Source: Beggiatoa alba B18LD
GTDB taxonomy: Bacteria; Pseudomonadota; Gammaproteobacteria; Beggiatoales; Beggiatoaceae
Reading direction: 5' to 3'
DNA: 64,000 nt
Assembly: GCF_000245015.1 (NCBI RefSeq)
Contig: NZ_JH600070.1
Location: 4,038,780-4,102,779 of the forward strand
In this document: positions 1-64,000 of the stretch, piece after piece
How positions within the stretch are numbered: position 1 is the first letter of the stretch
How the letters are laid out: each line of letters begins with the position of its first letter
Made by a program: the position numbers and the translations under genes
Notes under the pieces: model-generated
The model's input: the letters and a program-made list of their open reading frames with translations, nothing else
The model's database searches: none
What the model was told of the DNA's origin: nothing

Positions 1-1
1 A

Positions 2-709
2 AATTGTGAAGTTATCCGCCTCGTGGTCGAGATGGCTAAAGGGCGCGTGCCCGTGATTGGCGGAACAGGTTCAAACTCTACGGCAGAAGCCATTGAATTG
101 ACGGAATGTGCGAAAAAAGCGGGCGCGGACGCTTGTTTGTTAGTAACCCCCTACTACAACAAACCCACACAAGAAGGTTTATATCGTCATTATCGTAAAA
201 TTGCCGAAAGTGTCGATATTCCCCAAATTCTCTACAACGTTCCTGGTCGCACGGCTTGCGATATGTTGCCAGAAACCGTTAAACGCTTATCGGTGATTGA
301 TAATATTATCGGGATTAAAGAAGCTCTAGGCGACTTAAATCGCGTTGATGCCTTAGTTGCCTTTGCGAGTGATAAATTTGCGATTTATAGCGGTGATGAC
401 AACACCGTGATGGAAGCAATTTTGCGCGGTATGAAAGGCACAATTTCTGTAACGGCAAATGTTGCCCCCAAGTTAATGCATGAAATGTGTTTAAAAGCCT
501 TACAAGGCGACCGTGCAGGGGCAGAAGCGATTAATCAACGCTTACAAAAACTGCATATTGACTTATTTGTTGAAGCGAATCCTATCCCTGTTAAATGGGC
601 CGTTCAACAAATGGGCTTAATTGGCGATGGCATTCGTTTGCCATTAACCCCACTTTCTGAAAAATATCACGCTGTTCTTAAGCAAGCCATGCAAGCAGCG
701 GGTGTCTAA
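2..709 (+). CDS. dapA: 4-hydroxy-tetrahydrodipicolinate synthase (5'-truncated by window edge)
   Basis: Condenses pyruvate with aspartate semialdehyde, the first committed step of lysine and diaminopimelate synthesis, in the cytoplasm. About 235 codons are present of a family usually near 292, so the N-terminal part with the TTGE motif lies outside the window. Visible family signatures are TPYYNKP, the catalytic tyrosine and arginine in YNVPGRT, and the Schiff-base lysine in IIGIKEALG. The C-terminus (NPIPVKWA, LPLTPL) is complete, ending with TAA. It is followed by a lipoprotein gene and bamC, the usual gammaproteobacterial dapA-bamC neighbourhood. Identification is secure. Confidence 0.97.
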   Translation, partial: NCEVIRLVVEMAKGRVPVIGGTGSNSTAEAIELTECAKKAGADACLLVTPYYNKPTQEGLYRHYRKIAESVDIPQILYNVPGRTACDMLPETVKRLSVIDNIIGIKEALGDLNRVDALVAFASDKFAIYSGDDNTVMEAILRGMKGTISVTANVAPKLMHEMCLKALQGDRAGAEAINQRLQKLHIDLFVEANPIPVKWAVQQMGLIGDGIRLPLTPLSEKYHAVLKQAMQAAGV

Positions 710-818
710 TATAGACATAATCTAAACAGCTTTAATAAGCGGTGAAATGTTAAAACCTTCACCGCTTTCTTAAATTAAGAAAACCTTACCACTTAACGAC
801 ATCAATGGGTCAAAACAC

Positions 819-1295
819 ATGAAGCGGTTGATAAACCTTATCACGCTATCCGTTACGGTTGGATGTGCGACAGGCTGTAGTATTGTTGTTCCTTTCCTCG
901 ATAAATCATGGGTCGATAATCCGAGCTACGAAAGTGGAAAAATTATGCAACCGTTGACGGTTTCTAGCGAATTAGCGAATAACAATGCTTCTCAACATAT
1001 CAGTACTTCTTCAAGTACGACTAATAAAAAAACGCCCGCTACATCAACAGCAACCACAGCACCTGTTATAACGCCAAAATTGGCAGAACCAAAGCCAACA
1101 CTTGCACCTCATACAACAACAAAACCAAATACATCACCCAATGCACGTGTAGAAACCGCAGAGCCTGATAGTATCGATACTACTGATGAAAATCTGACGG
1201 AAACCCCATTAGAACAACCGATAACATTAGAGCCGTTAGGCACTGCAAAAAAAGGCGGGTTAGGGTCAGGCGGATTTAAAACACCATCACCCTAA
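819..1295 (+). CDS. small Ser/Thr-rich lipoprotein, function unknown
   Basis: A 158-residue predicted lipoprotein. Residues 1-20 form a lipoprotein-type signal sequence; two cysteines (16 and 20) could be the lipidated residue, with ATGC at 17-20 or TVGC at 13-16, and neither is a perfect lipobox. The rest is low-complexity and rich in Ser, Thr, Pro and Ala, without a recognisable fold, and would span the periplasm as a disordered tether. The gene sits between dapA and bamC, 109 bp after the former and 61 bp before the latter, so an envelope role is a reasonable inference. No clear Shine-Dalgarno sequence precedes the ATG. Confidence 0.7.
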   Translation: MKRLINLITLSVTVGCATGCSIVVPFLDKSWVDNPSYESGKIMQPLTVSSELANNNASQHISTSSSTTNKKTPATSTATTAPVITPKLAEPKPTLAPHTTTKPNTSPNARVETAEPDSIDTTDENLTETPLEQPITLEPLGTAKKGGLGSGGFKTPSP

Positions 1296-1356
1296 TTTCA
1301 TACTACTCAACGAATTACCATTGCCTCATCAAATTCTCATTGCCTAAGGTCTGACT

Positions 1357-2520
1357 ATGTCCTCTCCGTTAAAACAAGTTAGTGGATTACTCCTCCTTTG
1401 CACCAGTTTAAGCAGTTGTGGCATGTTCGATAAAATCGACCGTGCTTTGCCTGATAACCGTGACCAATACAAAGACAGCAAGACTATTCCGCCATTAGAA
1501 TATCCGCCCACCATCACTGACCCCAATATCAATGGAGAAATGCCAATTCCTGAAGTCAGTGCCAATGCAAGAGCGGTTAATAACAGCCAAAACACCGTTA
1601 CACAATTACAGACTGGTACAAATACCACAGGGACAATGCCTGCCCCACGCGATAAACCGCCCGTCGTCGATTTAACCCAAACTGCCCGACAAACTAAAGT
1701 AGTCGTATTGCCAGAACTGAATGAAGTGGAAGTCAAAAAAGAAGGCAATAACCAATGGATGCTTATTCATGCTGAACCAGAACAAATTTGGTCAGTTGCT
1801 CGACAATTTTGGATAAAAAATGGCTTTGAACTAGAAATTGATGCCCCTGCTTTAGGCGTTTTACAAACCAAATGGGTAGAAGACAGTAGCACCTCAACCC
1901 GCAACCGCTATCGAATGCGCTTAGAACGCGGTAGCGATAGCAAAACGACTGAACTTTATATCAGTCATCAAGGGACAAAACGGGTTCGTGTTGGTGACGA
2001 CTACGTTTGGCAACCTTTAATTTGGTTATCCGAACCCGCTAACAAAGAATTAGAAAATGAAATGATGAAGCGGATGCTCGTCTATTTTGGTTTACAAGAT
2101 AGTCTTGCTATGAACTTTGTCGCGCAAGCAAATACCGCGAGCAACACAGATAATAAAATCGAGCTACAAAAACAAGCAGATGGATTAAGTCTTTTAGTAC
2201 GTGCAGATTTTGAAAGCACATGGCGCGATACAGGCATCGCACTAGACCGTATCGGCTTTAGCGTCGATAAACGCGACCGTACTAACCGCGTTTACGTTAT
2301 CCGCTACGCAAACGCAAAGCAAGCCGCACAAAGCAAAGGCTTATGGGATACCTTATTTGGTAGCAGTGACCAAATAGCGACAGAAGAATACATTATTTTC
2401 CTCATGCCTGAAAAAGATGAAAACCATACACGAATTGCTGTATTGAGCAAAAAAGGCAATTTAGAATCCACTCAAACGGCTGAGCAGATTCTGACTTTAT
2501 TGCGTGACCAATTGCGGTAA
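1357..2520 (+). CDS. bamC: outer membrane protein assembly factor BamC
   Basis: Lipoprotein of the BAM complex that inserts beta-barrel proteins into the outer membrane. It has 387 residues, slightly longer than the E. coli protein (344). A signal peptide ends in the lipobox LSSC with Cys21 as the lipidated residue. It is followed by the NRDQYKDSKTIPPLEYP stretch of the unstructured BamD-binding N-terminus, then two helix-grip domains (roughly residues 125-245 and 265-385). The order dapA-lipoprotein-bamC supports the call. A GC-rich inverted repeat (GGGCGA/TCGCCC, near 2532-2552) follows the stop but lacks a T-run. Confidence 0.9.
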   Translation: MSSPLKQVSGLLLLCTSLSSCGMFDKIDRALPDNRDQYKDSKTIPPLEYPPTITDPNINGEMPIPEVSANARAVNNSQNTVTQLQTGTNTTGTMPAPRDKPPVVDLTQTARQTKVVVLPELNEVEVKKEGNNQWMLIHAEPEQIWSVARQFWIKNGFELEIDAPALGVLQTKWVEDSSTSTRNRYRMRLERGSDSKTTELYISHQGTKRVRVGDDYVWQPLIWLSEPANKELENEMMKRMLVYFGLQDSLAMNFVAQANTASNTDNKIELQKQADGLSLLVRADFESTWRDTGIALDRIGFSVDKRDRTNRVYVIRYANAKQAAQSKGLWDTLFGSSDQIATEEYIIFLMPEKDENHTRIAVLSKKGNLESTQTAEQILTLLRDQLR

Positions 2521-2574
2521 ACTTTTAAAAAAGGGGGGGCGAGTTTTCGCCCTTTCACGCTAAGCTAAATAATC

Positions 2575-3336
2575 ATGGACACACCCTTAAAAACGATTGC
2601 TGAACATCTTCGGGATGCACAACGAATCCTGTTTATTACAGGTGCAGGCATGTCCGCCGATTCAGGCTTGCCGACTTATCGGGGCATTGGTGGCTTGTAC
2701 GATGGCAAATTAACCCACGACAATATGCCGATAGAGGTTGCCTTGTCGGGCGATATGTTAATGCGTAAGCCTGAAATTACGTGGAAATACTTGTTAGAAA
2801 TTGAAAAGTCTTGTCGCGGTGCGTCTTTTAATCGTGGGCATGAGGTGATTGCTGAGATAGAACAAGCGAAGCCAGAAACGTGGGTATTGACGCAGAATAT
2901 TGATGGCTTTCACCGTTTAGCAGGGAATAAACACGTTATCGAAATTCATGGACGGGTTTACGATTTACATTGTGTCAAATGTCGTTATCAGTTTTCTGTC
3001 ACGGATTACACTGAATTAGCAGGATTCCCCCCTAGTTGTCCTAAATGTAGCGGTTTAGTTCGTCCTAATGTGGTGTTATTTGGGGAAATGTTGCCCGAAC
3101 CTGCTTTACATCGTTTGTATAAAGTACTAGAAGATGGTGTCGATTTAGTCTTTACGATTGGCACAACCAGCGTTTTTCCTTATATCGCGCAACCTGTTTT
3201 AGCGGCACGTTCGTTAGGAATTCCAACCGTAGAAATTAACCCCGGACGGACAGAGGTGTCTTATGCCGTGCGGTATAAAGTTGCACGGGGAGCAGCGGCG
3301 GTTTTGGATGAAGTGTGGCAAATGGCGAAAGGTTAA
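2575..3336 (+). CDS. Sir2-family NAD-dependent protein deacylase
   Basis: A 253-residue sirtuin that removes acyl groups from lysine side chains using NAD+. The NAD-binding motif is GAGMSADSGLPTYRG near residues 22-36, QNID follows, and the catalytic histidine is in IEIHGRV. The zinc site is complete, with CVKC and CPKC pairs. The YxxR pair that favours succinyl substrates is not apparent, unlike the second sirtuin in this window (50130-50900). A CCTGCTAG-type terminator hairpin begins four bases after the stop. Substrates cannot be told from sequence. Confidence 0.9.
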   Translation: MDTPLKTIAEHLRDAQRILFITGAGMSADSGLPTYRGIGGLYDGKLTHDNMPIEVALSGDMLMRKPEITWKYLLEIEKSCRGASFNRGHEVIAEIEQAKPETWVLTQNIDGFHRLAGNKHVIEIHGRVYDLHCVKCRYQFSVTDYTELAGFPPSCPKCSGLVRPNVVLFGEMLPEPALHRLYKVLEDGVDLVFTIGTTSVFPYIAQPVLAARSLGIPTVEINPGRTEVSYAVRYKVARGAAAVLDEVWQMAKG

Positions 3337-3340
3337 AAAA

Positions 3341-3377
3341 AACCTGCTAGATTTTGAAAATTTAGCAGGTTTTTTAA
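3341..3377 (+). terminator. intrinsic terminator, CCTGCTAG hairpin type
   Basis: Inverted repeat AACCTGCTAGATTTT / AAAATTTAGCAGGTT (one G-T pair) followed by six T. It begins four bases after the sirtuin stop. It is a diverged member of the hairpin found repeatedly in the repeat islands of this window. Confidence 0.85.
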
Positions 3378-3402
3378 TTGATGTTATCCGCCCACAATGA
3401 CG

Positions 3403-4452
3403 TTAGTTTTTGGGAGGCGGATAAATATGGTTATCGCCCGCATTTAAAATGCCGAAAAACATGCCATCGGGTACAACGGGATAGGCATCATAATGATATA
3501 AAAGGCATTTTTTTTGAATTTCTGGGTCTAAATGTTTGATTAAATCGGAAATATGGGGATGTACACCTGAGGGGAATGAGCTGGTTTCACAATCCATGTA
3601 AATTCGATCGGCTTTGCGGTAGTGCATTTCTAATTGTGGCGGAATCATAAATTGAATATCCGTCGGCATTAACACGTTGTAACCGCTTGTATGTTGTAAG
3701 CTAATCCCGTAGCTGGGCATTTCTTCAGAACTAGAAAATACATGCATGGCAAAAACAGGGGTCATGACCCATGATTCTTCGCCATCTTGAAATGTATGGG
3801 TCACGGTTCTGCCATCTTCTTGTTTGCCAACAAGGTGAATATCGAAATAAGTTTCTAAATTAACATTTGGCACACCTTGCACGGTATCTAATCCAGGCCC
3901 GACGGCACGTCTTAATGGCTCTAACACTTTTTTGTGAATAAATAAATCAGGTTTGGTATTAGAGGGGGGGTTAGCCCATAGTGTTTGTTCGTGAAATAAT
4001 TTATCCGCAATAAACATTCCGTTTAACCATGCTTTCTTTTGTTGGGTGTAATTGGGATTAAACAGGGTGGTTAATGCGATGCATTCCATACCGCCGATGT
4101 GGTCGTTGTGCGGATGGGAAATATAAACGCCATCAATTTGTGTAGAAGATAAATGTAGGGCTTTTAAAGCGTGGCGTGCATCTCCGCCCATATCTACCAG
4201 TAAACGATAAGGAGCTGAACCGCGTTTGCTAGGCATATCAAACTCAATTAAGAAATTTGAATGCCATTTAGGATTGTAAAAGCGTTTACTGCGTTGTGTC
4301 AGTTGCGCAGTGAGTTCAGCTTCTGACAGGGTTCGTAATGTACTGGTTTTTCTTAATTCTAAAATCAACTCACGCACATCTTGAACGGATAAGCCGTCTT
4401 CATATTCTCCTGTCGAGAATGCCGCGTTTACACCAATGGCTGTAATTTTCAT
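3403..4452 (-). CDS. MBL-fold metallohydrolase
   Basis: A 349-residue protein with the metallo-beta-lactamase fold. The metal-binding motif HPHNDHIGG (HxHxDH) lies around residues 113-121, and more candidate ligands follow (MDCE near residue 287, YHYDAYP near 318). It has no signal peptide, so it is probably cytoplasmic. The family includes phosphodiesterases, lactonases and nucleases; nothing here selects a substrate. It is convergent with the sirtuin and shares no operon. The start ATG at 4452 gives the natural fold start (MKITAIGVNAAFSTGEY). Confidence 0.85.
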   Translation of the reverse strand: MKITAIGVNAAFSTGEYEDGLSVQDVRELILELRKTSTLRTLSEAELTAQLTQRSKRFYNPKWHSNFLIEFDMPSKRGSAPYRLLVDMGGDARHALKALHLSSTQIDGVYISHPHNDHIGGMECIALTTLFNPNYTQQKKAWLNGMFIADKLFHEQTLWANPPSNTKPDLFIHKKVLEPLRRAVGPGLDTVQGVPNVNLETYFDIHLVGKQEDGRTVTHTFQDGEESWVMTPVFAMHVFSSSEEMPSYGISLQHTSGYNVLMPTDIQFMIPPQLEMHYRKADRIYMDCETSSFPSGVHPHISDLIKHLDPEIQKKCLLYHYDAYPVVPDGMFFGILNAGDNHIYPPPKN

Positions 4453-4662
4453 GGGTTAGTATTTATTTAGACTTAAATATAAATAATGAATGCTCTATTT
4501 TTTTTATGTAAAAACCACTACAAAAGTCATGAATGACAACGCTGTTATATGGGCTAAATATTACAGTTTCTTAATCATATCATTCAGGATTCACGAAAGG
4601 AAAGAATTAAGTTTATTGTCGTGATGCTTTAGCTGTGTAATGGTTTATTGATCTATCGTGAT

Positions 4663-5358
4663 TTATGTACGTTGTTCAAATTCGTTAATACGTTGACGTA
4701 ATTCATCAATTAATTCTGAAGTTAATGGTTGATGCCGATCATTTTCCACAATACCGCCTAATGTTTCTGCGACTCGTTGCGCTGTATTTAGCATTAATTC
4801 AAATGCAACTCGTCCGCCAAAAGGACCGGGTAATTGTGAAAATAAAGCAAGCCCTTGGCTATGGAATATATGCGCATCTTCAGGGTTAAAAACACCAGGT
4901 TCCATGAGATTAGCAATACTAAAAATCGGGTGCTGGGTTTTTGATTCTCCTAAGCCATAATGGTGGAAAATGCGTTTTTTACCGTGAATTAGCCCCAAAT
5001 CTTGTAAAACTTCAAAAATATCTGTACCTAAAAAACCTGTTTCATGTTGTGCGATGACGAATAACACAATAATTAATTCTTTGGGTTCTTTGAGGGATGT
5101 TTCAGCAGTATTTTCTTCTTCATTATTGGTGTGTAAGTCGGTTTGAAATAAAGTTTCCGCGTTTGCATCTGACGGGGGAAGGCTAGCATTCTCGGTATCA
5201 TCAAATAAGGGCGCGTCTGCAAGAAAGTTATTTTGTTCTGTTGTATGGGGGTTTTGCTTGCGGTGCTTGTATAAAAAGAATCCTAATATAACCGCAAAAA
5301 CAATAATGATACCGACAATAAGCAACCAGTTATTGAGAAAAATATCATAGTTTATCAT
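4663..5358 (-). CDS. zipA: cell division protein ZipA
   Basis: Bitopic membrane protein that tethers FtsZ to the inner membrane at the division septum. A single N-terminal membrane helix (about residues 11-31) is followed by a basic segment and a short acidic, low-complexity linker. The C-terminal FtsZ-binding domain starts near residue 92, with typical segments FHHYGLGE, FSIANLMEPGVF and GGRVAFELML. At 231 residues it is shorter than E. coli ZipA (328) because the linker is reduced. The usual downstream partner ligA is not adjacent. Confidence 0.9.
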   Translation of the reverse strand: MINYDIFLNNWLLIVGIIIVFAVILGFFLYKHRKQNPHTTEQNNFLADAPLFDDTENASLPPSDANAETLFQTDLHTNNEEENTAETSLKEPKELIIVLFVIAQHETGFLGTDIFEVLQDLGLIHGKKRIFHHYGLGESKTQHPIFSIANLMEPGVFNPEDAHIFHSQGLALFSQLPGPFGGRVAFELMLNTAQRVAETLGGIVENDRHQPLTSELIDELRQRINEFEQRT

Positions 5359-5776
5359 AGTGTTTCGGTTTTATCTTAAGCGGTGGCAAATGGCGAGAGC
5401 ATGAAACAGCCAGTCAAGTTTGTTGAGTCAAAATTTTTGTATTTTACACATTTTATATAAGCTTTGACCAACCAGTCTTTTAGAGCAAGCGTTTTATGAC
5501 TGATACAATCTTGAAAAAGAGAGTTGTATCGGCTTCAATAGAAATTGCACTATCTATTTAAAAGATAAAAAATTATCTGTAATTATTGTTACTATTTTGT
5601 CTTTATTTCACTATCAAACAGAATACCTGCTTGAGGAAATAAGGGGTATGCCCTAGGTTGACCCTACATAATCACAACATCAAGCTGTCAGAAAATCCAC
5701 GCAAGAGGGAATATAGCCCTGCGTCAGAATCAGTTATAATCAGCTCTTTCTCTTGTGAACACGCGCAACGATTTCC
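5359..5776. other. divergent intergenic region between zipA and hemE
   Basis: 418 bp without a supported gene. It must hold the promoters of zipA (minus) and hemE (plus). A TATAAT hexamer at 5735-5740, about 37 bp upstream of the hemE ATG, is the only strong promoter-like element; no good -35 box is placed at 16-18 bp. No repeat or RNA gene was recognised. Confidence 0.5.
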
Positions 5777-6859
5777 ATGACCTCTTTTTTAAAAAATGAC
5801 CGCTTTTTACGCGCTTTACTGCGTCAGCCTGTTGATCAAACACCCGTCTGGATGATGCGACAAGCAGGGCGTTATTTACCTGAATATCGAGCAACTCGTG
5901 CAAAAGCGGGTGATTTTATGACGCTGTGTAAAACCCCAGAGCTTGCTTGTGAAGTTACTTTGCAACCTTTAGACCGTTATCCATTGGATGCCGCTATCCT
6001 GTTTTCAGATATTTTAACGATTCCCGATGCGATGGGGCTTGGGCTGTATTTCAGTGAAGGTGAAGGTCCTATTTTTAGCCATCCTTTGCGCAATCATCAA
6101 GCTATTGAAGCGTTAGGCATTCCTGACCCGCATCAAGATTTACAATACGTGATTAATGCCGTAAGTCTGATTCACCGTGAATTGGCAGGACGTGTGCCGT
6201 TAATTGGGTTTTCTGGCAGTCCTTGGACATTAGCCACTTATATGGTGGAAGGTGGTTCAACTAAAACATTTAGTAAGATTAAAGGTTTATTGTTTGACCA
6301 ACCCCATAGTTTACATTTATTGCTGGATAAATTAGCCCAAGCCGTCACCTTGTATTTAAATGCACAAATTGTCGCAGGTGCACAGGCAGTGATGATTTTT
6401 GATACATGGGGCGGTGTATTAACAACCCGTGATTATCAACTGTTTTCTTTACAATACATGCAACAAATTGTTGCAGGGCTACAGCGAGAACAAGCAGGGC
6501 AAAAAGTACCTGTCATCTTATTTACAAAAGGCGGCAATGATTGGCTAGAACATATTGCAGCAACAGGGTGTGATGCGGTCGGTTTGGATTGGCAATTGCC
6601 TATCGGTGAGGCTCGGCGACGGATTGGGCAAAAAGTGGCGTTACAAGGCAATATGGACCCTTGCGTATTGTATGCCTCTCCGCAACGGATTCGTGAAGAA
6701 GTCGCGGAAATTTTAGCCAGTTATGGACATGGTTCAGGTCATGTCTTTAATTTAGGACATGGGATTCATCCGCAAGTTGACCCCGAACATGTTGGCGCGT
6801 TTATTCACGCTGTCCACGAATTCAGCCCGATGTATCACGGCTCAGTGCAAAATAATTGA
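5777..6859 (+). CDS. hemE: uroporphyrinogen decarboxylase
   Basis: Cytoplasmic enzyme that decarboxylates the four acetate side chains of uroporphyrinogen III to give coproporphyrinogen III in haem synthesis. At 360 residues it matches the family length (E. coli 354). Clear signatures are [16 protein letters not shown] near the N-terminus, the catalytic aspartate region [31 protein letters not shown] and the C-terminal FNLGHGIHP. It is followed after 9 bp by surA, so the two are probably cotranscribed. Confidence 0.98.
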
Positions 6860-6868
6860 GGATTAAGC

Positions 6869-8176
6869 ATGAAGAAGTTACTCACAGGCTTATTATTATG
6901 TTACAGCTTAGTGGTTCAAGCAGAAACACAATTGCTTGATTATATTGTTGCGATTGTCAATGATGATGTGATTACCGCCTTAGCCTTGCAAGACGAAGTA
7001 CGGGCGACAGAGGCAAAACTCAACGAGCAAAAAATTCAAATTCCTTCCCGTCAGGTGTTAGAACGTCAAGTCTTAGAAAGCCTGATTATGGGCAAAATAC
7101 AGTTACAATTAGCCGCACGGACAGGCATTAATGTAGATGATAATGCGTTGAATGAAACCATGCGCAAAGTGGCTGCTCAAAATAATTTAGATTTGCAAAA
7201 GATGCGGATGGTCTTAGAACAAGAGGGATTAAGTTTTAATCAATTCCGCGAAGATATTCGCAATCGGTTAATTATTCAACGCTTACAGCAACGACAAGTT
7301 GTTAATCGAGTTAATGTTTCCCCCCGTGAAATTGATGCATTTTTATTAGCCCAAGCTAAACAAGAGACAGGAAAAACAGCTACCGAATTCCGTTTATTTC
7401 ATATTCTGGTTGCTGTACCAGAAGCGGCTTCGCCTGAAGTAATTGCCCAAAAACAAAAACGAGCTGAAGATATTTTAATTCAGCTACGGGCGGGAGCAGA
7501 TTTCCAAAAAACAGCGGTTGCAATGTCTGATAGCCCACAAGCCTTAGAAGGGGGGGATTTAGGCTGGCGACGTTTAGGCGAAATTCCCAATTTATTTGCC
7601 GATGCGTTAAGCCGTTTACAAGTTGGGGAAACTAGCGATGTAATTCGGAACGCAAGTGGATTTCATATCATTAAATTGGTTGATAAACGGGGGCAATCTG
7701 CACAAAACATTGTGACACAAAGTCGCGTCCGTCATATTTTGATTAAAACCAGCGAAGTGATGTCAGATTTTGAAGCGCAAGCGCGTTTAGAAGGGATTAA
7801 GGAACGGATTGAAAAAGGAGAAAATTTTGCCGATTTAGCCAAAGCCTATTCTGAGGATTATGCCTCCGCGAATAATGGCGGCGCGTTAGATTGGGTTAAT
7901 CCGGGGGATATGGTGCCTGAATTTGAGCAAACAGTGATTCGTTCTCCTTTAAACAAAATCAGTGACCCCTTTAAAAGCGATTTTGGCTGGCACATTTTAG
8001 AAGTTTTAGAACGCCGTCAACAAGATAATACAGAGCAAGCCTCACGCATGAAAGCAACTGAGCAAATTCGACAACGTAAAATTGCGGAAGATTTACAAAC
8101 ATGGTTGCGTCAATTACGAGATGAAGCCTATATCGAATATCGCTTAAATTCGACAACGACTGGGGATAGAAGTTAA
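6869..8176 (+). CDS. surA: periplasmic peptidyl-prolyl isomerase/chaperone SurA
   Basis: Periplasmic chaperone that escorts unfolded outer-membrane proteins to the BAM complex. Its 435 residues are close to E. coli SurA (428). A signal peptide (about residues 1-18, ending VVQA) precedes the SurA N-terminal chaperone domain (about 22-170). Two parvulin PpiC domains follow, near 175-275 and 285-385, each with the conserved histidine and GGDLGW or GGALDW loop. Coupling to hemE rather than to lptD/pdxA is unusual compared with enterobacteria. A strong terminator lies 127 bp downstream. Confidence 0.93.
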   Translation: MKKLLTGLLLCYSLVVQAETQLLDYIVAIVNDDVITALALQDEVRATEAKLNEQKIQIPSRQVLERQVLESLIMGKIQLQLAARTGINVDDNALNETMRKVAAQNNLDLQKMRMVLEQEGLSFNQFREDIRNRLIIQRLQQRQVVNRVNVSPREIDAFLLAQAKQETGKTATEFRLFHILVAVPEAASPEVIAQKQKRAEDILIQLRAGADFQKTAVAMSDSPQALEGGDLGWRRLGEIPNLFADALSRLQVGETSDVIRNASGFHIIKLVDKRGQSAQNIVTQSRVRHILIKTSEVMSDFEAQARLEGIKERIEKGENFADLAKAYSEDYASANNGGALDWVNPGDMVPEFEQTVIRSPLNKISDPFKSDFGWHILEVLERRQQDNTEQASRMKATEQIRQRKIAEDLQTWLRQLRDEAYIEYRLNSTTTGDRS

Positions 8177-8197
8177 GTCTTGATTGGGTTTTAAACA

Positions 8198-8292
8198 TAT
8201 AGTGAACGTACCATAAAGTGATTTAAATTTAGGACTAGCAGTCCTGTGAGGACCGCCAGTCCTTCGCATCGTTTTATAGTGCGTTTACTATA
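8198..8292. mobile_element. 95-bp MITE-like element, TATAGT family, intact copy
   Basis: Non-coding element with terminal inverted repeats: left TATAGTGAACGTACCATAAA, right end reading TATAGTAAACGCACTATAAA on the other strand (17 of 20 identical). Internally it holds two opposed copies of AGGACTGGCAGTCCT-like palindromes. It begins and ends with TA, as expected for elements mobilised by IS630/Tc1-type transposases (inference). Other copies are split or partial at 11663-11926, 12596-13083, 43944-43970 and 51866-51895. Confidence 0.75.
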
Positions 8293-8302
8293 ACTGAACT
8301 TG

Positions 8303-8340
8303 ATGGGGAACAGATTTATTGACTGTTCCCCATTTTTATT
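8303..8340 (+). terminator. intrinsic terminator downstream of surA
   Basis: An 11-bp perfect stem ATGGGGAACAG / CTGTTCCCCAT with a 9-nt loop, followed by a T-rich tail on the plus strand. It is placed between surA and the convergent secreted-protein gene. Confidence 0.85.
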
Positions 8341-8896
8341 TAACCTTAACAGTGCGTTTTTTAACCTGAAATGTGTCATCGTCTATATGCGTTTCTTCTA
8401 TTTCAATCAAATGATGACCAACTTTGCGAACAATATCAGGATTTTCCTCTAATTGAGCGCAATAAATAGAAAAAGGTTTAATCATTTCGCGCCATTGCTG
8501 ATTTTTCAATGTATAAATGTGCGCCGCTTGCCAACAACTTGTCCACCAACTAGGGACTAAAGCAATATCATCGCCCCCATCATCATTTAAATCCCCCTCA
8601 TTCTGCAATAAATCTGCCCCGATACACATAGAAACGACGATTTCCTTTATCATGGAATTCGAAAAATGGATAATACAGCGACAATCACCGCCTTCACATT
8701 CATCCATATTATCCCCTGTTTGCGGTTCTTTGATATTTGAGGTAATCCATGCAAATTCCGTTTTGTGGTCTCCATCAAAATCGCCTTGTATGGCATCTTC
8801 AGGGATACTTTTATTATTCAATGCATTAACAGGAAAACTCCAAAGTATCAGTAGATTGATGCTTAAACACATCATCATTATTTTTAAAAAAGTCAT
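8336..8896 (-). CDS. secreted protein with FG-GAP-like repeats, function unknown
   Basis: About 186 residues with a signal peptide ending near FPVNA. Two motifs, GDFDGDHKTEFAW and GDLNDDGGDDIALV, are typical calcium-binding FG-GAP/integrin-repeat loops, and several cysteines (ECEGGDCRC, CIGADL, TSCW, IYC) suggest disulfides in the periplasm or outside. I place the start at the second ATG (8896), because the AGAGGGG ribosome-binding sequence is then about 8 nt away; the first ATG at 8902 would leave only 2 nt. It stands alone between surA and moaB. No enzymatic function is suggested. Confidence 0.75.
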   Translation of the reverse strand: MTFLKIMMMCLSINLLILWSFPVNALNNKSIPEDAIQGDFDGDHKTEFAWITSNIKEPQTGDNMDECEGGDCRCIIHFSNSMIKEIVVSMCIGADLLQNEGDLNDDGGDDIALVPSWWTSCWQAAHIYTLKNQQWREMIKPFSIYCAQLEENPDIVRKVGHHLIEIEETHIDDDTFQVKKRTVKVK

Positions 8897-8948
8897 AACC
8901 ATAACCCCTCTTTATCAAGGTATTGTTCATTTAAATAGGTAAAACATC

Positions 8949-9464
8949 ATGTCCAGAGAATTTAAACCCATTCGTATTGCCGTTTTAACAATTTCTGATA
9001 CACGCACAGAAGCTGATGATACATCGGGTCAACTGTTGGTCGACAAATTGACTCAAGCAGGACATGTCTTAGCAGAAAAAGCGATTGTAAAAGACGATAT
9101 TTATCAAATTCGCGCTATTGTTTCACGTTGGATTGCTGATGCTGATGTCCATGCAATTATTAGCACAGGCGGAACAGGGGTGACAGGACGCGATGGCACA
9201 CCAGAGGCGATTAAACCATTATTAGATAAAGAATTAGAAGGCTTTGGCGAAATTTTCCGCATGGTTTCTTATGAAGAAATTAAAACTTCAACGATTCAAT
9301 CTCGCGCTATCGCAGGCGTTGCAAATGGGACTTATATTTTTTGTGTGCCAGGTTCTTCTGGGGCTTGTCGTACCGCATGGGAAAAGTTGATTCAAGACCA
9401 ATTAGATTATCGGCATCGCCCCTGCAATTTGGTCGAATTGATGCCAAGATTATTAGAAAAATAA
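8949..9464 (+). CDS. moaB: molybdenum cofactor biosynthesis protein B
   Basis: 171 residues, same length as E. coli MoaB (170). The family binds molybdopterin and is thought to catalyse or assist adenylylation before metal insertion. Signatures are VLTISDTRTEADDTSG at the N-terminus, the GGTGVTGRDGTPEA pterin-binding loop near residue 75, and VPGSSGACRTAW in the C-terminal part. It is the first of several molybdo/tungstopterin genes in the window (moaD-like at 28766, fdhD at 36895, moaA at 37809), but it stands alone here. Confidence 0.93.
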   Translation: MSREFKPIRIAVLTISDTRTEADDTSGQLLVDKLTQAGHVLAEKAIVKDDIYQIRAIVSRWIADADVHAIISTGGTGVTGRDGTPEAIKPLLDKELEGFGEIFRMVSYEEIKTSTIQSRAIAGVANGTYIFCVPGSSGACRTAWEKLIQDQLDYRHRPCNLVELMPRLLEK

Positions 9465-9501
9465 ACAAATTTTAGGCATTCAATCATCAAAGGGGAGAAT
9501 C

Positions 9502-10443
9502 ATGCAAATTACTCGCTATCAAGCAGGTCAAGAAGCGCAAATTTTAACCCTATTCGAGCAAACATTCGGCAAGCCACTGTCACTGGCTTATTGGCAATGG
9601 CGATTTTTACAAAATCCTGTTTATAGCCCTTTGATTTATCTCATGTGGGATGATGAGTTGCTGGTTGGGCATTATGCTGCTAGCCCCTGTTATTTGAATC
9701 TGGAAGGAACGCCGATTTTATCCGCGCTGTCTATGACGACGATGACACACCCGCAATATAATGGGCGGGGCATTTTTACCGATTTAGCCCAACAGTTTTA
9801 TAGCGACATGCAACAGGCAGGATTTAGCAGTATTTGGGGGTTTCCGAATCGAAATTCGCACTATGGTTTTATTAAAAAATTAGCTTGGCATAATTTAAAT
9901 CTTCTTCCAACTTTAACCTTAGCAACTCAAGGGTTAAAAACGACACAAGCTAGCGTGTTGATTCAACCGATTAGCCAATTTACCGCGCAACATGCAGACA
10001 CTTATCGAACGTTTTGCCAAGCATTTCCTGTCAGTGTGCATAAATCCAGCGATTTTTTAACGTGGCGTTATCTACAAAATCCAAGCAATCACTATACAAT
10101 TTTTAGCTGTTCTGACCACGAACAAACCTATTTTGCAGTGACTAAGTTGTATCAAACGGCAGAAACGCGGGCCGTTGATATTGTTGAATGTATTTTTCCT
10201 GCGGATGAAAGCCTCTTGCTTGCCTTGCTGAATCAAATCGTTACGTTTTATCACCCTATCACGCAGATTAATGGCTGGGTCTCTTTGCAAGACGCACTCT
10301 ATTTGCCATTAGAAAAAATCGGTTTTATTCCGACCTTGCCGTTAACCTATTTAGGCGTTCGTGCTTTTGGGGAATCGTATCAATCTGCCCTCTACAATGC
10401 CCAACACTGGCGCGTCAGTATGGGAGATTCTGATGTGTTTTAA
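9502..10443 (+). CDS. GNAT-family N-acetyltransferase
   Basis: 313 residues. Residues 1-150 show a GNAT fold, with the acetyl-CoA-binding segment HPQYNGRGIFTDLA near residue 93 (QxxGxG/A-like loop) and FPNRNSHYGFIKKL after it. The C-terminal half (about 170-300) looks like a second, degenerate GNAT-like module. A good ribosome-binding site (AAGGGGAGA) precedes the ATG. Its stop is 3 bp before an NeuC-type epimerase gene, so the pair is an operon and the substrate is probably an amino sugar nucleotide; that last point is inference from context. Confidence 0.75.
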   Translation: MQITRYQAGQEAQILTLFEQTFGKPLSLAYWQWRFLQNPVYSPLIYLMWDDELLVGHYAASPCYLNLEGTPILSALSMTTMTHPQYNGRGIFTDLAQQFYSDMQQAGFSSIWGFPNRNSHYGFIKKLAWHNLNLLPTLTLATQGLKTTQASVLIQPISQFTAQHADTYRTFCQAFPVSVHKSSDFLTWRYLQNPSNHYTIFSCSDHEQTYFAVTKLYQTAETRAVDIVECIFPADESLLLALLNQIVTFYHPITQINGWVSLQDALYLPLEKIGFIPTLPLTYLGVRAFGESYQSALYNAQHWRVSMGDSDVF

Positions 10444-10446
10444 CCA

Positions 10447-11616
10447 ATGAAAACAAACATGAAAAAAATTATTTTTGTCACAGGAGCTCGCTCCGAATAT
10501 GACTTACTTTATTCTGTGCTAAAAAAATTGAATCAATTAGCAGAGATAGACTTATCTATCTTAGTAACAGGTGCACATTTATCGGAACAATTTGGTAAAA
10601 CCCTTGTCCATATTGAACAAGATGGATTTAAAATTGCAGATAAAGTTTATAATCTTGTTGATACCAATGAAAAAATTGGGCGAGTTATTTCTTTAGGGCA
10701 TCAAATCCCTGCCTTTGCACAAACGTTTATCCGCCTTAAACCTGATGTAGTCATGGTCGCGGGTGATAGAGAAGAAGCGATTTCTACAGCGATTACTGCA
10801 GCTTATATGGGAATTGTGGTTGCGCATTTTTTCGGCGGCGATATTGCTAAAGATGGAAATATTGATAATTCAGTCCGTTATGCAACCTCTAAATTTGCGC
10901 ATTTACATTTCACCACGCATCCTGCTCATGCAGATGTGTTACGTCGCTTAGGGGAAGAGCCAGAGAGAATCTTTGTTGTCGGAAATCCTGCCTTAGACCG
11001 CTTTTTAGAAACGCCTGTTTTAGACCGACAGGCTTTATCAACAGCCTTACAGTTTGATATTACTCAAGGTAATTATTTAGTCTTAGTGCAACATGCCATT
11101 ATCACGGAATATGCACAATCAGCAGTTAATATTCGTCAAACCTTAGATGCTATTGTCGCAACGGGTTGTAACTGTTTGATTAATTACCCAAATTCTGATG
11201 CGGGGAATTATGAAATTATTAAGGCTTATCAAGAATATGCGCAGAAGTATCCACAATTATTTCTTTTTCAGAACTTAGAGCGCACGCTATTTATTAATGT
11301 CTTGCGTCATGCAGCTTGTTTAGTCGGCAATTCCAGTTTAGGCATTTTAGAAGCACCTAGTTTGGGTTTACCTGTTGTCAATGTTGGCTCTCGGCAACGA
11401 GGGCGTTTAAATGCAGGTAATGTGATTTTTACAGATTATGATACAACGCAGATTTTAGCCGCAATTCAACAATCACTATTTGATATGGCATATCGCCAAT
11501 CTATTAAGAATATTGTAAATCCTTATGGTGATGGGCACAGTGCGGAAAAGATAGTAACGATTTTAAAAAATCTGGTTATTGATGAAAAAGTAATATACAA
11601 GAATATTACTTATTAA
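10447..11616 (+). CDS. neuC: UDP-N-acetylglucosamine 2-epimerase, hydrolysing (NeuC-type)
   Basis: Expected to convert UDP-GlcNAc (or a 2,4-diacetamido analogue, as LegG does) to the ManNAc-type sugar plus UDP, the entry step to sialic or legionaminic acids. The 389 residues match NeuC (391). Seen: KIIFVTGARSEYDLL at the N-terminus, VAGDREE near residue 105, FFGGDIAKDGNIDN, VVGNPALDRF near 180, and VGNSSLGILEAPSLGLPVVNVGSRQ.GR near 295-320, the UDP-binding signature of the GT-B fold. Start is either ATG 10447 or ATG 10459. No sialic or legionaminic acid synthase is nearby. Confidence 0.85.
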   Translation: MKTNMKKIIFVTGARSEYDLLYSVLKKLNQLAEIDLSILVTGAHLSEQFGKTLVHIEQDGFKIADKVYNLVDTNEKIGRVISLGHQIPAFAQTFIRLKPDVVMVAGDREEAISTAITAAYMGIVVAHFFGGDIAKDGNIDNSVRYATSKFAHLHFTTHPAHADVLRRLGEEPERIFVVGNPALDRFLETPVLDRQALSTALQFDITQGNYLVLVQHAIITEYAQSAVNIRQTLDAIVATGCNCLINYPNSDAGNYEIIKAYQEYAQKYPQLFLFQNLERTLFINVLRHAACLVGNSSLGILEAPSLGLPVVNVGSRQRGRLNAGNVIFTDYDTTQILAAIQQSLFDMAYRQSIKNIVNPYGDGHSAEKIVTILKNLVIDEKVIYKNITY

Positions 11617-11662
11617 CCTGAGTTTGATGAGTAACTTTTTTTGTCTGAATCGGGATTCACAG

Positions 11663-11926
11663 TATAGTAAACGTACTATAAAACAATGCCGAGGACTGCC
11701 AGTCCTAAATTTAAATCACTTTATGATAACCTGAGTTTGGCGAGTTTTATAAAATAAAACAGAGACCTGCTAGATTTTAAAAACCTAGCAGGTCTGTCGG
11801 AGCACGCGAAAAGGGTTGAAGGACTGGCAGAGATTATTCTCTTGTTTTTCATCTGGATTCACCAGACAAGCTGTTGTCTTTTTTAAAAGAATCTCGCCGA
11901 ACTCGCGTTATGATATGTTTACTATA
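11663..11926. mobile_element. TATAGT-type element split by a 182-bp AACCTGAG-type element
   Basis: Left end TATAGTAAACGTACTATAAA at 11663 and right end ATGTTTACTATA at 11915-11926 belong to one TATAGT-family element. Between them lies a second element, 11728-11909, with ends AACCTGAGTTTGGCGAG and, in reverse, AACGCGAGTTCGGCGAG. The pentamer ATGAT occurs on both sides of it (11723-11727 and 11910-11914), a target-site duplication. The inner element carries the CCTGCTAG hairpin at 11765-11793. A 21-bp fragment of the TTGTCTGAATC repeat precedes at 11641. Confidence 0.75.
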
Positions 11927-11947
11927 TGTCACCAAGAGACTGGCGCA

Positions 11948-12565
11948 ATGAAACCAACTAATGAACCCATTGCAGTACAGCCAAAAAAAATACCTTCCAA
12001 AATCAGCTGGTTGATAGTAGCTTTTATTGTGTTTGTGTTGGGGGCGATTGTGTGTGGTACAGGTTCTGCTACCGCAGTATTTTTTGCCGCCGCGCTGACC
12101 TTGCCAGCAGTGTTGAGTAAGAGACGGGCTGAAAGTGCATTTGGCGTTTTGCTGTTATGTTTTTGCTTAGGTATTGGGTCAGTGATTTATTCCAAACAGA
12201 ACGAAAATCCATCTTCTTATTGGAATTATCTAAAACGCGCTAAAGTGAATTTATCATTGAGTATATTGGAACAACTAAAATCTCCCGTGGAAGCCTTTTA
12301 TGCGGCGCAACATGCTTGTCCTAACCCAAAAGAAATAGGCATTGCAATTACCAACAAGTATGTAGAAAACATCGTGCATACTCATCTCTCTGATGATAAA
12401 AAATGTCTCTACACCGCCTTCTTAAAAACCGATGCTGGTTTTGATGCCAACGCCACACTGGGATTGGTGTATCTGTCTGAATCACGAACTTGGAGTTGCA
12501 AGAATGCGGATACTGGTACAACCACGCTCAATCCTATTTACCTGCCATTTAAGTGTAAAAATTAA
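11948..12565 (+). CDS. polytopic membrane protein with pilin-like C-terminal domain
   Basis: 205 residues from ATG 11948; the reading frame is open further upstream but that part is repeat DNA (the inner element ends at 11909), so the long frame is not the gene. Three hydrophobic segments lie at about residues 21-40, 42-60 and 68-88. The remaining ~110 residues read like the globular part of a type IV pilin: a helix with SPVEAFYAAQHACP, a TNKYVENI strand, and a C-terminal disulfide-type loop with WSC ... LNPIYLPFKC, compare KYLPxxC ends of pilins. There is no prepilin peptidase site, so it would not be a normal pilin subunit. Function unknown. Confidence 0.6.
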   Translation: MKPTNEPIAVQPKKIPSKISWLIVAFIVFVLGAIVCGTGSATAVFFAAALTLPAVLSKRRAESAFGVLLLCFCLGIGSVIYSKQNENPSSYWNYLKRAKVNLSLSILEQLKSPVEAFYAAQHACPNPKEIGIAITNKYVENIVHTHLSDDKKCLYTAFLKTDAGFDANATLGLVYLSESRTWSCKNADTGTTTLNPIYLPFKCKN

Positions 12566-12595
12566 CCCCAGTTTTGCGAGATTTCATAAATGAAA

Positions 12596-13083
12596 TATAG
12601 TAAACGTACCACAAAGTGATTTAAATTTAACGCGAGTACGGCGAGTTTCTTTTAAAAAGACAACAGCTTGAATGTTGTAGGGTGGAATAGCGAAGCGTAT
12701 TCCACCTTGAAATTCTGCAAAAACTGAGCAAAAAAAGATTATAAATCGTATGGTGGAATACGCTTTGCTATTCCACACCTGAGTTCGGCGAGTTTCTTAT
12801 AAAAAGACAACAATTTGTCTGAATCAGGATTTTCAGGATTAACAGGATTAGCAGGATTTAAAACCCTCAAACCAAAAAGTCAGGTGAATCACACTTTTTA
12901 ATTCTGCTAATTCTGAAAATTCTGTGAATTCTGATTCAGACAAAAAAAGACCTGCTAGGTTTTTAAAACCTAGCAGGTCTCTGTTTTATTTTATAAAACT
13001 CGCCGAACTCGGGTTAAATTTAGGACTGGCAGTCCTCACAGGATTGCCAGTCCTCGGTATCGTTTTATAGTACGGTTACTATA
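12596..13083. mobile_element. TATAGT-type element split by a 387-bp AACCTGAG-type composite element
   Basis: Outer element: left arm 12596-12628, right arm 13016-13083 ending in TTACTATA. Inner element 12629-13015 starts AACGCGAGTACGGCGAG and ends CTCGCCGAACTCGGGTT. The hexamer AAATTT is duplicated at the junctions (12623-12628 and 13016-13021). The inner element holds a GGTGGAATAGCGAAGCG inverted-repeat segment (about 12675-12775), a TTGTCTGAATC inverted repeat (12815-12943) and the CCTGCTAGG hairpin (12948-12980), whose minus-strand T-run would terminate rpiA. The outer right end overlaps the rpiA stop codon. Confidence 0.75.
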
Positions 13084-13744
13084 CAACTAATTTTTTAACC
13101 CCGTTATCAGTGCCTAACAGTAATACATCGGCGGGACGATGGGCGAATAAACCATTTTCAACTACGCCCACAATGCTATTAATAGCGGTTTCTAACTTTA
13201 ACGGTTCGCTAATATTCAGATTATAAACATCTAAAATCATATTGCCGTTATCTGTCGTAAAGCCTTCCCGCCACATAGGATTACCGCCTAACTTCACCAA
13301 CTGACGCGCAACATAACTGCGTGCCATCGGAATCACTTCAACAGGCAAATAGAATTTTTGTCCTAATTGATTCACTAATTTGCTTTCATCCGCAATACAA
13401 ATAAATTTAGCACTGGCAGCCGCAACGATTTTTTCACGGGTTAACGCACCACCGCCCCCTTTAATTAACTGCAAAAGATGTGTTGCTTCATCTGCACCAT
13501 CAACATAAATCGATAATTCGCCTACACCGTTTAAATTTAAGACAGGAATACCATGTGATTTTAAACGGTCTGCTGTCGCTTGGGAGCTTGCAACAGCTCC
13601 CTCAATTTGCGATTTCATTTTTGCTAATTCATCAATAAAACAATTTGCGGTGCTTCCTGTACCGACTCCAATCACCGTATTCGGCTCAACATACTCCAAT
13701 GCTGCTTTAGCAACTTGCTGTTTTTTCTCTTCAGCTGTCAGCAT
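13079..13744 (-). CDS. rpiA: ribose-5-phosphate isomerase A
   Basis: Interconverts ribose 5-phosphate and ribulose 5-phosphate in the pentose phosphate pathway. From ATG 13744 the protein has 221 residues, the normal family size (about 219). An AAGGA ribosome-binding sequence sits 6 nt upstream, so the longer open frame to 13867 is not used. Visible motifs are [10 protein letters not shown] near residue 24, VDGADEAT with the catalytic aspartate, and [11 protein letters not shown]. The TAG stop (13079-13081) lies inside the terminal inverted repeat of the neighbouring mobile element, so the element has fixed the end of the gene. Confidence 0.95.
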
Positions 13745-13972
13745 AATTTCCTTACCTCGTTGCAATTGATGCGATAAAACATAAATAAATAGGGTATTGT
13801 CTTGCCTATTTAGAATCAATCTACTGATAATAAAAAATATTTCCCCAAAACTATCAACAACCATCATACCGTTTAAGCAATTTTAAACTGTAGTATTTTT
13901 TGCTTTTTATCTAACTACAGTAAAATAAGCCGTTTTCTGACCAACTTTGCATATCCCATTGAGGCTGTACTT

Positions 13973-14704
13973 ATGCGTTTATCCCGCTTTTACCTCCCGC
14001 TTTCCCTCTCCCCTCTCACCCGCATTGACCTTCCTAAAGAGGTCTTACACTACATGCTAAACGTCTTACGCTTGCGAGAAGGCGATAAATTGAGGGTTTT
14101 TAATGGTGAAGGTGGAGAATATGATGCTTGTTTAGTTGATGTTGGTAAAAAAAATGCCCGTTTACACGTTGGCGAATGGCACACAATAGAGCGTGAATCC
14201 CCTTTAAAATTAACACTGGTACAAGCAATTTCACGCACAGAACACATGGATTATGCCCTGCAAAAAGCGGTTGAATTAGGCGTGAATACCATTGTACCGA
14301 TTATGACAGAACGCAGTGTCAGACTAGACCCTATCACCGCAAATAAACGCGCCCAACATTGGCAAAAAATTCTCATCAGTGCGTGCGAACAATCAGGACG
14401 TAATCGCTTACCAACATTACATGCTGTCACCACCTTAGAAAACTATCTTTCTGAGCCACTGAACGAACTCGCCTATATCCTTTCCCCAACCGCTCATTAT
14501 CCCTTACCACTACAATTAGAAACGCCACCCACGACATTACGCATAGTGATTGGTGCAGAAGGCGGATTTACCACAACTGAAGTTAATACCGCAGAACAGG
14601 CAGGTTATAAAGCCATTAGTTTAGGCTCACGCATCCTCCGCACAGAAACCGCAACCATCACGATTCTAGCGATTTGCCAAGCACTTTATGGCGATTTAGC
14701 TTGA
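13973..14704 (+). CDS. rsmE: 16S rRNA m3U1498 methyltransferase
   Basis: Methylates N3 of U1498 in 16S rRNA using S-adenosylmethionine. Its 243 residues match E. coli RsmE. It has an N-terminal PUA-like domain (about 1-72) and a SPOUT domain with the trefoil-knot motifs [25 protein letters not shown] and [12 protein letters not shown]. The 3' end overlaps the convergent tsaD gene by 19 bp, so the two transcripts must overlap. Confidence 0.97.
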
Positions 14705-15720
14705 TAAGTTTCATCAATCGCGGTCATTAACCAGCGAGGGCGGGCATTAAAATCAAGTGTATTTGACTGTCCCGCTTGTAAGCGCAAACATCCCGCTAAC
14801 GCAATCATCGCACCATTATCCGTACAAAACTCGATACGCGGATAAAACACTTGAATGCGCAAACTTTTCCCCAATGCTTGCAACTGTTGACGCAAGCGTT
14901 TATTTGCACCAACGCCCCCCGCAATCACTAACCGCTGTAAGCGCGTTTCCTGCAATGCCCGTCGACATTTAATCACTAAGGTGTCGACAATCGCGTCCTC
15001 AAAGGCGCGGGCAATATCGGCACGAACCTGTTCGCTAGGATTTTCCTGCGCTTGCCACGTTGTCAAAACCTGCGTTTTTAAGCCACTAAAACTGAAATCT
15101 AAACCTGCCCGATTTGTCATCGGACGCGAAAAATGAAACATTTCAGGTCGTCCCTGCTCCGCTAACCGTGCTAAAGCAGCACCACCGGGATAACCAAGCC
15201 CCAATAATTTTGCAGTTTTATCAAATGCCTCGCCCGCTGCATCATCTACCGATTCCCCCAATAACTGATACTGCCCAATCCCTCGCACCGCGACTAATTG
15301 CGTATGTCCACCAGAAACTAACAAGGCTAAAAATGGAAAAATTGGCGCAGGTGTTTCTAACATTGGTGCTAATAAATGCCCTTCTAAATGATGCACCCCA
15401 ATAGCAGGCACACCCCATGCCCACGCCAAACTACGCCCAACAGAAGCCCCAACCAATAACGCACCAATCAAACCAGGGCCAGCGGTATAAGCAACACCAT
15501 CAATCTGCTCGCGCTGTGTACCTGTTTTCTGCAATAAATCGGTTAATAAAGGAATGATTTTGCGTACATGGTCACGAGAGGCTAATTCAGGAACAACCCC
15601 GCCATACTGTGCATGGAGTTCGACTTGACTATATAATTCATGTCCTAACAACCCCTGTTCACTGTCATACAGCGCAACCCCAGTTTCATCACAAGACGTT
15701 TCGATACCTAACACACGCAT
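14686..15720 (-). CDS. tsaD: tRNA N6-adenosine threonylcarbamoyltransferase
   Basis: Transfers the threonylcarbamoyl group to A37 of tRNAs reading ANN codons, with TsaB and TsaE. 344 residues, normal length. The N-terminus [18 protein letters not shown] is diagnostic; the metal-binding histidines are in [10 protein letters not shown], and the ASKHA nucleotide-binding motifs [19 protein letters not shown] and [10 protein letters not shown] follow. It is convergent with rsmE and divergent from the LOG-family gene. Identification is secure. Confidence 0.98.
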
Positions 15721-15807
15721 AATTGAACAATCACTAAAAGAGAAAAGGCGTAGTGTATAGCGCGCTCACACTTTGCGCTATACATCCAATTCATGAGGGA
15801 TATCAGC

Positions 15808-16392
15808 ATGACAACACTCAAAAGCATCAGCGTATTCACAGGGGCAAATAAAGGGAGCCATCCCAATTACAGCCACGCCGCCCAATCTTTAGGCAAAGCT
15901 CTTGTTAAGCAAGATATTACTTTGATTTATGGCGGAGGAAATATTGGTTTAATGGGCGTATTAGCCGATAGCGTCTTAAATGCGGGCGGGCGAGTCATCG
16001 GCGTAATCCCTGAATTTCTCGTTGCTAAAGAAGTGGCACATCAAGGACTAACAGAATTAATCATCGTCAACAGTATGCACGAACGCAAAGCCAAGATGAT
16101 GGAACTATCAGATGCTTTTATTGCCATGTCAGGTGGATGGGGCACATTAGATGAGTTATTCGAAGTCCTGACATGGTCACAATTAGGGTTACATCATAGC
16201 CCTTGTGGCTTATTAAATATTGCGGGCTATTTTGGTTATTTATTAGAATTCCTAGAACATAGCGTTGCGCAAGGATTTCTAAGAAGCGAACACTTAGAAA
16301 GTTTATTAGTCGAAGAAAAACCTGAACGTTTATTACAAGCTTTGAGCAACTACCACGCCCCGACTATTGAGAAATGGATTGATAGGGTTTAA
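15808..16392 (+). CDS. LOG-family nucleoside monophosphate phosphoribohydrolase
   Basis: Member of the LOG/TIGR00730 family, which hydrolyses nucleoside monophosphates (cytokinin-type or AMP) to base and ribose 5-phosphate. 194 residues from ATG 15808, chosen because GAGGGA lies 6-7 nt upstream; an in-frame ATG at 15793 lacks such a site. Seen: VFTGANKGSHPNY, YGGGNIGLMG, and MHERKAKMMELSDAF with the catalytic arginine. The usual PGGxGTxxE motif reads SGGWGTLDE, so proline is replaced by serine while the glycines, threonine and acidic residues remain. Activity probably persists. Confidence 0.85.
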   Translation: MTTLKSISVFTGANKGSHPNYSHAAQSLGKALVKQDITLIYGGGNIGLMGVLADSVLNAGGRVIGVIPEFLVAKEVAHQGLTELIIVNSMHERKAKMMELSDAFIAMSGGWGTLDELFEVLTWSQLGLHHSPCGLLNIAGYFGYLLEFLEHSVAQGFLRSEHLESLLVEEKPERLLQALSNYHAPTIEKWIDRV

Positions 16393-16397
16393 AAAAC

Positions 16398-16577
16398 TTG
16401 TCTGAATCAGGATTTTCAGAATTAACAGGATTTAAACCCCTTAAACCAAGAAATTAATGCGAATCACGCTTTTTAATTCGGCTAATTCTGAAAATTCTGT
16501 GAATTCTGATTCAGACAAAAAAGGACCTGTTAGGTTTTGAAAACCTAGCAGGTCTCTGTTTTGTTTTATAAATCTCG
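16398..16577. repeat. repeat island: TTGTCTGAATC inverted repeat plus CCTGCTAGG hairpin
   Basis: The TTGTCTGAATC repeat (16398-16517) is a long imperfect inverted repeat built of AGGATT units on one side and AATTCT units on the other. The CCTGCTAGG hairpin (16523-16554) follows, with a T-run on the minus strand that makes it the probable terminator of cydABX. The fragment of the AACCTGAG-type end stops exactly at the cydX stop codon. Confidence 0.7.
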
Positions 16578-16679
16578 CTAATCTTTCTCCAAACTTTCCT
16601 GAGCTTCCAACCACAACACATTAATAATTCCCAACGAACAGGCAAGTGCAGTGCCTAACATCCACGCAAAATACCACAT
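16578..16679 (-). CDS. cydX: cytochrome bd oxidase accessory subunit CydX
   Basis: A 33-residue single-pass membrane protein that stabilises the haem site of cytochrome bd oxidase. The sequence begins MWYFAWMLGT and continues with a LACSLGI transmembrane segment, matching E. coli CydX (MWYFAWILGT, LACSFGV) nearly residue for residue. It follows cydB with 12 bp spacing and has an AAGGAG ribosome-binding site 8 nt upstream. The stop codon abuts a repeat island, and the C-terminal tail is short. Confidence 0.95.
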   Translation of the reverse strand: MWYFAWMLGTALACSLGIINVLWLEAQESLEKD

Positions 16680-16691
16680 GTTACAATCTCC

Positions 16692-17831
16692 TTAATAAGC
16701 GGAATGTTGATGAGCCTCAATGTGTTGCTCGGTAATTTTGCCACGCAACACTCGATAAACCCAACTGGTATAAAACACTATCAACGGTAAAAAAATCAGG
16801 GTCGCATAGAACATAATCAGCAGGGTTAAATGACTCGACACAGAATCCCAAATAATTAAACTGTGATTCGGATTCACGCTAGAAGGCATGATAAAAGGAA
16901 ACATTGCGCACCCTGCTGTCATAATCACTCCTGCTAACATCACACTACTACTTACAAAAGCCCGCTTTAACTGTTGCCGTTGCGCAAAACGCATTGCTAA
17001 CCCTACGCCCGCAAATGCGCTTATCGGTGCAAGTAAAGTGAGTGGATAAGTGCCGTAATTGTTTAACCACGCCCCAGCCTGCATGGCGACTGTTTTGGCT
17101 AAAGGATTCGGCAATGCGTCGGTTGCTGGCATTGTCAACACTTGATAACCTTGAATACCAAAGATTAACCATAAACCTGCTAATGCAAAACTGCCGATAA
17201 ATAACCAACCAAAAAGCCATGTTGCGCGTTGACTGCGTTCATAAATCGCGCCTTCTGTGCGAATTTGTAAATAAATCGCGCCGTGCATCACTAACATGGA
17301 AAAGCTGACAATGCCCGCTAACAGCGCAAAGGGGTTGAGTAATTGCCAAAAACTGCCCGTATAAAAAGCCCGCAATTCGTCGTCGAAGTAAAACGGCACG
17401 CCTTGCAACAAGTTACCGAACGCCACGCCGAACACAATTGCAGGCACTGTACCACCGATGAATAAACCCCAATCCCATGTTGACCGCCAATAAGGATGTT
17501 TGATTTTACTGCGATAATCAAAGCCAACAGGACGCAAAAATAGCGCGAATAAAACCAGTAATAAGGCAATGTAAAAGCCTGAAAAAGCGACTGCATAAAC
17601 AATTGGCAAAGCCGCAAAAATCGCCCCGCCCGCAGTGATAAACCACACTTGATTGCCTTCCCACGTTGCCCCAATGGCATTAATCACAATCCGCCGTTCT
17701 GTATCGTTGCGTGCCACAAAAGGTAACAGCGTACCAATACCCATATCAAAACCGTCTGTAATTGCAAAACCTATCAGCAAAATGCCAACAAAAAGCCACC
17801 AAATCAGCTTTAAACTTTCATAATCCAACAT
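16692..17831 (-). CDS. cydB: cytochrome bd ubiquinol oxidase subunit II
   Basis: Membrane subunit of the bd-type terminal oxidase, which oxidises quinol and reduces oxygen with high affinity. 379 residues, as in E. coli CydB (379), with about eight to nine transmembrane helices. Signatures are WWLFVGILLIGFAITDGFDMG at the N-terminus (written as family start), GATWEGNQVWFI near residue 52, FRPVGFDYRSK and the late SLIIWDSVSSHLTL. It lies 6 bp after cydA and 12 bp before cydX in one operon. Confidence 0.98.
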   Translation of the reverse strand: MLDYESLKLIWWLFVGILLIGFAITDGFDMGIGTLLPFVARNDTERRIVINAIGATWEGNQVWFITAGGAIFAALPIVYAVAFSGFYIALLLVLFALFLRPVGFDYRSKIKHPYWRSTWDWGLFIGGTVPAIVFGVAFGNLLQGVPFYFDDELRAFYTGSFWQLLNPFALLAGIVSFSMLVMHGAIYLQIRTEGAIYERSQRATWLFGWLFIGSFALAGLWLIFGIQGYQVLTMPATDALPNPLAKTVAMQAGAWLNNYGTYPLTLLAPISAFAGVGLAMRFAQRQQLKRAFVSSSVMLAGVIMTAGCAMFPFIMPSSVNPNHSLIIWDSVSSHLTLLIMFYATLIFLPLIVFYTSWVYRVLRGKITEQHIEAHQHSAY

Positions 17832-17837
17832 GATTTT

Positions 17838-19424
17838 TTATCCTTTCGCGCTGATGGTTGTCATTTGTTCAAAGTGATAGCGTTTTGTGCCTAAACTGCT
17901 AGGGCCTAAACGGGCGTATTTAATCATTAAAAACATTTCTACGATAAATAACAGCGTATAAAAACCAATAAATCCCGCCAAACTGAAATATAAATCGTTC
18001 ATTGAACGACTAGAAACACTTAAATGGGTAGGTAAAATTTCGGCAATTGACCATGGTTGGCGACCATATTCTGCTACAAACCAGCCCATTTCTGAGGCAA
18101 TCCAAGGCAAAGGCAAACAACACAGCGCGAACCAGAGAAACCAGCGGCGATTAGGATGGGTTAATGTGCGTTGTGCGGTGAAATAAACCGCTAATACAAA
18201 TAAAATCAACATGGTAAAACCTGCGCCGACCATCAGACGAAACGCCCAAAATAATGGCGCGACATGGGGGACTGTGTCTAACGCAGCTTGATGAATTTGT
18301 TCAGGTGTCGCATTAATAACTTCAGCCGTGTATTTTTTCAGCAATAAGCCGTAGCCTAAATCCTGTTTATATTTTTCAAACTCGGCTTTAGTTTCCGCTT
18401 GCACTTGTCCTGCTTTGAGCTGTTCACGCAATTGCTTGAATAAGGTATAAGCCGTTATTCCGCGTTTAATCCGTTCCTCATTTTCAGCAATGAGTTGTTT
18501 TAAGCCTTTGACTTCTTCATTAAAAGAGCGCGTGGCAATAATTCCCATCACATAAGGAATTTTAATAGCATAATCCGTTGTTTGGCTTTCCTGATTGGGG
18601 AAACCGAACAAGGTAAAAGCGGCGGGAGCTTCTTCGGTATTCCATTCAGCTTCAATCGCCGCGAGCTTGACTTTTTGCACTTCGCCTGCGGTGTAACCAC
18701 TTTCATCTCCTAAGACGATAACGGATAAAATCGCTGCTAAACCAAAGCCCGAAGCGACCGCGAATGAACGGCGAGCAAATTCCACATCGCGTCTTTTCAG
18801 CAAATAAAAGGCACTAATCGCTAATACAAACACTGAACCTGTGACATATCCCGCTGCAACGGTGTGCACAAATTTCACTTGTGCGACAGGATTAAAAATA
18901 ACTTCGCTAAAGCTCACCATTTCCATACGCATGGTTTCATAGCTAAATTCTGCACCGACAGGATTTTGCATCCAGCCATTAGCGATTAAAATCCACAAAG
19001 CGGATAAATTTGAACCAATTGCCACTAACCAAGTGACCATTAAATGCTTACGCTGACTTAATCTATCCCAACCAAAGAAAAACAAACCGATAAATGTCGA
19101 TTCTAAGAAAAACGCCATTAAGCCCTCAATTGCCAACGGTGCGCCAAAAATGTCACCGACATAATGCGAGTAATACGCCCAATTTGTACCAAATTGAAAC
19201 TCCATCGTGATGCCAGTCGTCACCCCTAGCGCAAAATTAATCGCAAATAATTTGCCCCAGAATTGGGTCATATCCTTATAAATCTGTTTATTCGTCATGA
19301 CATAAACCGATTCCATAATTGCCATTAAAAACGACAAGCCCAAGGTTAAAGGCACAAATAAAAAATGATACAGCGCGGTAATCGCAAACTGTAAACGCGA
19401 GAGTTCTACAATACTGTCAGTCAT
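17838..19424 (-). CDS. cydA: cytochrome bd ubiquinol oxidase subunit I
   Basis: Haem-bearing subunit of cytochrome bd oxidase. 528 residues, close to E. coli CydA (522). Haem ligands are visible: His20 in [11 protein letters not shown], the histidine in [10 protein letters not shown], and the methionine in [16 protein letters not shown]. The Q-loop is long (about residues 255-370), placing it in the long-loop group typical of proteobacteria. The gene is divergent from a sigma-54 activator gene 486 bp away, a candidate regulator. Confidence 0.98.
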
Positions 19425-19910
19425 GCTTTACTACTCAACTTTTATCACAGAAGAAAAAAACACCCCATCCATATTAGGCACAGTCCAATGTTGGGCGATG
19501 GGTTCGCTAAAAAAGCAATTTTTTAAAACAAACAAAATCAATAATTTAATTGCTAAAATACTGATAATTTCCCGTTTTAGTGGTGTAAAAAACGATTTTT
19601 GCATAATGACCTCAGATAATTGCTTGCAGAATATAATCGTAAGCTCAAGCTAATACCATGAATCATGCCAAAAAAATTTATTTTTAATATCAGTATATTA
19701 CTTACGATAATTCATGATAAATAAGCGATTTCACGGCCTGTATATGTGATTTGCCATAAAAGTGCTTTTTAAAGACTTGGCAAAAGCAATGCCGATTTCT
19801 TATTTAAAAATAACTATTTGTTTATAAATAAAAATTTTAAATTGTGTTCTATTTTGAATTTAGATAAACTGTCAAAAATGACTTAATCACCTTTTCAAAG
19901 ACTGCCAAAA
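19425..19910. promoter_or_regulatory. cydA / sigma-54 activator divergent regulatory region
   Basis: 486 bp, AT-rich, with no credible gene. A sigma-54-like -24/-12 element, TGGCA-N8-ATGC with the GG-N10-GC spacing, lies on the plus strand at 19778-19792, pointing at the activator gene. Two near-identical sites, CTGTCAAAAATGAC (19869-19882) and CTGCCAAAAATGAC (19902-19915), are 33 bp (about three helical turns) apart; the first is a TGTCA-N4-TGAC palindrome, so they may be binding sites for the activator itself. Confidence 0.4.
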
Positions 19911-21236
19911 ATGACGGTAATGCCTAGCCCTGAAATTCTGCAATTTCTACAGTACTATCCTGTGCCCGCTGCCCTGCTCAGCGTTGACTATGAAATTTTG
20001 GCGACTAACACCGCTTATCAAACGCATTACACTAAGATTTCACCTGAAAAAACTTATTGTTATGCAGCATCACATCATTACAATGTCCCTTGTGACCAAG
20101 CGGGCGAAAGCTGTCCCCTAAAAACTACGTTAGAAACAGGCGAAGCCCAGCGTGTGCTACACATTCATTACACCCGCCACGGTGAAAGCCATGTCGACAT
20201 CCAAACTTTGCCGATTCGCAACAGCAACGGGGAAATTGTTTATTTATTAGAGGTGTTACGAACGCTAAAAATCGCCAGTCCTGACATCATGGCTGAAGGA
20301 TTAGTCGGGCGCAGTCCTGCGTTTCAACAGGTGTTAGGCTTAGTTTCCCGAGTCGCGCCAAGCGAGGCGACTGTTTTACTGCTAGGAGAGTCGGGAACGG
20401 GTAAAGACTTAATTGCACAGGCAATTCATGCAGAAAGTCCTTATGCAAAAGGGCAATTTGTGCCTGTTGACTGTTCGGGCTTATCAGAAAATTTATTTGA
20501 AAGTGAACTATTTGGACATGAAAAAGGCGCGTTCACAGGCGCGTATCAACGTAAATTCGGTTTAGTCGAACAAGCACGCGATGGCACATTATTTTTAGAT
20601 GAAATCGGCGATGTTCCCTTGAATTTACAAGTAAAACTATTACGTTTATTAGAAACAGGCATTTATCGGCGAGTTGGCAGTATAGAGCCACAAAAAGCTA
20701 ATTTTCGCTTAATTTGTGCAACCCATAAACCATTAGCAGACATGGTACAAACAGGCACTTTTAGGCAGGATTTATACTATAGAATCAATGTTTTTCCTAT
20801 CACACTACCTGCGTTAAGGCAACGGCGCGAAGATATTGGCCTGTTATGTGATTCTTTATTAAAACGCATAGCTCCTCATCGCGTATTAACCTTGCATCCT
20901 AGCAGTTTAGCTTTTTTACAAAACTATGCTTTTATGGGCAATATTCGTGAATTACGCAATTTATTAGAGCGGGCGAGTTTATTAACAGATGGGGAGGAAA
21001 TTCTACCGCATCATTTAAATGTTGAAGTTGTGCCAAATCTACATCCAGAAATGAAGGAAGAGCCACAGTTCTGTACAGCATTTTGCACGTTAGACGAGGT
21101 AGAAAAAAACTATTTAACTTGGGCAGAAGCGAATTTTACAGGGACATTAAAAGCGTTAGCACAACAATTAGGCCTGCAAGAACGAACTTTTTATCGAAAA
21201 CGGCAGGAAAGTAAAAAGAAAGGAGCAGAAAATTAG
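19911..21236 (+). CDS. sigma-54-dependent transcriptional activator with Cys-rich PAS domain
   Basis: 441 residues. An N-terminal PAS-type sensor (about 1-115) contains a cluster of potential ligands: [15 protein letters not shown] and then ESCPL, three cysteines and two histidines. An AAA+ sigma-54 interaction domain follows (about 128-355), with Walker [16 protein letters not shown] loop intact, Walker [10 protein letters not shown] and R-finger region. A Fis-type helix-turn-helix ends the protein ([19 protein letters not shown]). There is no receiver domain, so it senses a signal directly. Start may be ATG 19911 or 19920; neither has a clear ribosome-binding site. It probably regulates cydABX or itself (inference). 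Confidence 0.85.
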
Positions 21237-21274
21237 GATTTCCACCCCTTGCACGCTTCAGTTAAATTTTGCGG

Positions 21275-21838
21275 TTAGCCTTTAAACGCTTCTGCTTGAA
21301 TGCTGATTTTGACCTCATCACTAACGGCAGGCACGTAGGTTGACATGCCGAATTCAGAACGTTTGATACTGGTTGTTGCATCAACTCCGCAATGATATTT
21401 CTTGGTAATGGGATTTGTACCACAATTGAAGTAATTCACGGTTAAAGTCACCGGCTTAGTTGTGCCTAATAAGGTTAAATTACCTTCAATAAATGCGGGT
21501 TTGTCGTCTTTAAAATTCACGCTGGTGGACTTAAAGGTTAAAGTCGGGAATTTTTCCACGTTAAAAAAGTCTTCGCCACGTAAGTGTTCTTCTAATTTGG
21601 CTAAACCTGTGTCGATGGATGTTGCATCGATAACGATGTCCACAGAACCTGTTTTTTTCTGCGTATCTAATACAACCGTTCCTTTGGTGCTGTTAAACCG
21701 ACCGCGTTGGGTAGAAAATCCCATATGATTGATTTCAAAGCTAGGGAATGTATGGGTTGAATCGATGGTTAATGTGTCAGCCGCAAAAACAGTCGTGCTT
21801 AAACCTAATAATACGGCAGATAATAAAGTCTTTTTCAT
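21275..21838 (-). CDS. YceI-family periplasmic protein (copy 1)
   Basis: 187 residues with a signal peptide ending VFAAD. The YceI fold is a lipocalin-like barrel that binds polyisoprenoids in the periplasm. Seen: LTIDSTHTFPSFEINHMGFSTQRGRF, then VDIVIDATSIDTG and FFNVEKFPTLTFKST, which are family signatures. It is the last gene of a minus-strand operon with a second YceI protein and a cytochrome b561, an arrangement found in many proteobacteria and suggestive of quinone or isoprenoid handling. Confidence 0.92.
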   Translation of the reverse strand: MKKTLLSAVLLGLSTTVFAADTLTIDSTHTFPSFEINHMGFSTQRGRFNSTKGTVVLDTQKKTGSVDIVIDATSIDTGLAKLEEHLRGEDFFNVEKFPTLTFKSTSVNFKDDKPAFIEGNLTLLGTTKPVTLTVNYFNCGTNPITKKYHCGVDATTSIKRSEFGMSTYVPAVSDEVKISIQAEAFKG

Positions 21839-21897
21839 GGTAAAACTCCGATAAAAAATATAGTTAAATCCAATTAATGGGGTAAACGTTGCCCTGC

Positions 21898-22467
21898 TTA
21901 GGGTTTTGCAGTGGCGATGACAGAAAATTTTATAGTGACATCATCGGCGACGGTTTCAGTATCTGACCAAGCCCCCTCACCGATATTAAATTGCAGGCGT
22001 TTTAAGACGAATTGTCCGCTAAATTCCACTTTAGCATCCAGTTGCTTTACAACGACAGGTAAGACAACCGCTTGCTTTTTGCCTTTAATATCCAGTTCGC
22101 CTGTTACTTCATAACGGTCATTGCCGAGACTTTTCACGCTTTGACTACTAAACGTTGCTTTTGGAAAAACTGCTAAGTTAAACCATGGTTTCCGTTTTAC
22201 TTCTGTGTTTGCTTCATCACTGCCTAAATCGATGCTGTTTAAATCAATGTCGATTTTCGCGCTGGTGCTTTCAGGTTTTGCAGGGTCAAATTGTATTTGT
22301 GCATCAAAGGCTTTGAATATGCCTTCAACGGGGACATTCATCTGGGTATAAACAAAATCGATTTTGCTGTCTTTGGCTACTACGGCGTTATATTCCAGTG
22401 CGTGTGCCCATGGGCTTAAGGATGATGCGCCCAATAGTAGGAGTAAAAAGCATTTTTTCATCATCAT
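21898..22467 (-). CDS. YceI-family periplasmic protein (copy 2)
   Basis: 189 residues from the ATG at 22467, which has AAGG 8 nt upstream; a GTG at 22476 is less likely. The signal peptide ends in WAHA. The YceI fold shows as SKIDFVYTQMNVPVEGIFKAF, SAKIDIDLNSIDLGSDEAN and WFNLAVFPKATFSSQS. It differs much from copy 1 (the KFKAFDA/GEGAWSDTE subtype), so the two probably bind different ligands. It begins 10 bp after the cytochrome b561 gene. Confidence 0.9.
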   Translation of the reverse strand: MMMKKCFLLLLLGASSLSPWAHALEYNAVVAKDSKIDFVYTQMNVPVEGIFKAFDAQIQFDPAKPESTSAKIDIDLNSIDLGSDEANTEVKRKPWFNLAVFPKATFSSQSVKSLGNDRYEVTGELDIKGKKQAVVLPVVVKQLDAKVEFSGQFVLKRLQFNIGEGAWSDTETVADDVTIKFSVIATAKP

Positions 22468-22477
22468 AAATATCACC

Positions 22478-23008
22478 TTATGAAAAGAAGGACATCCGTT
22501 TTAAAAGATTATCTTTGGCAATCCATTGATGTTTAATCGCTGCCCCAATATGTAACACAATTAAAGCAATCAGGAGGAAGTTTAAACTGCCATGTATCGC
22601 GCCAAAAAGCTCGCGTAACTCTGTATTTTTTGAGACTAAATCAGGTAACGGCAATACGCCAAAATACACGACGGGAAAGCCTGCTGCTGAACTCATTAAC
22701 CAGCCTGATAACGGAATCGCTAACATTAAGCCGTATAAGAGAATGTGCACTGCATGGGCGGCATAAATTTCCCACCATTTCATCCCAGCAGGTAAGGCGG
22801 GGGCGGGGTGCGTCATGCGCCATGCTAAACGGAAACAGGCGAGGAAAAAGACGGTTACGCCTATCCATTTATGCCATGAATACAACTGTAGCTTTTCAGG
22901 TGATAAGGGTAAGTTGCTCATATAAAAGCCCAGTCCTAATAAGCCAAACAGCAATAAGGCAATGAGCCAATGTAAAGTAATCGCGGTCGGGGTATAACGT
23001 GCAGTCAT
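22478..23008 (-). CDS. cytochrome b561 family protein
   Basis: 176 residues from ATG 23008 (GAGG 9 nt upstream; ATG 23023 lacks such a site). Four transmembrane helices carry haem-ligand histidines: ALHW-type TLHWLIAL, YSWHKWIG, YAAHAVHILLYG and IHGSLNFLLIALIVLHIGAAIKH. This is the bacterial YodB/CybB family that passes electrons from quinol or superoxide. First gene of the operon with two yceI genes. Confidence 0.92.
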   Translation of the reverse strand: MTARYTPTAITLHWLIALLLFGLLGLGFYMSNLPLSPEKLQLYSWHKWIGVTVFFLACFRLAWRMTHPAPALPAGMKWWEIYAAHAVHILLYGLMLAIPLSGWLMSSAAGFPVVYFGVLPLPDLVSKNTELRELFGAIHGSLNFLLIALIVLHIGAAIKHQWIAKDNLLKRMSFFS

Positions 23009-23023
23009 TATCGCTTGCCTCAT

Positions 23024-23325
23024 TTAAACTAATATTGATTGTCCTAATGAGGACTATTGTAGCAAAAAAATTGAGAAAGGAAATAGGTTTTTTACTTATT
23101 TTGCAAATTCAATCATTAAACTTCTGTTATGTGAGTATTTGCTAAAGAGCCAATTTGCGACTATGATTCGCTCCTTTAAACGCATGGTGAATCGTGCAAT
23201 TGCCTTGTTATTAGTCACTGTAGAGCAAAATGAAGCGTTATTTTGTGAAAGTTTAATAACCATTCACTATCACCTCTTTTTTGATATAGTTTTTACAGTA
23301 TTTTCATGTATTAAGGAGCTTTTGA
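23024..23325. other. divergent intergenic region, no gene recognised
   Basis: 302 bp between the divergent cytochrome b561 and dienelactone-hydrolase-like genes. An AAGGAG ribosome-binding site for the latter is at 23313-23318. A small open frame here shows no protein-like features. No convincing promoter was identified. Confidence 0.4.
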
Positions 23326-23973
23326 ATGGAGTTGACCACACCAGAGGGTGAAATCTTTAACACTTATGTCGCAGGTGCAAAAAAAGCGACCAAAGGTTTA
23401 TTGATGATTCATGACTCATTCGGCGTGTCCGACTACAACCGTGACTGGGCAAATTATTTTGCAGAACAAGGCTTTTATGTCATGGTTGTCGATTTATATG
23501 ACGGTAAAGTCGCCAATAATAGTAAAGAAGCCAGTGAATTAATGCACACACTAAACCCTGATATTGTGAGTCGTAAACTCAGCACGGCATTGAGCGCGTT
23601 AAAAACGGCAAAGAGAAAAATCAGTGTGTTAGGTTGGGCGGCAGGCGGTTTGCAAGCACAAAATTTGGCGTTACAAATGTCGGGAGATGTCCAAGCACTT
23701 GTTTTATATTACTGTCGGATTATTATTGATAGACATAAAGTTGCGAATTTGCAATGTCCTGTTTTTGCAGTCTTTGCAGAAACAGAAAAAACATGGCCTG
23801 ATAAACAAGCGGCATTAGAACATGTCATGGCAGAAGCTGAGAGACCGCTAGAATGTCATAGTTATGATGCAGATGCAGGGTTTATCAATCCTGAAAATTT
23901 AAATTACGATTTAGAAGCTGCCGAAGATACCCGCGCTAAAACGTTAGCGTTTTTAAATAAAATGCTGGCTTAA
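23326..23973 (+). CDS. dienelactone hydrolase-like protein lacking the catalytic triad
   Basis: 215 residues with the alpha/beta-hydrolase fold of dienelactone hydrolases: MIHDSFGVSDYNRDWANYFAEQGF, MVVDLYDGK, and late YDLEAAEDTRAKTLAFLNKML. The nucleophile elbow, normally GxCxGG, reads GWAAGG, so the cysteine is alanine. The aspartate position (AETEKTWPD) and the histidine position (YDADAGF instead of YPGAGHAF) are also changed. It is therefore probably a pseudoenzyme with a binding or regulatory role. It is followed after 22 bp by an M23 peptidase gene. Confidence 0.8.
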   Translation: MELTTPEGEIFNTYVAGAKKATKGLLMIHDSFGVSDYNRDWANYFAEQGFYVMVVDLYDGKVANNSKEASELMHTLNPDIVSRKLSTALSALKTAKRKISVLGWAAGGLQAQNLALQMSGDVQALVLYYCRIIIDRHKVANLQCPVFAVFAETEKTWPDKQAALEHVMAEAERPLECHSYDADAGFINPENLNYDLEAAEDTRAKTLAFLNKMLA

Positions 23974-23995
23974 TACTTTATGTGAGAGGTTAATA

Positions 23996-24865
23996 ATGCG
24001 ATACCGTGCAATAGGTTGGATGTTGTTTAGTATTTTGTGGTTGGGGCTAAGTTTAAACGTTGCTCAAGCGAATGAACTAGCGACAGTTCTCAATAAAATA
24101 CGCACAACGCCCGCTGTTGCTGGGGGAATTGCATGGATAGTTCTTAACAGCAATAATCCGACTTTACCGCCTGATATGCGTTATAACGGTAAACGGGTTG
24201 CCTTGTGGTTTGATGTTCAAACACAACGTTGGGTTGCATTAGTTGGTATTCCTTTATCTACGGCGGTAGGGACACAAACATTAATTGATGCCCAAACAAA
24301 CACCCGTTATCCGTTTCAAATTGTTGATAAAAAGTATGCGGAACAACGTTTAACTTTAAAAAATAAACGTCAAGTTGACCCAGAACCCGACGATTTACGG
24401 CGGATTGAGCAAGAAAACAAATTAGTACAAATTGCCTTAAATCCTGCATGGCGTGCGGTTTCGCTGTTACCTTTACCCTTAATAAAACCAGTTGCGGGAC
24501 GCTTTAGCAGTCCTTTTGGCTTACGGCGTTTTTTCAACAATCAACCGCGTAAACCTCACAGCGGGCTAGATATTTCTGCGGGACAAGGGGCGATTATTCA
24601 AAGCCCTGCGGATGGAATTGTCGTATTAACAGGCGATTTCTTTTTTAATGGCAATAGCGTTTTTATCGACCATGGTTACGGTATTGTGACCATGTATTGC
24701 CATCTCAGTGAAATTGATGTTCAGGAAAATCAAGCCGTTTCCGTGGGACAACCTATTGGCAAAGTGGGCATGACAGGACGGGCAACGGGGCCGCATTTAC
24801 ACTGGGGTGTAAGTTTTAACGGTACGATGATAGACCCGATGTTAGTGATAAATGAAACTGAATAA
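23996..24865 (+). CDS. M23-family metallopeptidase (periplasmic)
   Basis: 289 residues. A signal peptide (about 1-26, ending NVAQA) precedes a beta-rich domain and the LytM/M23 domain (about 165-285). The zinc motif is complete: HSGLDIS (HxxxD) and HLHWG, preceded by FSSPFGLRR. It should cleave, or as a cofactor regulate cleavage of, peptidoglycan cross-bridges. A palindromic repeat begins five bases after its stop, marking the left boundary of the restriction-modification insert. Confidence 0.9.
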   Translation: MRYRAIGWMLFSILWLGLSLNVAQANELATVLNKIRTTPAVAGGIAWIVLNSNNPTLPPDMRYNGKRVALWFDVQTQRWVALVGIPLSTAVGTQTLIDAQTNTRYPFQIVDKKYAEQRLTLKNKRQVDPEPDDLRRIEQENKLVQIALNPAWRAVSLLPLPLIKPVAGRFSSPFGLRRFFNNQPRKPHSGLDISAGQGAIIQSPADGIVVLTGDFFFNGNSVFIDHGYGIVTMYCHLSEIDVQENQAVSVGQPIGKVGMTGRATGPHLHWGVSFNGTMIDPMLVINETE

Positions 24866-24869
24866 ATTA

Positions 24870-24931
24870 TCCACGAAAGGCACGAAAAACACGAAAAAAA
24901 TCTGTTTCGTGCCTTTCGTGTTTTTCGTGGA
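24870..24931. repeat. 62-bp CACGAAA palindrome, left copy
   Basis: Three CACGAAA units followed by three TTTCGTG units, forming an imperfect inverted repeat with two 2-bp mismatches. A nearly identical copy lies at 27151-27211, and the two bracket the restriction-modification genes. The hairpin may terminate transcription of the M23 gene. Confidence 0.85.
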
Positions 24932-24944
24932 TTAGGGTGTTTTA

Positions 24945-26036
24945 ATGAGTGTTATGCAACTCAATTGTGCTTCTTTCGAGAGTTATACGCCGTCAGTGAT
25001 TGAGTTATTTGCGGGAGCTGGCGGGCTTGCGCTTGGGCTTGCGTTAGCAGGCTTTGATACAAAAGCCGTATTAGAAAATAATAAATGGGCCTGCGCAACA
25101 TTGAGAAAAAACCGACCTGATTGGTATATCATCGAGGATGATATTCTCAGCATTGCAGATGTGGGTATTTCAAAAAGCATTAAATTAGATAAGCCACTTG
25201 ATTTATTATCAGGGGGGTATCCGTGTCAAGCCTTTAGCTATGCGGGTAAAAAATTAGGCTTAGAAGATACTCGAGGCACATTATTTTATAGTTTTGCCGA
25301 AATTTTAAAAGAATTACAACCTAACATGTTTTTAGCAGAAAATGTAAAGGGTTTAGTCAGCCATGATAAAGGCAGAACTTTAGAAACCATGCTGAATGTA
25401 TTTAAAGAAGTCGGTTATCAAGTTTATTATAAAATTTTAAATGCAATTGATTATGAAGTTGCACAAAAACGTGAACGTATTGTCATTATTGGTGTAAGAA
25501 ATGACGTAAGAGCTAAAATTGGTTTTGACTATACCTTTCCTAAGCCTTTATGTAAAAAATTAACATTGCGTGATGTTTTGCAAAATGTGCCTGATTCACT
25601 TGGTGCGAGTTATAACGAGAAGAAAAAAGCGATTTTTGCATTAATTCCACAAGGCGGATGTTGGCGGGATTTACCCGACGAAATCGCGCGAGAATATTTA
25701 GCAGGGAGTTATCATTTAGGAGGCGGGAAAACAGGGATTGCTCGGCGTATGTCATGGGATGAAGCAGGTTTAACCGTGTTATGTTCGCCTGCTCAAAAGC
25801 AAACAGACCGTTGTCACCCCGATGAGTTAAGACCCTTCACCGTGCGAGAAAATGCAAGAATTCAATCTTTTCCTGATAATTGGGAATTTGTCGGTTCAGT
25901 CGCAGAACAATATAAACAAATCGGGAATGCTGTCCCCGTCAATTTAGCCAAACATATCGGCTTATCTATTAAACAGTATTTAATGGGAATGCAGACTGTC
26001 AGGTATGAACACTTACAACTTAAACTTCATTTCTAA
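24945..26036 (+). CDS. DNA (cytosine-5) methyltransferase, Eco47II-type
   Basis: 363 residues with the ordered motifs of C5 methyltransferases: I FAGAGGLALG, IV GGYPCQAFS with the catalytic cysteine, VI ENVKG, VIII QKRERIVIIG, and X GNAVP. The target-recognition region lies between VIII and IX (about 205-300). Its reading frame overlaps the downstream Eco47II-like endonuclease by 32 bp, so they are translated together. The predicted target is GGNCC, by association with the endonuclease family. Base composition is more AT-rich than the flanking genes, in keeping with transfer. Confidence 0.93.
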   Translation: MSVMQLNCASFESYTPSVIELFAGAGGLALGLALAGFDTKAVLENNKWACATLRKNRPDWYIIEDDILSIADVGISKSIKLDKPLDLLSGGYPCQAFSYAGKKLGLEDTRGTLFYSFAEILKELQPNMFLAENVKGLVSHDKGRTLETMLNVFKEVGYQVYYKILNAIDYEVAQKRERIVIIGVRNDVRAKIGFDYTFPKPLCKKLTLRDVLQNVPDSLGASYNEKKKAIFALIPQGGCWRDLPDEIAREYLAGSYHLGGGKTGIARRMSWDEAGLTVLCSPAQKQTDRCHPDELRPFTVRENARIQSFPDNWEFVGSVAEQYKQIGNAVPVNLAKHIGLSIKQYLMGMQTVRYEHLQLKLHF

Positions 26037-26763
26037 CGAAAACCTATTTAATCATGTACAAGAAACCATTTTAAAATATCGGTTTAAGATGGATTTAAAA
26101 TCCTTCAATCAAAACTTAGTTGATCCTATTAAGCTCACTTTTGATCACATCATTTACCAGAAAAATCCACAACTGTTGATTAATGATGAAATCATGAGAC
26201 AAATTGATAAATCAAATACTAATCATATAGGCTATTTCCATCAAAATATTTTCAATTATTTAGGAAATGGCTGGTATGTTCCTGCTAAAGGATTTGATAT
26301 CGTTAACGACGAATTAAAAATTTTCGTTGAAATGAAGAATAAACATAACACAATGAATTCTTCTTCATCACAAAAGACTTATATGAGAATGCAACATGCA
26401 ATTAATCAAGACCCATGTGCACAATGTTTTCTTGTTGAAGTGATTGCAAAAAATAGCCAAAATATCCCTTGGATAATCTCTTTAGAAGGAGAGCAATTAT
26501 CCGACGAACGTATTCGGCGCGTTTCAATTGACCATTTTTATCATATTGTAACAGGCGAAAAAGAAGCTTTTAAACAACTCTGTGAAATATTACCGGTAGT
26601 TATTAAAGATGTTGTGAACAGTATTAAACAAGAAATGATGCAAAATACAGTTTTTCAAGAATTAGCCTTGATTTCTCCCAATATTTTACAAAGTTTATAT
26701 TTATTTTCTTTTGCCGAATATGAAGGCTTTGAGCATTTCAGATACACGGACGACGCTCTGTAG
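26005..26763 (+). CDS. Eco47II-family type II restriction endonuclease (3' end altered)
   Basis: 252 residues. The family signature is strong: NFISNENLFNHVQETI, DPIKLTFD, DKSNTNHIGYFHQNIF, and the PD-(D/E)XK core FVEMKNKHNTMNSSSSQKTY. Eco47II and relatives cut GGNCC. The last residues (after EGFEHFRY, near 26748) run into sequence of a different origin: a remnant of another gene follows in another frame. Truncation is at the extreme C-terminus, so activity may remain, but this is unproven. Confidence 0.88.
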   Translation: MNTYNLNFISNENLFNHVQETILKYRFKMDLKSFNQNLVDPIKLTFDHIIYQKNPQLLINDEIMRQIDKSNTNHIGYFHQNIFNYLGNGWYVPAKGFDIVNDELKIFVEMKNKHNTMNSSSSQKTYMRMQHAINQDPCAQCFLVEVIAKNSQNIPWIISLEGEQLSDERIRRVSIDHFYHIVTGEKEAFKQLCEILPVVIKDVVNSIKQEMMQNTVFQELALISPNILQSLYLFSFAEYEGFEHFRYTDDAL

Positions 26764-27071
26764 AAGACTATCAAAGTTTGGAGCAGGTCTATCAAGATAA
26801 ATACGAGGTAAAAGCCATGTTAGACAATGCGATTCAACAGATACGGCAACAAGAAAGGGCTACAGGATTTGAAGAAGGGATTTTTAAAGGTAGAGCCGAA
26901 GGAAAAACAGAAGCCCTAATTACCTTATTAGAAGCTCGCTTTATGCCTTTAACACTAGAAGAAAAAGAACGCCTGTTTCAATTAACGGATGAAAAGATAA
27001 CTGCTTTATTAATCCAATTCTATAAAATCGATAGTATGCGTGAATTTTGGCAGGGTATTGAAACACATTAG
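26748..27071 (+). pseudogene. 3' remnant of a Rpn/PD-(D/E)XK-type transposase-family gene
   Basis: An open frame of about 107 codons without a proper start (only TTG at 26778). It reads GRRSVEDYQSLEQVYQDKYE, then FEEGIFKGRAEGKTEALITL and a C-terminal helical part (LITLLEARFMPLTLEEKERLF), the tail seen in many Rpn-family recombination-promoting nuclease proteins. The N-terminal nuclease part is missing, replaced at the junction by the end of the Eco47II-type gene. It is best read as a decayed remnant. Confidence 0.65.
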
Positions 27072-27150
27072 GTGCAACCCCTTTATGATTAAGGCTATAT
27101 TTGTTGAATACGAATGATAGTTCTTTATCTGAACCAATATATTTAATTTA

Positions 27151-27211
27151 TCCACGAAAGGCACGAAACACACGAAAAAAATCTGTTTCGTGCCTTTCGT
27201 GTTTTTCGTGG
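27151..27211. repeat. 61-bp CACGAAA palindrome, right copy
   Basis: Nearly the same sequence as 24870-24931 (one spacer changed, AAAAAC to AAACAC). The two copies are in the same orientation, 2.2 kb apart, on either side of the restriction-modification module. Confidence 0.85.
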
Positions 27212-27231
27212 TTAAAGATTAAGGAGATACC

Positions 27232-28686
27232 ATGTTATCGCTAAAAGATGCGCGTTTGTTTCGTCAACAAGCTTATATTAATGGTCAATGGTTAGATGCC
27301 GATAGTGGTAAAACAATAACAGTTACTAATCCCGCAACAGGTGCAGTATTAGGCACTGTGCCTGAAATGGGTGAAGCAGAAACACAACACGCAATTGTTG
27401 CTGCCCAGCAAGCATGGACAGCATGGCGAGATAAAACTGCGAAAGAACGTGGGCAAATTATGCGGGCTTGGTATCAGCTTATTATGGCGAATCAGGATGA
27501 CCTCGCCGTTTTAATGACGGCTGAACAGGGTAAACCCTTGAGCGAATCTAAAGGTGAAATCAGTTATGGCGCGTCTTTTATCGAATGGTTTGCCGAAGAA
27601 GCTAAACGTGTTTATGGCGATGTGATACCCGCTAGTAAACAAGGGCAACGGATTATTGTGTTAAAACAGCCGATTGGCATTGTCGCAGCAATTACACCGT
27701 GGAATTTTCCCAATGCCATGATTACCCGTAAATGTGCGCCCGCTTTAGCCGTTGGTTGCCCTGTGGTGATTAAGCCCGCCAGTCAAACGCCTTTTTCCGC
27801 CCTTGCGCTTGCTGAATTGGCTGACCGCGCGGGTTTTCCTGCGGGAATTATCAATGTCTTAACAGGGAATTCTCGAGCGATTGGCGGGGAAATGACGGCA
27901 AACCCCTTAGTACGTAAGTTATCATTTACAGGCTCAACCGAAACAGGCAAGTTATTGATGCAACAATGCGCGGGAACGGTGAAAAAAGTTTCTTTGGAAT
28001 TAGGCGGAAATGCGCCGTTTATCGTCTTTGATGATGCTGACCTTGATAAAGCGGTGAGTGGGGCAATTGCGTCTAAATATCGGAATGCAGGGCAAACTTG
28101 TGTTTGTGCGAATCGCTTGTTAATCCAATCAGGTATTTATGAGCAGTTTGCGGAAAAGTTAGCGGTTGCCGTGCAACAATTAACCGTCGGTGATGGTTTG
28201 AAAGGGGAAACTCAGCAAGGCCCTTTAATCGATATGCACGCCGTGGAAAAGGTCGAGGCACATATTGCGGATGCCGTGAGTAAAGGGGCGCGGGTGGTTT
28301 GTGGCGGTAAACGTCATGCGTTGGGCAATACGTTTTTTGAGCCGACCATTTTAGCGAATGTTACGCCTGCGATGCGGGTCGCCCGTGAGGAAACTTTTGG
28401 CCCTGTCGCGCCTTTATTCCGTTTTGAAACTGAAGCAGAAGCGATTCAGATGGCAAATGATACAGAGTTCGGGCTTGCTGCTTATTTTTATAGTCGAGAT
28501 TTAGGGCGAGTTTGGCGAGTGGCGGAAGCTTTGGAATATGGCATGGTGGGGATTAATGAAGGGATTATTTCTACCGAAGTCGCACCATTTGGCGGGGTGA
28601 AAGAGTCGGGCATTGGACGCGAAGGGTCGAAATATGGGGTTGATGATTTCTTAGAAATTAAGTATTTGTGTATGGGTGGAATTTGA
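27232..28686 (+). CDS. gabD: succinate-semialdehyde dehydrogenase (NADP+)
   Basis: Oxidises succinate semialdehyde to succinate. 484 residues, as in E. coli GabD (482). ALDH motifs: ITPWNFPNAMITRK, VIKPASQTPFSALAL, FTGSTETGKLL, LELGGNAPFIVF with the general-base glutamate, and NAGQTCVCANR with the nucleophilic cysteine. The C-terminal PFGGVKESGIGREGSKYG is typical of GabD. A ribosome-binding site AAGGAG precedes the ATG. An intrinsic terminator follows. The substrate might be a related semialdehyde. Confidence 0.92.
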   Translation: MLSLKDARLFRQQAYINGQWLDADSGKTITVTNPATGAVLGTVPEMGEAETQHAIVAAQQAWTAWRDKTAKERGQIMRAWYQLIMANQDDLAVLMTAEQGKPLSESKGEISYGASFIEWFAEEAKRVYGDVIPASKQGQRIIVLKQPIGIVAAITPWNFPNAMITRKCAPALAVGCPVVIKPASQTPFSALALAELADRAGFPAGIINVLTGNSRAIGGEMTANPLVRKLSFTGSTETGKLLMQQCAGTVKKVSLELGGNAPFIVFDDADLDKAVSGAIASKYRNAGQTCVCANRLLIQSGIYEQFAEKLAVAVQQLTVGDGLKGETQQGPLIDMHAVEKVEAHIADAVSKGARVVCGGKRHALGNTFFEPTILANVTPAMRVAREETFGPVAPLFRFETEAEAIQMANDTEFGLAAYFYSRDLGRVWRVAEALEYGMVGINEGIISTEVAPFGGVKESGIGREGSKYGVDDFLEIKYLCMGGI

Positions 28687-28721
28687 TTTAATCTGAACTT
28701 AATGAGAATAAACGATTTTAG

Positions 28722-28758
28722 GGCTGGCAGTCTTTGAAGAACTGCCAGTCTTTTTTTT
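28722..28758 (+). terminator. intrinsic terminator downstream of gabD
   Basis: Stem CTGGCAGT / ACTGCCAG with a 9-nt loop and eight T after a TC. It separates gabD from the convergent aldehyde oxidoreductase operon. Confidence 0.85.
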
Positions 28759-28765
28759 GAGCGAT

Positions 28766-29017
28766 TTACCCACCCGCGACAGGCGGAAACATTACAACAA
28801 TATCGCCTTGATTTAATCGTGCGCTTGCCCGTTTATCGGGAGCGACATAAACCCCATTAATCAGGACTAAGTGGGCAGATTGTTCAGGAATATGATGTGT
28901 TGTAATTAAATCTTGTAACGATGTCCCTTCGGCTATATCCAGCTCCGTTTGATTGCGTTTCGCCCCTGTGGGTAAATATTGCGCAAGACTGGCGTATAAT
29001 TTTAGGGTAATTAACAT
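28766..29017 (-). CDS. MoaD/ThiS-like sulfur carrier of the aldehyde oxidoreductase operon
   Basis: 83 residues with the ubiquitin-like MoaD fold: LKLYASLAQYLPTG, VLINGVYVAPD, and the C-terminal double glycine (PPVAGG) that is thiocarboxylated. It starts one base after the stop of the FAD oxidoreductase gene, so it belongs to the aldehyde oxidoreductase operon. The expected role is dedicated sulfur delivery for the tungsto- or molybdopterin dithiolene, as for MoaD-like proteins in other tungsten oxidoreductase operons. Confidence 0.88.
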   Translation of the reverse strand: MLITLKLYASLAQYLPTGAKRNQTELDIAEGTSLQDLITTHHIPEQSAHLVLINGVYVAPDKRASARLNQGDIVVMFPPVAGG

Positions 29018-29018
29018 G

Positions 29019-30332
29019 TTACACCTCTAATAATGCGGCTCTACGGGTGTCTTCGGGTCGCCAGCCTGATGATTCAGGAATTTGGGTTCTGGCTAAATAG
29101 GCTTCCATTAAGCGGAACGGGTCGGCTTTTAAGCGTTCTTTCCAACTGCCTAATGGCACACGTCCATGAATTAAGCCACGGAGTACGCCAATGTGTTGCG
29201 TTACGCCTAAGCTGGTTGCACCAACTAAGAAGTCTTCTTTAAATTCTAGCTTGATATAGCGGTAGCGTTCAGGGTCGTAGAGTTCTACATTGTCGCCACC
29301 ATCAACGCCCATCCATAAACCAAATGAGGCAGAGATTAAGCCTAAAGTGTCTAAGACGTTCATGTTAAAACTACCGCGATAAAAATGTCGATGTCCTGTC
29401 ATGTTCAGGGCGGCAATGCGTCCATGTTCGGCGGCAGTGGGTTGAATGGCATGAACTTCAAAGTTCCATGTTGAAAAATCGCGCCCTTCGGCAACATCGC
29501 CCGCTGCAAAAATGCTGGGGATGTTGGTTTGTAGGTAGTGGTCAACCAGAATACCGTTGCCTTTATGGGTTTGAATGCCACTGCCTTGTAAAAATTGGGT
29601 ATTTGGACGTACACCCGCCGCAGAGATAACTAAGTCCGCTTCTAATACGCGCCCATCGCTTAAAGAAACAGCAAGCGGGTGTGGGCGTTTGTCGTCGCGT
29701 TCAATGGAGACAACTCGAGTAGAGGTACAAACTTGTACGCCTTTGGATTGACACCACGTTTTAATTAAGTTGCCCGCTTTGGGGGGCATCATCCGAGGTA
29801 CCATGCGGTCGCCCATTTCAACGACGGTTAAGTCAACGCCACGCATAGCAAGGGCTTCTAAGACGATACAGCCGACAAATCCCGCACCCAGTAGGACGAC
29901 TTTAGCACCATGTTGGGCAATTTTGATGATGTTACGCGCATCATTGAGCGTCCAACAGTTGTGCACACCTTTAGAATTGATACCTGCAACGGGTGGAAGC
30001 ACGGGGCTTGAGCCTGTCGCAATCAGTAAGGTATCAAAATGATGGGTTGTGGCATTGTCTAAGACGACAAAATTGTCATGCGTGTTAATGCGTTTAACCC
30101 GTTGTTGCATGAGGTTGATACGACGTTCTGCAAAGTGTTGGGGATTTTTTCGTAGATAAGTCCCTTCTTCCCCCACTTTTTTAATCAATAAGTAAGGAAT
30201 CGCCATGCGTGAATAAGGTGGCTCTGTTTCTTCACCGATGATTGTAATTTTGCTGTCTGGGTCTTCTTTACGGAGGGTTTCGGCAGCAATAACGCCCGCA
30301 GGGCCTGCGCCGATAATGACATGATGCACCAC
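29019..30332 (-). CDS. FAD/NAD-dependent oxidoreductase subunit (AorC-like)
   Basis: 437 residues of the pyridine nucleotide-disulfide oxidoreductase fold. FAD motif VIIGAGPAGVIAAETL at the N-terminus, NAD motif VVLLGAGFVGCIVLEAL near residue 147, and the second FAD motif IFAAGDVAEG near residue 282. No CxxxxC redox disulfide is seen. It starts with GTG at 30332 (AAGGA 8 nt upstream). In Aromatoleum-type aldehyde oxidoreductases such a subunit couples the tungsten enzyme to NAD(H); the gene order here supports the same role. Confidence 0.85.
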   Translation of the reverse strand: MVHHVIIGAGPAGVIAAETLRKEDPDSKITIIGEETEPPYSRMAIPYLLIKKVGEEGTYLRKNPQHFAERRINLMQQRVKRINTHDNFVVLDNATTHHFDTLLIATGSSPVLPPVAGINSKGVHNCWTLNDARNIIKIAQHGAKVVLLGAGFVGCIVLEALAMRGVDLTVVEMGDRMVPRMMPPKAGNLIKTWCQSKGVQVCTSTRVVSIERDDKRPHPLAVSLSDGRVLEADLVISAAGVRPNTQFLQGSGIQTHKGNGILVDHYLQTNIPSIFAAGDVAEGRDFSTWNFEVHAIQPTAAEHGRIAALNMTGHRHFYRGSFNMNVLDTLGLISASFGLWMGVDGGDNVELYDPERYRYIKLEFKEDFLVGATSLGVTQHIGVLRGLIHGRVPLGSWKERLKADPFRLMEAYLARTQIPESSGWRPEDTRRAALLEV

Positions 30333-30412
30333 GATAATATCCTTGTTAGAAGATGAGCCTGTTTAAGTGTGTCGCTGATGATTGCGCAATCTTAGTGCGT
30401 TGGCTCATTTCG

Positions 30413-30571
30413 TTAAAACAGTACGATGTAAATCGTAAACGCGAAGCCAACAACCGCGTACCATCCCATTAATTTGGGAAGTTCTTTCCCAAGGTAAAAA
30501 AGGTCGAATCCTTTTGTTGCCCACCAGCCGAAGGGGAGTAACAGTAATATTATAAAAATTAAAGTTATCAT
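30413..30571 (-). CDS. 52-residue membrane protein in the aldehyde oxidoreductase operon
   Basis: Short gene with a good GGGAG ribosome-binding site 8 nt before ATG 30571. The protein has two hydrophobic segments: MITLIFIILLLLPFGWW and, near the C-terminus, WYAVVGFAFTIYIVLF, separated by a short charged loop (KGFDLFYLGKELPK). It lies 80 bp upstream of the FAD oxidoreductase gene and downstream of the tungsten subunit gene, all on the minus strand. It resembles no family I recognise; a membrane anchor for the complex is one possibility. Confidence 0.7.
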   Translation of the reverse strand: MITLIFIILLLLPFGWWATKGFDLFYLGKELPKLMGWYAVVGFAFTIYIVLF

Positions 30572-30674
30572 GAGTTTAACTCCCGATTTGTTATGAGTGG
30601 GTGAGTGTAATGATGGGTGGTGTTACAGGCTAAAACGTTACTATTATTCTATTTTTGTCGGTATTTTACCCAAC

Positions 30675-30866
30675 TGCATATCGTCAAAGCCATTAAGTTA
30701 AGTGAGCATGATTATTGTAGGGTGGAATAGCGTAGCGTATTCCACCGTGAAGTTCTGTAAAAACTGAGCAAAAACAGATTATAAATCACATGGCGGAATA
30801 CGGCTTACGCCTATTCCACCCTACAAACCACAAACACGCTTATCTTAATGGCTTTGCTGCATATCG
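30675..30866. mobile_element. 174-bp palindromic MITE with 9-bp target duplication
   Basis: The nonamer TGCATATCG occurs at 30675-30683 and 30858-30866. Between them, 30684-30857, the ends are inverted repeats: TCAAAGCCATTAAGTTAAG and, on the other strand, GCAAAGCCATTAAGATAAG. Inside is a second inverted repeat, GGTGGAATAGCGTAGCG against GGTGGAATAGGCGTAAGCC, shared with 12675-12775. There is no coding capacity. It sits between the tungsten subunit gene and the 52-residue gene of the same operon. Confidence 0.8.
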
Positions 30867-30907
30867 TTGGAAAAAGCGACGACAGGCAGTCGAGCGAGTA
30901 TCAGCGA

Positions 30908-32758
30908 TTACAGTCCTAAACGTTGTTTAGTTTCTGTTGTGGGTATGCCATCAGCAGACCAGCCACGCAGTTGATAATATTCTGGTAGCATTTTAGCGAG
31001 ATCATTCACACGACCTTTAGCTGGACCTGTTTTTGCAGGTTCGGTCAATAAGCGTTTGGGCAAGGTGTCATCTTTTGCAGTAATGCCCGCTTTTAGATTG
31101 AACTCGCGTTCTAAGTTCCAAATCCGCTCGCCCATTAACAGCAGTTTTTCCATGCTCCAGTCACCTTCGCAGGCAGCATCGATTTGAGGTTGGATGTCGT
31201 TCAGTGACCATGCAAAGGTAGTAAAGACGCATAAACCTGAAGAGTCGACAACGGCAGTCGCATCTTGAAAGGCTTTCACTAATTCAGGTTTGCCCGCTGT
31301 CTCTAAGGGGTCTGTTTTGACGGGAATGCCTAAGACTTCGGAGGCAACGGTATAGCTCCGTAAATGGCAAGCACCACGGTTGCTGGTCGCGTAGGTTAAG
31401 CCCATGCCTTGAATACCGCGTGCGTCATAAGCAGGGAATTCTTGCCCTTTCACGGTCATGGATAAATCAGGATGTCCGTATTTTTCGCATAAGCGTTTAG
31501 AGCCTAAACCGATTTCTTTACCAAAACCTTCACCGCGTGCGGTGAGTTCGGCTAAGGTGGTGAGGGCTTGCGCAGAACCGAATTTAATTTCTAAACCGCC
31601 TGTGTGTTCTTTGGTCAACGCGCCAATGTCGTACAGTTCCATCGCTGCGGCGACAGTTGCCCCAAAGGAAATGGGGTCTATACCATCTTCATTGCATAAA
31701 AAGTTGGCATAAGTCAGTGCGTCTAAATCGTCCACACCCGTATCAGAGCCTAATGCCCAAGCGGCTTCGTATTCTAAACCGCCTGACGCGCCCCAATATT
31801 CAGGCTTGGTTTGAATGGTGTAGTGTTCTTTATCAATGGTGGAAATCCGACCGCAGGCAATGGTGCAACCAAAACAGGCGGCATTAGTCACGAGGTTAGG
31901 CTTGCTATCGCTTTTACGCGGTTCATACATGGCTTCGGCAGAAATTTTGCCCGCGCCTTCAAATTGAATTTCGCGCCAGTTGCGCGTTGGCATTGCGCCC
32001 ATTTCGTTGATGACGTTCATCAAGACTTGTGTGCCGTATTTGGGTAAGCCTGCCCCTGTCACGGCGTTGTCGCGTAAAACTTTTTTAGCGGCATTGGTGG
32101 CGGCAATAAAGCCTTTGGGGTCTTTTAAATTACCCACGCCTTTTGTGCCACGAATGGCAACGGCTTTTAAATTTTTGGAAGCCATGACTGTACCCACGCC
32201 AGAGCGTCCCGCTGCACGGTGTTTGTCGTTGACGATACCCGCAAATAAACAGCCATTTTCTGCGGAACGTCCAACGGTTGCGACACGAATCATGGGGTCT
32301 TGGTGTTTGTGGTGAATCCAGTCATCAGTTGCCCAAACGGATTTGCCCCAGATTTCGCTGGCATCTAATAATTGGGCTTTGTCATTTTCCAGATATAAAT
32401 AAACAGGTTTAGGGGCTTTACCTTCAAAAATCACCATGTCCCACCCTGCGTTTTTCATTTCCGCACCAATGAATCCGCCAGAGTTAGAACAGGCAACTGT
32501 ACCCGTTAAAGGACTTTTTGTGACGACGGAATAACGTCCGCCCGTAGCTGCCATCGTGCCCGTTAAAGGGCCTGTGGTCATAATTAACTTATTACCTGCG
32601 GATAAGGCATCAACTGTTGGGTCAATTTCTTCGACTAAATACTTGGTTGCTAAACCACGTTGTCCTAAATATTCTTGTGCCCAAACCATGTTTAATGGTT
32701 CAACGCTACAAGTTGAATGGGTTAAATTCACCCGCAAAACTTTTTTTGTCCACGCCAT
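30908..32758 (-). CDS. aldehyde:ferredoxin oxidoreductase, tungstopterin subunit (AorB-like)
   Basis: 616 residues, normal AOR family length. It carries a bis-pterin tungsten (or molybdenum) centre and one [4Fe-4S] cluster and interconverts aldehydes and carboxylic acids. Visible: LRVNLTHSTCSVEP and YLGQRGLATKYL at the N-terminus, GPLTGTMAATGGRYSVV, GRSGVGTVMASKNLKAVAI in the pterin-binding domain 1, the cluster motif CFGCTIAC near residue 297, and the fourth cysteine region SSGLCVF near 507. The upstream polyferredoxin gene is 27 bp away. The metal is inferred from family, not seen. Confidence 0.95.
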   Translation of the reverse strand: MAWTKKVLRVNLTHSTCSVEPLNMVWAQEYLGQRGLATKYLVEEIDPTVDALSAGNKLIMTTGPLTGTMAATGGRYSVVTKSPLTGTVACSNSGGFIGAEMKNAGWDMVIFEGKAPKPVYLYLENDKAQLLDASEIWGKSVWATDDWIHHKHQDPMIRVATVGRSAENGCLFAGIVNDKHRAAGRSGVGTVMASKNLKAVAIRGTKGVGNLKDPKGFIAATNAAKKVLRDNAVTGAGLPKYGTQVLMNVINEMGAMPTRNWREIQFEGAGKISAEAMYEPRKSDSKPNLVTNAACFGCTIACGRISTIDKEHYTIQTKPEYWGASGGLEYEAAWALGSDTGVDDLDALTYANFLCNEDGIDPISFGATVAAAMELYDIGALTKEHTGGLEIKFGSAQALTTLAELTARGEGFGKEIGLGSKRLCEKYGHPDLSMTVKGQEFPAYDARGIQGMGLTYATSNRGACHLRSYTVASEVLGIPVKTDPLETAGKPELVKAFQDATAVVDSSGLCVFTTFAWSLNDIQPQIDAACEGDWSMEKLLLMGERIWNLEREFNLKAGITAKDDTLPKRLLTEPAKTGPAKGRVNDLAKMLPEYYQLRGWSADGIPTTETKQRLGL

Positions 32759-32785
32759 AATAAATAACCTCCACTGGTGAATTGA

Positions 32786-33253
32786 TTAAGCAACTTGTAC
32801 GGATTTTGCTGCCCATGCACGCATTTTTTCTAACCCTGTCCAATTTGAATCGACGTAAGTAATGGCTTGGGTTGGACAGGCATTCGCGCAAGCAGGGTCG
32901 CCACCGCATAAATCGCATTTAATGACTTTACCAGTCTCTTGGTTATAGTTGACTGTGCCAAATGGACAGGCAATGGTGCAGACTTTACAGCCCACACAGA
33001 GAGAATTAGCAACTTCTTTTGCCCCTGTTAATTTATTTAGACCAATGGCTTCAACAGGACAGGCATGTAAACACCATGCTTCAGCGCATTGTGTACAGGT
33101 ATAAGGAACAAATTTGCCTTCGTGTTCAAAGTTAAAAACTTTAATCCGTGATTTGGAGGGATTAAAAACGCCTTCGTGTTCATATGAACAAGCCATTTCG
33201 CATTGTAAACAGCCCGTGCATTTTTGCGCGTCGATATAAAGGGACTTTTGCAT
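32786..33253 (-). CDS. polyferredoxin subunit of aldehyde oxidoreductase (AorA-like)
   Basis: 155 residues with four cysteine clusters in DmsB/HycB-like order: CTGCLQCEMAC, CTQCAEAWCLHACP, CVGCKVCTIACP and CDLCGGDPACANACP, enough for four [4Fe-4S] centres. It would form an electron relay between the tungsten subunit and the FAD subunit. In Aromatoleum the AorA-type subunit polymerises into wire-like filaments with AorB; whether this one does is unknown. First gene of the operon, start ATG 33253. Confidence 0.9.
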   Translation of the reverse strand: MQKSLYIDAQKCTGCLQCEMACSYEHEGVFNPSKSRIKVFNFEHEGKFVPYTCTQCAEAWCLHACPVEAIGLNKLTGAKEVANSLCVGCKVCTIACPFGTVNYNQETGKVIKCDLCGGDPACANACPTQAITYVDSNWTGLEKMRAWAAKSVQVA

Positions 33254-33616
33254 AAAAGTGCCTCCTTGTTAGGGGTGAAAGATGTCCACTGTCTTTTTTG
33301 TAGTTGTCTATCGCTAAATCGAGTTAGCAATAGTATCGGGAATTATATTGTTTTTTCCCTAGAATTAGTTAAGTTAGTATTTATCTAACTGAAGCCGAGT
33401 ACAGCAAGAATTAGACCGATTAACTTAGGATAGCAAGAAACAGGTAAATAGTTATTTAATAATAAAAAAATAGTTGATGTTGTGCAGGTGCAATAAAAAT
33501 TTCCGATAAAAAAACTGTTTCATATTTGCGACAATCTTTGCGACAGAATGCGTCAAGTTAGTAAATAACTTGAGTATGACGAAACAGATTGAGAGAGAGA
33601 AAAGCATTAGGTGCGT
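33254..33616. promoter_or_regulatory. upstream region of the aldehyde oxidoreductase operon
   Basis: 363 bp with no gene. Two short palindromes share an AGTTAG core: AGTTAG-N7-CTAACT at 33372-33390, about 120 bp before the polyferredoxin start, and CAAGTTA-GTAAA-TAACTTG at 33554-33572. They may be operators or small terminators; function not established. No clear -10/-35 pair was found. Confidence 0.35.
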
Positions 33617-34207
33617 TTAAGTTATTTTTGTCAAAATTGCCGCAAGTAGAATTAAAAAGACGATATAAGCAAGTAATGACCAGAATATTAAGGTTTTTGT
33701 TTCGATTAATTCTTTATTTTCTGAAATATTGCGTTGTTTGACTTGTGCAACCAGCAATGCAAAATTTTTAAAATATTGTGATGAGAAAGAAAGTGTTGAT
33801 GTTTTTTGTGTGCGGGGATTTTTAAAAGAAAGGATTAGAATTTGATAGGGTTTTGTTTGATATTGTCGCATACCTGTGACACTCATCACATAAAATGCAG
33901 TTAAATTTGAGAGTAGATAAGTTTGTTTCCAAACATAAAAATGGTAAACGGTGAGTGTCTCTTGTTCCCAAACCCATGTTTTAAAATCGCTGAGGGGAAA
34001 TAGTCCTAACATTGCAATACATATCAGTAATACGCTATTAATCAAGTTGGTAGCAAAGGTTAATGCATCAGTTTGTGTGTGAAGTAAGGCGTGAATGCTG
34101 GATGTAAGCCATATTAAACTGGTGATGAAGAGCGGAAGGGTGAAAAATAGGAGTAAACACAGGAGTTTTAAAAATTTTTTGCGATGAAGTTTAAGGATAG
34201 ATTTCAT
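33617..34207 (-). CDS. membrane protein, function unknown
   Basis: 196 residues from ATG 34207 (a TTG start at 34237 would add ten). Hydrophobic segments: LLCLLLFFTLPLFITSLIWL (about 14-34), FATNLINSVLLICIAMLGLFPL (about 50-72) and IFWSLLAYIVFLILLAAIL at the C-terminus. The central part, KTWVWEQETLTVYHFYVWKQTY, is beta-rich and could be a PH-like domain of the kind seen in small bacterial membrane proteins (weak). A perfect 10-bp hairpin directly precedes the ATG. No ribosome-binding site is apparent. Confidence 0.6.
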   Translation of the reverse strand: MKSILKLHRKKFLKLLCLLLFFTLPLFITSLIWLTSSIHALLHTQTDALTFATNLINSVLLICIAMLGLFPLSDFKTWVWEQETLTVYHFYVWKQTYLLSNLTAFYVMSVTGMRQYQTKPYQILILSFKNPRTQKTSTLSFSSQYFKNFALLVAQVKQRNISENKELIETKTLIFWSLLAYIVFLILLAAILTKIT

Positions 34208-34210
34208 GAT

Positions 34211-34254
34211 AGCGGATAATCGTGGTTTAGAACCCAATTATCCGCTATTTTTTT
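34211..34254. terminator. strong hairpin between RCC1 gene and membrane-protein gene
   Basis: Perfect stem AGCGGATAAT / ATTATCCGCT (34211-34220, 34237-34246) with an inner GGTT/AACC stem. A run of seven T follows on the plus strand only (34248-34254). On the minus strand it lies between the RCC1 gene stop and the next ATG, ending 3 nt before it. It may act as a terminator for the minus strand despite the poor tail, or mask the start of the downstream gene. Confidence 0.5.
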
Positions 34255-34274
34255 GCAGGGTTAAGACTAGAAAA

Positions 34275-36764
34275 CTACTTCGGTATGCCTGTCATGGCAA
34301 AGCTACCGCCAAATACATAATCAAAATGTACAAAGTAGGGCACGATAGCAACATCAGATTCAATCCGTATCCCAAAAGCAGTGCCAATTTGGTCGGCGGG
34401 ACGACGGAATAAGCGATTATCATCGTGAGGAGCTAAACCGCCTTTTGCTTTGGGGGGAATGCTTAAGTTAATAATGGTCGGCTCTATCGGTAAATCGTAG
34501 TAGAACAAGAGTTTAACGTTAGCCGTTTGGTTGTTGGGATTGGCGAGCAATAAATATTCACGCACCCTGTTTGGGGTGTTATTAATAAAGCCTTCAGACA
34601 GTTCCCAAACCTTGTTAGGTTGTACGAAAGGCACGCCGTTTAAGCTGATTTCGTCAAAATCAGAGAAATTTGCGACGATGTTAGCGGGTGCGCCGTTAGC
34701 GGTATGAGCTTGATATCCAAGTGCATAATCTTGTTGCTTGCTAACATGGTCATTTAATAACACGCTACCTTTTTGTCCTGCGGGAATTGTGGTTGAAAAT
34801 TGTTTGTTAATACTGCCCATCATATTCCAGTCGATAGTCACTGCTTCTGTGTTTGGGTTGAAAATATCGACGATTTCAAAAGCATTTCCTGCAAGCCAGC
34901 CCTCAGCAACATAGCCTGTCGCGCTTCCGTTATTAGGTTGTAATAAGGTTAATGTGCCTTCGTGTAAGCTGTCGTCGTAATGGCTGAGAGCGACAACGAG
35001 TTGATTACCACTGGTGACGGTGATGCTAAACGGGGCATTTTTAAACGCGCTTGCAACAGGGGAACTATTAAGGATGTCTTGTAAAAAGACGGAGATACGA
35101 CCACCTGCAAAATAAGAGAGTTGTGCGACAGGCACATTGTAGTTAAAGGTATTACCTGTTAAACCATGAGTTAAGGTGACGGTAATATTAGTAACATTCG
35201 CGTCATCTGCTTTTTCGATGCAGAGGTAATCCCGTTCATAATTGACATTCATGCCTAATGCACTATGCCAGCGGTTGCTTGTGGTTGCGGTAAATTCGCT
35301 ACCTAAAGCAATGCCATTGTCATAATGGGTGAGTGAGGCGGTAATGGGTTGATACATAATTAAGCGCATTGCAAATGGGTCTGCATAACGTAATTCTTCG
35401 GTGAGAAACTCATTAATATAGAATTTTTTATAAGCAAATAAATCTATTGTACTTCGTTGTTTTGGCGGAAATTCAACGGGGATTTGGCTTTGCATACCAC
35501 TGTTTTCATAAATCAATTGTAGATAGCCATAGGCAGGAACATCATTGGTATTTAAAACCGTAATGAATTCAGTAACGCCATTACCTAAAAAACCTTCGGG
35601 CATGTATAAAACATGTCGGGGTTTTGTGCTTGCAAAAGAAATGGGGATGAGTTTATCTTTCTTAGTTGTTTGTTGAGCCCCCAGAAAATAGACATGTCCT
35701 TGATTATCAAGAAATGCGACACTGGTATCGATAACACTAAAACGACTACTGGGTCTGATACTGTGACTACCAATCCCCATAGTAATGATATAAGGAACGT
35801 TATTTACAAGATTAACAGGGGTATAGCTCGGTTCATTTCCCCAACCTGCTATCCCCCACGTTTTGATAATAGAGGCCCCTTTTGCATTAATTCTCACCAT
35901 TGAATAAGTACCACCAGCAGCGATATGTTCAATGGTTTCTACCCCATTTAAGGCAATGTTGATAGTTTGCGGACTTAAATGCGTTTGATCGTTACCGTTG
36001 TAATCCAGTCCCCAACTCCATAAACGATTGTCTTGCGTCAGTGCTAAACTGTGTTTTGCCCCTGCGGCAATTTGTACAACATTGGTTAATGGCAGTTGTA
36101 CAGGGCTTAAACGGTTGACGGTATCCCCTAAGCCTAATTGCCCTTGTCCGTTGCCTCCCCATGCCCATACTTTCCCTTGTGTATCTAGGGCTAAAGAGTG
36201 AGCATAAATGGTGTTAGCATACGTATATGTTGAGAGATTTAAACCAAACTCAGAACCACCACCCGCAGCAATTGCAATAATATTTGCAGGAATAGCCACT
36301 TGCGTTAGAGTATCGTGATAGTTTTCATCTTGCATCCCATTGCCCAATTGACCCAACGTGTTACTGCCCCAACTCCACACCGTTCCATCATTTTTTAAAA
36401 TCAATTGATGTGTTTCAGCAATAATGACGCTTTTAACGTTGGTAATGGGTAATTGAATAGGGTCTATAATCGTTTCAGGATAGCCATGTTGTGAGGCATT
36501 TGGAAAATATCGGGAATCACCCCATGCCCACAGCGTTCCATCAGCTTTAATCGCAAAATGGTGATACGCGCCCGTTGCGATACTCACGACATTCGCAGTC
36601 ATACGCGGATTATTCATAGAAATATCTCCCCCCCATGCCCAAACACTGCCATCTGCCCGTAAATAAAGCACATGGTCGGCTGAGGTCGCTACTTGAGGTT
36701 CAACGGCGTAAAGCGGGGGGGAAAGTAAGAAAAGACTTAAGAGAAGTGTTTTAAAAAATTGCAT
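34275..36764 (-). CDS. secreted RCC1-repeat protein with C-terminal beta-sandwich region
   Basis: 829 residues from ATG 36764 (AAGG 9 nt upstream; an ATG at 36797 lacks a site). The signal peptide ends near PPLYA. Residues about 25-370 hold RCC1-type propeller repeats, each with a DGSVWAWG or SLALDTQGKVWAWGGNGQGQLGLGD pattern (first, fourth and others clear). The remaining 450 residues contain repeated segments starting near VLYMPEGFLGNG and VAEGWLAGNAFEIVDIFNPN, then KVWELSEGFINN, which look like three related beta-sandwich units of about 130-150 residues. Probably extracellular or surface; partner unknown. No operon partner is evident. Confidence 0.8.
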   Translation of the reverse strand: MQFFKTLLLSLFLLSPPLYAVEPQVATSADHVLYLRADGSVWAWGGDISMNNPRMTANVVSIATGAYHHFAIKADGTLWAWGDSRYFPNASQHGYPETIIDPIQLPITNVKSVIIAETHQLILKNDGTVWSWGSNTLGQLGNGMQDENYHDTLTQVAIPANIIAIAAGGGSEFGLNLSTYTYANTIYAHSLALDTQGKVWAWGGNGQGQLGLGDTVNRLSPVQLPLTNVVQIAAGAKHSLALTQDNRLWSWGLDYNGNDQTHLSPQTINIALNGVETIEHIAAGGTYSMVRINAKGASIIKTWGIAGWGNEPSYTPVNLVNNVPYIITMGIGSHSIRPSSRFSVIDTSVAFLDNQGHVYFLGAQQTTKKDKLIPISFASTKPRHVLYMPEGFLGNGVTEFITVLNTNDVPAYGYLQLIYENSGMQSQIPVEFPPKQRSTIDLFAYKKFYINEFLTEELRYADPFAMRLIMYQPITASLTHYDNGIALGSEFTATTSNRWHSALGMNVNYERDYLCIEKADDANVTNITVTLTHGLTGNTFNYNVPVAQLSYFAGGRISVFLQDILNSSPVASAFKNAPFSITVTSGNQLVVALSHYDDSLHEGTLTLLQPNNGSATGYVAEGWLAGNAFEIVDIFNPNTEAVTIDWNMMGSINKQFSTTIPAGQKGSVLLNDHVSKQQDYALGYQAHTANGAPANIVANFSDFDEISLNGVPFVQPNKVWELSEGFINNTPNRVREYLLLANPNNQTANVKLLFYYDLPIEPTIINLSIPPKAKGGLAPHDDNRLFRRPADQIGTAFGIRIESDVAIVPYFVHFDYVFGGSFAMTGIPK

Positions 36765-36894
36765 AAAAGTAACCTTTATGAATGATGTTTTACGCAATTT
36801 TATGAGTTCACTTACAATTTTTTAATCGGGTTATAACCTTATGAGCGATGGTTCAAAGAAGATAGGCTTGATTAGAGACACTCACGAATTCCGA

Positions 36895-37761
36895 TTATTC
36901 ATAATGTTTATCCAGTATTTTCACCGTATCCATACTAGGAATTGCATCAAAAATAATATTCTTAGTCCCTGTATAAACAAGAAAATGTTTCCCTTTTGCC
37001 CGCGCTATCATGGTCACGCCAATTTGTTCGGCTAATTCAATGCCCATTTGTGTGACCCCTGAACGCGATAACAAAATAGCAATGCCCATATTCGCGGCTT
37101 TCATCACAATTTCAGAAGTTAAACGCCCTGTGGTGTAAAAAACTTTGTTTTCTCCCGTCCATTGGTTTAACCACATTTGCCCCGCAATCGTATCCGCTGC
37201 ATTATGCCGTCCCACATCTTCTACAAAGTATAAAATCTCTGTGCCTTCACACAAGGCGCAACCATGCACCGCACCTGCTTGGCGGTAGATTTCATTATAT
37301 TGATTCAACGCATTGAGCAAGGCGTAAATATAAGATTGTTTAATTTGTACCTCAGGCAAACGCACATGATAAATTTTATCAACACTGCAACTAAAGACCG
37401 TGCCTTGCCCACAACCTGTCGTTATTGTGCGCTTACTTATTTTTCTATCCCATTCAGTAATTCCCTTGAAGGTGACAACATCGACACGCTCCCTATCCCA
37501 ATTGACGCAAACCGATTTTATTTCCGTTAAATATTCTATAAACCGTTGATTGCGTAAGTAACCAATGGTTAAGGCTTCAGGATAAATCCCCAAAGTCATC
37601 AAAGTGACAACTTCCTTATTATCAATAAATAATGTCAACGGGGATTCTCCCGCAATGTGTACCTCATTGGTTAACCCATATTCATCTAAGGCAAGCACGG
37701 AAAACGTGGGCTTTAATCCTGCTTGACTCATCATGGGTTGATAGAAATTATCTTGCGTCAT
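36895..37761 (-). CDS. fdhD: sulfurtransferase FdhD
   Basis: 288 residues. FdhD transfers sulfur from IscS to the bis-pterin cofactor of formate dehydrogenase. Seen: PLTLFIDNKEVVTLMTLG, RTITTGCGQGTVFS, HGCALCEGTEILYFVEDVGRHNAADTIAG and FYTTGRLTSEIVMKAANMG. The cysteine loop reads GCGQG with a single cysteine rather than CxxC, a variant found in other FdhD proteins. No formate dehydrogenase is in the window; the aldehyde oxidoreductase 3.6 kb away also uses a bis-pterin cofactor. It follows moaA by 47 bp. Confidence 0.93.
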   Translation of the reverse strand: MTQDNFYQPMMSQAGLKPTFSVLALDEYGLTNEVHIAGESPLTLFIDNKEVVTLMTLGIYPEALTIGYLRNQRFIEYLTEIKSVCVNWDRERVDVVTFKGITEWDRKISKRTITTGCGQGTVFSCSVDKIYHVRLPEVQIKQSYIYALLNALNQYNEIYRQAGAVHGCALCEGTEILYFVEDVGRHNAADTIAGQMWLNQWTGENKVFYTTGRLTSEIVMKAANMGIAILLSRSGVTQMGIELAEQIGVTMIARAKGKHFLVYTGTKNIIFDAIPSMDTVKILDKHYE

Positions 37762-37808
37762 TGGCTCTCCCTAAAAATAACGCTATTTCATTGTATTAGC
37801 AGGAAAGG

Positions 37809-38804
37809 CTACCCGCCTGTCATATTCATGTAGCGTAAAATAATTGGCTGACGAGTTAAATCGAAATCATGTCCTTTGGGTTTGATTTCCATAGATTTCA
37901 CAATGGCTTGTTTTAAAACTTCCATATTATTGGGATTCGCACGCACCACTCGACGTAAATCAATAGAATGTTCTTGCCCTAAACAGAGTAATAAACGCCC
38001 TTCTGTCGTGAGGCGCACGCGATTACAGGATTCACAAAAATTATGGCTGTGCGGAGAGATAAAACCAACACGAGTATCCGTATTCGGAATTCGATAATAC
38101 TTTGCAGGGCCGCCTGTGGTTTCAGTCGTTGGAATGAAAGGAAAAACTTGCTCGATATCTTGGCGAATTTGGTCGCTGGAATAGTAGGCTTCAGCGCGAT
38201 TATGTTCCCCAATCACCCCTAATGGCATTTCTTCAATAAAACTGATGTCTATGCCTTTATCAATGGCAAAATTAACAAGGTCGATAATTTCGTCTTCATT
38301 ACGATTTTTTAAAATCACGGTATTCAACTTAATCCGCTCAAAGCCAACTTGTAAAGCGGCATCAATGCCTTTTAAGACCGTTGATAATTGTCCGACTCGT
38401 GTAATTTGTGTAAATCGGTTCGCCCGTAAACTATCTAAACTGATGTTAATTCGCTTAACACCCGAATCGCGCAATGGTTGCGCTAATTTTTGCAATTGAG
38501 AGCCATTTGTAGTTAAAACCAACTCTTTTAAGCCATCTAACTGACCCAATTTATCAAACAATTGCATAATATTATTTCGCACCAACGGTTCTCCCCCCGT
38601 GATACGAATTTTAGAAACGCCCAACTCGACAAAAGCCTGTCCAATCAGCGCAATTTCTTCCAAGGTCAATAACTGCGCCCGTGGTAAAAAATTCATTTTT
38701 TCATCCATGCAATAGACACAGCGAAAATCACAGCGGTCAGTTACAGATATACGTAAATAAGTTACTTTACGGTTAAATTTATCAATGAGTTGTGTTGTCG
38801 ACAT
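37809..38804 (-). CDS. moaA: GTP 3',8-cyclase
   Basis: Radical-SAM enzyme that begins molybdopterin synthesis by converting GTP to 3',8-cyclo-GTP. 331 residues from ATG 38804 (GGGAG upstream); the longer open frame to 38933 adds an unrelated hydrophobic segment. The radical-SAM motif is DRCDFRCVYCM, the second cluster motif is CESCNRVRLT...LLLCLG, and the C-terminus ends in the double glycine (MNMTGG) needed for activity. It is upstream of fdhD on the same strand. Confidence 0.96.
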   Translation of the reverse strand: MSTTQLIDKFNRKVTYLRISVTDRCDFRCVYCMDEKMNFLPRAQLLTLEEIALIGQAFVELGVSKIRITGGEPLVRNNIMQLFDKLGQLDGLKELVLTTNGSQLQKLAQPLRDSGVKRINISLDSLRANRFTQITRVGQLSTVLKGIDAALQVGFERIKLNTVILKNRNEDEIIDLVNFAIDKGIDISFIEEMPLGVIGEHNRAEAYYSSDQIRQDIEQVFPFIPTTETTGGPAKYYRIPNTDTRVGFISPHSHNFCESCNRVRLTTEGRLLLCLGQEHSIDLRRVVRANPNNMEVLKQAIVKSMEIKPKGHDFDLTRQPIILRYMNMTGG

Positions 38805-39060
38805 TATAAAAACAGCTCCCACAAATGATGAAGTATCCACTTTGGTGTTTATTCTTGAGTATTTTAGTAAACTAAATTGTAGCGGTTTTCCCCGCACAAA
38901 AACGGCAAGAAACATACCGCACAATATCAGCAAAGCAGGATATTGTTATAAATCACACCATTTTCAAACAATAAAGAGAAATACTAGGGAGCAGGTCAAT
39001 TATGGGCAACAAAAGTGATGCAACACTTTGAATCAAATATGTCACAATGCGGAAGATAAT

Positions 39061-39152
39061 TGGCGGAGAAGGCGGGATTCGAACCCGCGTGGAGCGTTAT
39101 GCCCCCAACCGATTTCGAGTCGGTGCCGTTATAGCCACTTCGGTACTTCTCC
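39061..39152 (-). tRNA. tRNA-Ser (anticodon CGA)
   Basis: 92-nt tRNA with CCA encoded. Acceptor stem GGAGAAG / CTTCTCC with discriminator G, anticodon loop CTCGAAA giving CGA (reads UCG), a long variable arm (GGGGGCATAACGCTCC) typical of serine tRNAs, and a GGTTCGAATCC T-arm. Confidence 0.97.
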
Positions 39153-39369
39153 AAAGGCGGGCAACTGAATGGATTATTTTAATCGTTTATAGTGTGTACA
39201 ACAAGCAAGCAGATAAGAAAGCGAAGAACCGCAACTAAATTTTTATCCTTCGCTACACTTAACAAACACAGATTGAAGCTAAATAACCCTTGCCAGATGT
39301 CAATAAACCCATCACATTGATTACCGCTATTTTTGAAACGATAATTTCCTAAATTTAAAGAGAAAAAAC

Positions 39370-42300
39370 ATGCGTATCTATCTTATAGTTAGCTTGATAT
39401 TGCTCTCGACACTAGGACAAGCAATAGAACTTGACCCCTCTTGTCAACGACGGTTCGACGCAAGTCTTGCTGCTAAAGAACGAGGAGAATGGGAACAAGC
39501 ATTAAAACACCTCTCCGCGTTACTCAATAACGAGTGTTCTACGAATCAAGCCGCCCGTTCTATTTTTCTCTCGCATCAGGGAGAAATCCATTCTAAATTA
39601 GAACAATATGAGCAAGCAACAGATGACTTTCAACAAATGTTTGAAGCGGCAAAGGCAAGCCAACAATTAGAACAACAAATCTTTGCATTAGATTGGCTCG
39701 CTTACATCATCAACCTACAAAGCCCCCAAGATACTGAAAAAGTCGCAAGTGCTTATAAAGCCTTATTAGCAGCTCAAGAAAATTTATATGGCAAAGAACA
39801 CGCAGATATTGCAACGACTTTAAACACGCTAGCGGAAACTTACCGCTTAGTAGGACGTTACACAGAAGCAGAGCCTTTACATCGCCGTGCATTGGCAATA
39901 CGACAAAAATTGCTTGGTGATGATGTTCTCGAAACTACAACCAGTATGAACAATTTAGCCTTGTTATATTACGAAACCAGCGAATATAACAAAGCCCGTC
40001 CACTGTATGAAAAAGCCCTCAAAATTCGGCGCAGAATATGGGGGGATGAACACAATTATGTCGCGCTCAGTGCTGACAATTTAGCCCTGCTGTACTGGAG
40101 CATGGGCGAATTTAAACAAGCAATTCCGCTATATGAATTAGTGCTTTCTATCCGCGAAAAAAATATTGGAAAAGATTCACCCGATGTTGCGGTAACACTG
40201 AATAATTTAGCTGAAGTTTATCGCCAAACAGGCAAATATCCCCAAGCCCGCCCGCTGTATGAACGTGCTTTAAAAATTCGAGAAGCTGTCTATGGTGAAC
40301 AAGCCAGCGTCACATTAGAAAGTCTGAATAATCTCGCTGAGTTATACCGTCAAACAGGAGTTTATCAACAAGCAGAAGAATTACATAAAAAATCGCTTGC
40401 TTTGCGTGAAGCAGTTTATGGACGAGGAAGCCTAGAAACCACAGTAGCACTCAATAACTTAGGGTTGTTGTACTACAACATGGGACGTTTTAGCGATTCT
40501 AAACCCTTATACGAGGAGTCTTTAGCAACCCGTGAAAAATTGCTTCCACCAGACCATTTATATATTTCCCTCAGTCTGAATAATTTAGCCCTGCTTTATT
40601 ACGACATGGGCGATTATCCCAACTCAAAAGCCCTTTATGAACGCTCGCTGGCGATTCGTGAGGCACAGTTAAGCCCAGAACATCCCGATATTGCCCTGAG
40701 TTTAAACAATCTCGCCCTGCTCTATTACAGCATGGGAAATTATGATGAAGCGAAAAAACGCTATGAACGTGCGTTAGAAATTCGTGAAAAAGTCTATGGC
40801 AGAATGCATCCCGAAGTTGCGCAAAGTTTGAACAATCTTGCCCTGCTCTACTACAGTACAGGCGACTACGCACAATCGAAAAAATTCTATGAAGAATCAT
40901 TAAATATCGTCGAAGCCGTTTATGGCAAAGCACATCCTGATGTTGCACTGGCTTATAACAATCTTGCCTTGCTTTATTACAACATTGGCAACTATGCCGA
41001 AGCAAAGCCCATGTATGAAAAAGCCTTAAGTATTTGGACAAAAACGCTCGGCGAAAATAACACCGATGTTGCCTTATGCCTAAATAACTTAGCCTTAATT
41101 TACTACAGCACAGGCGACTACGAACAAGCTGAAAAACACTATAAACGCTCCTTAAATATTTGGGAAAAAGTCTTAGGCAAAGACCATCCGCGTGTTGCTT
41201 TAAGTTTAAATAATATCGGTTGGCTCTATTACAGCCTTGGCGATTACGCAAAAGCCAAGCCTTATTATGAACGCGCTTTAACCATTCGGGAAAAAGCCTT
41301 AGGCAAAGAACATCCTGATATTGCGCAAAGTTTAAACGGTTTAGGCGAGCTTAATCAGCAACTAGGTAACTTTGTTGAAGCGAAAATCTTATTCGAGCGC
41401 GCGCTACCATTAGCCAGCATAGAACCCGAACTTTTATGGAAAATTCAAAATCATTACAGTCGTTTACTGGCAAAACAATCGCAAACCAATGATGCAATTT
41501 TCTGGGGTAAAAAAGCCATCGGCACAATTCAAGCCCTACGCTCTAATGTCAAACAACTCGATAAATCCCTGCAAACCAGCTTTATTGAAGATAAAAAAGT
41601 AGTTTATCAAAATGTTGCCGACTTACTCATCGGGCAAGGGCGCACGGTAGAAGCACAAGAAATTTTAGGCTTGCTCAAAGAAGATGAATATGCCGATTTT
41701 AGCAATACCCAACGCACGGGTAGCACAAACCCTTACAACGCTATCGAACAAGAATGGGCAGAACGCTATGACACGATTAATAATCAATTAATTGGTCTAG
41801 CCAAAGAACGGGAACAATTGAAACAGAAAAAACGCCAAACAGGTTTAACCCCCGAAGAGTCCGCCCGTTATGATGAATTAGTCGAAGACACCAAAGCCGC
41901 AGAAGCCGCTTTTCAAAACTACCTCAGTGAATTGAAAAAACAATTTAAAGATACAGATACACAACGCTCTATTGACATCAGCGAGCGTAATTTAAATAAA
42001 CTCAAGCCATTACAAAATACGTTACGTAACTTAGGACATGGCGCAGTTTTAATTCACTACCTCATTACGCCTGATAAATTGCACATCATCCTCACAACGC
42101 CCGACGTGCAACTGGTACGACAAACTTCTATCAGTGAAATAGTGCTCCGCGATAAATTGGAAAATTTCCGTACCAGCTTACAAACAGTGACCCGCTCGCC
42201 AATTCCTCAAGCGCAAGAACTCTACAACCTAATTCTGAAGCCGATTGAATCCGATTTAAGACAAGCAGATGCAAAAACGCTGATGGTCTCTTTAGATGGT

Positions 42301-43023
42301 GTACTGCGTTATATTCCTTTAGCAGCACTACATGACGGTCAACACTACGTTGCCGAACAATACGCGGTTGTACTTTACACGGAAGCGGCAAAAAGCAATT
42401 TAGAAAGCAAACCTTCAGAAGATAGCTATTTTGCAGGATTAGGCGTAAGCCAAGCCCTAGAAGGTTTTAACGCCCTGCCTGCGGTGGAAGATGAACTGAG
42501 TAGTATTAAATCCGTTTTAAAAGGCAATATTTATCTTAACAAAGACTTTAATACAAAAACACTCAATGAAGTCTTAGACTTAGGTACACCCATTTTACAT
42601 ATTGCCAGCCATTTCGTATTTGAACCTGTAGGCGGTGATAGTAACTCGTATTTGCTACTGGGCAATGGTGAAAAATTAACCCTTGCACAAATTCGTATAG
42701 GCTACGATTTCAGTCCCTTAGATTTATTAACCCTATCCGCGTGTAATACCGCAATGGGCAATAAAAAAGCCGATGGGAAAGAAATTGAAGGCTTTGGCAC
42801 ATTGGCACAATTACGCGGTGCAAAAAGCGTGATTGCAACCTTATGGCAAGTGGATGATGAAAGTACGGGGCAATTAATGAGTAAACTTTACCATTTACGC
42901 GCTACTGACCGTCTAAACAAAGCAGAATCCTTACAACAAGCACAGTTAGTCCTTTTAAAAGACCCACGTTATCAACATCCTTTTTACTGGTCGCCGTTTA
43001 TTTTAATGGGTAACTGGTTGTAA
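39370..43023 (+). CDS. TPR-CHAT protein (caspase-like peptidase domain)
   Basis: 1217 residues with a signal peptide ending near GQA. From about residue 110 to 690 there are at least twelve 42-residue tetratricopeptide repeats of the SLNNLALLYYxxGDYxxAxxxYERALxIREK type. A coiled-coil segment (about 800-860) links to the C-terminal CHAT domain (about 930-1217). The catalytic pair appears intact: histidine in HIASHFVF and cysteine in LSACNTAMG. The end FYWSPFILMGNWL is characteristic. CHAT proteins are caspase/separase-fold peptidases; here the signal peptide suggests an exported protein. It stands alone, with no obvious effector beside it. Its hairpin terminator is at 43081-43113. Confidence 0.93.
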   Translation: MRIYLIVSLILLSTLGQAIELDPSCQRRFDASLAAKERGEWEQALKHLSALLNNECSTNQAARSIFLSHQGEIHSKLEQYEQATDDFQQMFEAAKASQQLEQQIFALDWLAYIINLQSPQDTEKVASAYKALLAAQENLYGKEHADIATTLNTLAETYRLVGRYTEAEPLHRRALAIRQKLLGDDVLETTTSMNNLALLYYETSEYNKARPLYEKALKIRRRIWGDEHNYVALSADNLALLYWSMGEFKQAIPLYELVLSIREKNIGKDSPDVAVTLNNLAEVYRQTGKYPQARPLYERALKIREAVYGEQASVTLESLNNLAELYRQTGVYQQAEELHKKSLALREAVYGRGSLETTVALNNLGLLYYNMGRFSDSKPLYEESLATREKLLPPDHLYISLSLNNLALLYYDMGDYPNSKALYERSLAIREAQLSPEHPDIALSLNNLALLYYSMGNYDEAKKRYERALEIREKVYGRMHPEVAQSLNNLALLYYSTGDYAQSKKFYEESLNIVEAVYGKAHPDVALAYNNLALLYYNIGNYAEAKPMYEKALSIWTKTLGENNTDVALCLNNLALIYYSTGDYEQAEKHYKRSLNIWEKVLGKDHPRVALSLNNIGWLYYSLGDYAKAKPYYERALTIREKALGKEHPDIAQSLNGLGELNQQLGNFVEAKILFERALPLASIEPELLWKIQNHYSRLLAKQSQTNDAIFWGKKAIGTIQALRSNVKQLDKSLQTSFIEDKKVVYQNVADLLIGQGRTVEAQEILGLLKEDEYADFSNTQRTGSTNPYNAIEQEWAERYDTINNQLIGLAKEREQLKQKKRQTGLTPEESARYDELVEDTKAAEAAFQNYLSELKKQFKDTDTQRSIDISERNLNKLKPLQNTLRNLGHGAVLIHYLITPDKLHIILTTPDVQLVRQTSISEIVLRDKLENFRTSLQTVTRSPIPQAQELYNLILKPIESDLRQADAKTLMVSLDGVLRYIPLAALHDGQHYVAEQYAVVLYTEAAKSNLESKPSEDSYFAGLGVSQALEGFNALPAVEDELSSIKSVLKGNIYLNKDFNTKTLNEVLDLGTPILHIASHFVFEPVGGDSNSYLLLGNGEKLTLAQIRIGYDFSPLDLLTLSACNTAMGNKKADGKEIEGFGTLAQLRGAKSVIATLWQVDDESTGQLMSKLYHLRATDRLNKAESLQQAQLVLLKDPRYQHPFYWSPFILMGNWL

Positions 43024-43441
43024 ATTTTTTAAGTTTAAATGCTTAAATGATATCTGCCAGTCCTTTTCGTGCGTTCCGACAGACCTGCTAGGTTTTCAAA
43101 ACCTAGCAGGTCTTTTACTTAACGCGAGTACGGCGAGTTTCTTTTAAAAAAGACAACAGCTTACCTGAATCAGGATTCACAGGATTTTCAGGATTAGCAG
43201 GATTGAAAAGCATGATTCATCTTACTTTTTGGTTTAAGGGTTTTAAATTCCGCTAATTCTGTTAATTCTGAAAATCCTGATTCAGACAATGTTGTAATCT
43301 TGTCTGGTGAATTTTGATGAAAAACAAGAGAATAATCTCTGCCAGTCCATCAACCCTTTTCGCGTGTTCCAACAGACCTGCTAGGTTTTGAAAACCTAGC
43401 AGGTCTCTGTTTTATTTTATAAAACTCGCCGAACTCAGGTT
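43024..43441. repeat. repeat island with an AACCTGAG-type composite element
   Basis: A CCTGCTAGG hairpin lies at 43081-43113. A composite element occupies 43121-43441: left end AACGCGAGTACGGCGAG, a TTGTCTGAATC-type inverted repeat (43161-43289), the GGACTGGCAGAG tail segment, a second CCTGCTAGG hairpin (43374-43406), and right end CTCGCCGAACTCAGGTT. The right end supplies the stop codon of the adjacent Rhs remnant. No target duplication was found here. Confidence 0.7.
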
Positions 43442-43505
43442 ATTGGTAATAAACCACTCTGCCGTCAGTGAGTGTTTGCGTGAGTAGGCGACCGATAGCG
43501 TCGTA
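43440..43505 (-). pseudogene. remnant of an Rhs/YD-repeat protein
   Basis: The minus strand reads YDAIGRLLTQTLTDGRVVYYQ before a stop, a YD-repeat fragment of Rhs-type polymorphic toxins. The stop codon is formed at the edge of the adjacent repeat element. Upstream it runs into a perfect GTAGGTGGGCA hairpin (43503-43525) and does not continue as a protein. Confidence 0.6.
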
Positions 43506-43533
43506 GGTGGGCAATGCCCACCTACTTGGTTTA

Positions 43534-43755
43534 CTACCCCAGAAGACGCTTTTTAGCAGTTGTTAGCGATTGAATAAAATCATCAAGATTAATTTCCCAT
43601 ACCCCAGTATTTTCGTGTCGATTTGGGTACAACTCAATAATACACTCACCTGTATCACACTGAATTATTTCTGCGAGCATAAAATCATTAGACCATATTT
43701 CGGCGACAACACTATCTCTATCTGGAACACTTGCAATTTCTACAGTTAGTTTCAT
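43534..43755 (-). CDS. small protein, possible Rhs-associated neighbour
   Basis: 73 residues, MKLTVEIASVPDRDSVVAEIWS at the start, then IIQCDTGECIIELYPNR and a helical end. It is acidic, without signal peptide or membrane segment, and looks like a complete alpha/beta protein. It is encoded just upstream of the Rhs remnant on the same strand. Small genes next to Rhs tips are often immunity proteins; that role is a guess here. Confidence 0.6.
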   Translation of the reverse strand: MKLTVEIASVPDRDSVVAEIWSNDFMLAEIIQCDTGECIIELYPNRHENTGVWEINLDDFIQSLTTAKKRLLG

Positions 43756-43772
43756 TTATTAGGCTCCAACAA

Positions 43773-43917
43773 TTGCTCGTTACCAAGCTCTGCGTGGTAA
43801 TGCCTGCCTTGAAGCTCCGCTTGTGAATACAAGCAGACTTAAGATTGAAACGTTCAAGGACAAGCCAAGCAGAACTTGGCGAGTCGGCATTACCCAGTGA
43901 AACTTGGTAACGAGCAA
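43773..43917. mobile_element. 145-bp MITE-like element, TTGCTCGTTACCAAG ends
   Basis: Terminal inverted repeats of about 35 bp: left TTGCTCGTTACCAAGCTCTG, right end on the opposite strand TTGCTCGTTACCAAGTTTCA, with GGTAATGCC shared further in. Non-coding. It lies between the small gene at 43534-43755 and the MarR gene. No target duplication was found. Confidence 0.65.
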
Positions 43918-44165
43918 TTTACTGTTTCATCTATGAAATCTCGCAGAACTCAGGTTATCATAAAGTGGTTTAAATTTAAGTGAAAACCTAGCAGGTCTTT
44001 TTTTGTCTGAATCAGAATTCACAGGATTCACAGGATTTTCAGAATTAAAAAGCGTGATTCACCTTAATTTCTTGGTTTAAAGGTTTTAAATCCTGTTAAT
44101 TCTGAAAATCCTGATTCAGACAATTGCTTGTCTTTTTAAAAGAAACTCGCATAACTCAGGTTAAT
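43918..44165. repeat. mosaic repeat island upstream of the MarR gene
   Basis: Contains part of an AACCTGAG end, a fragment of the TATAGT-type element (ATCATAAAGTGGTTTAAATT, near 43944-43970), half of the CCTGCTAGG hairpin (near 43984), a TTGTCTGAATC inverted repeat (44003-44123) and a closing CTCGCATAACTCAGGTT end. The order shows successive insertions and deletions. Confidence 0.65.
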
Positions 44166-44182
44166 TTTTATTAAGGCTTAAA

Positions 44183-44212
44183 TTGACAACTGGTTGTCAA
44201 AATTGCTATATT
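44183..44212 (+). promoter_or_regulatory. MarR promoter with overlapping palindromic operator
   Basis: A perfect palindrome TTGACAAC-TG-GTTGTCAA (44183-44200) contains the -35 box TTGACA (44183-44188). A -10 box TATATT follows at 44207-44212, 18 bp away. Binding of a MarR dimer here would block RNA polymerase, which predicts autorepression. Confidence 0.7.
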
Positions 44213-44236
44213 TATTTCTGTCATGAGGTAGGGTGT

Positions 44237-44686
44237 ATGGTGCATAGTCCTGAAGGAAAAGTATTAACCGATACGATTCTGGAGATTTTTAGGGTGAATG
44301 GCGAGTTATTAACGACGGGTGATGCCTTAGTTGCAGAACTGGGAATTAATAGCGCACGTTGGCAAGTTTTGGGTGCAATGGCATATGCCTTACCGCACGC
44401 AGTCACTGTGCCACAAATTGCTAGCGTGATGGGCGTTACTCGTCAAGGTGTACAGAAAAATATCAATTTACTGTTACAACAGTCGTTAGTTGTTAAACAA
44501 TCCAATCCCGCTGATTCGCGCAGTTATTTATACCAACTTTCTCCAACAGGATTAGATGTTTATCATAAGGTTGAACGATTGCAAATGATTTGGGTCAATC
44601 GTTTAGCGCAAGGCATCACACGAGAAAATTTACAAACAACGCTCCACACCTTACAACAATTACGAGAACATTTAGTGAATGATTAA
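44237..44686 (+). CDS. MarR-family transcriptional regulator
   Basis: 149 residues from ATG 44237 (GAGG 8 nt upstream); the open frame to 44183 would run through the promoter. Winged helix-turn-helix: VTVPQIASVMGVTRQGVQKNINLLLQQSLVV then the wing NPADSRSYLYQLSPTG (read as two parts). The palindromic operator lies directly upstream. The next gene, a small membrane protein, starts 17 bp after the stop and is the likely regulated partner. Confidence 0.9.
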   Translation: MVHSPEGKVLTDTILEIFRVNGELLTTGDALVAELGINSARWQVLGAMAYALPHAVTVPQIASVMGVTRQGVQKNINLLLQQSLVVKQSNPADSRSYLYQLSPTGLDVYHKVERLQMIWVNRLAQGITRENLQTTLHTLQQLREHLVND

Positions 44687-44703
44687 TAAAGAGATAGCAT
44701 ATC

Positions 44704-45168
44704 ATGCGTGTAAAAACAAAAATTCATGCAATAGCGGGCAGTTTGGCATTGTGTTTAATTGCTAGTTTTTGGGTGGCAACGTTAGGCGCGGAATCATTCG
44801 GCAGTGCTGAAACCGTCATCCAAGTTAAATTATGGGTGTTATACGGCATTGGGCTATTAATTCCATGCATTATCATGGCGGGCGCAACAGGGGTTTCTTT
44901 TAAACAAGCGCGTGCACAGCATAAATTAAAGCGGATGCCGTTGATTGCGATGAATGGTATTTTTGTTTTAATTCCCTGTGCTTATTTTCTTTATACAAAA
45001 GCCTTCGCAGGAGAGTTTGATGCTGTGTTTTGGTTAGTGCAGGCTGTGGAACTCGTTGCAGGTGTGGTGAATATCACTTTATTAGGGCTAAATCTGCGCG
45101 ATGGTTTACGTTTAACGCGCAAATCTGCTTTTGTCTCCACAGCATATAAAAAAAATGAAGCTGTTTAA
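44704..45168 (+). CDS. four-helix membrane protein, function unknown
   Basis: 154 residues with four hydrophobic segments: about 8-27, 43-63, 79-97 and 107-130. Short charged loops follow the second and third (SFKQARAQHKLKRM; RDGLRLTRK at the end). The protein resembles small membrane proteins often paired with MarR regulators, but I do not recognise a family with known function. It is cotranscribed with the MarR gene. Confidence 0.7.
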   Translation: MRVKTKIHAIAGSLALCLIASFWVATLGAESFGSAETVIQVKLWVLYGIGLLIPCIIMAGATGVSFKQARAQHKLKRMPLIAMNGIFVLIPCAYFLYTKAFAGEFDAVFWLVQAVELVAGVVNITLLGLNLRDGLRLTRKSAFVSTAYKKNEAV

Positions 45169-45184
45169 GTAGAAATGTTTAGTT

Positions 45185-47206
45185 TCATTTTCCCCGTTTT
45201 AATTGTCTGACCCAAAACCGTTGTGGCGTTAATGCGCTTAATACTTGTTGAGGCAGTGGTAAGGGTTCATGATTGATTAAACTGGCTAATAACTCCGCAC
45301 CAAAGGGAGCAGAGAGTAAGCCCCGCGAGCCATGCGCGAGATTCACATACAGCCCTTGATGATAATGCGGTGGTGCATATTGCTCACTCGGTCTGCCGTG
45401 TTGTAAATCAGCGTAATCCTTCATAAATTGTGCATAATCAGGCAATGCACCGATAAGCGGTAAATGGTCTAAACTGCTGCAACGGACAGCACTGCGGGCG
45501 GAAATAATAGGCGGAAATGTTCGCGCTAAGTCTGCATTAATCGCCTGTAATTTTTCTATATTTGCTTGATTATCCGCTGTACGAATTTCAGGCGTTGTCG
45601 TGGTTAAATCATAACTTGCCCCGATAACCTGTTGATGTTCCCATGCAGGGGTGATAAATCCCTCATAACATAACGCCATTTTTAACGCTTGGCTGTTCCT
45701 GTTCGCAGGGGCATAACTGACTTGACCCCGCACCGCTTGCAACGGTAAATCCTGCGCATAGGGAAAACTTTTAAACCCTTGTGCATTGGTAAAAATCACG
45801 ACGGGAGCGTGTGCTAAACAATGCCCTTGTGCGTCTAAGACTTGCCAACTTTCCGCCGTTTTTTGCAAATGTGCTACCGTTACATTGCACTGTAGAACAA
45901 TTTCAGCTTGTTGACGGGCTTGATTTAATTGATATTGACTGACTTGTGCGGTTGCAACCCAACCCGCTTGAGGAAAATACAGCGCGTTATGTTCCAATGA
46001 AATGCCCGCTAATGCACTGGCTTGTTGTGCTGAAACAGCTTGTACTATCTCCACAGGTAACTGTAATGCTTGTAAAATTTTAGCGAATCGAATTTGTAAC
46101 GCCGTTGTTGTTGCCAGTTGCAACACCCCGCAAGCGGTAAAAATTGGCATATCAATTTGATTTAACGCCTGTAAATGTCGCTGTGCAAATTGATACGCAC
46201 TTAAATAAAACTGTGTTGGAATATCTTCCCAGCTTGCTGATAAAAGTGGATAAAATACCCCTTGCCGATTGCCAGAACCTCCCAAAGCAATAGCAGGTTG
46301 TGCTTCCAACAAAGTACAACGCCAACCCCGTCGGCTTAAAGCCTGTGCTGTTGCTGTGCCTGCCAATCCTGCACCAATAATCACCGCGTGTTTTTCATCC
46401 GCTTGATAGTCTGGATAGTGAAACCATGCAGGTAAACTCGTAGTATGCGCAACAGGCTTATCAGGCATCGTTTTATCAGGTAAAAAACCGCGTAACATTT
46501 CCCGCTTTTCTGCAAAGCCTGCGACTTTTTCCACGTGAAAACCGACTGCGGTTAATCCCCTACGCACCAGCCCCGCAGCGGTAAATGTGCTGAATGTTGC
46601 TTGAGAGCGACTTAAACGACGCATTTGTTCAAATAAACTGGTTTGCCACATCTCAGGATTTTTGGCTGGTGCAAAACCATCTAAATACCACGCATCGACT
46701 AAACCTCGCTGTCTATCTGCATATAAATTCGCTAACAGCTCATTAACATCACCTAAGCCTAACGTCAGAACAATTCGACCTTGTGCAAGCTGTCGACGAT
46801 GCCAGCCATACACTAATGCAGGATATTGATTTAATAAAGTATCTGCATAAGGGGTGAGTATTGCCCATTTTGCTAAGGCTTTACTTAAATCTGCTTGAGA
46901 TAAGGGAAATTTTTCAATAGAAATAAAGTGTAAAACGGACTGTGCAGGCAAAGGCTGGTTTAAAAAATGGTGGCATGTGGTTAAAAAATTCAGTCCTGTT
47001 CCGAAACCTGTTTCACAAATCGTAAACGGCATTTGTGTAAAATCATGATTTAACCACCGTTGAGGCAAATTATTATTGGCTAAAAAAACCGCTTCGGTTT
47101 CAGCTAAACCGCCTTGTTTTGAAAAATAAATATCTTGAAATTGGCTCGCATAAGGATTGCCATCAGCATCCCATTGCAGTTGTGCAGAGTATAATTGTTT
47201 GTTCAC
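45185..47206 (-). CDS. mnmC: bifunctional tRNA mnm5s2U biosynthesis protein MnmC
   Basis: 673 residues, the normal length of the fused enzyme (E. coli 668). The N-terminal methyltransferase domain (about 1-240) shows ETGFGTGLNFL and the DAWYLDGFAPAKNPEMW segment. The C-terminal FAD-dependent domain (about 255-660) shows HAVIIGAGLAGTATAQAL and SGNRQGVFYPLL. It removes the carboxymethyl group of cmnm5U and then methylates to mnm5U at the tRNA wobble position. Divergent from the kinase gene, with only 44 bp between starts. Confidence 0.97.
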   Translation of the reverse strand: MNKQLYSAQLQWDADGNPYASQFQDIYFSKQGGLAETEAVFLANNNLPQRWLNHDFTQMPFTICETGFGTGLNFLTTCHHFLNQPLPAQSVLHFISIEKFPLSQADLSKALAKWAILTPYADTLLNQYPALVYGWHRRQLAQGRIVLTLGLGDVNELLANLYADRQRGLVDAWYLDGFAPAKNPEMWQTSLFEQMRRLSRSQATFSTFTAAGLVRRGLTAVGFHVEKVAGFAEKREMLRGFLPDKTMPDKPVAHTTSLPAWFHYPDYQADEKHAVIIGAGLAGTATAQALSRRGWRCTLLEAQPAIALGGSGNRQGVFYPLLSASWEDIPTQFYLSAYQFAQRHLQALNQIDMPIFTACGVLQLATTTALQIRFAKILQALQLPVEIVQAVSAQQASALAGISLEHNALYFPQAGWVATAQVSQYQLNQARQQAEIVLQCNVTVAHLQKTAESWQVLDAQGHCLAHAPVVIFTNAQGFKSFPYAQDLPLQAVRGQVSYAPANRNSQALKMALCYEGFITPAWEHQQVIGASYDLTTTTPEIRTADNQANIEKLQAINADLARTFPPIISARSAVRCSSLDHLPLIGALPDYAQFMKDYADLQHGRPSEQYAPPHYHQGLYVNLAHGSRGLLSAPFGAELLASLINHEPLPLPQQVLSALTPQRFWVRQLKRGK

Positions 47207-47223
47207 AGAAAGCTTTTTATAAT
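47195..47223 (+). promoter_or_regulatory. promoter of the histidine kinase gene
   Basis: -35 TTGTTT (47195-47200), 17-bp spacer, -10 TATAAT (47218-47223). It overlaps the first codons of the divergent mnmC. The expected start is about 20 nt before ATG 47251, giving a short leader. Confidence 0.55.
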
Positions 47224-47250
47224 GATGAATTGTTACCGTCCCCTTATTTT

Positions 47251-48360
47251 ATGCCCATCCTCATGAAAACACCTCAACAACCGCACATTTTATTAATCGA
47301 CAAAGATACTGCGCAAATTCAATTAATTGAAACAGCACTACGCTCTAGCGGTTATCAAGTGATATTAGCGCAAACCCAAGCGCAATTAATGGATGAATTA
47401 GCGAATCAACCCATTGATATTATTTTGTTGAACTGTACGATTGACAGCATTCCTTATCTTGAATGGTGTCAATTCATAGGACAATCGCCACAAACAGCAA
47501 ATATTCCCTTGATTTTATTAGTCACTGCTAAAGATATTACGGCGTTAATTCAAGGCATCAAATCGGGAGCGGTTGGTTATTTATTCCATCCTTTACAATT
47601 AGATAGCTTAAGAACTTGTGTGACTGCACATTTAAGTTTACGCACACCAGTTTCTAGTAAACATCAGGAATTAGAACGTAAAGCCCTGCTTCATTTGCTT
47701 TGCCATGATTTAACCACGCCTTTAAGTGCCGTTGTGTCTTTATTAAGCATGAGTCCATCAGCCGATATGTTGATGCGTATGCAATCAGTATTATTAGAAT
47801 CTGCACAATCAGGCTTAGAACTAATAGATATTGTGAGAGGAATTAGAGAATTACAAGAAAAACAATTATGCTTGTCACCTGTTTGTTTACTAGACACACT
47901 CAACGCCAGTTTATTAACGCAAAAAAATTATTTAATACAAAAAAATATCACGGTTAATATTGATATTCCTGCATATTTCACTGTTCTTGTTGAACCGTAT
48001 TCATTCAGTCAACAAGTGCTTACCACGTTATTAAACAATGCAATTAAGTTTTCTTATCCTAATAGTTATATACAAATACAAGCATTTGATTTAGATGAAA
48101 AATTTATTATTTTAAATATAAAAGATTATGGCATCGGTATGTCAGAAAAATTATGCCCGCAATTATTTGATTTAAATAAAACAACTGCCCGAATGGGGGC
48201 GGCTGGTGAACCCGCAGGTTCGGGCTATCGCCTAGCCCTTGTGTCGCGTTTAATGCTAGCTTATCAAGGTTCTATTCATGTGCAATCTAAGGTGAATACA
48301 CAACAGGATGAAACAGGAGGAACAACAGTTAGTTTACGGTTGCAGAAAGTTGTTATTTAA
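47251..48360 (+). CDS. sensor histidine kinase with degenerate receiver domain
   Basis: 369 residues from ATG 47251 (or 365 from ATG 47263). Residues about 10-125 have a receiver fold: HILLIDKD, then IDIILLNCTIDS where the phospho-accepting aspartate is asparagine, and GYLFHPLQ where the usual KP is HP. The kinase part (about 145-365) has an H-box CHDLTTPLSAVVSLL, N-box NNAIKFSY, and G-box DYGIGMS. So the kinase looks active but the attached receiver cannot accept phosphate in the normal way. No response regulator is adjacent. Confidence 0.82.
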   Translation: MPILMKTPQQPHILLIDKDTAQIQLIETALRSSGYQVILAQTQAQLMDELANQPIDIILLNCTIDSIPYLEWCQFIGQSPQTANIPLILLVTAKDITALIQGIKSGAVGYLFHPLQLDSLRTCVTAHLSLRTPVSSKHQELERKALLHLLCHDLTTPLSAVVSLLSMSPSADMLMRMQSVLLESAQSGLELIDIVRGIRELQEKQLCLSPVCLLDTLNASLLTQKNYLIQKNITVNIDIPAYFTVLVEPYSFSQQVLTTLLNNAIKFSYPNSYIQIQAFDLDEKFIILNIKDYGIGMSEKLCPQLFDLNKTTARMGAAGEPAGSGYRLALVSRLMLAYQGSIHVQSKVNTQQDETGGTTVSLRLQKVVI

Positions 48361-48515
48361 ACCCAAGTTCGGCGAGTTTCTTTTAAAAAAGACAACAGCT
48401 TGTCTGAATCAGAATTCACAGAGTTGTCAGAATTAGCAGCATTAAAAAACGTGATTCGCATTCATTTCTTGGTTTAAGGGGTTTAAATTCTGTGAATTCT
48501 GATTCAGACAATGAA
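48361..48515. repeat. repeat island: AACCTGAG-type end plus TTGTCTGAATC inverted repeat
   Basis: Begins CCCAAGTTCGGCGAGTTTC, followed by the TTTTAAAAAAGACAACAG linker and the TTGTCTGAATC inverted repeat (48400-48511). The right end and the CCTGCTAGG hairpin are missing, so this is a truncated copy. It lies between convergent genes. Confidence 0.65.
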
Positions 48516-48537
48516 GATATAACAGACTGAAAAATAA

Positions 48538-49515
48538 TTATTGTGATTGTTGTACTAATAAATTTTGTAAATTTTCCTTCACTTTTCGCAAAATAGGATT
48601 ATTGGGAATTTCCTGCTGTTCTAAAATAGTAATTGCTTTTATATATAACGGCTTTGCTTTTTCATACTGACCTTGTGTTGCATATAATTTTGCTAGGTTG
48701 TTCAAACTTACTGCGACATCTGCGTGTTCTCTCCCTAATAATTTTTCACGTAAGGCTAACGCTTGCTGATATAACGGCTCGGCTTTTGCGTAATCTTGTT
48801 GTTGAAACGCAATTAACCCTAATAAGTTTAATGTATTTGTTACTGCAAGACTTTCCCCATCAACTGTTTGTAAGGTCAATACCCGTTCATAGAGTTTTTG
48901 CGCTGTGGATAAATCTTTAAAGCGCGTAAATGCCAGCTCGGCGAGGGCTTCTAATGTTGCTAATACAGGTTGTTGATGGATTTCTTGCAGGCTTAATAAA
49001 CGTTGATAAAAATGCTGTGCTTGTGGATAACGTCCGAGTTGATAACTCAGGCTGGCTAATGCGTTTAATGTTGGGATAATATCGCGGGCATTTTCACCCA
49101 ACTTTGCTATTTGCAAGGTTAATAATTGATGATAAAACGGTTCAGCTAAATCATTTTCGCCTTGTGCCTGATAAGTTGCGCCAAGATTATGTAAAACAGC
49201 GAAACAGTCCACACTAGCATTTTTTATAACCTCACACAGGCTAACCGCTTTTTTTAACAGCGGAATTGCTTTTGAAAATTCACCTTGTTGATACGCAAGG
49301 ATAGACAGTTGCAATAACACATTAATTTGCTTTGCTTGATTCTCTGCTTGTTGCGTATAGTAATTTAAGGCTTGCTGATATTTTTCCTCAGCTTGCAATT
49401 GATTTTGCTGAATTAATGCCTGTTCAGCAGCTTGAATCAAATCGTCGCCCATATCCGCAAAACTTGCCATAGAAAACATTAGCCCAGAAATGCCCAGCCA
49501 CCCGCAGATACGCAT
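48538..49515 (-). CDS. exported tetratricopeptide repeat protein
   Basis: 325 residues with a signal peptide (about 1-20, ending SFA). About six TPRs of the KAIPLLKKAVSL and YAKAEPLYQQALALREKLLGREHADVAVSLNNLAKLYATQGQYEKAKPLY kind follow, the same subtype as in the TPR-CHAT protein at 39370, but with no CHAT domain. It ends with a short helical tail. Probably a periplasmic scaffold. It is 12 bp downstream of the DnaJ-domain gene and likely in the same operon. Confidence 0.8.
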   Translation of the reverse strand: MRICGWLGISGLMFSMASFADMGDDLIQAAEQALIQQNQLQAEEKYQQALNYYTQQAENQAKQINVLLQLSILAYQQGEFSKAIPLLKKAVSLCEVIKNASVDCFAVLHNLGATYQAQGENDLAEPFYHQLLTLQIAKLGENARDIIPTLNALASLSYQLGRYPQAQHFYQRLLSLQEIHQQPVLATLEALAELAFTRFKDLSTAQKLYERVLTLQTVDGESLAVTNTLNLLGLIAFQQQDYAKAEPLYQQALALREKLLGREHADVAVSLNNLAKLYATQGQYEKAKPLYIKAITILEQQEIPNNPILRKVKENLQNLLVQQSQ

Positions 49516-49527
49516 TTGTTATGCTCC

Positions 49528-50136
49528 TCAATCATCGGTACTTTTACGCGGTAAATTAGTTTTTTCTAAAATCTCCATCGCTTCATTAATCGTCTGCAAG
49601 GTTTGCTTATCGCCACCACGGTCGGGATGGTGTTGCATGACTAATTGCCGATAACGGTATTTAATCGCATCCGCATTGACAGGCTCTTGTAATCCTAACG
49701 TTGCCAGCGCATTTTGACGCTTGTCTTGAGCATGGAAACGTGTCCAGAATTGATTGAGTAATTGATTAACATCCTGTTCGGTTGTTTTTTCTAAGTGACT
49801 TAAATCTAAATAATAACGACGTAATGTATCTTGTTCGCTTAAACTATTTTCTGTCTGTGTGGCTTGATAAGGCAATAATTGAATTTTTAACGGATTAATC
49901 ACTAATTCGCCGATTTGCGCAGTATGGAATTCAGTTTGTAACTGATACAACACATGAAACAATAAAAAGTGCATTTGAAACAATGGCAAGGATGCTGTCA
50001 GCGACACATCAGGAAATCCCGCTTGCTGTGATTTTTGCAAATATTTCAACAGCTCATACTCACCAATTCCATCAGGATGTTGTTGAAGATAATGACGAAT
50101 AATAGAAGCTAATGGACGCAATTGTTCTACTAACAT
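49528..50136 (-). CDS. DnaJ-domain protein (DNAJ_related type)
   Basis: 202 residues from ATG 50136, which overlaps the stop of the upstream sirtuin gene by 7 bp, so translation is coupled. The N-terminal ~120 residues match the helical DNAJ-related region (PLASIIRHYLQQHPDGIGEYELLKYL, PLFQMHFLLFHVLYQL); the C-terminal J domain (about 145-195) has the HPD motif in QLVMQHHPDRGG. It should stimulate an Hsp70. The TPR protein gene follows. Confidence 0.88.
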   Translation of the reverse strand: MLVEQLRPLASIIRHYLQQHPDGIGEYELLKYLQKSQQAGFPDVSLTASLPLFQMHFLLFHVLYQLQTEFHTAQIGELVINPLKIQLLPYQATQTENSLSEQDTLRRYYLDLSHLEKTTEQDVNQLLNQFWTRFHAQDKRQNALATLGLQEPVNADAIKYRYRQLVMQHHPDRGGDKQTLQTINEAMEILEKTNLPRKSTDD

Positions 50137-50900
50137 GATGATAACTCTTGCAAACTTCCCCAAGTAACTTGTAGCAGTTGCGGGAGAATTTCCCCTGCTT
50201 TACCTTGCAAAACAAATTGAGCATGAGCCGTTAAAGGGGTCGTATCGGGATTAATTTCCACAACCGTTGCACCCGCACGTAGCGCAACTAAGGGCAATGA
50301 TGCCGCAGGCTGAACCAGCGCAGACGTACCAATGCTTAATAACATATCGCAACGATTTATTAACTGTAACGCCTGTGTTAATGCCTGTTCAGGTAAATTT
50401 TCGTTAAACCAAACCACATCAGGACGAATCAAGCCATGGCAATGCGGACAATGAGGTGGGATAGCCGTTTGTTCGCCCCACTCGGTTAAAATTCGATGTT
50501 CAGTTGCACATTTAAAGCGTTGAATATTTCCATGTAATTCAATAACATTTTGACTGCCTGCCCGTTGATGTAAACCATCCACATTCTGTGTCACAATCGT
50601 TAAATTCTTTTGATACATCCCCATTTTAACAAGGGCAAGGTGTCCCTGATTTGGCTGTGCTTTTGCTACTAACTCTCTACGCCATGCGTACCACTCCCAC
50701 ACTAAGGCAGGATTGCGTTGAAACGCCTGCGGGGTCGCTAACTCTTCAGGATTATACTGCGCCCATAAACCTGTTTGTGCTTCACGAAAAGTAGGCACAC
50801 CGCTTTCCGCCGAAATACCCGCCCCTGTTAAAACGGCAATCTCTTGACTATTTCGTAACATTTGAATCAGTTCAACAGGTATTTTCATGGCAATACTCAC
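50130..50900 (-). CDS. cobB: Sir2-family protein deacylase (CobB-like)
   Basis: 256 residues. NAD motif VLTGAGISAESGVPTFRE, catalytic histidine in IELHGNI, QNVDGLH, and the class III pair YAWR (YxxR), which binds succinyl or malonyl groups. The first zinc pair reads CATEH, so only one cysteine is present, with CPHC intact; a histidine may replace the missing cysteine. Start could be GTG 50900 or ATG 50888. It heads a minus-strand operon with the DnaJ and TPR genes. Confidence 0.88.
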   Translation of the reverse strand: MSIAMKIPVELIQMLRNSQEIAVLTGAGISAESGVPTFREAQTGLWAQYNPEELATPQAFQRNPALVWEWYAWRRELVAKAQPNQGHLALVKMGMYQKNLTIVTQNVDGLHQRAGSQNVIELHGNIQRFKCATEHRILTEWGEQTAIPPHCPHCHGLIRPDVVWFNENLPEQALTQALQLINRCDMLLSIGTSALVQPAASLPLVALRAGATVVEINPDTTPLTAHAQFVLQGKAGEILPQLLQVTWGSLQELSSC

Positions 50901-51059
50901 AAGTGATGGAGGGGCTAAGAATGAAGAACAGTATAATGTGTGTTTGAATCTAGGCTAAAATACGTTAGTTCATGAAAAAAAATAAAGCATATAAACTACT
51001 CGAGCGTTTTTAAAACGCGACTCACTTAATTACTTTTCCGTATTTATTTTAAATCCTTT

Positions 51060-51719
51060 ATGCCTGCCATTTCCGCAAATCGCATTGCGATGTCGCCACA
51101 ACAACGACGAGAGTCAGCACGTTTAATCACCTTATTACAACATCAAGGTATTCGTCACCCTGATGTTTTAGAAGCGATTCAACGAACTCCGCGCCATTTT
51201 TTCATCGACGAAGCCTTAGCCAGTCATGCTTATGCCAACTACGCCCTACCCATTGGACAAGGGCAAACCATTTCCCAACCTTACATCGTCGCGCGAATGA
51301 CAGAAATTCTACTCAGCCGTGGCATTCCTAACGCAGTTTTAGAAGTCGGAACAGGTTGCGGTTATCAAACAGCGGTTTTAGCACAATTAGTGCCCAGAGT
51401 TTACACGGTGGAATTACTCGCCAGTTTAACGGAACAAGCACAGGAACGTTTAAACCTATTAGGATTCAACAATATCAAGTTTAAACAAAGTGATGGAAAA
51501 TGGGGATGGAGTGAAAACGCGCCTTATGATGCGATTTTAGTGACCGCCGCGCCTGAAGCCGTGCCCGAACCATTATTAGAACAATTAGCATTAAATGCGT
51601 CGATGATTATTCCTGTGGGTGCGCAAGGCATGAATCAGATTCTATATAAAATCACCCGTTTACGTAATCGCTACGAACAAGAACAATTAGAAGATGTTAA
51701 TTTTGTGCCCTTACGTTGA
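51060..51719 (+). CDS. pcm: protein-L-isoaspartate O-methyltransferase
   Basis: Repairs isoaspartyl residues in aged proteins using S-adenosylmethionine. 219 residues, family length. Motifs: RTPRHFFIDEALASHAYANYALPIGQGQTISQPY (read in parts), VLEVGTGCGYQTAVLAQL, YTVEL and VTAAPEAVPEPLLEQL. The 3' end overlaps a minus-strand remnant by 9 bp. Confidence 0.96.
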   Translation: MPAISANRIAMSPQQRRESARLITLLQHQGIRHPDVLEAIQRTPRHFFIDEALASHAYANYALPIGQGQTISQPYIVARMTEILLSRGIPNAVLEVGTGCGYQTAVLAQLVPRVYTVELLASLTEQAQERLNLLGFNNIKFKQSDGKWGWSENAPYDAILVTAAPEAVPEPLLEQLALNASMIIPVGAQGMNQILYKITRLRNRYEQEQLEDVNFVPLR

Positions 51720-51880
51720 TTCAGTTAAACCCTTTAAAAACTCTGTCACATTAGGCATTTGCGCATAAAGTTGCCCCTGTATAACAGCCGTATCCCATAT
51801 TGCTTTTGACGCAAGACATAAATGCGCAATCACTTCAATATTCGGCTGACCGTCTAATAAACCGATATAGCAAACGTATT
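51711..51880 (-). pseudogene. C-terminal gene remnant cut by a repeat element
   Basis: The minus strand reads GLLDGQPNIEVIAHLCLASK, then IWDTAVIQGQLYAQMPNVTE and FLKGLTEST before TAA at 51711. It is protein-like, but its 5' part is replaced by the TATAGT-type element starting at 51866. I do not recognise the family. A standalone gene of this size is not possible. Confidence 0.55.
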
Positions 51881-52220
51881 ATAAAAAGATTAAATAACTT
51901 GAGTTCGGCGAGTTTTATAAAATAAAACAGATACCTGCTAGGTTTTAAAAACCTAGCAGGTCTGTCGGAACACGCGAAAAGGGTTGAAGGACTGGCAGAG
52001 ATTACTCTCTTGTTTTTCATCGGAATTCACCAGACAAGATTAAAACCTTGTCTGAATTAGAATTTTCAGGATTAACAGGATTAGCAGGATTTAAAACCCG
52101 CAAACCAAAAATTAAGGGGGGGTGAATGACGCTTTTTAATCCTGCTAATTCTGAAAATCCTGTGAATCCTGATTCAGACAAGCTGTTGTCTTTTTAAAAG
52201 AAACTCGCCGTACTCAGGTT
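51866..52220. mobile_element. TATAGT-type fragment plus 325-bp AACCTGAG-type composite element
   Basis: TATAGCAAACGTATTATAAA at 51866 is a left end of the 95-bp element, cut at about 51895. The composite element (51896-52220) starts AACTTGAGTTCGGCGAG and ends CTCGCCGTACTCAGGTT. Order inside: CCTGCTAGG hairpin (51933-51961), GGACTGGCAGAG tail segment, TTGTCTGAAT inverted repeat (52048-52181), and GACAACAG-type linker. This is the most complete long copy. No target duplication was seen. Confidence 0.72.
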
Positions 52221-52242
52221 AAGGTTAAGTTAAAAGAAAAAC

Positions 52243-53884
52243 TTACGTTTGTTCATATAACCGTGCAACATCTGTGGCGTGATATTGCAAAATTGCGGCG
52301 CGTTTAGGCTTAAGTGTAGGTGTTAATAAACCCGCTTCTATTGTCCATGGTTTTAAAAATAAGGCGATATGCTGTAATTGATAATACGTGGGTAAGGTTT
52401 GCAAGTGTGCATTAAGGCGATTTAAAACCGCTTTTTTAACAGTTATTTGTTGCAAACTTTCAGGGTTATTGATGGCAACCGCTAAAGTTTGGGCAAAAGA
52501 TTGCCATGTTTCAGGATTTAACACCATTAATGCACCTAGTGCGGGCTGTCCGTCGCCTATCACTAAGATTTGCTGACACAGTGAATCTTGTTGTAATAAA
52601 CTTTCTATTTCGTGTGGAATAACTCGTTTATCATATTGTAAAACAATGATATCACTTAAATAGCCTGTGACATACCAATGTCCTTGCGCATCTTGATAGC
52701 CCAAATCGCCTGTATGTAACCAGCCTTCGTTATCAATCGTTTTTTCTGTTAATTCAGGGTTATGCCAATAGCCTAACATGACGCAAGCACTGCGAGTGAG
52801 CAGTTCGCCATTGTCTGCTTGTTTGATTTCTATTTGTGGTAAAGGGATACCCACGCTTGTCGGTTGATTATTCTGTGGGCGATTTACGGTAATAACTGTG
52901 CTTGCTTCAATGAGTCCATAACCTTGTAGTAAATTTAAACCCAGTCCACTAAAAAAACGCGAAACAGGGGGCGGTAGTGGTGTTCCGCCACATACGGCTA
53001 GGCGTAAGCGTCCGCCCAGACTGCGTAAAACAGGCATTGCAATGTAACGGCGTAACCATTTCCCTATCCATAATTTAGGATGCCAAGTGAGTTGCTTTTG
53101 TTCATAACAAAATTGTTGCCAGCCTAATTCCAAGGTTAATTGAAATAAATAGCGTTGAAAAAAATTGTATTTTGCGATGTGGTTATGAATGCGTTGATAA
53201 ATTTGTTCATAAATACGGGGGACGGAAATCAAGACTGTGGGGCGTAATAGGGCTAAATCTTGCCCTAATTGTGGGATAGAACGGGCAAAGGCGACGGGGG
53301 TTGCTGTATATAATGGTAGATAGTAGCCTGCGTTACGTTCTAGTAAATTGGACAGTGGTAAAAAGGAGAGGAATAAATCTTCTTTTGTAAATCCAACGCC
53401 GCTATTTTCAGCCGTTTCAGCCAATAAGCGCACATTGGTTAATAAATTTTGATGGCTTAACATCACGCCTTTCGGGTTGCCTGTTGTGCCTGCTGTATAA
53501 ACAATCGTGGCTAACGCATCAGGTGCGGATTCTTGGGCTTGTAAGGAATATAACGCTTGGTCTTTATCTAAGGGGAGCCAATGGTTTAAGGTTACAATGC
53601 GGGCATCGCTGAATGCGGAGGTGCTTAAGGCTTGGGTAGTGACAATTTGTTGTACGCTACGGAAATATTGTCGTAATGGATACAGGCGTTTCCATTGTAA
53701 AGACCCTTCTAAGAGTAAAAATTTTGCTTCGACTTCTTTGATAATTTGGGCAATATTTTCGGGGCGGTCATCTAAATGGAGTGGGACAACGACCAGCCCT
53801 AGCCCTAAAGCGGCTTGGTCAAAAATAACCCATTCGGGGCAATTGTGTAATAAAACGGCAACTCTATCCCCTGCTTTAATTCGG
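52243..53884 (-). pseudogene. long-chain acyl-CoA synthetase, N-terminally truncated
   Basis: AMP-binding enzyme family. The minus-strand frame is open from about 53925 but has no usable start; the first ATG (53466) falls after the P-loop TAGTTGNPKG (about 53470-53500). Homology begins near IKAGDRVAVLLHNCPEWVIF (about 53882-53820), so some 60-70 N-terminal residues are missing. The rest is intact: YGLIEASTVITVNR, GWLHTGDLGYQD, and a C-terminal domain with KPKRAAIL. Its start has been lost in the deletion that also cut the DUF4340 gene. It is probably not expressed as a full enzyme. Confidence 0.7.
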
Positions 53885-54203
53885 CAAGGTTGATATTGTC
53901 GCCTGTTAAAGGGGAATATTGCGAGCTAGTCAGTAATGTGAGGATATTTTCTACCCGAAAACGGTTTGCAGGTAGTTGATATGGTTCGCGAATTTGCCAA
54001 GTACCTTGTGCATCTTTTTGAAAAACAATGGTGTCTTTATTGAAGCGTTCGATGCGGATTGTTTGGACTTGTTTGGGGTCTAAGGTGGTTAAACGCGGTT
54101 TTTTAATGGGTTGAGGTTCATCAGGTGTGGTTAATAGGCTGAGTGAACCTAACCCGAGTGAGAGCAGAAATAGGGTTGTAATAAATAGCCAACGTTGTCG
54201 CAT
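53805..54203 (-). pseudogene. DUF4340-like protein, C-terminally truncated
   Basis: 132-residue open frame. A membrane anchor (about 5-25) and the DUF4340 beginning (KPRLTTLDPKQVQTIRIERF, then FQKDAQGTWQIREPYQLPAN and the IENILTLL-type helix) are normal up to about residue 107 (PLTGDNINLAE). The remaining residues come from out-of-frame acyl-CoA synthetase sequence. Normal members exceed 250 residues. It directly follows the GldG-like gene (TAA then ATG), the usual gliding/ABC-auxiliary gene order. Confidence 0.7.
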
Positions 54204-55568
54204 TTATGTTTTTCTCCGTCTTAACCAAACGATTAAAGCCATGCTGAAAAAACTTATGGGGAATATTATGAGAAATAATACGCCTAAAAAAATCGCTTCG
54301 TATTGGCTTAAATCTAGGGTTAAATCTTGGCGAACCTGTGTCGGAATTTGGATTAAACTATCATCTTGACTTAACCAGTTGATGACACGTGTTCCAAATT
54401 CGGCATTGCCGCCATTGTCTAAAAAAGCATTTGATAAAAAATCACCATCTCCAATAACAACAATGCGTTGTGTACGCTTTACGGGTGAAGTTTGTGCATT
54501 ATTTGCTTTGGCTTTTAGTGCGCGATTCAGTGCGACCGCAATCGTTAAAGGGCCAGGAATGTCTGTCCCTTTATCATATTGAATCAGTTGGCTTATATCG
54601 CCACGTTCTAACCATGCATTATCGACGGTAAGTAGTAAATCATCGGTTTGCCATTCATCAGGTGGGCTGACAATTAAACCGCTAGCTTTGGGAAATAAAC
54701 AGCGAAAGGGAAAATTGTCGATAATGGGATGTTGTTTATAAGGTGTTGCTGTCGCCATAGTCGGCACTTGGCTTTCAGGGTCAATAATCAAACCAGGTTG
54801 GATGATGATGCCGAGTTTTTCCATCAGTGGTTCTAAACCAAATACGCCTTCAGGTTCTAATAACCAGAGTAAATTCCCGCCCATTTCAATAAATTCAATA
54901 ATTTTATCGACTTCATCAGGCAATAATGATACTTGGGGACTGGCGATAATGAATACATCCGTTTCTTCGGGGATTTTTGGCGTTTTATCAAACTGTAATG
55001 TATCAACAATAAAGCCTTTATTATTCAATTGGGTTGCCCAATGGCTCAGGTCATGATTGGCATTATTGACGGGGCTGCGCTCTCCGTGCCATGTGAGAAA
55101 ACGTAATTGTCGTTTGTGGGGACGTAATAAAGTTTGTAATGCGTCACTAATAACTTGTTCGCTGAGTAATTCAGGCGATTGTTGTAAATGTACACTTTGC
55201 CCTGCGTATTCCAGCAAGATTTCTTCAGTCATCGTAATCCCTTTTTTTTCCACTTCTAGCGGTGCGGTGTAAGGGTCTATGAAGGTGAGCTGAATGTTGG
55301 GTTTATAACGTTGGTAACGGGTGAAAATATTGGCGATTGGCTCGCGGACGGTTTGGTCATCGCGGGCATAGATGCGAATGGCTAGCGGTTGGGTAAATTG
55401 GTCAAGTAAGGCTTGGCTAATAGGCGAGAGGGTGTAACGATTATTGTCAGTAATATCAATGGTTTTCTGAAAGCGTAGGCTTAACAGGGCTAATAAGCCT
55501 GCAACGATGCAGAGTAAAATAATACCGAGTAAGTAATGTAAACGGATTCGTAAATAGCGTGCATTCAT
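54204..55568 (-). CDS. GldG-family ABC transport auxiliary protein
   Basis: 454 residues from ATG 55568. An N-terminal membrane helix (about 9-31), then the ABC_transp_aux (GldG-type) periplasmic domain: DNNRYTLSPISQALLDQ, IRIYARDDQ, LTWHGERSP, FIEMGGNLLWLLEPEG and IVVIGDGDFLSNAF, and a C-terminal helix (FLGVLFLIIFPISFFSMALIVWL). Normally the ATPase and permease genes are adjacent; here the upstream gene is the giant kinase and no ABC ATPase or permease is found. The downstream DUF4340 gene is truncated, so the system is incomplete in this window. Confidence 0.85.
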   Translation of the reverse strand: MNARYLRIRLHYLLGIILLCIVAGLLALLSLRFQKTIDITDNNRYTLSPISQALLDQFTQPLAIRIYARDDQTVREPIANIFTRYQRYKPNIQLTFIDPYTAPLEVEKKGITMTEEILLEYAGQSVHLQQSPELLSEQVISDALQTLLRPHKRQLRFLTWHGERSPVNNANHDLSHWATQLNNKGFIVDTLQFDKTPKIPEETDVFIIASPQVSLLPDEVDKIIEFIEMGGNLLWLLEPEGVFGLEPLMEKLGIIIQPGLIIDPESQVPTMATATPYKQHPIIDNFPFRCLFPKASGLIVSPPDEWQTDDLLLTVDNAWLERGDISQLIQYDKGTDIPGPLTIAVALNRALKAKANNAQTSPVKRTQRIVVIGDGDFLSNAFLDNGGNAEFGTRVINWLSQDDSLIQIPTQVRQDLTLDLSQYEAIFLGVLFLIIFPISFFSMALIVWLRRRKT

Positions 55569-55674
55569 GCCGTTTTTGATGTTACCGCAGATGGACAAAG
55601 GTGGGGTTATTATGGTCTAAGCCGTCTGCCTTGCAAAGTCAGGGGATGTCGGAATAAATGGGGGTTGTAAGGGG

Positions 55675-58600
55675 TTACTGGTCTATGTGATGTGGGAAAC
55701 GTAGGGAAAACTGTACGCCTTGTACAGTTGGGTGGTAACTAATTTGTCCTTTTAAATGATGAACAACTAAATTATAAACAATGTGTAACCCTAGCCCGCT
55801 TTTTCCTTGTTGGCGTTCTGTGGTTACGAATGGTTCGAATAATTGTGCTTGAATCGTCTGTGGAATGCCTGAACCATTATCGCGGTAGATAAAAATAAGG
55901 TGATCAAGTCTATCATGGACATTAATAATAATTTCTCCCGCCTCTAAAAAACGAAAACCGTGTGTCAGTGAATTGGTAATTAAATGGGTAAAAATTTGAC
56001 TGAACAGATTGGGGTAACTGGTTAATTGCAATTGTTCGGGGCAATCAATCTGTACTTGGTGGGCCGTTTGTTGAAAGTAAGGTTGTAACGTTAATAAGAT
56101 ATTGTGTAATTGCGCTTTAATATTAAAAACTTGTAGTGGTTCACTGGATTGCTCGACGGCAACTTGTTTAAATGTATTGACTAGTTCAGCGGTACGACGC
56201 AAATTGACCAGTAGTAAATGACTGATTTGAACAGCATTGTCTAAGTAGTTATTTAATTCAGAACGTTTTAATAGGTTTTGCTGGCATTGGGTTTGAATCT
56301 CTTGGGTATTTAATTCTAATTGCGACGCGGCGGTGATGCTGATGCCGATAGGCGTATTTAATTCATGTGCAACCCCAGCCACTAAATTGCCTAAGGCTGC
56401 CATTTTTTCCGCTTCAATTAATTGTTGTTGTGTACTTTGTAATTGCGCCACAGTATCGGCAAGCTCTTCTTTTTGTGCCTGTATTTCTTTATTCAGTTGT
56501 AAAGCGATATTTTTTGCTTCGCGTTCTTGTACTAATAACAAGCGTTCTTGTTCCATGCGTTTACGGTCGGTAATATCGTAATAGGTATTTAACAAGACTT
56601 GTTGTTGCTCAAACAGGACGGGGGCGATAAATAGCGTAACCCATATTAATTGACCATCTCCGCGTTTAATTTGTACTTCATAGTCGCGCAAAACCCCTTC
56701 TTGGCAAAATTGTGAAAGGATTTGAGTTTGTTCGCTAGGGCTATGATACAAGTCTGTTGTGTAAGCATGTCGCAGACGTTCTTCAGGCATTCCAAAAGTT
56801 AGGCTTGCTTGTGGATTCGCATAAAGAATATAGCCATCGGTCGGGCGAGTGAGTAAAAATGCTAACGGGGTGGTTTCAGCAATAATACGAAAACGTTCTT
56901 CACTTTCGCGTAATGATTGATATAAACGGGCGTTATCGATAGAAATCAGTAATTGCGCACTGAGTAAATTTAAAATTTGGGTACGTTCTTCGGTAAAAAC
57001 AGCCGTAGCCAGTGAATTTTCTAAGTAAAGAATCCCCCCTAATTCATTTTTTTTCAGCAGTGGTAAGCAAAGAATCGATTTTGTTTGATGATGCAAAATA
57101 TAAGGGTCATGAATGAATTGCCCGCGATGAAGTGCATCTGCTAAGTTGATACTTTCATGAGTGCGTAAAACGTAATTGATTAAAGAAATGGGTAATGATG
57201 TTTGTTCGACGGCATTGATAGATTGCGATTGTAAAACCGAAATTCGTAAAGGATTTAATTTGCCTTCGGCTTCAATTAACCATTGGCTTTGTTTTTCTAG
57301 GAGTAAGACTCCGCGTTGCGCTCCTGCATTTTCTAGGACAATTCGCATTAATTGCGTCAGTAAGTGTGGTAAAACAATTTCTGTGGCGATGGCTTGAGAG
57401 GCTTTTAAGACGCTTAATAAGTCTAAATTTTGCGTATTAGCATGGCTAACTTCTTCAGTATGGGTATTTTGCGCATGTTGATGCGTGTTAAGTTGTTTAG
57501 ACGATAATAACTGTGGGTAACGCTTTTCTAACTGCTGGGCTTTGGCTAACGCGCCCCAGCGTGTCCACGCATAATGTGCACCGTGTAAATAAAAACGGGC
57601 TAATTGTAGGTTATGACGGGCGAGATAAAACTTGCCCGCTAATTCGCAGGCTAAGGCTTCCTCATGCAAATATTCATGGGTTTGCGCTAATAAAATTGCT
57701 TGTTCATATGCTGCATGACAGCGGTCAGGATTGCCGAATACGCGGGCTTTTTCTGCTTCGACTAACCACCATTTATGTAAATAGTTCATAGGGGCATGGT
57801 CTGCCCAGTGTTTTAATTTGCGTTGATTAGCGCGGATGCGATGGCGGAGGGCTTTTTGTTCGGTTGGAGAAGCCGTTTCATATTGTTGTAAGGCAGTGAG
57901 GGCATCGTAAAAAATAAAAATCGGGACAATAAATAAGGCTTTGCCCGCGTCTAAATAGTGTGCAGTTTGTTGTGCGCATTGTGCCGCTTCGCTGTAGTTT
58001 TCAAACCAATAACACAGAGTTAGTTTTGCAGAGTAGAAGCGAAAGGGGACAGTTTTATTATTATTTAATTGGTGTAATGGGAGTAAAACCGTTTCATCAA
58101 AATATTGCCCGCTGAGTTTGCAAGGGTCTGAAGTACGTCCTAATAAATTAACAATTGCTTGGTGATAAATGGCATGGCGATGTAAGGTAATTTCTTGTTT
58201 TAATTGTTTTATAATTTGTAAATAATTCGCACTTTCTTCTTCTAAACGTTGTAATTCGCGCCCCCCTGAACAGTAAGCATGACAAACATATAAAAAAGCG
58301 GAGAGTGCGGCTGATTCTAAATCGCCTGATTCTAATCCCAGATAATAGTTATTTTGAAAGGGGATTAGCGTCTCTTTAACATCCTCTTTCCAATGATGAA
58401 TGAAGATATTAACCATAAAAATAGTTTTGGCTTTAAATTCATTTTGGGGAAATTGTTCAAGCATTTGTAGGGCTAATTGTCCGAATTGGTAGCCCAGTTC
58501 AATATCCCCCGTGACGTAGCAGAGTATTAAGCCATAGCTGGCGTAAGCAATCGCTGCCGATGCGGTATTACCATTTTTAATGGAGAGTTGAACCAGTTTT

Positions 58601-61389
58601 AATGAAATCAGAATGAATAAGTCAGGTTGTACGTAATAACTGGCAAAGCTCACGCTGGATAAAATGCGCATCACGGCAAGACAGCGCGGGTCAGTCATCG
58701 GGGGGTGTTGATTAAGTGTTTCTATGGGATGTCGCCATAATAGCCAACGTGTTTGCCATAGACTTAAGTGTATATGCCATGCTCTGGGATGAGTCGGGAA
58801 TTTCACGCCTAATAATCGTAAAATGGTCATTGCCGTTTGCACTGCTTGGCTTGGCTGATTTTGAGCAATATGTGCTTGAATCATGACATGATAAATTTTT
58901 ACTTTATCAAGCAACTCTCGTGCATGTTGTAGCACTTGTTCGGCTAAGGTCTGCATCTGAGCAAACTGGGTATTTAAATAAGCGGCTTCGGCGGCTTGCT
59001 CTGTAAGTCGTAAACTCAAGTGGTAGTGCTGTTGCCAGCGTTGTTCGCCTAATAAGCTCAATCCTGTTTGTAAATAATTCAGTGCAGGTAAATAGGCAGC
59101 AGCGGTTTTAGCTTTTTCACCCGCGAGACAATTTAATTCGGCTAATTGTCGGCATTCTTCAGCATCATTCATGAGAGAAATGCCAACATTCCACTGATTG
59201 ACGATATCAAATAATTTATCGTCTAGCTGTTTTGTCGCTGTATTGGCAAAAAGTAATCGTCCAATTTGTAAATGTATTTGTGTGCTTTCTGTTGTGGTTA
59301 ATAAGGAATATGCGGCTTGTTGCACTTTATCATGTTGAAATTTAAAAAGCGTTTTACTAGCAAGTAAATGGTCTGTTATATGATATTCACTGTCTTTGAT
59401 GAATTTGTAATGATTATCTAAGGGAATAATCAAGCCTTCGTACAGGGCTAACCACAGTTGTTGTAAGGTGATAGTTGGCGATTGGGCATTAATAAGCGAT
59501 AAAGTATATAAATCAAATTGATTGCCAATGCAGGCGGCCAGTTGTAAAACGCGCTGAGTAACGGCAGGAAATTGATATATTTTACCCGCCATCAGAATTA
59601 AAACATTATCAGTCAGATTTTTTGCCTGAATCCGTGGCACATCCCAACCCCACGCGCCTTGCTTAACATCGAATTGAATCAAAGATTCGTCATGTAACGA
59701 TTTTAAAAAGGCGGTTGTAAAAAAAGCGTTACCTTGAGTTTTTTGGTAAACCAATTCAGTCAGGGTATGAGTTTGTTGCACATTGCATAATAAAGCATCA
59801 GCAATTAATGCATTAACATGTGAATATGCCAAATTATTCAGATAAATATTTGTAATAACTGTGGGGGGAATGTCGGTTAATAGATGATTCAGTGGATGTG
59901 TTTTATCAACTTCATTGTCTCGATACGCACCGATGAGTAAGGAATAACGACTGTGATTGTTAGCAAGTAAACTTTTTAGGAGATATAGCGAAGCGGTATC
60001 TGCCCATTGTAAATCGTCGATAAAAATCACGAGGGGATGTTCATCGCGTCCCAAGGCGTTTAAAAAGGCTTGAAAGACAAGATTAAAGCGGTTTTGTGCT
60101 TCTTGCGCACTGACGGGAGCAACAGGGGGTTGTTCACCAATGATAAGGGCTAAACGGGGAATGATGTCGATAAGCACTTGCCCATTTTCTTTAACGGCGA
60201 CTAAAATTTTTTCTTGCCAAATAGCGAGTTGTTGCGCACTTTCTGCCAGAATGGTGTTACAAAATTCGTTAAATGCTTGTGTAAATGCAAAATACGGGAT
60301 ATTGCGCTGATATTGCTCATATTTACCACTGATAAAATAGCCGCGTTTTTCCGTCAGTGGTTTATAGACTTCATTGATTAAAAAAGATTTACCAACACCA
60401 GAAAAACCACTGACTAACAGTAATTCCGTTTTACCCTGACAAACACGGGCAAAGGTATCCATTAAACAGATGATTTCATGATCGCGCCCGTAAAGTTTTT
60501 GCGGAATTTGAAATTTATCCGTTTTATCCTGTTGCCCCAGTGGAAATAGGGGAATCATTTGATTTTTACGCCATGCCTGCAAACAAGTTTCTAAATCTGC
60601 TTGTAATCCCCACGCATTTTGATAGCGGTTCTCTGCCATCTTTTCCATGAGTTTTAAAATAATATTTGACAGTGTTAGTGGGATATTAGAATTTAATTGA
60701 TGGGGGGGAATTGGATTTTTTGCTAAATGACAATGGACTAAAGTCAGTGAATCGGATTCATCAAAAGGTAATTTGCCTGTAAAGAGTTCGTATAAGGTAA
60801 CGCCTAAGGCGTAGAAATCCGTTCGATAGTCGATAAAGCGGTTCATTCGTCCCGTTTGTTCTGGAGAAACATAGGCGAGAGTTCCTTCTAATTGATGCGG
60901 ATTTTTTAAACTGGGGATTTCACGGGGTAAACGGCTAGAAATGCCAAAATCGATAATTTTTAATTGTTGGCTAATGGGGTTAAAAACGATATTACTGGGA
61001 TTAATATCTTTATGAATTACATTTGCGGCGTGAATATCAGCAAGGATGCTTGCTAAACGGCAAGCGATATTTAAATTTTCTTCAATATTAAAAGTGCGTT
61101 GTGTTCTTAAAATCTTTAAAGAGTCTCCGCCAAAATCTTCAACGACAATCATTAATCCATGTTGATGTTTTTCTAACGCATAAACTTGGATAATGCCCTC
61201 ATGTTGAAACGCTTTGGTAATCTCATATTCTTGTTGATAACGGCTTAACTCAGAAAGTGAAGGGTATTCTTCTTTTAAGACTTTTAAGATAATACGTTGT
61301 TGATCAATCGCTCGTATGCCACGATAAATCAGCGAAGTTGCACTTTCATATAATAGCGATAAGTTTTGATAATCAGTCAGTAAATTCAT
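55675..61389 (-). CDS. trifunctional Ser/Thr kinase - AAA ATPase - histidine kinase
   Basis: 1904 residues. Order: Ser/Thr kinase (about 1-270; HKDINPSNIVF catalytic loop, IIDFGISSRL as DFG, APE-like YVSPEQTGRMN), AAA/NACHT-like ATPase (about 295-600; P-loop SGFSGVGKSFL, Walker B LVIFIDDLQWAD), a long helical TPR-like region (about 700-1270), a GAF domain (about 1305-1450), a PAS domain (about 1460-1580), a coiled coil, and a histidine kinase (H-box GVAHELNTPIGI, N-box NSLTHGF, DNGSGIP, GKSGLGLHIV). The architecture is known from cyanobacteria and Beggiatoa. No response regulator is adjacent. Location is cytoplasmic. Confidence 0.93.
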   Translation of the reverse strand: MNLLTDYQNLSLLYESATSLIYRGIRAIDQQRIILKVLKEEYPSLSELSRYQQEYEITKAFQHEGIIQVYALEKHQHGLMIVVEDFGGDSLKILRTQRTFNIEENLNIACRLASILADIHAANVIHKDINPSNIVFNPISQQLKIIDFGISSRLPREIPSLKNPHQLEGTLAYVSPEQTGRMNRFIDYRTDFYALGVTLYELFTGKLPFDESDSLTLVHCHLAKNPIPPHQLNSNIPLTLSNIILKLMEKMAENRYQNAWGLQADLETCLQAWRKNQMIPLFPLGQQDKTDKFQIPQKLYGRDHEIICLMDTFARVCQGKTELLLVSGFSGVGKSFLINEVYKPLTEKRGYFISGKYEQYQRNIPYFAFTQAFNEFCNTILAESAQQLAIWQEKILVAVKENGQVLIDIIPRLALIIGEQPPVAPVSAQEAQNRFNLVFQAFLNALGRDEHPLVIFIDDLQWADTASLYLLKSLLANNHSRYSLLIGAYRDNEVDKTHPLNHLLTDIPPTVITNIYLNNLAYSHVNALIADALLCNVQQTHTLTELVYQKTQGNAFFTTAFLKSLHDESLIQFDVKQGAWGWDVPRIQAKNLTDNVLILMAGKIYQFPAVTQRVLQLAACIGNQFDLYTLSLINAQSPTITLQQLWLALYEGLIIPLDNHYKFIKDSEYHITDHLLASKTLFKFQHDKVQQAAYSLLTTTESTQIHLQIGRLLFANTATKQLDDKLFDIVNQWNVGISLMNDAEECRQLAELNCLAGEKAKTAAAYLPALNYLQTGLSLLGEQRWQQHYHLSLRLTEQAAEAAYLNTQFAQMQTLAEQVLQHARELLDKVKIYHVMIQAHIAQNQPSQAVQTAMTILRLLGVKFPTHPRAWHIHLSLWQTRWLLWRHPIETLNQHPPMTDPRCLAVMRILSSVSFASYYVQPDLFILISLKLVQLSIKNGNTASAAIAYASYGLILCYVTGDIELGYQFGQLALQMLEQFPQNEFKAKTIFMVNIFIHHWKEDVKETLIPFQNNYYLGLESGDLESAALSAFLYVCHAYCSGGRELQRLEEESANYLQIIKQLKQEITLHRHAIYHQAIVNLLGRTSDPCKLSGQYFDETVLLPLHQLNNNKTVPFRFYSAKLTLCYWFENYSEAAQCAQQTAHYLDAGKALFIVPIFIFYDALTALQQYETASPTEQKALRHRIRANQRKLKHWADHAPMNYLHKWWLVEAEKARVFGNPDRCHAAYEQAILLAQTHEYLHEEALACELAGKFYLARHNLQLARFYLHGAHYAWTRWGALAKAQQLEKRYPQLLSSKQLNTHQHAQNTHTEEVSHANTQNLDLLSVLKASQAIATEIVLPHLLTQLMRIVLENAGAQRGVLLLEKQSQWLIEAEGKLNPLRISVLQSQSINAVEQTSLPISLINYVLRTHESINLADALHRGQFIHDPYILHHQTKSILCLPLLKKNELGGILYLENSLATAVFTEERTQILNLLSAQLLISIDNARLYQSLRESEERFRIIAETTPLAFLLTRPTDGYILYANPQASLTFGMPEERLRHAYTTDLYHSPSEQTQILSQFCQEGVLRDYEVQIKRGDGQLIWVTLFIAPVLFEQQQVLLNTYYDITDRKRMEQERLLLVQEREAKNIALQLNKEIQAQKEELADTVAQLQSTQQQLIEAEKMAALGNLVAGVAHELNTPIGISITAASQLELNTQEIQTQCQQNLLKRSELNNYLDNAVQISHLLLVNLRRTAELVNTFKQVAVEQSSEPLQVFNIKAQLHNILLTLQPYFQQTAHQVQIDCPEQLQLTSYPNLFSQIFTHLITNSLTHGFRFLEAGEIIINVHDRLDHLIFIYRDNGSGIPQTIQAQLFEPFVTTERQQGKSGLGLHIVYNLVVHHLKGQISYHPTVQGVQFSLRFPHHIDQ

Positions 61390-61865
61390 AATCAGGCACG
61401 AGCCTATGCGAGTACGCTATCGTCAAGTCTGGTTAAAGAGACGCACTAATTTAGCGTTATCAGTGAGTCCCCATCGTGAATTTATCATAGGGGATATAGT
61501 TTAAAAGGTTTAACACATCTTCTGTATCAGCTAATAAGGGCGATACCCCGCATAAAATTAATTCTTTCAATAAATTTTTTTTATCCTTATTTTTGACCAT
61601 TCTATAAAAAAAACCGATGTTATTCTAAAAAAAAGTAATTCTTTTCGATATTTTTTTCAGGTATGAACCAATAATATTCTAAAAAAATATCTTTTTTATT
61701 AAATAATTGACTTGTTATAACTTATTTTCACATTTATTTTTAGAAAAATTATTGCAACTGCACATAATCAGACTATATGATAAATACCCCCCTAAGTATT
61801 GAAGGGGATGATATTTTTCAATACAACTTATTAAACCTCAACGTATTACTTGGAGGCGAGTCAAC
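61390..61865. promoter_or_regulatory. divergent promoter region of the giant kinase and pnt operon
   Basis: 476 bp without a gene. For pntA, TTGCAA (61752-61757), an 18-bp spacer and TATGAT (61776-61781) form a plausible promoter. The AT-rich part near 61600-61700 has three close variants of TATTCTAAAAAAA, of unknown meaning. A ribosome-binding site GGAGG lies just before the pntA ATG. Confidence 0.45.
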
Positions 61866-62999
61866 ATGCCCATTTATGTGGCAGTACCAACGGAGCTTAC
61901 GCCAGAAGAACGGCGTATAGCACTTGTGCCAGACGTAGCAGGACGCTTAGTGAAGTTAGGCGCGACTGTCTTAATTGAAAAAGACTTCGGTCAACGGGCG
62001 TTTTTTCCCGATGGTGCTTTTAAAGATGTGCAAATTATCGACACTGCAAGCGCGTTATATCAGCAAGCGGATATTGTTTTAAAAGTAAATCCGCCGACTG
62101 ACGCAGAAATCGACCAGATGAAAGCAGGCACGATTGTGATTGGTTTTATGTCTCCGCATCGTTACCCTGAACGGGTTGCTAAAATGCGAGATAAGCAAAT
62201 TACGAGTCTTGCTATGGAATTAGTGCCACGTATTTCGCGGGCGCAGTCTATGGATGCATTATCTTCACAAGCAGCGGTTGCAGGCTATAAAGCCGTTTTA
62301 CAAGCCGCCGATTTATCCAACGTCTTTTTCCCCATGTTGACAACGGCGGCAGGTACGATACGCCCTGCAAAAGTATTGGTCATTGGCGCAGGTGTCGCAG
62401 GCTTACAAGCAATTGCAACCGCTCGGCGGTTAGGCGCAATTGTAGAGGGCTACGATGTGCGCTCTGCCACTAAAGAGCAAGTGCAATCTTTAGGCGCGAA
62501 GTTTGTGGATACTGGTGTAAAAGCGGAAGGTGTAGGCGGCTATGCTCGTGAGTTGACAGCAGAAGAGAAACAGCAACAACAGGATGTTTTAGCGAAACAT
62601 ATTGCAGCTGCGAATGTGGTCATCACAACCGCTGCAATCCCCGGTCGTCCTTCACCGAAAATTATTACCCGTGCCATGGTGGAAGCAATGGCGGTCGGTT
62701 CTGTGGTGGTCGATTTAGCGGCTGAAGGGGGCGGCAACTGTGAGTTATGCCAATCTGGACAAACCATTGTCCATCAAGGTGTGACGATTCACGCGCCGTT
62801 AAATGTCCCGAGCCAAATGCCAACCCACGCCAGTGAGATGTATGCAAAGAATTTATTCAACTTGCTGTCGTTATTTGTCAAAAACGGGCAATTAGAAATT
62901 AATTGGCAGGATGAAATTATTGCGGGCTGCACCTTAACCCATGCGGGTGAAATTAAACACGCACCAACACGGGCTTTAGTGGAAGGAACAAAATCATGA
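61866..62999 (+). CDS. pntA: proton-translocating NAD(P) transhydrogenase subunit alpha, part 1
   Basis: 377-residue NAD(H)-binding domain I of the split-alpha transhydrogenase. Seen: VPTELTPEERRIALVPDVAGRLVKLGA at the start (read in parts), TTAAGTIRPAKVLVIGAGVAGLQAIATARRLGA with the Rossmann motif, GYDVRSATKEQVQSLGAKF and RDRGG-like loop region. The next gene overlaps by 4 bp (ATGA). The complex uses the proton gradient to reduce NADP+ with NADH. Confidence 0.97.
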   Translation: MPIYVAVPTELTPEERRIALVPDVAGRLVKLGATVLIEKDFGQRAFFPDGAFKDVQIIDTASALYQQADIVLKVNPPTDAEIDQMKAGTIVIGFMSPHRYPERVAKMRDKQITSLAMELVPRISRAQSMDALSSQAAVAGYKAVLQAADLSNVFFPMLTTAAGTIRPAKVLVIGAGVAGLQAIATARRLGAIVEGYDVRSATKEQVQSLGAKFVDTGVKAEGVGGYARELTAEEKQQQQDVLAKHIAAANVVITTAAIPGRPSPKIITRAMVEAMAVGSVVVDLAAEGGGNCELCQSGQTIVHQGVTIHAPLNVPSQMPTHASEMYAKNLFNLLSLFVKNGQLEINWQDEIIAGCTLTHAGEIKHAPTRALVEGTKS

Positions 63000-63289
63000 T
63001 TGAAGGGTTTACCGCACTGTATATTTTTATGTTAGCGGCGTTTACAGGCTACGAGGTTATTTCTCGCGTCCCTGTGATTTTACACACGCCGTTAATGTCT
63101 GGCTCTAACTTTGTGCATGGGATTGTACTGGTTGGAGCGATGATTGCGTTAGGTCATGCGGAAGGGACAACAGAACAAATTGTTGGTTTTATTGGGGTCA
63201 TTCTTGCCGCAGGGAATGCCGTTGGTGGTTATGTGGTTACAGAACGGATGCTAGAAATGTTCAAGAGTAGCAAGGGAGGTGCGAAGTGA
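62996..63289 (+). CDS. pntA2: NAD(P) transhydrogenase subunit alpha, part 2 (membrane)
   Basis: 97 residues with three transmembrane segments (about 3-20, 40-57, 62-82), the membrane part of subunit alpha encoded as a separate gene. GYEVISRVPVILHTPLMSGSNFVHGIVLVGA is the family signature (read in two parts). Overlaps pntA by 4 bp and pntB by 4 bp (GTGA). Confidence 0.95.
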   Translation: MIEGFTALYIFMLAAFTGYEVISRVPVILHTPLMSGSNFVHGIVLVGAMIALGHAEGTTEQIVGFIGVILAAGNAVGGYVVTERMLEMFKSSKGGAK

Positions 63290-64000
63290 CAGCACCCGTA
63301 ACAGATATTCAAAAAGCCTTGCAAGAACAGAAAGAAGGTTTAGCCCATTTAGAGCAATTAATTGCACAAGATAGCGGTCATCCGATACCTGTACAGGCAA
63401 ACTCGTGGGCAGTACCTATAATTGAAGCGGTTTATTTTGCCGCCGCGCTCTTGTTTATTTTAGGCTTGCGGAAAATGAGCTCTCCCGTCACTGCACGCGG
63501 GGGGATTGTTTGGGCAGGGATAGGGATGGTGATAGCGACCTTAGTCACCTTCTTAACACCGCACATGAGTAATTTCATTTTAATGATTTTAGCCATTGCA
63601 ATCGGTTCAACGCTGGCATGGGTAACGGCGAAAAAAGTTGCAATGACCGATATGCCACAAATGATTGCCTTATATAACGGCATGGGGGGCGGTGCGGCGG
63701 CTGCGATTGCAGGGGTTGAATTAAGTAAATTTAGCCAAGGGACTTTAGACAGCAATTTAACCGTGCAAACCTTAGCTGTTGCAGGGGCATTAATTGGTAG
63801 TATCGCCTTCTCAGGTTCTTTAATTGCCTTTGCAAAACTACAAGGCTGGATGAAGAGAACCGTTCGCTATCCGCATCAACAGTTAATTAACTTAATTCTG
63901 TTTGCGGGTTTAGTGCTCTTAGGCATTATCAATTTAATTGTTCCTAATCCCTATTTAGTCATTATTTTCTTTGTCTTAGCGGTGATATTCGGTATTTTAA
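63286..64000 (+). CDS. pntB: NAD(P) transhydrogenase subunit beta (3'-truncated by window)
   Basis: Starts GTG at 63286, overlapping the previous stop, with GGGAGGT 6 nt upstream. 238 residues are present; the NADP-binding C-terminal domain lies beyond the window. The first ~45 residues (TAPVTDIQKALQEQ onwards) are hydrophilic and absent from E. coli PntB. Then come the membrane helices: VYFAAALLFILGL, GGIVWAGIGMVIA, MIALYNGMGGGAAAAIAGVE, a family signature. The N-terminal extension is the only odd feature. Confidence 0.95.
   Translation, partial: MTAPVTDIQKALQEQKEGLAHLEQLIAQDSGHPIPVQANSWAVPIIEAVYFAAALLFILGLRKMSSPVTARGGIVWAGIGMVIATLVTFLTPHMSNFILMILAIAIGSTLAWVTAKKVAMTDMPQMIALYNGMGGGAAAAIAGVELSKFSQGTLDSNLTVQTLAVAGALIGSIAFSGSLIAFAKLQGWMKRTVRYPHQQLINLILFAGLVLLGIINLIVPNPYLVIIFFVLAVIFGIL

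Follow-up and report, generated by a model that had tools for sequence, protein, structure and literature searches.

The window, a 64-kb stretch of DNA (C2:4038780-4102779) in a genome of 4,265,146 bases and 3 contigs, carries a locus whose sequence marks its product as a tungsten aldehyde oxidoreductase of the bacterial type with three subunits (AorABC, or Class III WOR under the 2026 nomenclature), an ordinary member of an already known enzyme type. The original prediction had assigned it to the type described from Aromatoleum, and the sequence, operon order, residues and tree all bear this out. The locus resembles AorABC of Aromatoleum aromaticum EbN1 (8C0Z; PMC6365974, PMC10413684) in its three subunits, in the gene order A-B-C followed by a MoaD-like gene, in the residues for the tungsten cofactor, the clusters, the FAD and the aromatic pocket, and in the C-terminal tail of AorA. 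It differs in having a single MoaD-like gene instead of the aorD-aorE pair of Aromatoleum, in the 575-bp gap between aorB and aorC, and in its host, which is related to Beggiatoa, whereas Aromatoleum is a denitrifying betaproteobacterium. The loose ends are modest: the single MoaD-like gene, the interrupted operon and the role of the enzyme in a sulfur oxidiser.

The aor genes and their products

Four consecutive genes lie on the minus strand: aorA (32786..33253; polyferredoxin subunit, 155 aa), aorB (30908..32758; catalytic subunit, 616 aa, with predicted W-bis-MPT and [4Fe-4S] sites), aorC (29019..30332; FAD subunit, 437 aa, GTG start, with a probable coupling to NAD+) and the aorD-like gene (28766..29017; MoaD/ThiS-fold sulfur carrier by its Pfam match, 83 aa, C-terminal GG). 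All four frames are open, and the intergenic distances are 27 bp (aorA-aorB), 575 bp (aorB-aorC) and 1 bp (aorC-aorD). Together with a 52-aa membrane ORF (30413..30571, minus strand) inside the aorB-aorC gap, they are the five minus-strand reading frames originally claimed (polyferredoxin, AOR, small membrane protein, FAD/NAD oxidoreductase and MoaD), and the positions of all five are confirmed.

AorB has the domains AFOR_N (1.4e-75) and AFOR_C (1.9e-142), which are common to the whole AOR family; the AFOR_C match is the only one in the genome. The best match among PDB sequences (phmmer) is 8C0Z, over the full length at 1041.5 bits, and AorB is identical to its chain A at 450 of 615 positions (73.2%). 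Scores then fall through 9mqx (695.7 bits), Pyrococcus furiosus AOR (1AOR; 584.6, homologous along its length), 9g7j (559.4) and Haloferax WOR83 (374.5) to FOR (248), WOR5 (164.7) and the far more distant BamB of benzoyl-CoA reductase (4Z3W; 158.9), an AOR-family homologue whose reaction and partners differ from those of AOR. P. furiosus AOR is a homodimer without AorA or AorC, and the three-subunit enzyme of Moorella thermoacetica has the same operon structure as that of Aromatoleum, with subunit identities of 40/54/34% (PMC6365974).

Homologue frames were recovered in full from 84 loci for 83 AorB, 80 AorA, 71 AorC and 81 MoaD proteins, the remaining frames being cut by contig ends or lost at start-codon assignment; the 84 loci contain some repeats (L006 and L038 have the same AorB). 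In 8C0Z numbering, the window and 83/83 homologues share, without exception, R75, N92, G94, R181, A182, E331, D361 and D504, cysteines 295, 298, 302 and 509, and Y468, F511 and F514. PMC10413684 assigns R75, N92, G94, R181, A182, D361 and D504 to the cofactor, the four cysteines to the cluster, and Y468, F511 and F514 to the pocket of the Aromatoleum enzyme. The window has Leu at I508 and Val at V510. The catalytic histidine is given as His484 (PMC10413684); position 484 of the 8C0Z chain is indeed His but is not conserved, being Leu in the window and in 74/83 homologues. H464 is invariant in 83/83, P. furiosus AOR has a His at the aligned position, and on our own reading of the alignment H464 (H465 in the window) is probably the catalytic residue meant.

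AorA has 16 cysteines, matches several 4Fe-4S domain models and would be expected to hold four [4Fe-4S] clusters. Its best PDB match is 8C0Z chain C (276.7 bits, residues 1-151; 77.5% identity, 117/151). The C-terminal tail WTGLEKMRAWAAK aligns with 8C0Z WTGLARMQAWAAK, free of gaps up to residue 151 of 155. In the Aromatoleum enzyme this tail is described as unique to the subclade and required for filaments (PMC10413684); its presence here fits filament formation, without proving it.

AorC matches Pyr_redox_2 (2e-58) and, as its best PDB match, 8C0Z chain E (475.4 bits by phmmer); at 55.0% identity (229/416) it is the most diverged of the three subunits. The window retains R41, M42 and R179; of the 71 extracted homologues, 70 have the first of these and all 71 have each of the other two. 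We note that PMC10413684 writes Glu294 where the 8C0Z chain has Gln.

The MoaD-like protein is one of three ThiS-family matches in the genome (Pfam ThiS, 3.8e-10) and lies below the cut-offs of all four matching NCBIfam MoaD/ThiS/SAMP1 models. The second MoaD-like gene (aorE) is absent from the window operon, in which the one MoaD-like gene is followed by a convergent gabD; the Aromatoleum operon has both aorD and aorE (PMC6365974). Recombinant Aromatoleum AorABC had 4.5 U/mg and a tungsten content of 1.06 without aorDE, 16 U/mg and 0.39 with aorDE, and 85 U/mg when aorDE was combined with a supplement of tungstate (PMC9295118). A 103-aa gene that occurs near aor in relatives (30 loci by clustering; 15/80 loci above 50 bits by tblastn) was considered as a candidate aorE and set aside, as it is not in the window operon. 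The only match to it in the genome is 33% identical and lies elsewhere (L131, C2 near 405951-406214), next to ORFs that we take to resemble pqqC and pqqD. Two relatives have a second AorC-like stretch (45-47%) after MoaD (L063, 11063-12328; L069, 8570-9817).

Distribution, descent and tungstate supply

Of 344 relatives, the best 80 loci were compared, and the counts do not bear on more distant AORs. AorB and AorC are found in 80/80 loci and AorA and MoaD in 78/80 each, the MoaD figure counting loci with a match and leaving second copies uncounted. The two loci missing AorA both start at contig ends; MoaD is missing from L018, which ends soon after aorC, and from L035, a long locus with no match. 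The order and strand of the aor genes found agree in 80/80 loci. The closest named AorB among these best 80 relatives is that of Beggiatoa sp. SZUA-411 (82%), although records from the genome itself may be left out. Across an even sample of the class, AorB matches at E<=1e-150 occur in 36/274 genomes, our own included. Among 57 relatives, 6 have a match at E<=0.001 (3/36 within the same family), and a congener (G001) has none at that threshold. A second AorB-like gene, 54-62% identical to that of the window, occurs in seven genomes of the class sample (G094, G125, G127, G223, G247, G291 and G298).

A phylogeny of the AOR subunit had been proposed as a check of the assignment, and it places the window among proteobacterial AorB proteins and apart from archaeal AOR. 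The tree has 89 rows (the window, 83 loci and five PDB chains; FOR, WOR5 and BamB were left out) and was built by a quick method; it is rooted at the midpoint, its outgroup branches are long, and the window is in no starred set of at most half of the rows. The window belongs to a group of 50 rows, mostly from Gammaproteobacteria (support 98). Within this group it shares a four-row fork, supported at 89 and internally unresolved, with SZUA-411, Plasticicumulans and a member of the same family (G019). The AorB of Aromatoleum sits close to those of Thauera and Azoarcus in another group, which has 33 rows (support 89); a separate fork (support 92) unites P. furiosus AOR, 9g7j and 9mqx, and Haloferax has a very long branch. 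The tree would fit either of two histories: gammaproteobacterial descent with much loss, or exchange among Gammaproteobacteria.

The original prediction had named the absence of tungstate-uptake genes as evidence against itself; a likely tupABC is present in this genome as a cluster of three genes (C2:212960-215361). The binding protein matches TupA (1.2e-72; 244.5 bits against a cut-off of 400), its only NCBIfam match at 1e-10; the permease matches TupB (8e-52; 176.3 bits against a cut-off of 320) and is over the cut-off of ABC_perm1; the match of the ATPase is unspecific. Tungstate uptake is therefore likely. In 12 relatives the aor locus itself encodes a protein that shares 45-62% identity with the TupA-like protein, and 17/80 aor loci have a TupA match above 50 bits. 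With the TupA-like protein as query, 8/57 relatives match at 1e-30, including all six AOR genomes, that is 6/6 genomes with AOR against 2/51 without (G037 and G046). The Fisher p value is 7.7e-7, or 5.5e-6 when the window's own genome is omitted, and 1.4e-4 within the family (3/3 against 0/33), all three uncorrected for kinship. From this co-occurrence, tungsten use in these bacteria looks like a coherent trait, though an optional one. Also present in the genome are a cluster for molybdate transport, in which ModA and ModB each exceed one cut-off, two MoeA genes and five molybdopterin oxidoreductase matches, which suggests that the cell handles molybdenum as well. Since the molybdate transporter cluster is present too, molybdenum in the enzyme is conceivable by sequence.

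Proposed function and competing readings

We consider the following scheme, taken as a whole, very likely. AorB would oxidise aldehydes to acids at a W-bis-metallopterin, and the electrons would travel from its [4Fe-4S] cluster by way of the four AorA clusters to the FAD in AorC and then to NAD+. The AorA subunits probably stack as filaments via the C-terminal helix, with AorC nucleating them. The MoaD-like protein probably donates the dithiolene sulfur for the pterin, and TupABC, encoded elsewhere in the genome, would supply tungstate. The most likely role would be the removal of aldehydes with the electrons recovered as NADH. The basis in this genome is homology, gene order, residues and the co-occurrence of TupA; the metal, activity, electron path, filaments and role are carried over from the Aromatoleum enzyme.

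Aldehyde detoxification and acid reduction had both been put forward originally. Acid reduction is a genuine in-vitro activity of the Aromatoleum enzyme, but the oxidation of aldehydes with formation of NADH is the likelier role, and we judge it very unlikely that the physiological direction is the reduction of acids to aldehydes or alcohols. The Aromatoleum enzyme does reduce acids with Eu(II), Ti(III) or H2, and at pH 5.6 with H2 its rate with benzoate (74 mU/mg) equals or exceeds that of NAD+ reduction (16-72); at pH 7.0, however, benzoate gives 10 mU/mg against 1.3-1.7 thousand for NAD+ (PMC9295118). Moreover, there is no alcohol dehydrogenase among the four operon genes. It seems scarcely credible that the locus descends from another branch of the family (archaeal single-subunit AOR, FOR, WOR5 or BamB) that gained a polyferredoxin and a flavoprotein. 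AFOR domains are indeed family-wide, and AorA scores 105.6 bits against the small subunit of WOR5, but the AorB score drops from 1041.5 bits for 8C0Z to 695.7 for the next match, 9mqx, and on down to 158.9 for BamB, and the tree (which omits FOR, WOR5 and BamB) places the window among proteobacterial AorB. The grouping with BamB or another family that had been named as telling against an AorABC assignment is thus not seen.

The 575-bp aorB-aorC gap could uncouple aorC from aorAB. In the 80 relatives this gap reaches 450 bp at most, with a median of 35 bp, and the gap in the window holds a repeat and a probably unrelated ORF, so that one may ask whether an insertion broke the operon, with AorC poorly made, the complex mostly AorAB or the locus decaying. 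We regard this as unlikely: all four frames are open, the 450-bp maximum belongs to Beggiatoa sp. SZUA-411 (L010), which keeps all four genes, and the terminator scan gave 6 sites against 6.2 in shuffled sequence, with none on the minus strand within the gap. The promoter scan found 5 against 8.4 in shuffles. A speculative variant, which we hold to be improbable, is that in some Beggiatoaceae the aorB-aorC insertion lowers AorC relative to AorAB, so that a mobile repeat would tune filament length; fewer, longer nanowires would result because AorC nucleates the filament in Aromatoleum. We prefer the complete NAD+-coupled AorABC enzyme described above.

In the open-licence literature we found no description of the operon in Beggiatoa or in sulfur-oxidizing Gammaproteobacteria. 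PMC7356093, on B. leptomitoformis genomes, does not mention aldehyde, ethanol, molybdenum, tungsten or formate, and Beggiatoa goes unmentioned in the available portions of PMC6365974, PMC10413684 and PMC13328260. According to PMC13328260, the Aromatoleum enzyme is the only Class III WOR that has been characterised. A useful second test case would be a sulfur bacterium in which the operon is complete, the MoaD-like gene is single and a tupABC is likely, all the more so if this genome belongs to a cultured Beggiatoa.

Sequences within the gap and beside the operon

The repeat in the gap (30704..30825) is matched by at least 26 other places in the genome, a minimum based on scoring 40 of the 56 candidates; the matches have 85-90% identity along 107-119 bases. 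Inverted arms of 46 nt (30685-30730 and 30811-30856), 80% complementary to each other, enclose the repeat. It belongs to a short palindromic repeat family of about 120 bp, with another copy at 12665-12776 of the window. The gap of SZUA-411 contains, by eye, a different palindromic sequence.

In the gene order first proposed, the small membrane protein stood between AOR and the FAD/NAD oxidoreductase. The aor genes do match the Aromatoleum type, but the small membrane protein is no known part of it. The 52-aa ORF has no NCBIfam match, no match above 35 bits in loci L003-L089 and none at E<=1 in the five other AOR genomes among the 57 relatives, although so short a query is a weak probe and distant relatives can be missed. 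A copy with 69% identity occurs in G001, the congener that lacks AOR, and the ORFs on either side of that copy match none of the window's proteins. As the ORF is missing from the other AOR genomes and has a copy elsewhere in an AOR-less congener, it is probably a chance neighbour of the aor genes, lying outside the system, and a conserved extra subunit is unlikely.

On the plus strand, gabD (27232-28686) is convergent with the operon at a distance of 79 bp; it scores 847.1 against a cut-off of 828 for the NCBIfam NADP-dependent succinate-semialdehyde dehydrogenase. It had been described as convergent and without obvious link to aor, and this holds: matches above 50 bits (32-42% identity) occur in only 4/80 loci, and a link to aor is unsupported. 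Upstream of the operon and on its strand, fdhD and moaA are adjacent (36895-38933). FdhD is below both NCBIfam cut-offs (128.7 against 140.9; 136.5 against 269). Matches above 50 bits occur at 1/80 aor loci for fdhD and 7/80 for moaA, which are lower bounds as many loci are short; being rarely found at the aor loci of relatives, the two genes are unsupported as parts of the system. Also upstream and on the aor strand, positions 34275-36797 encode an 840-aa protein with RCC1-type repeats.
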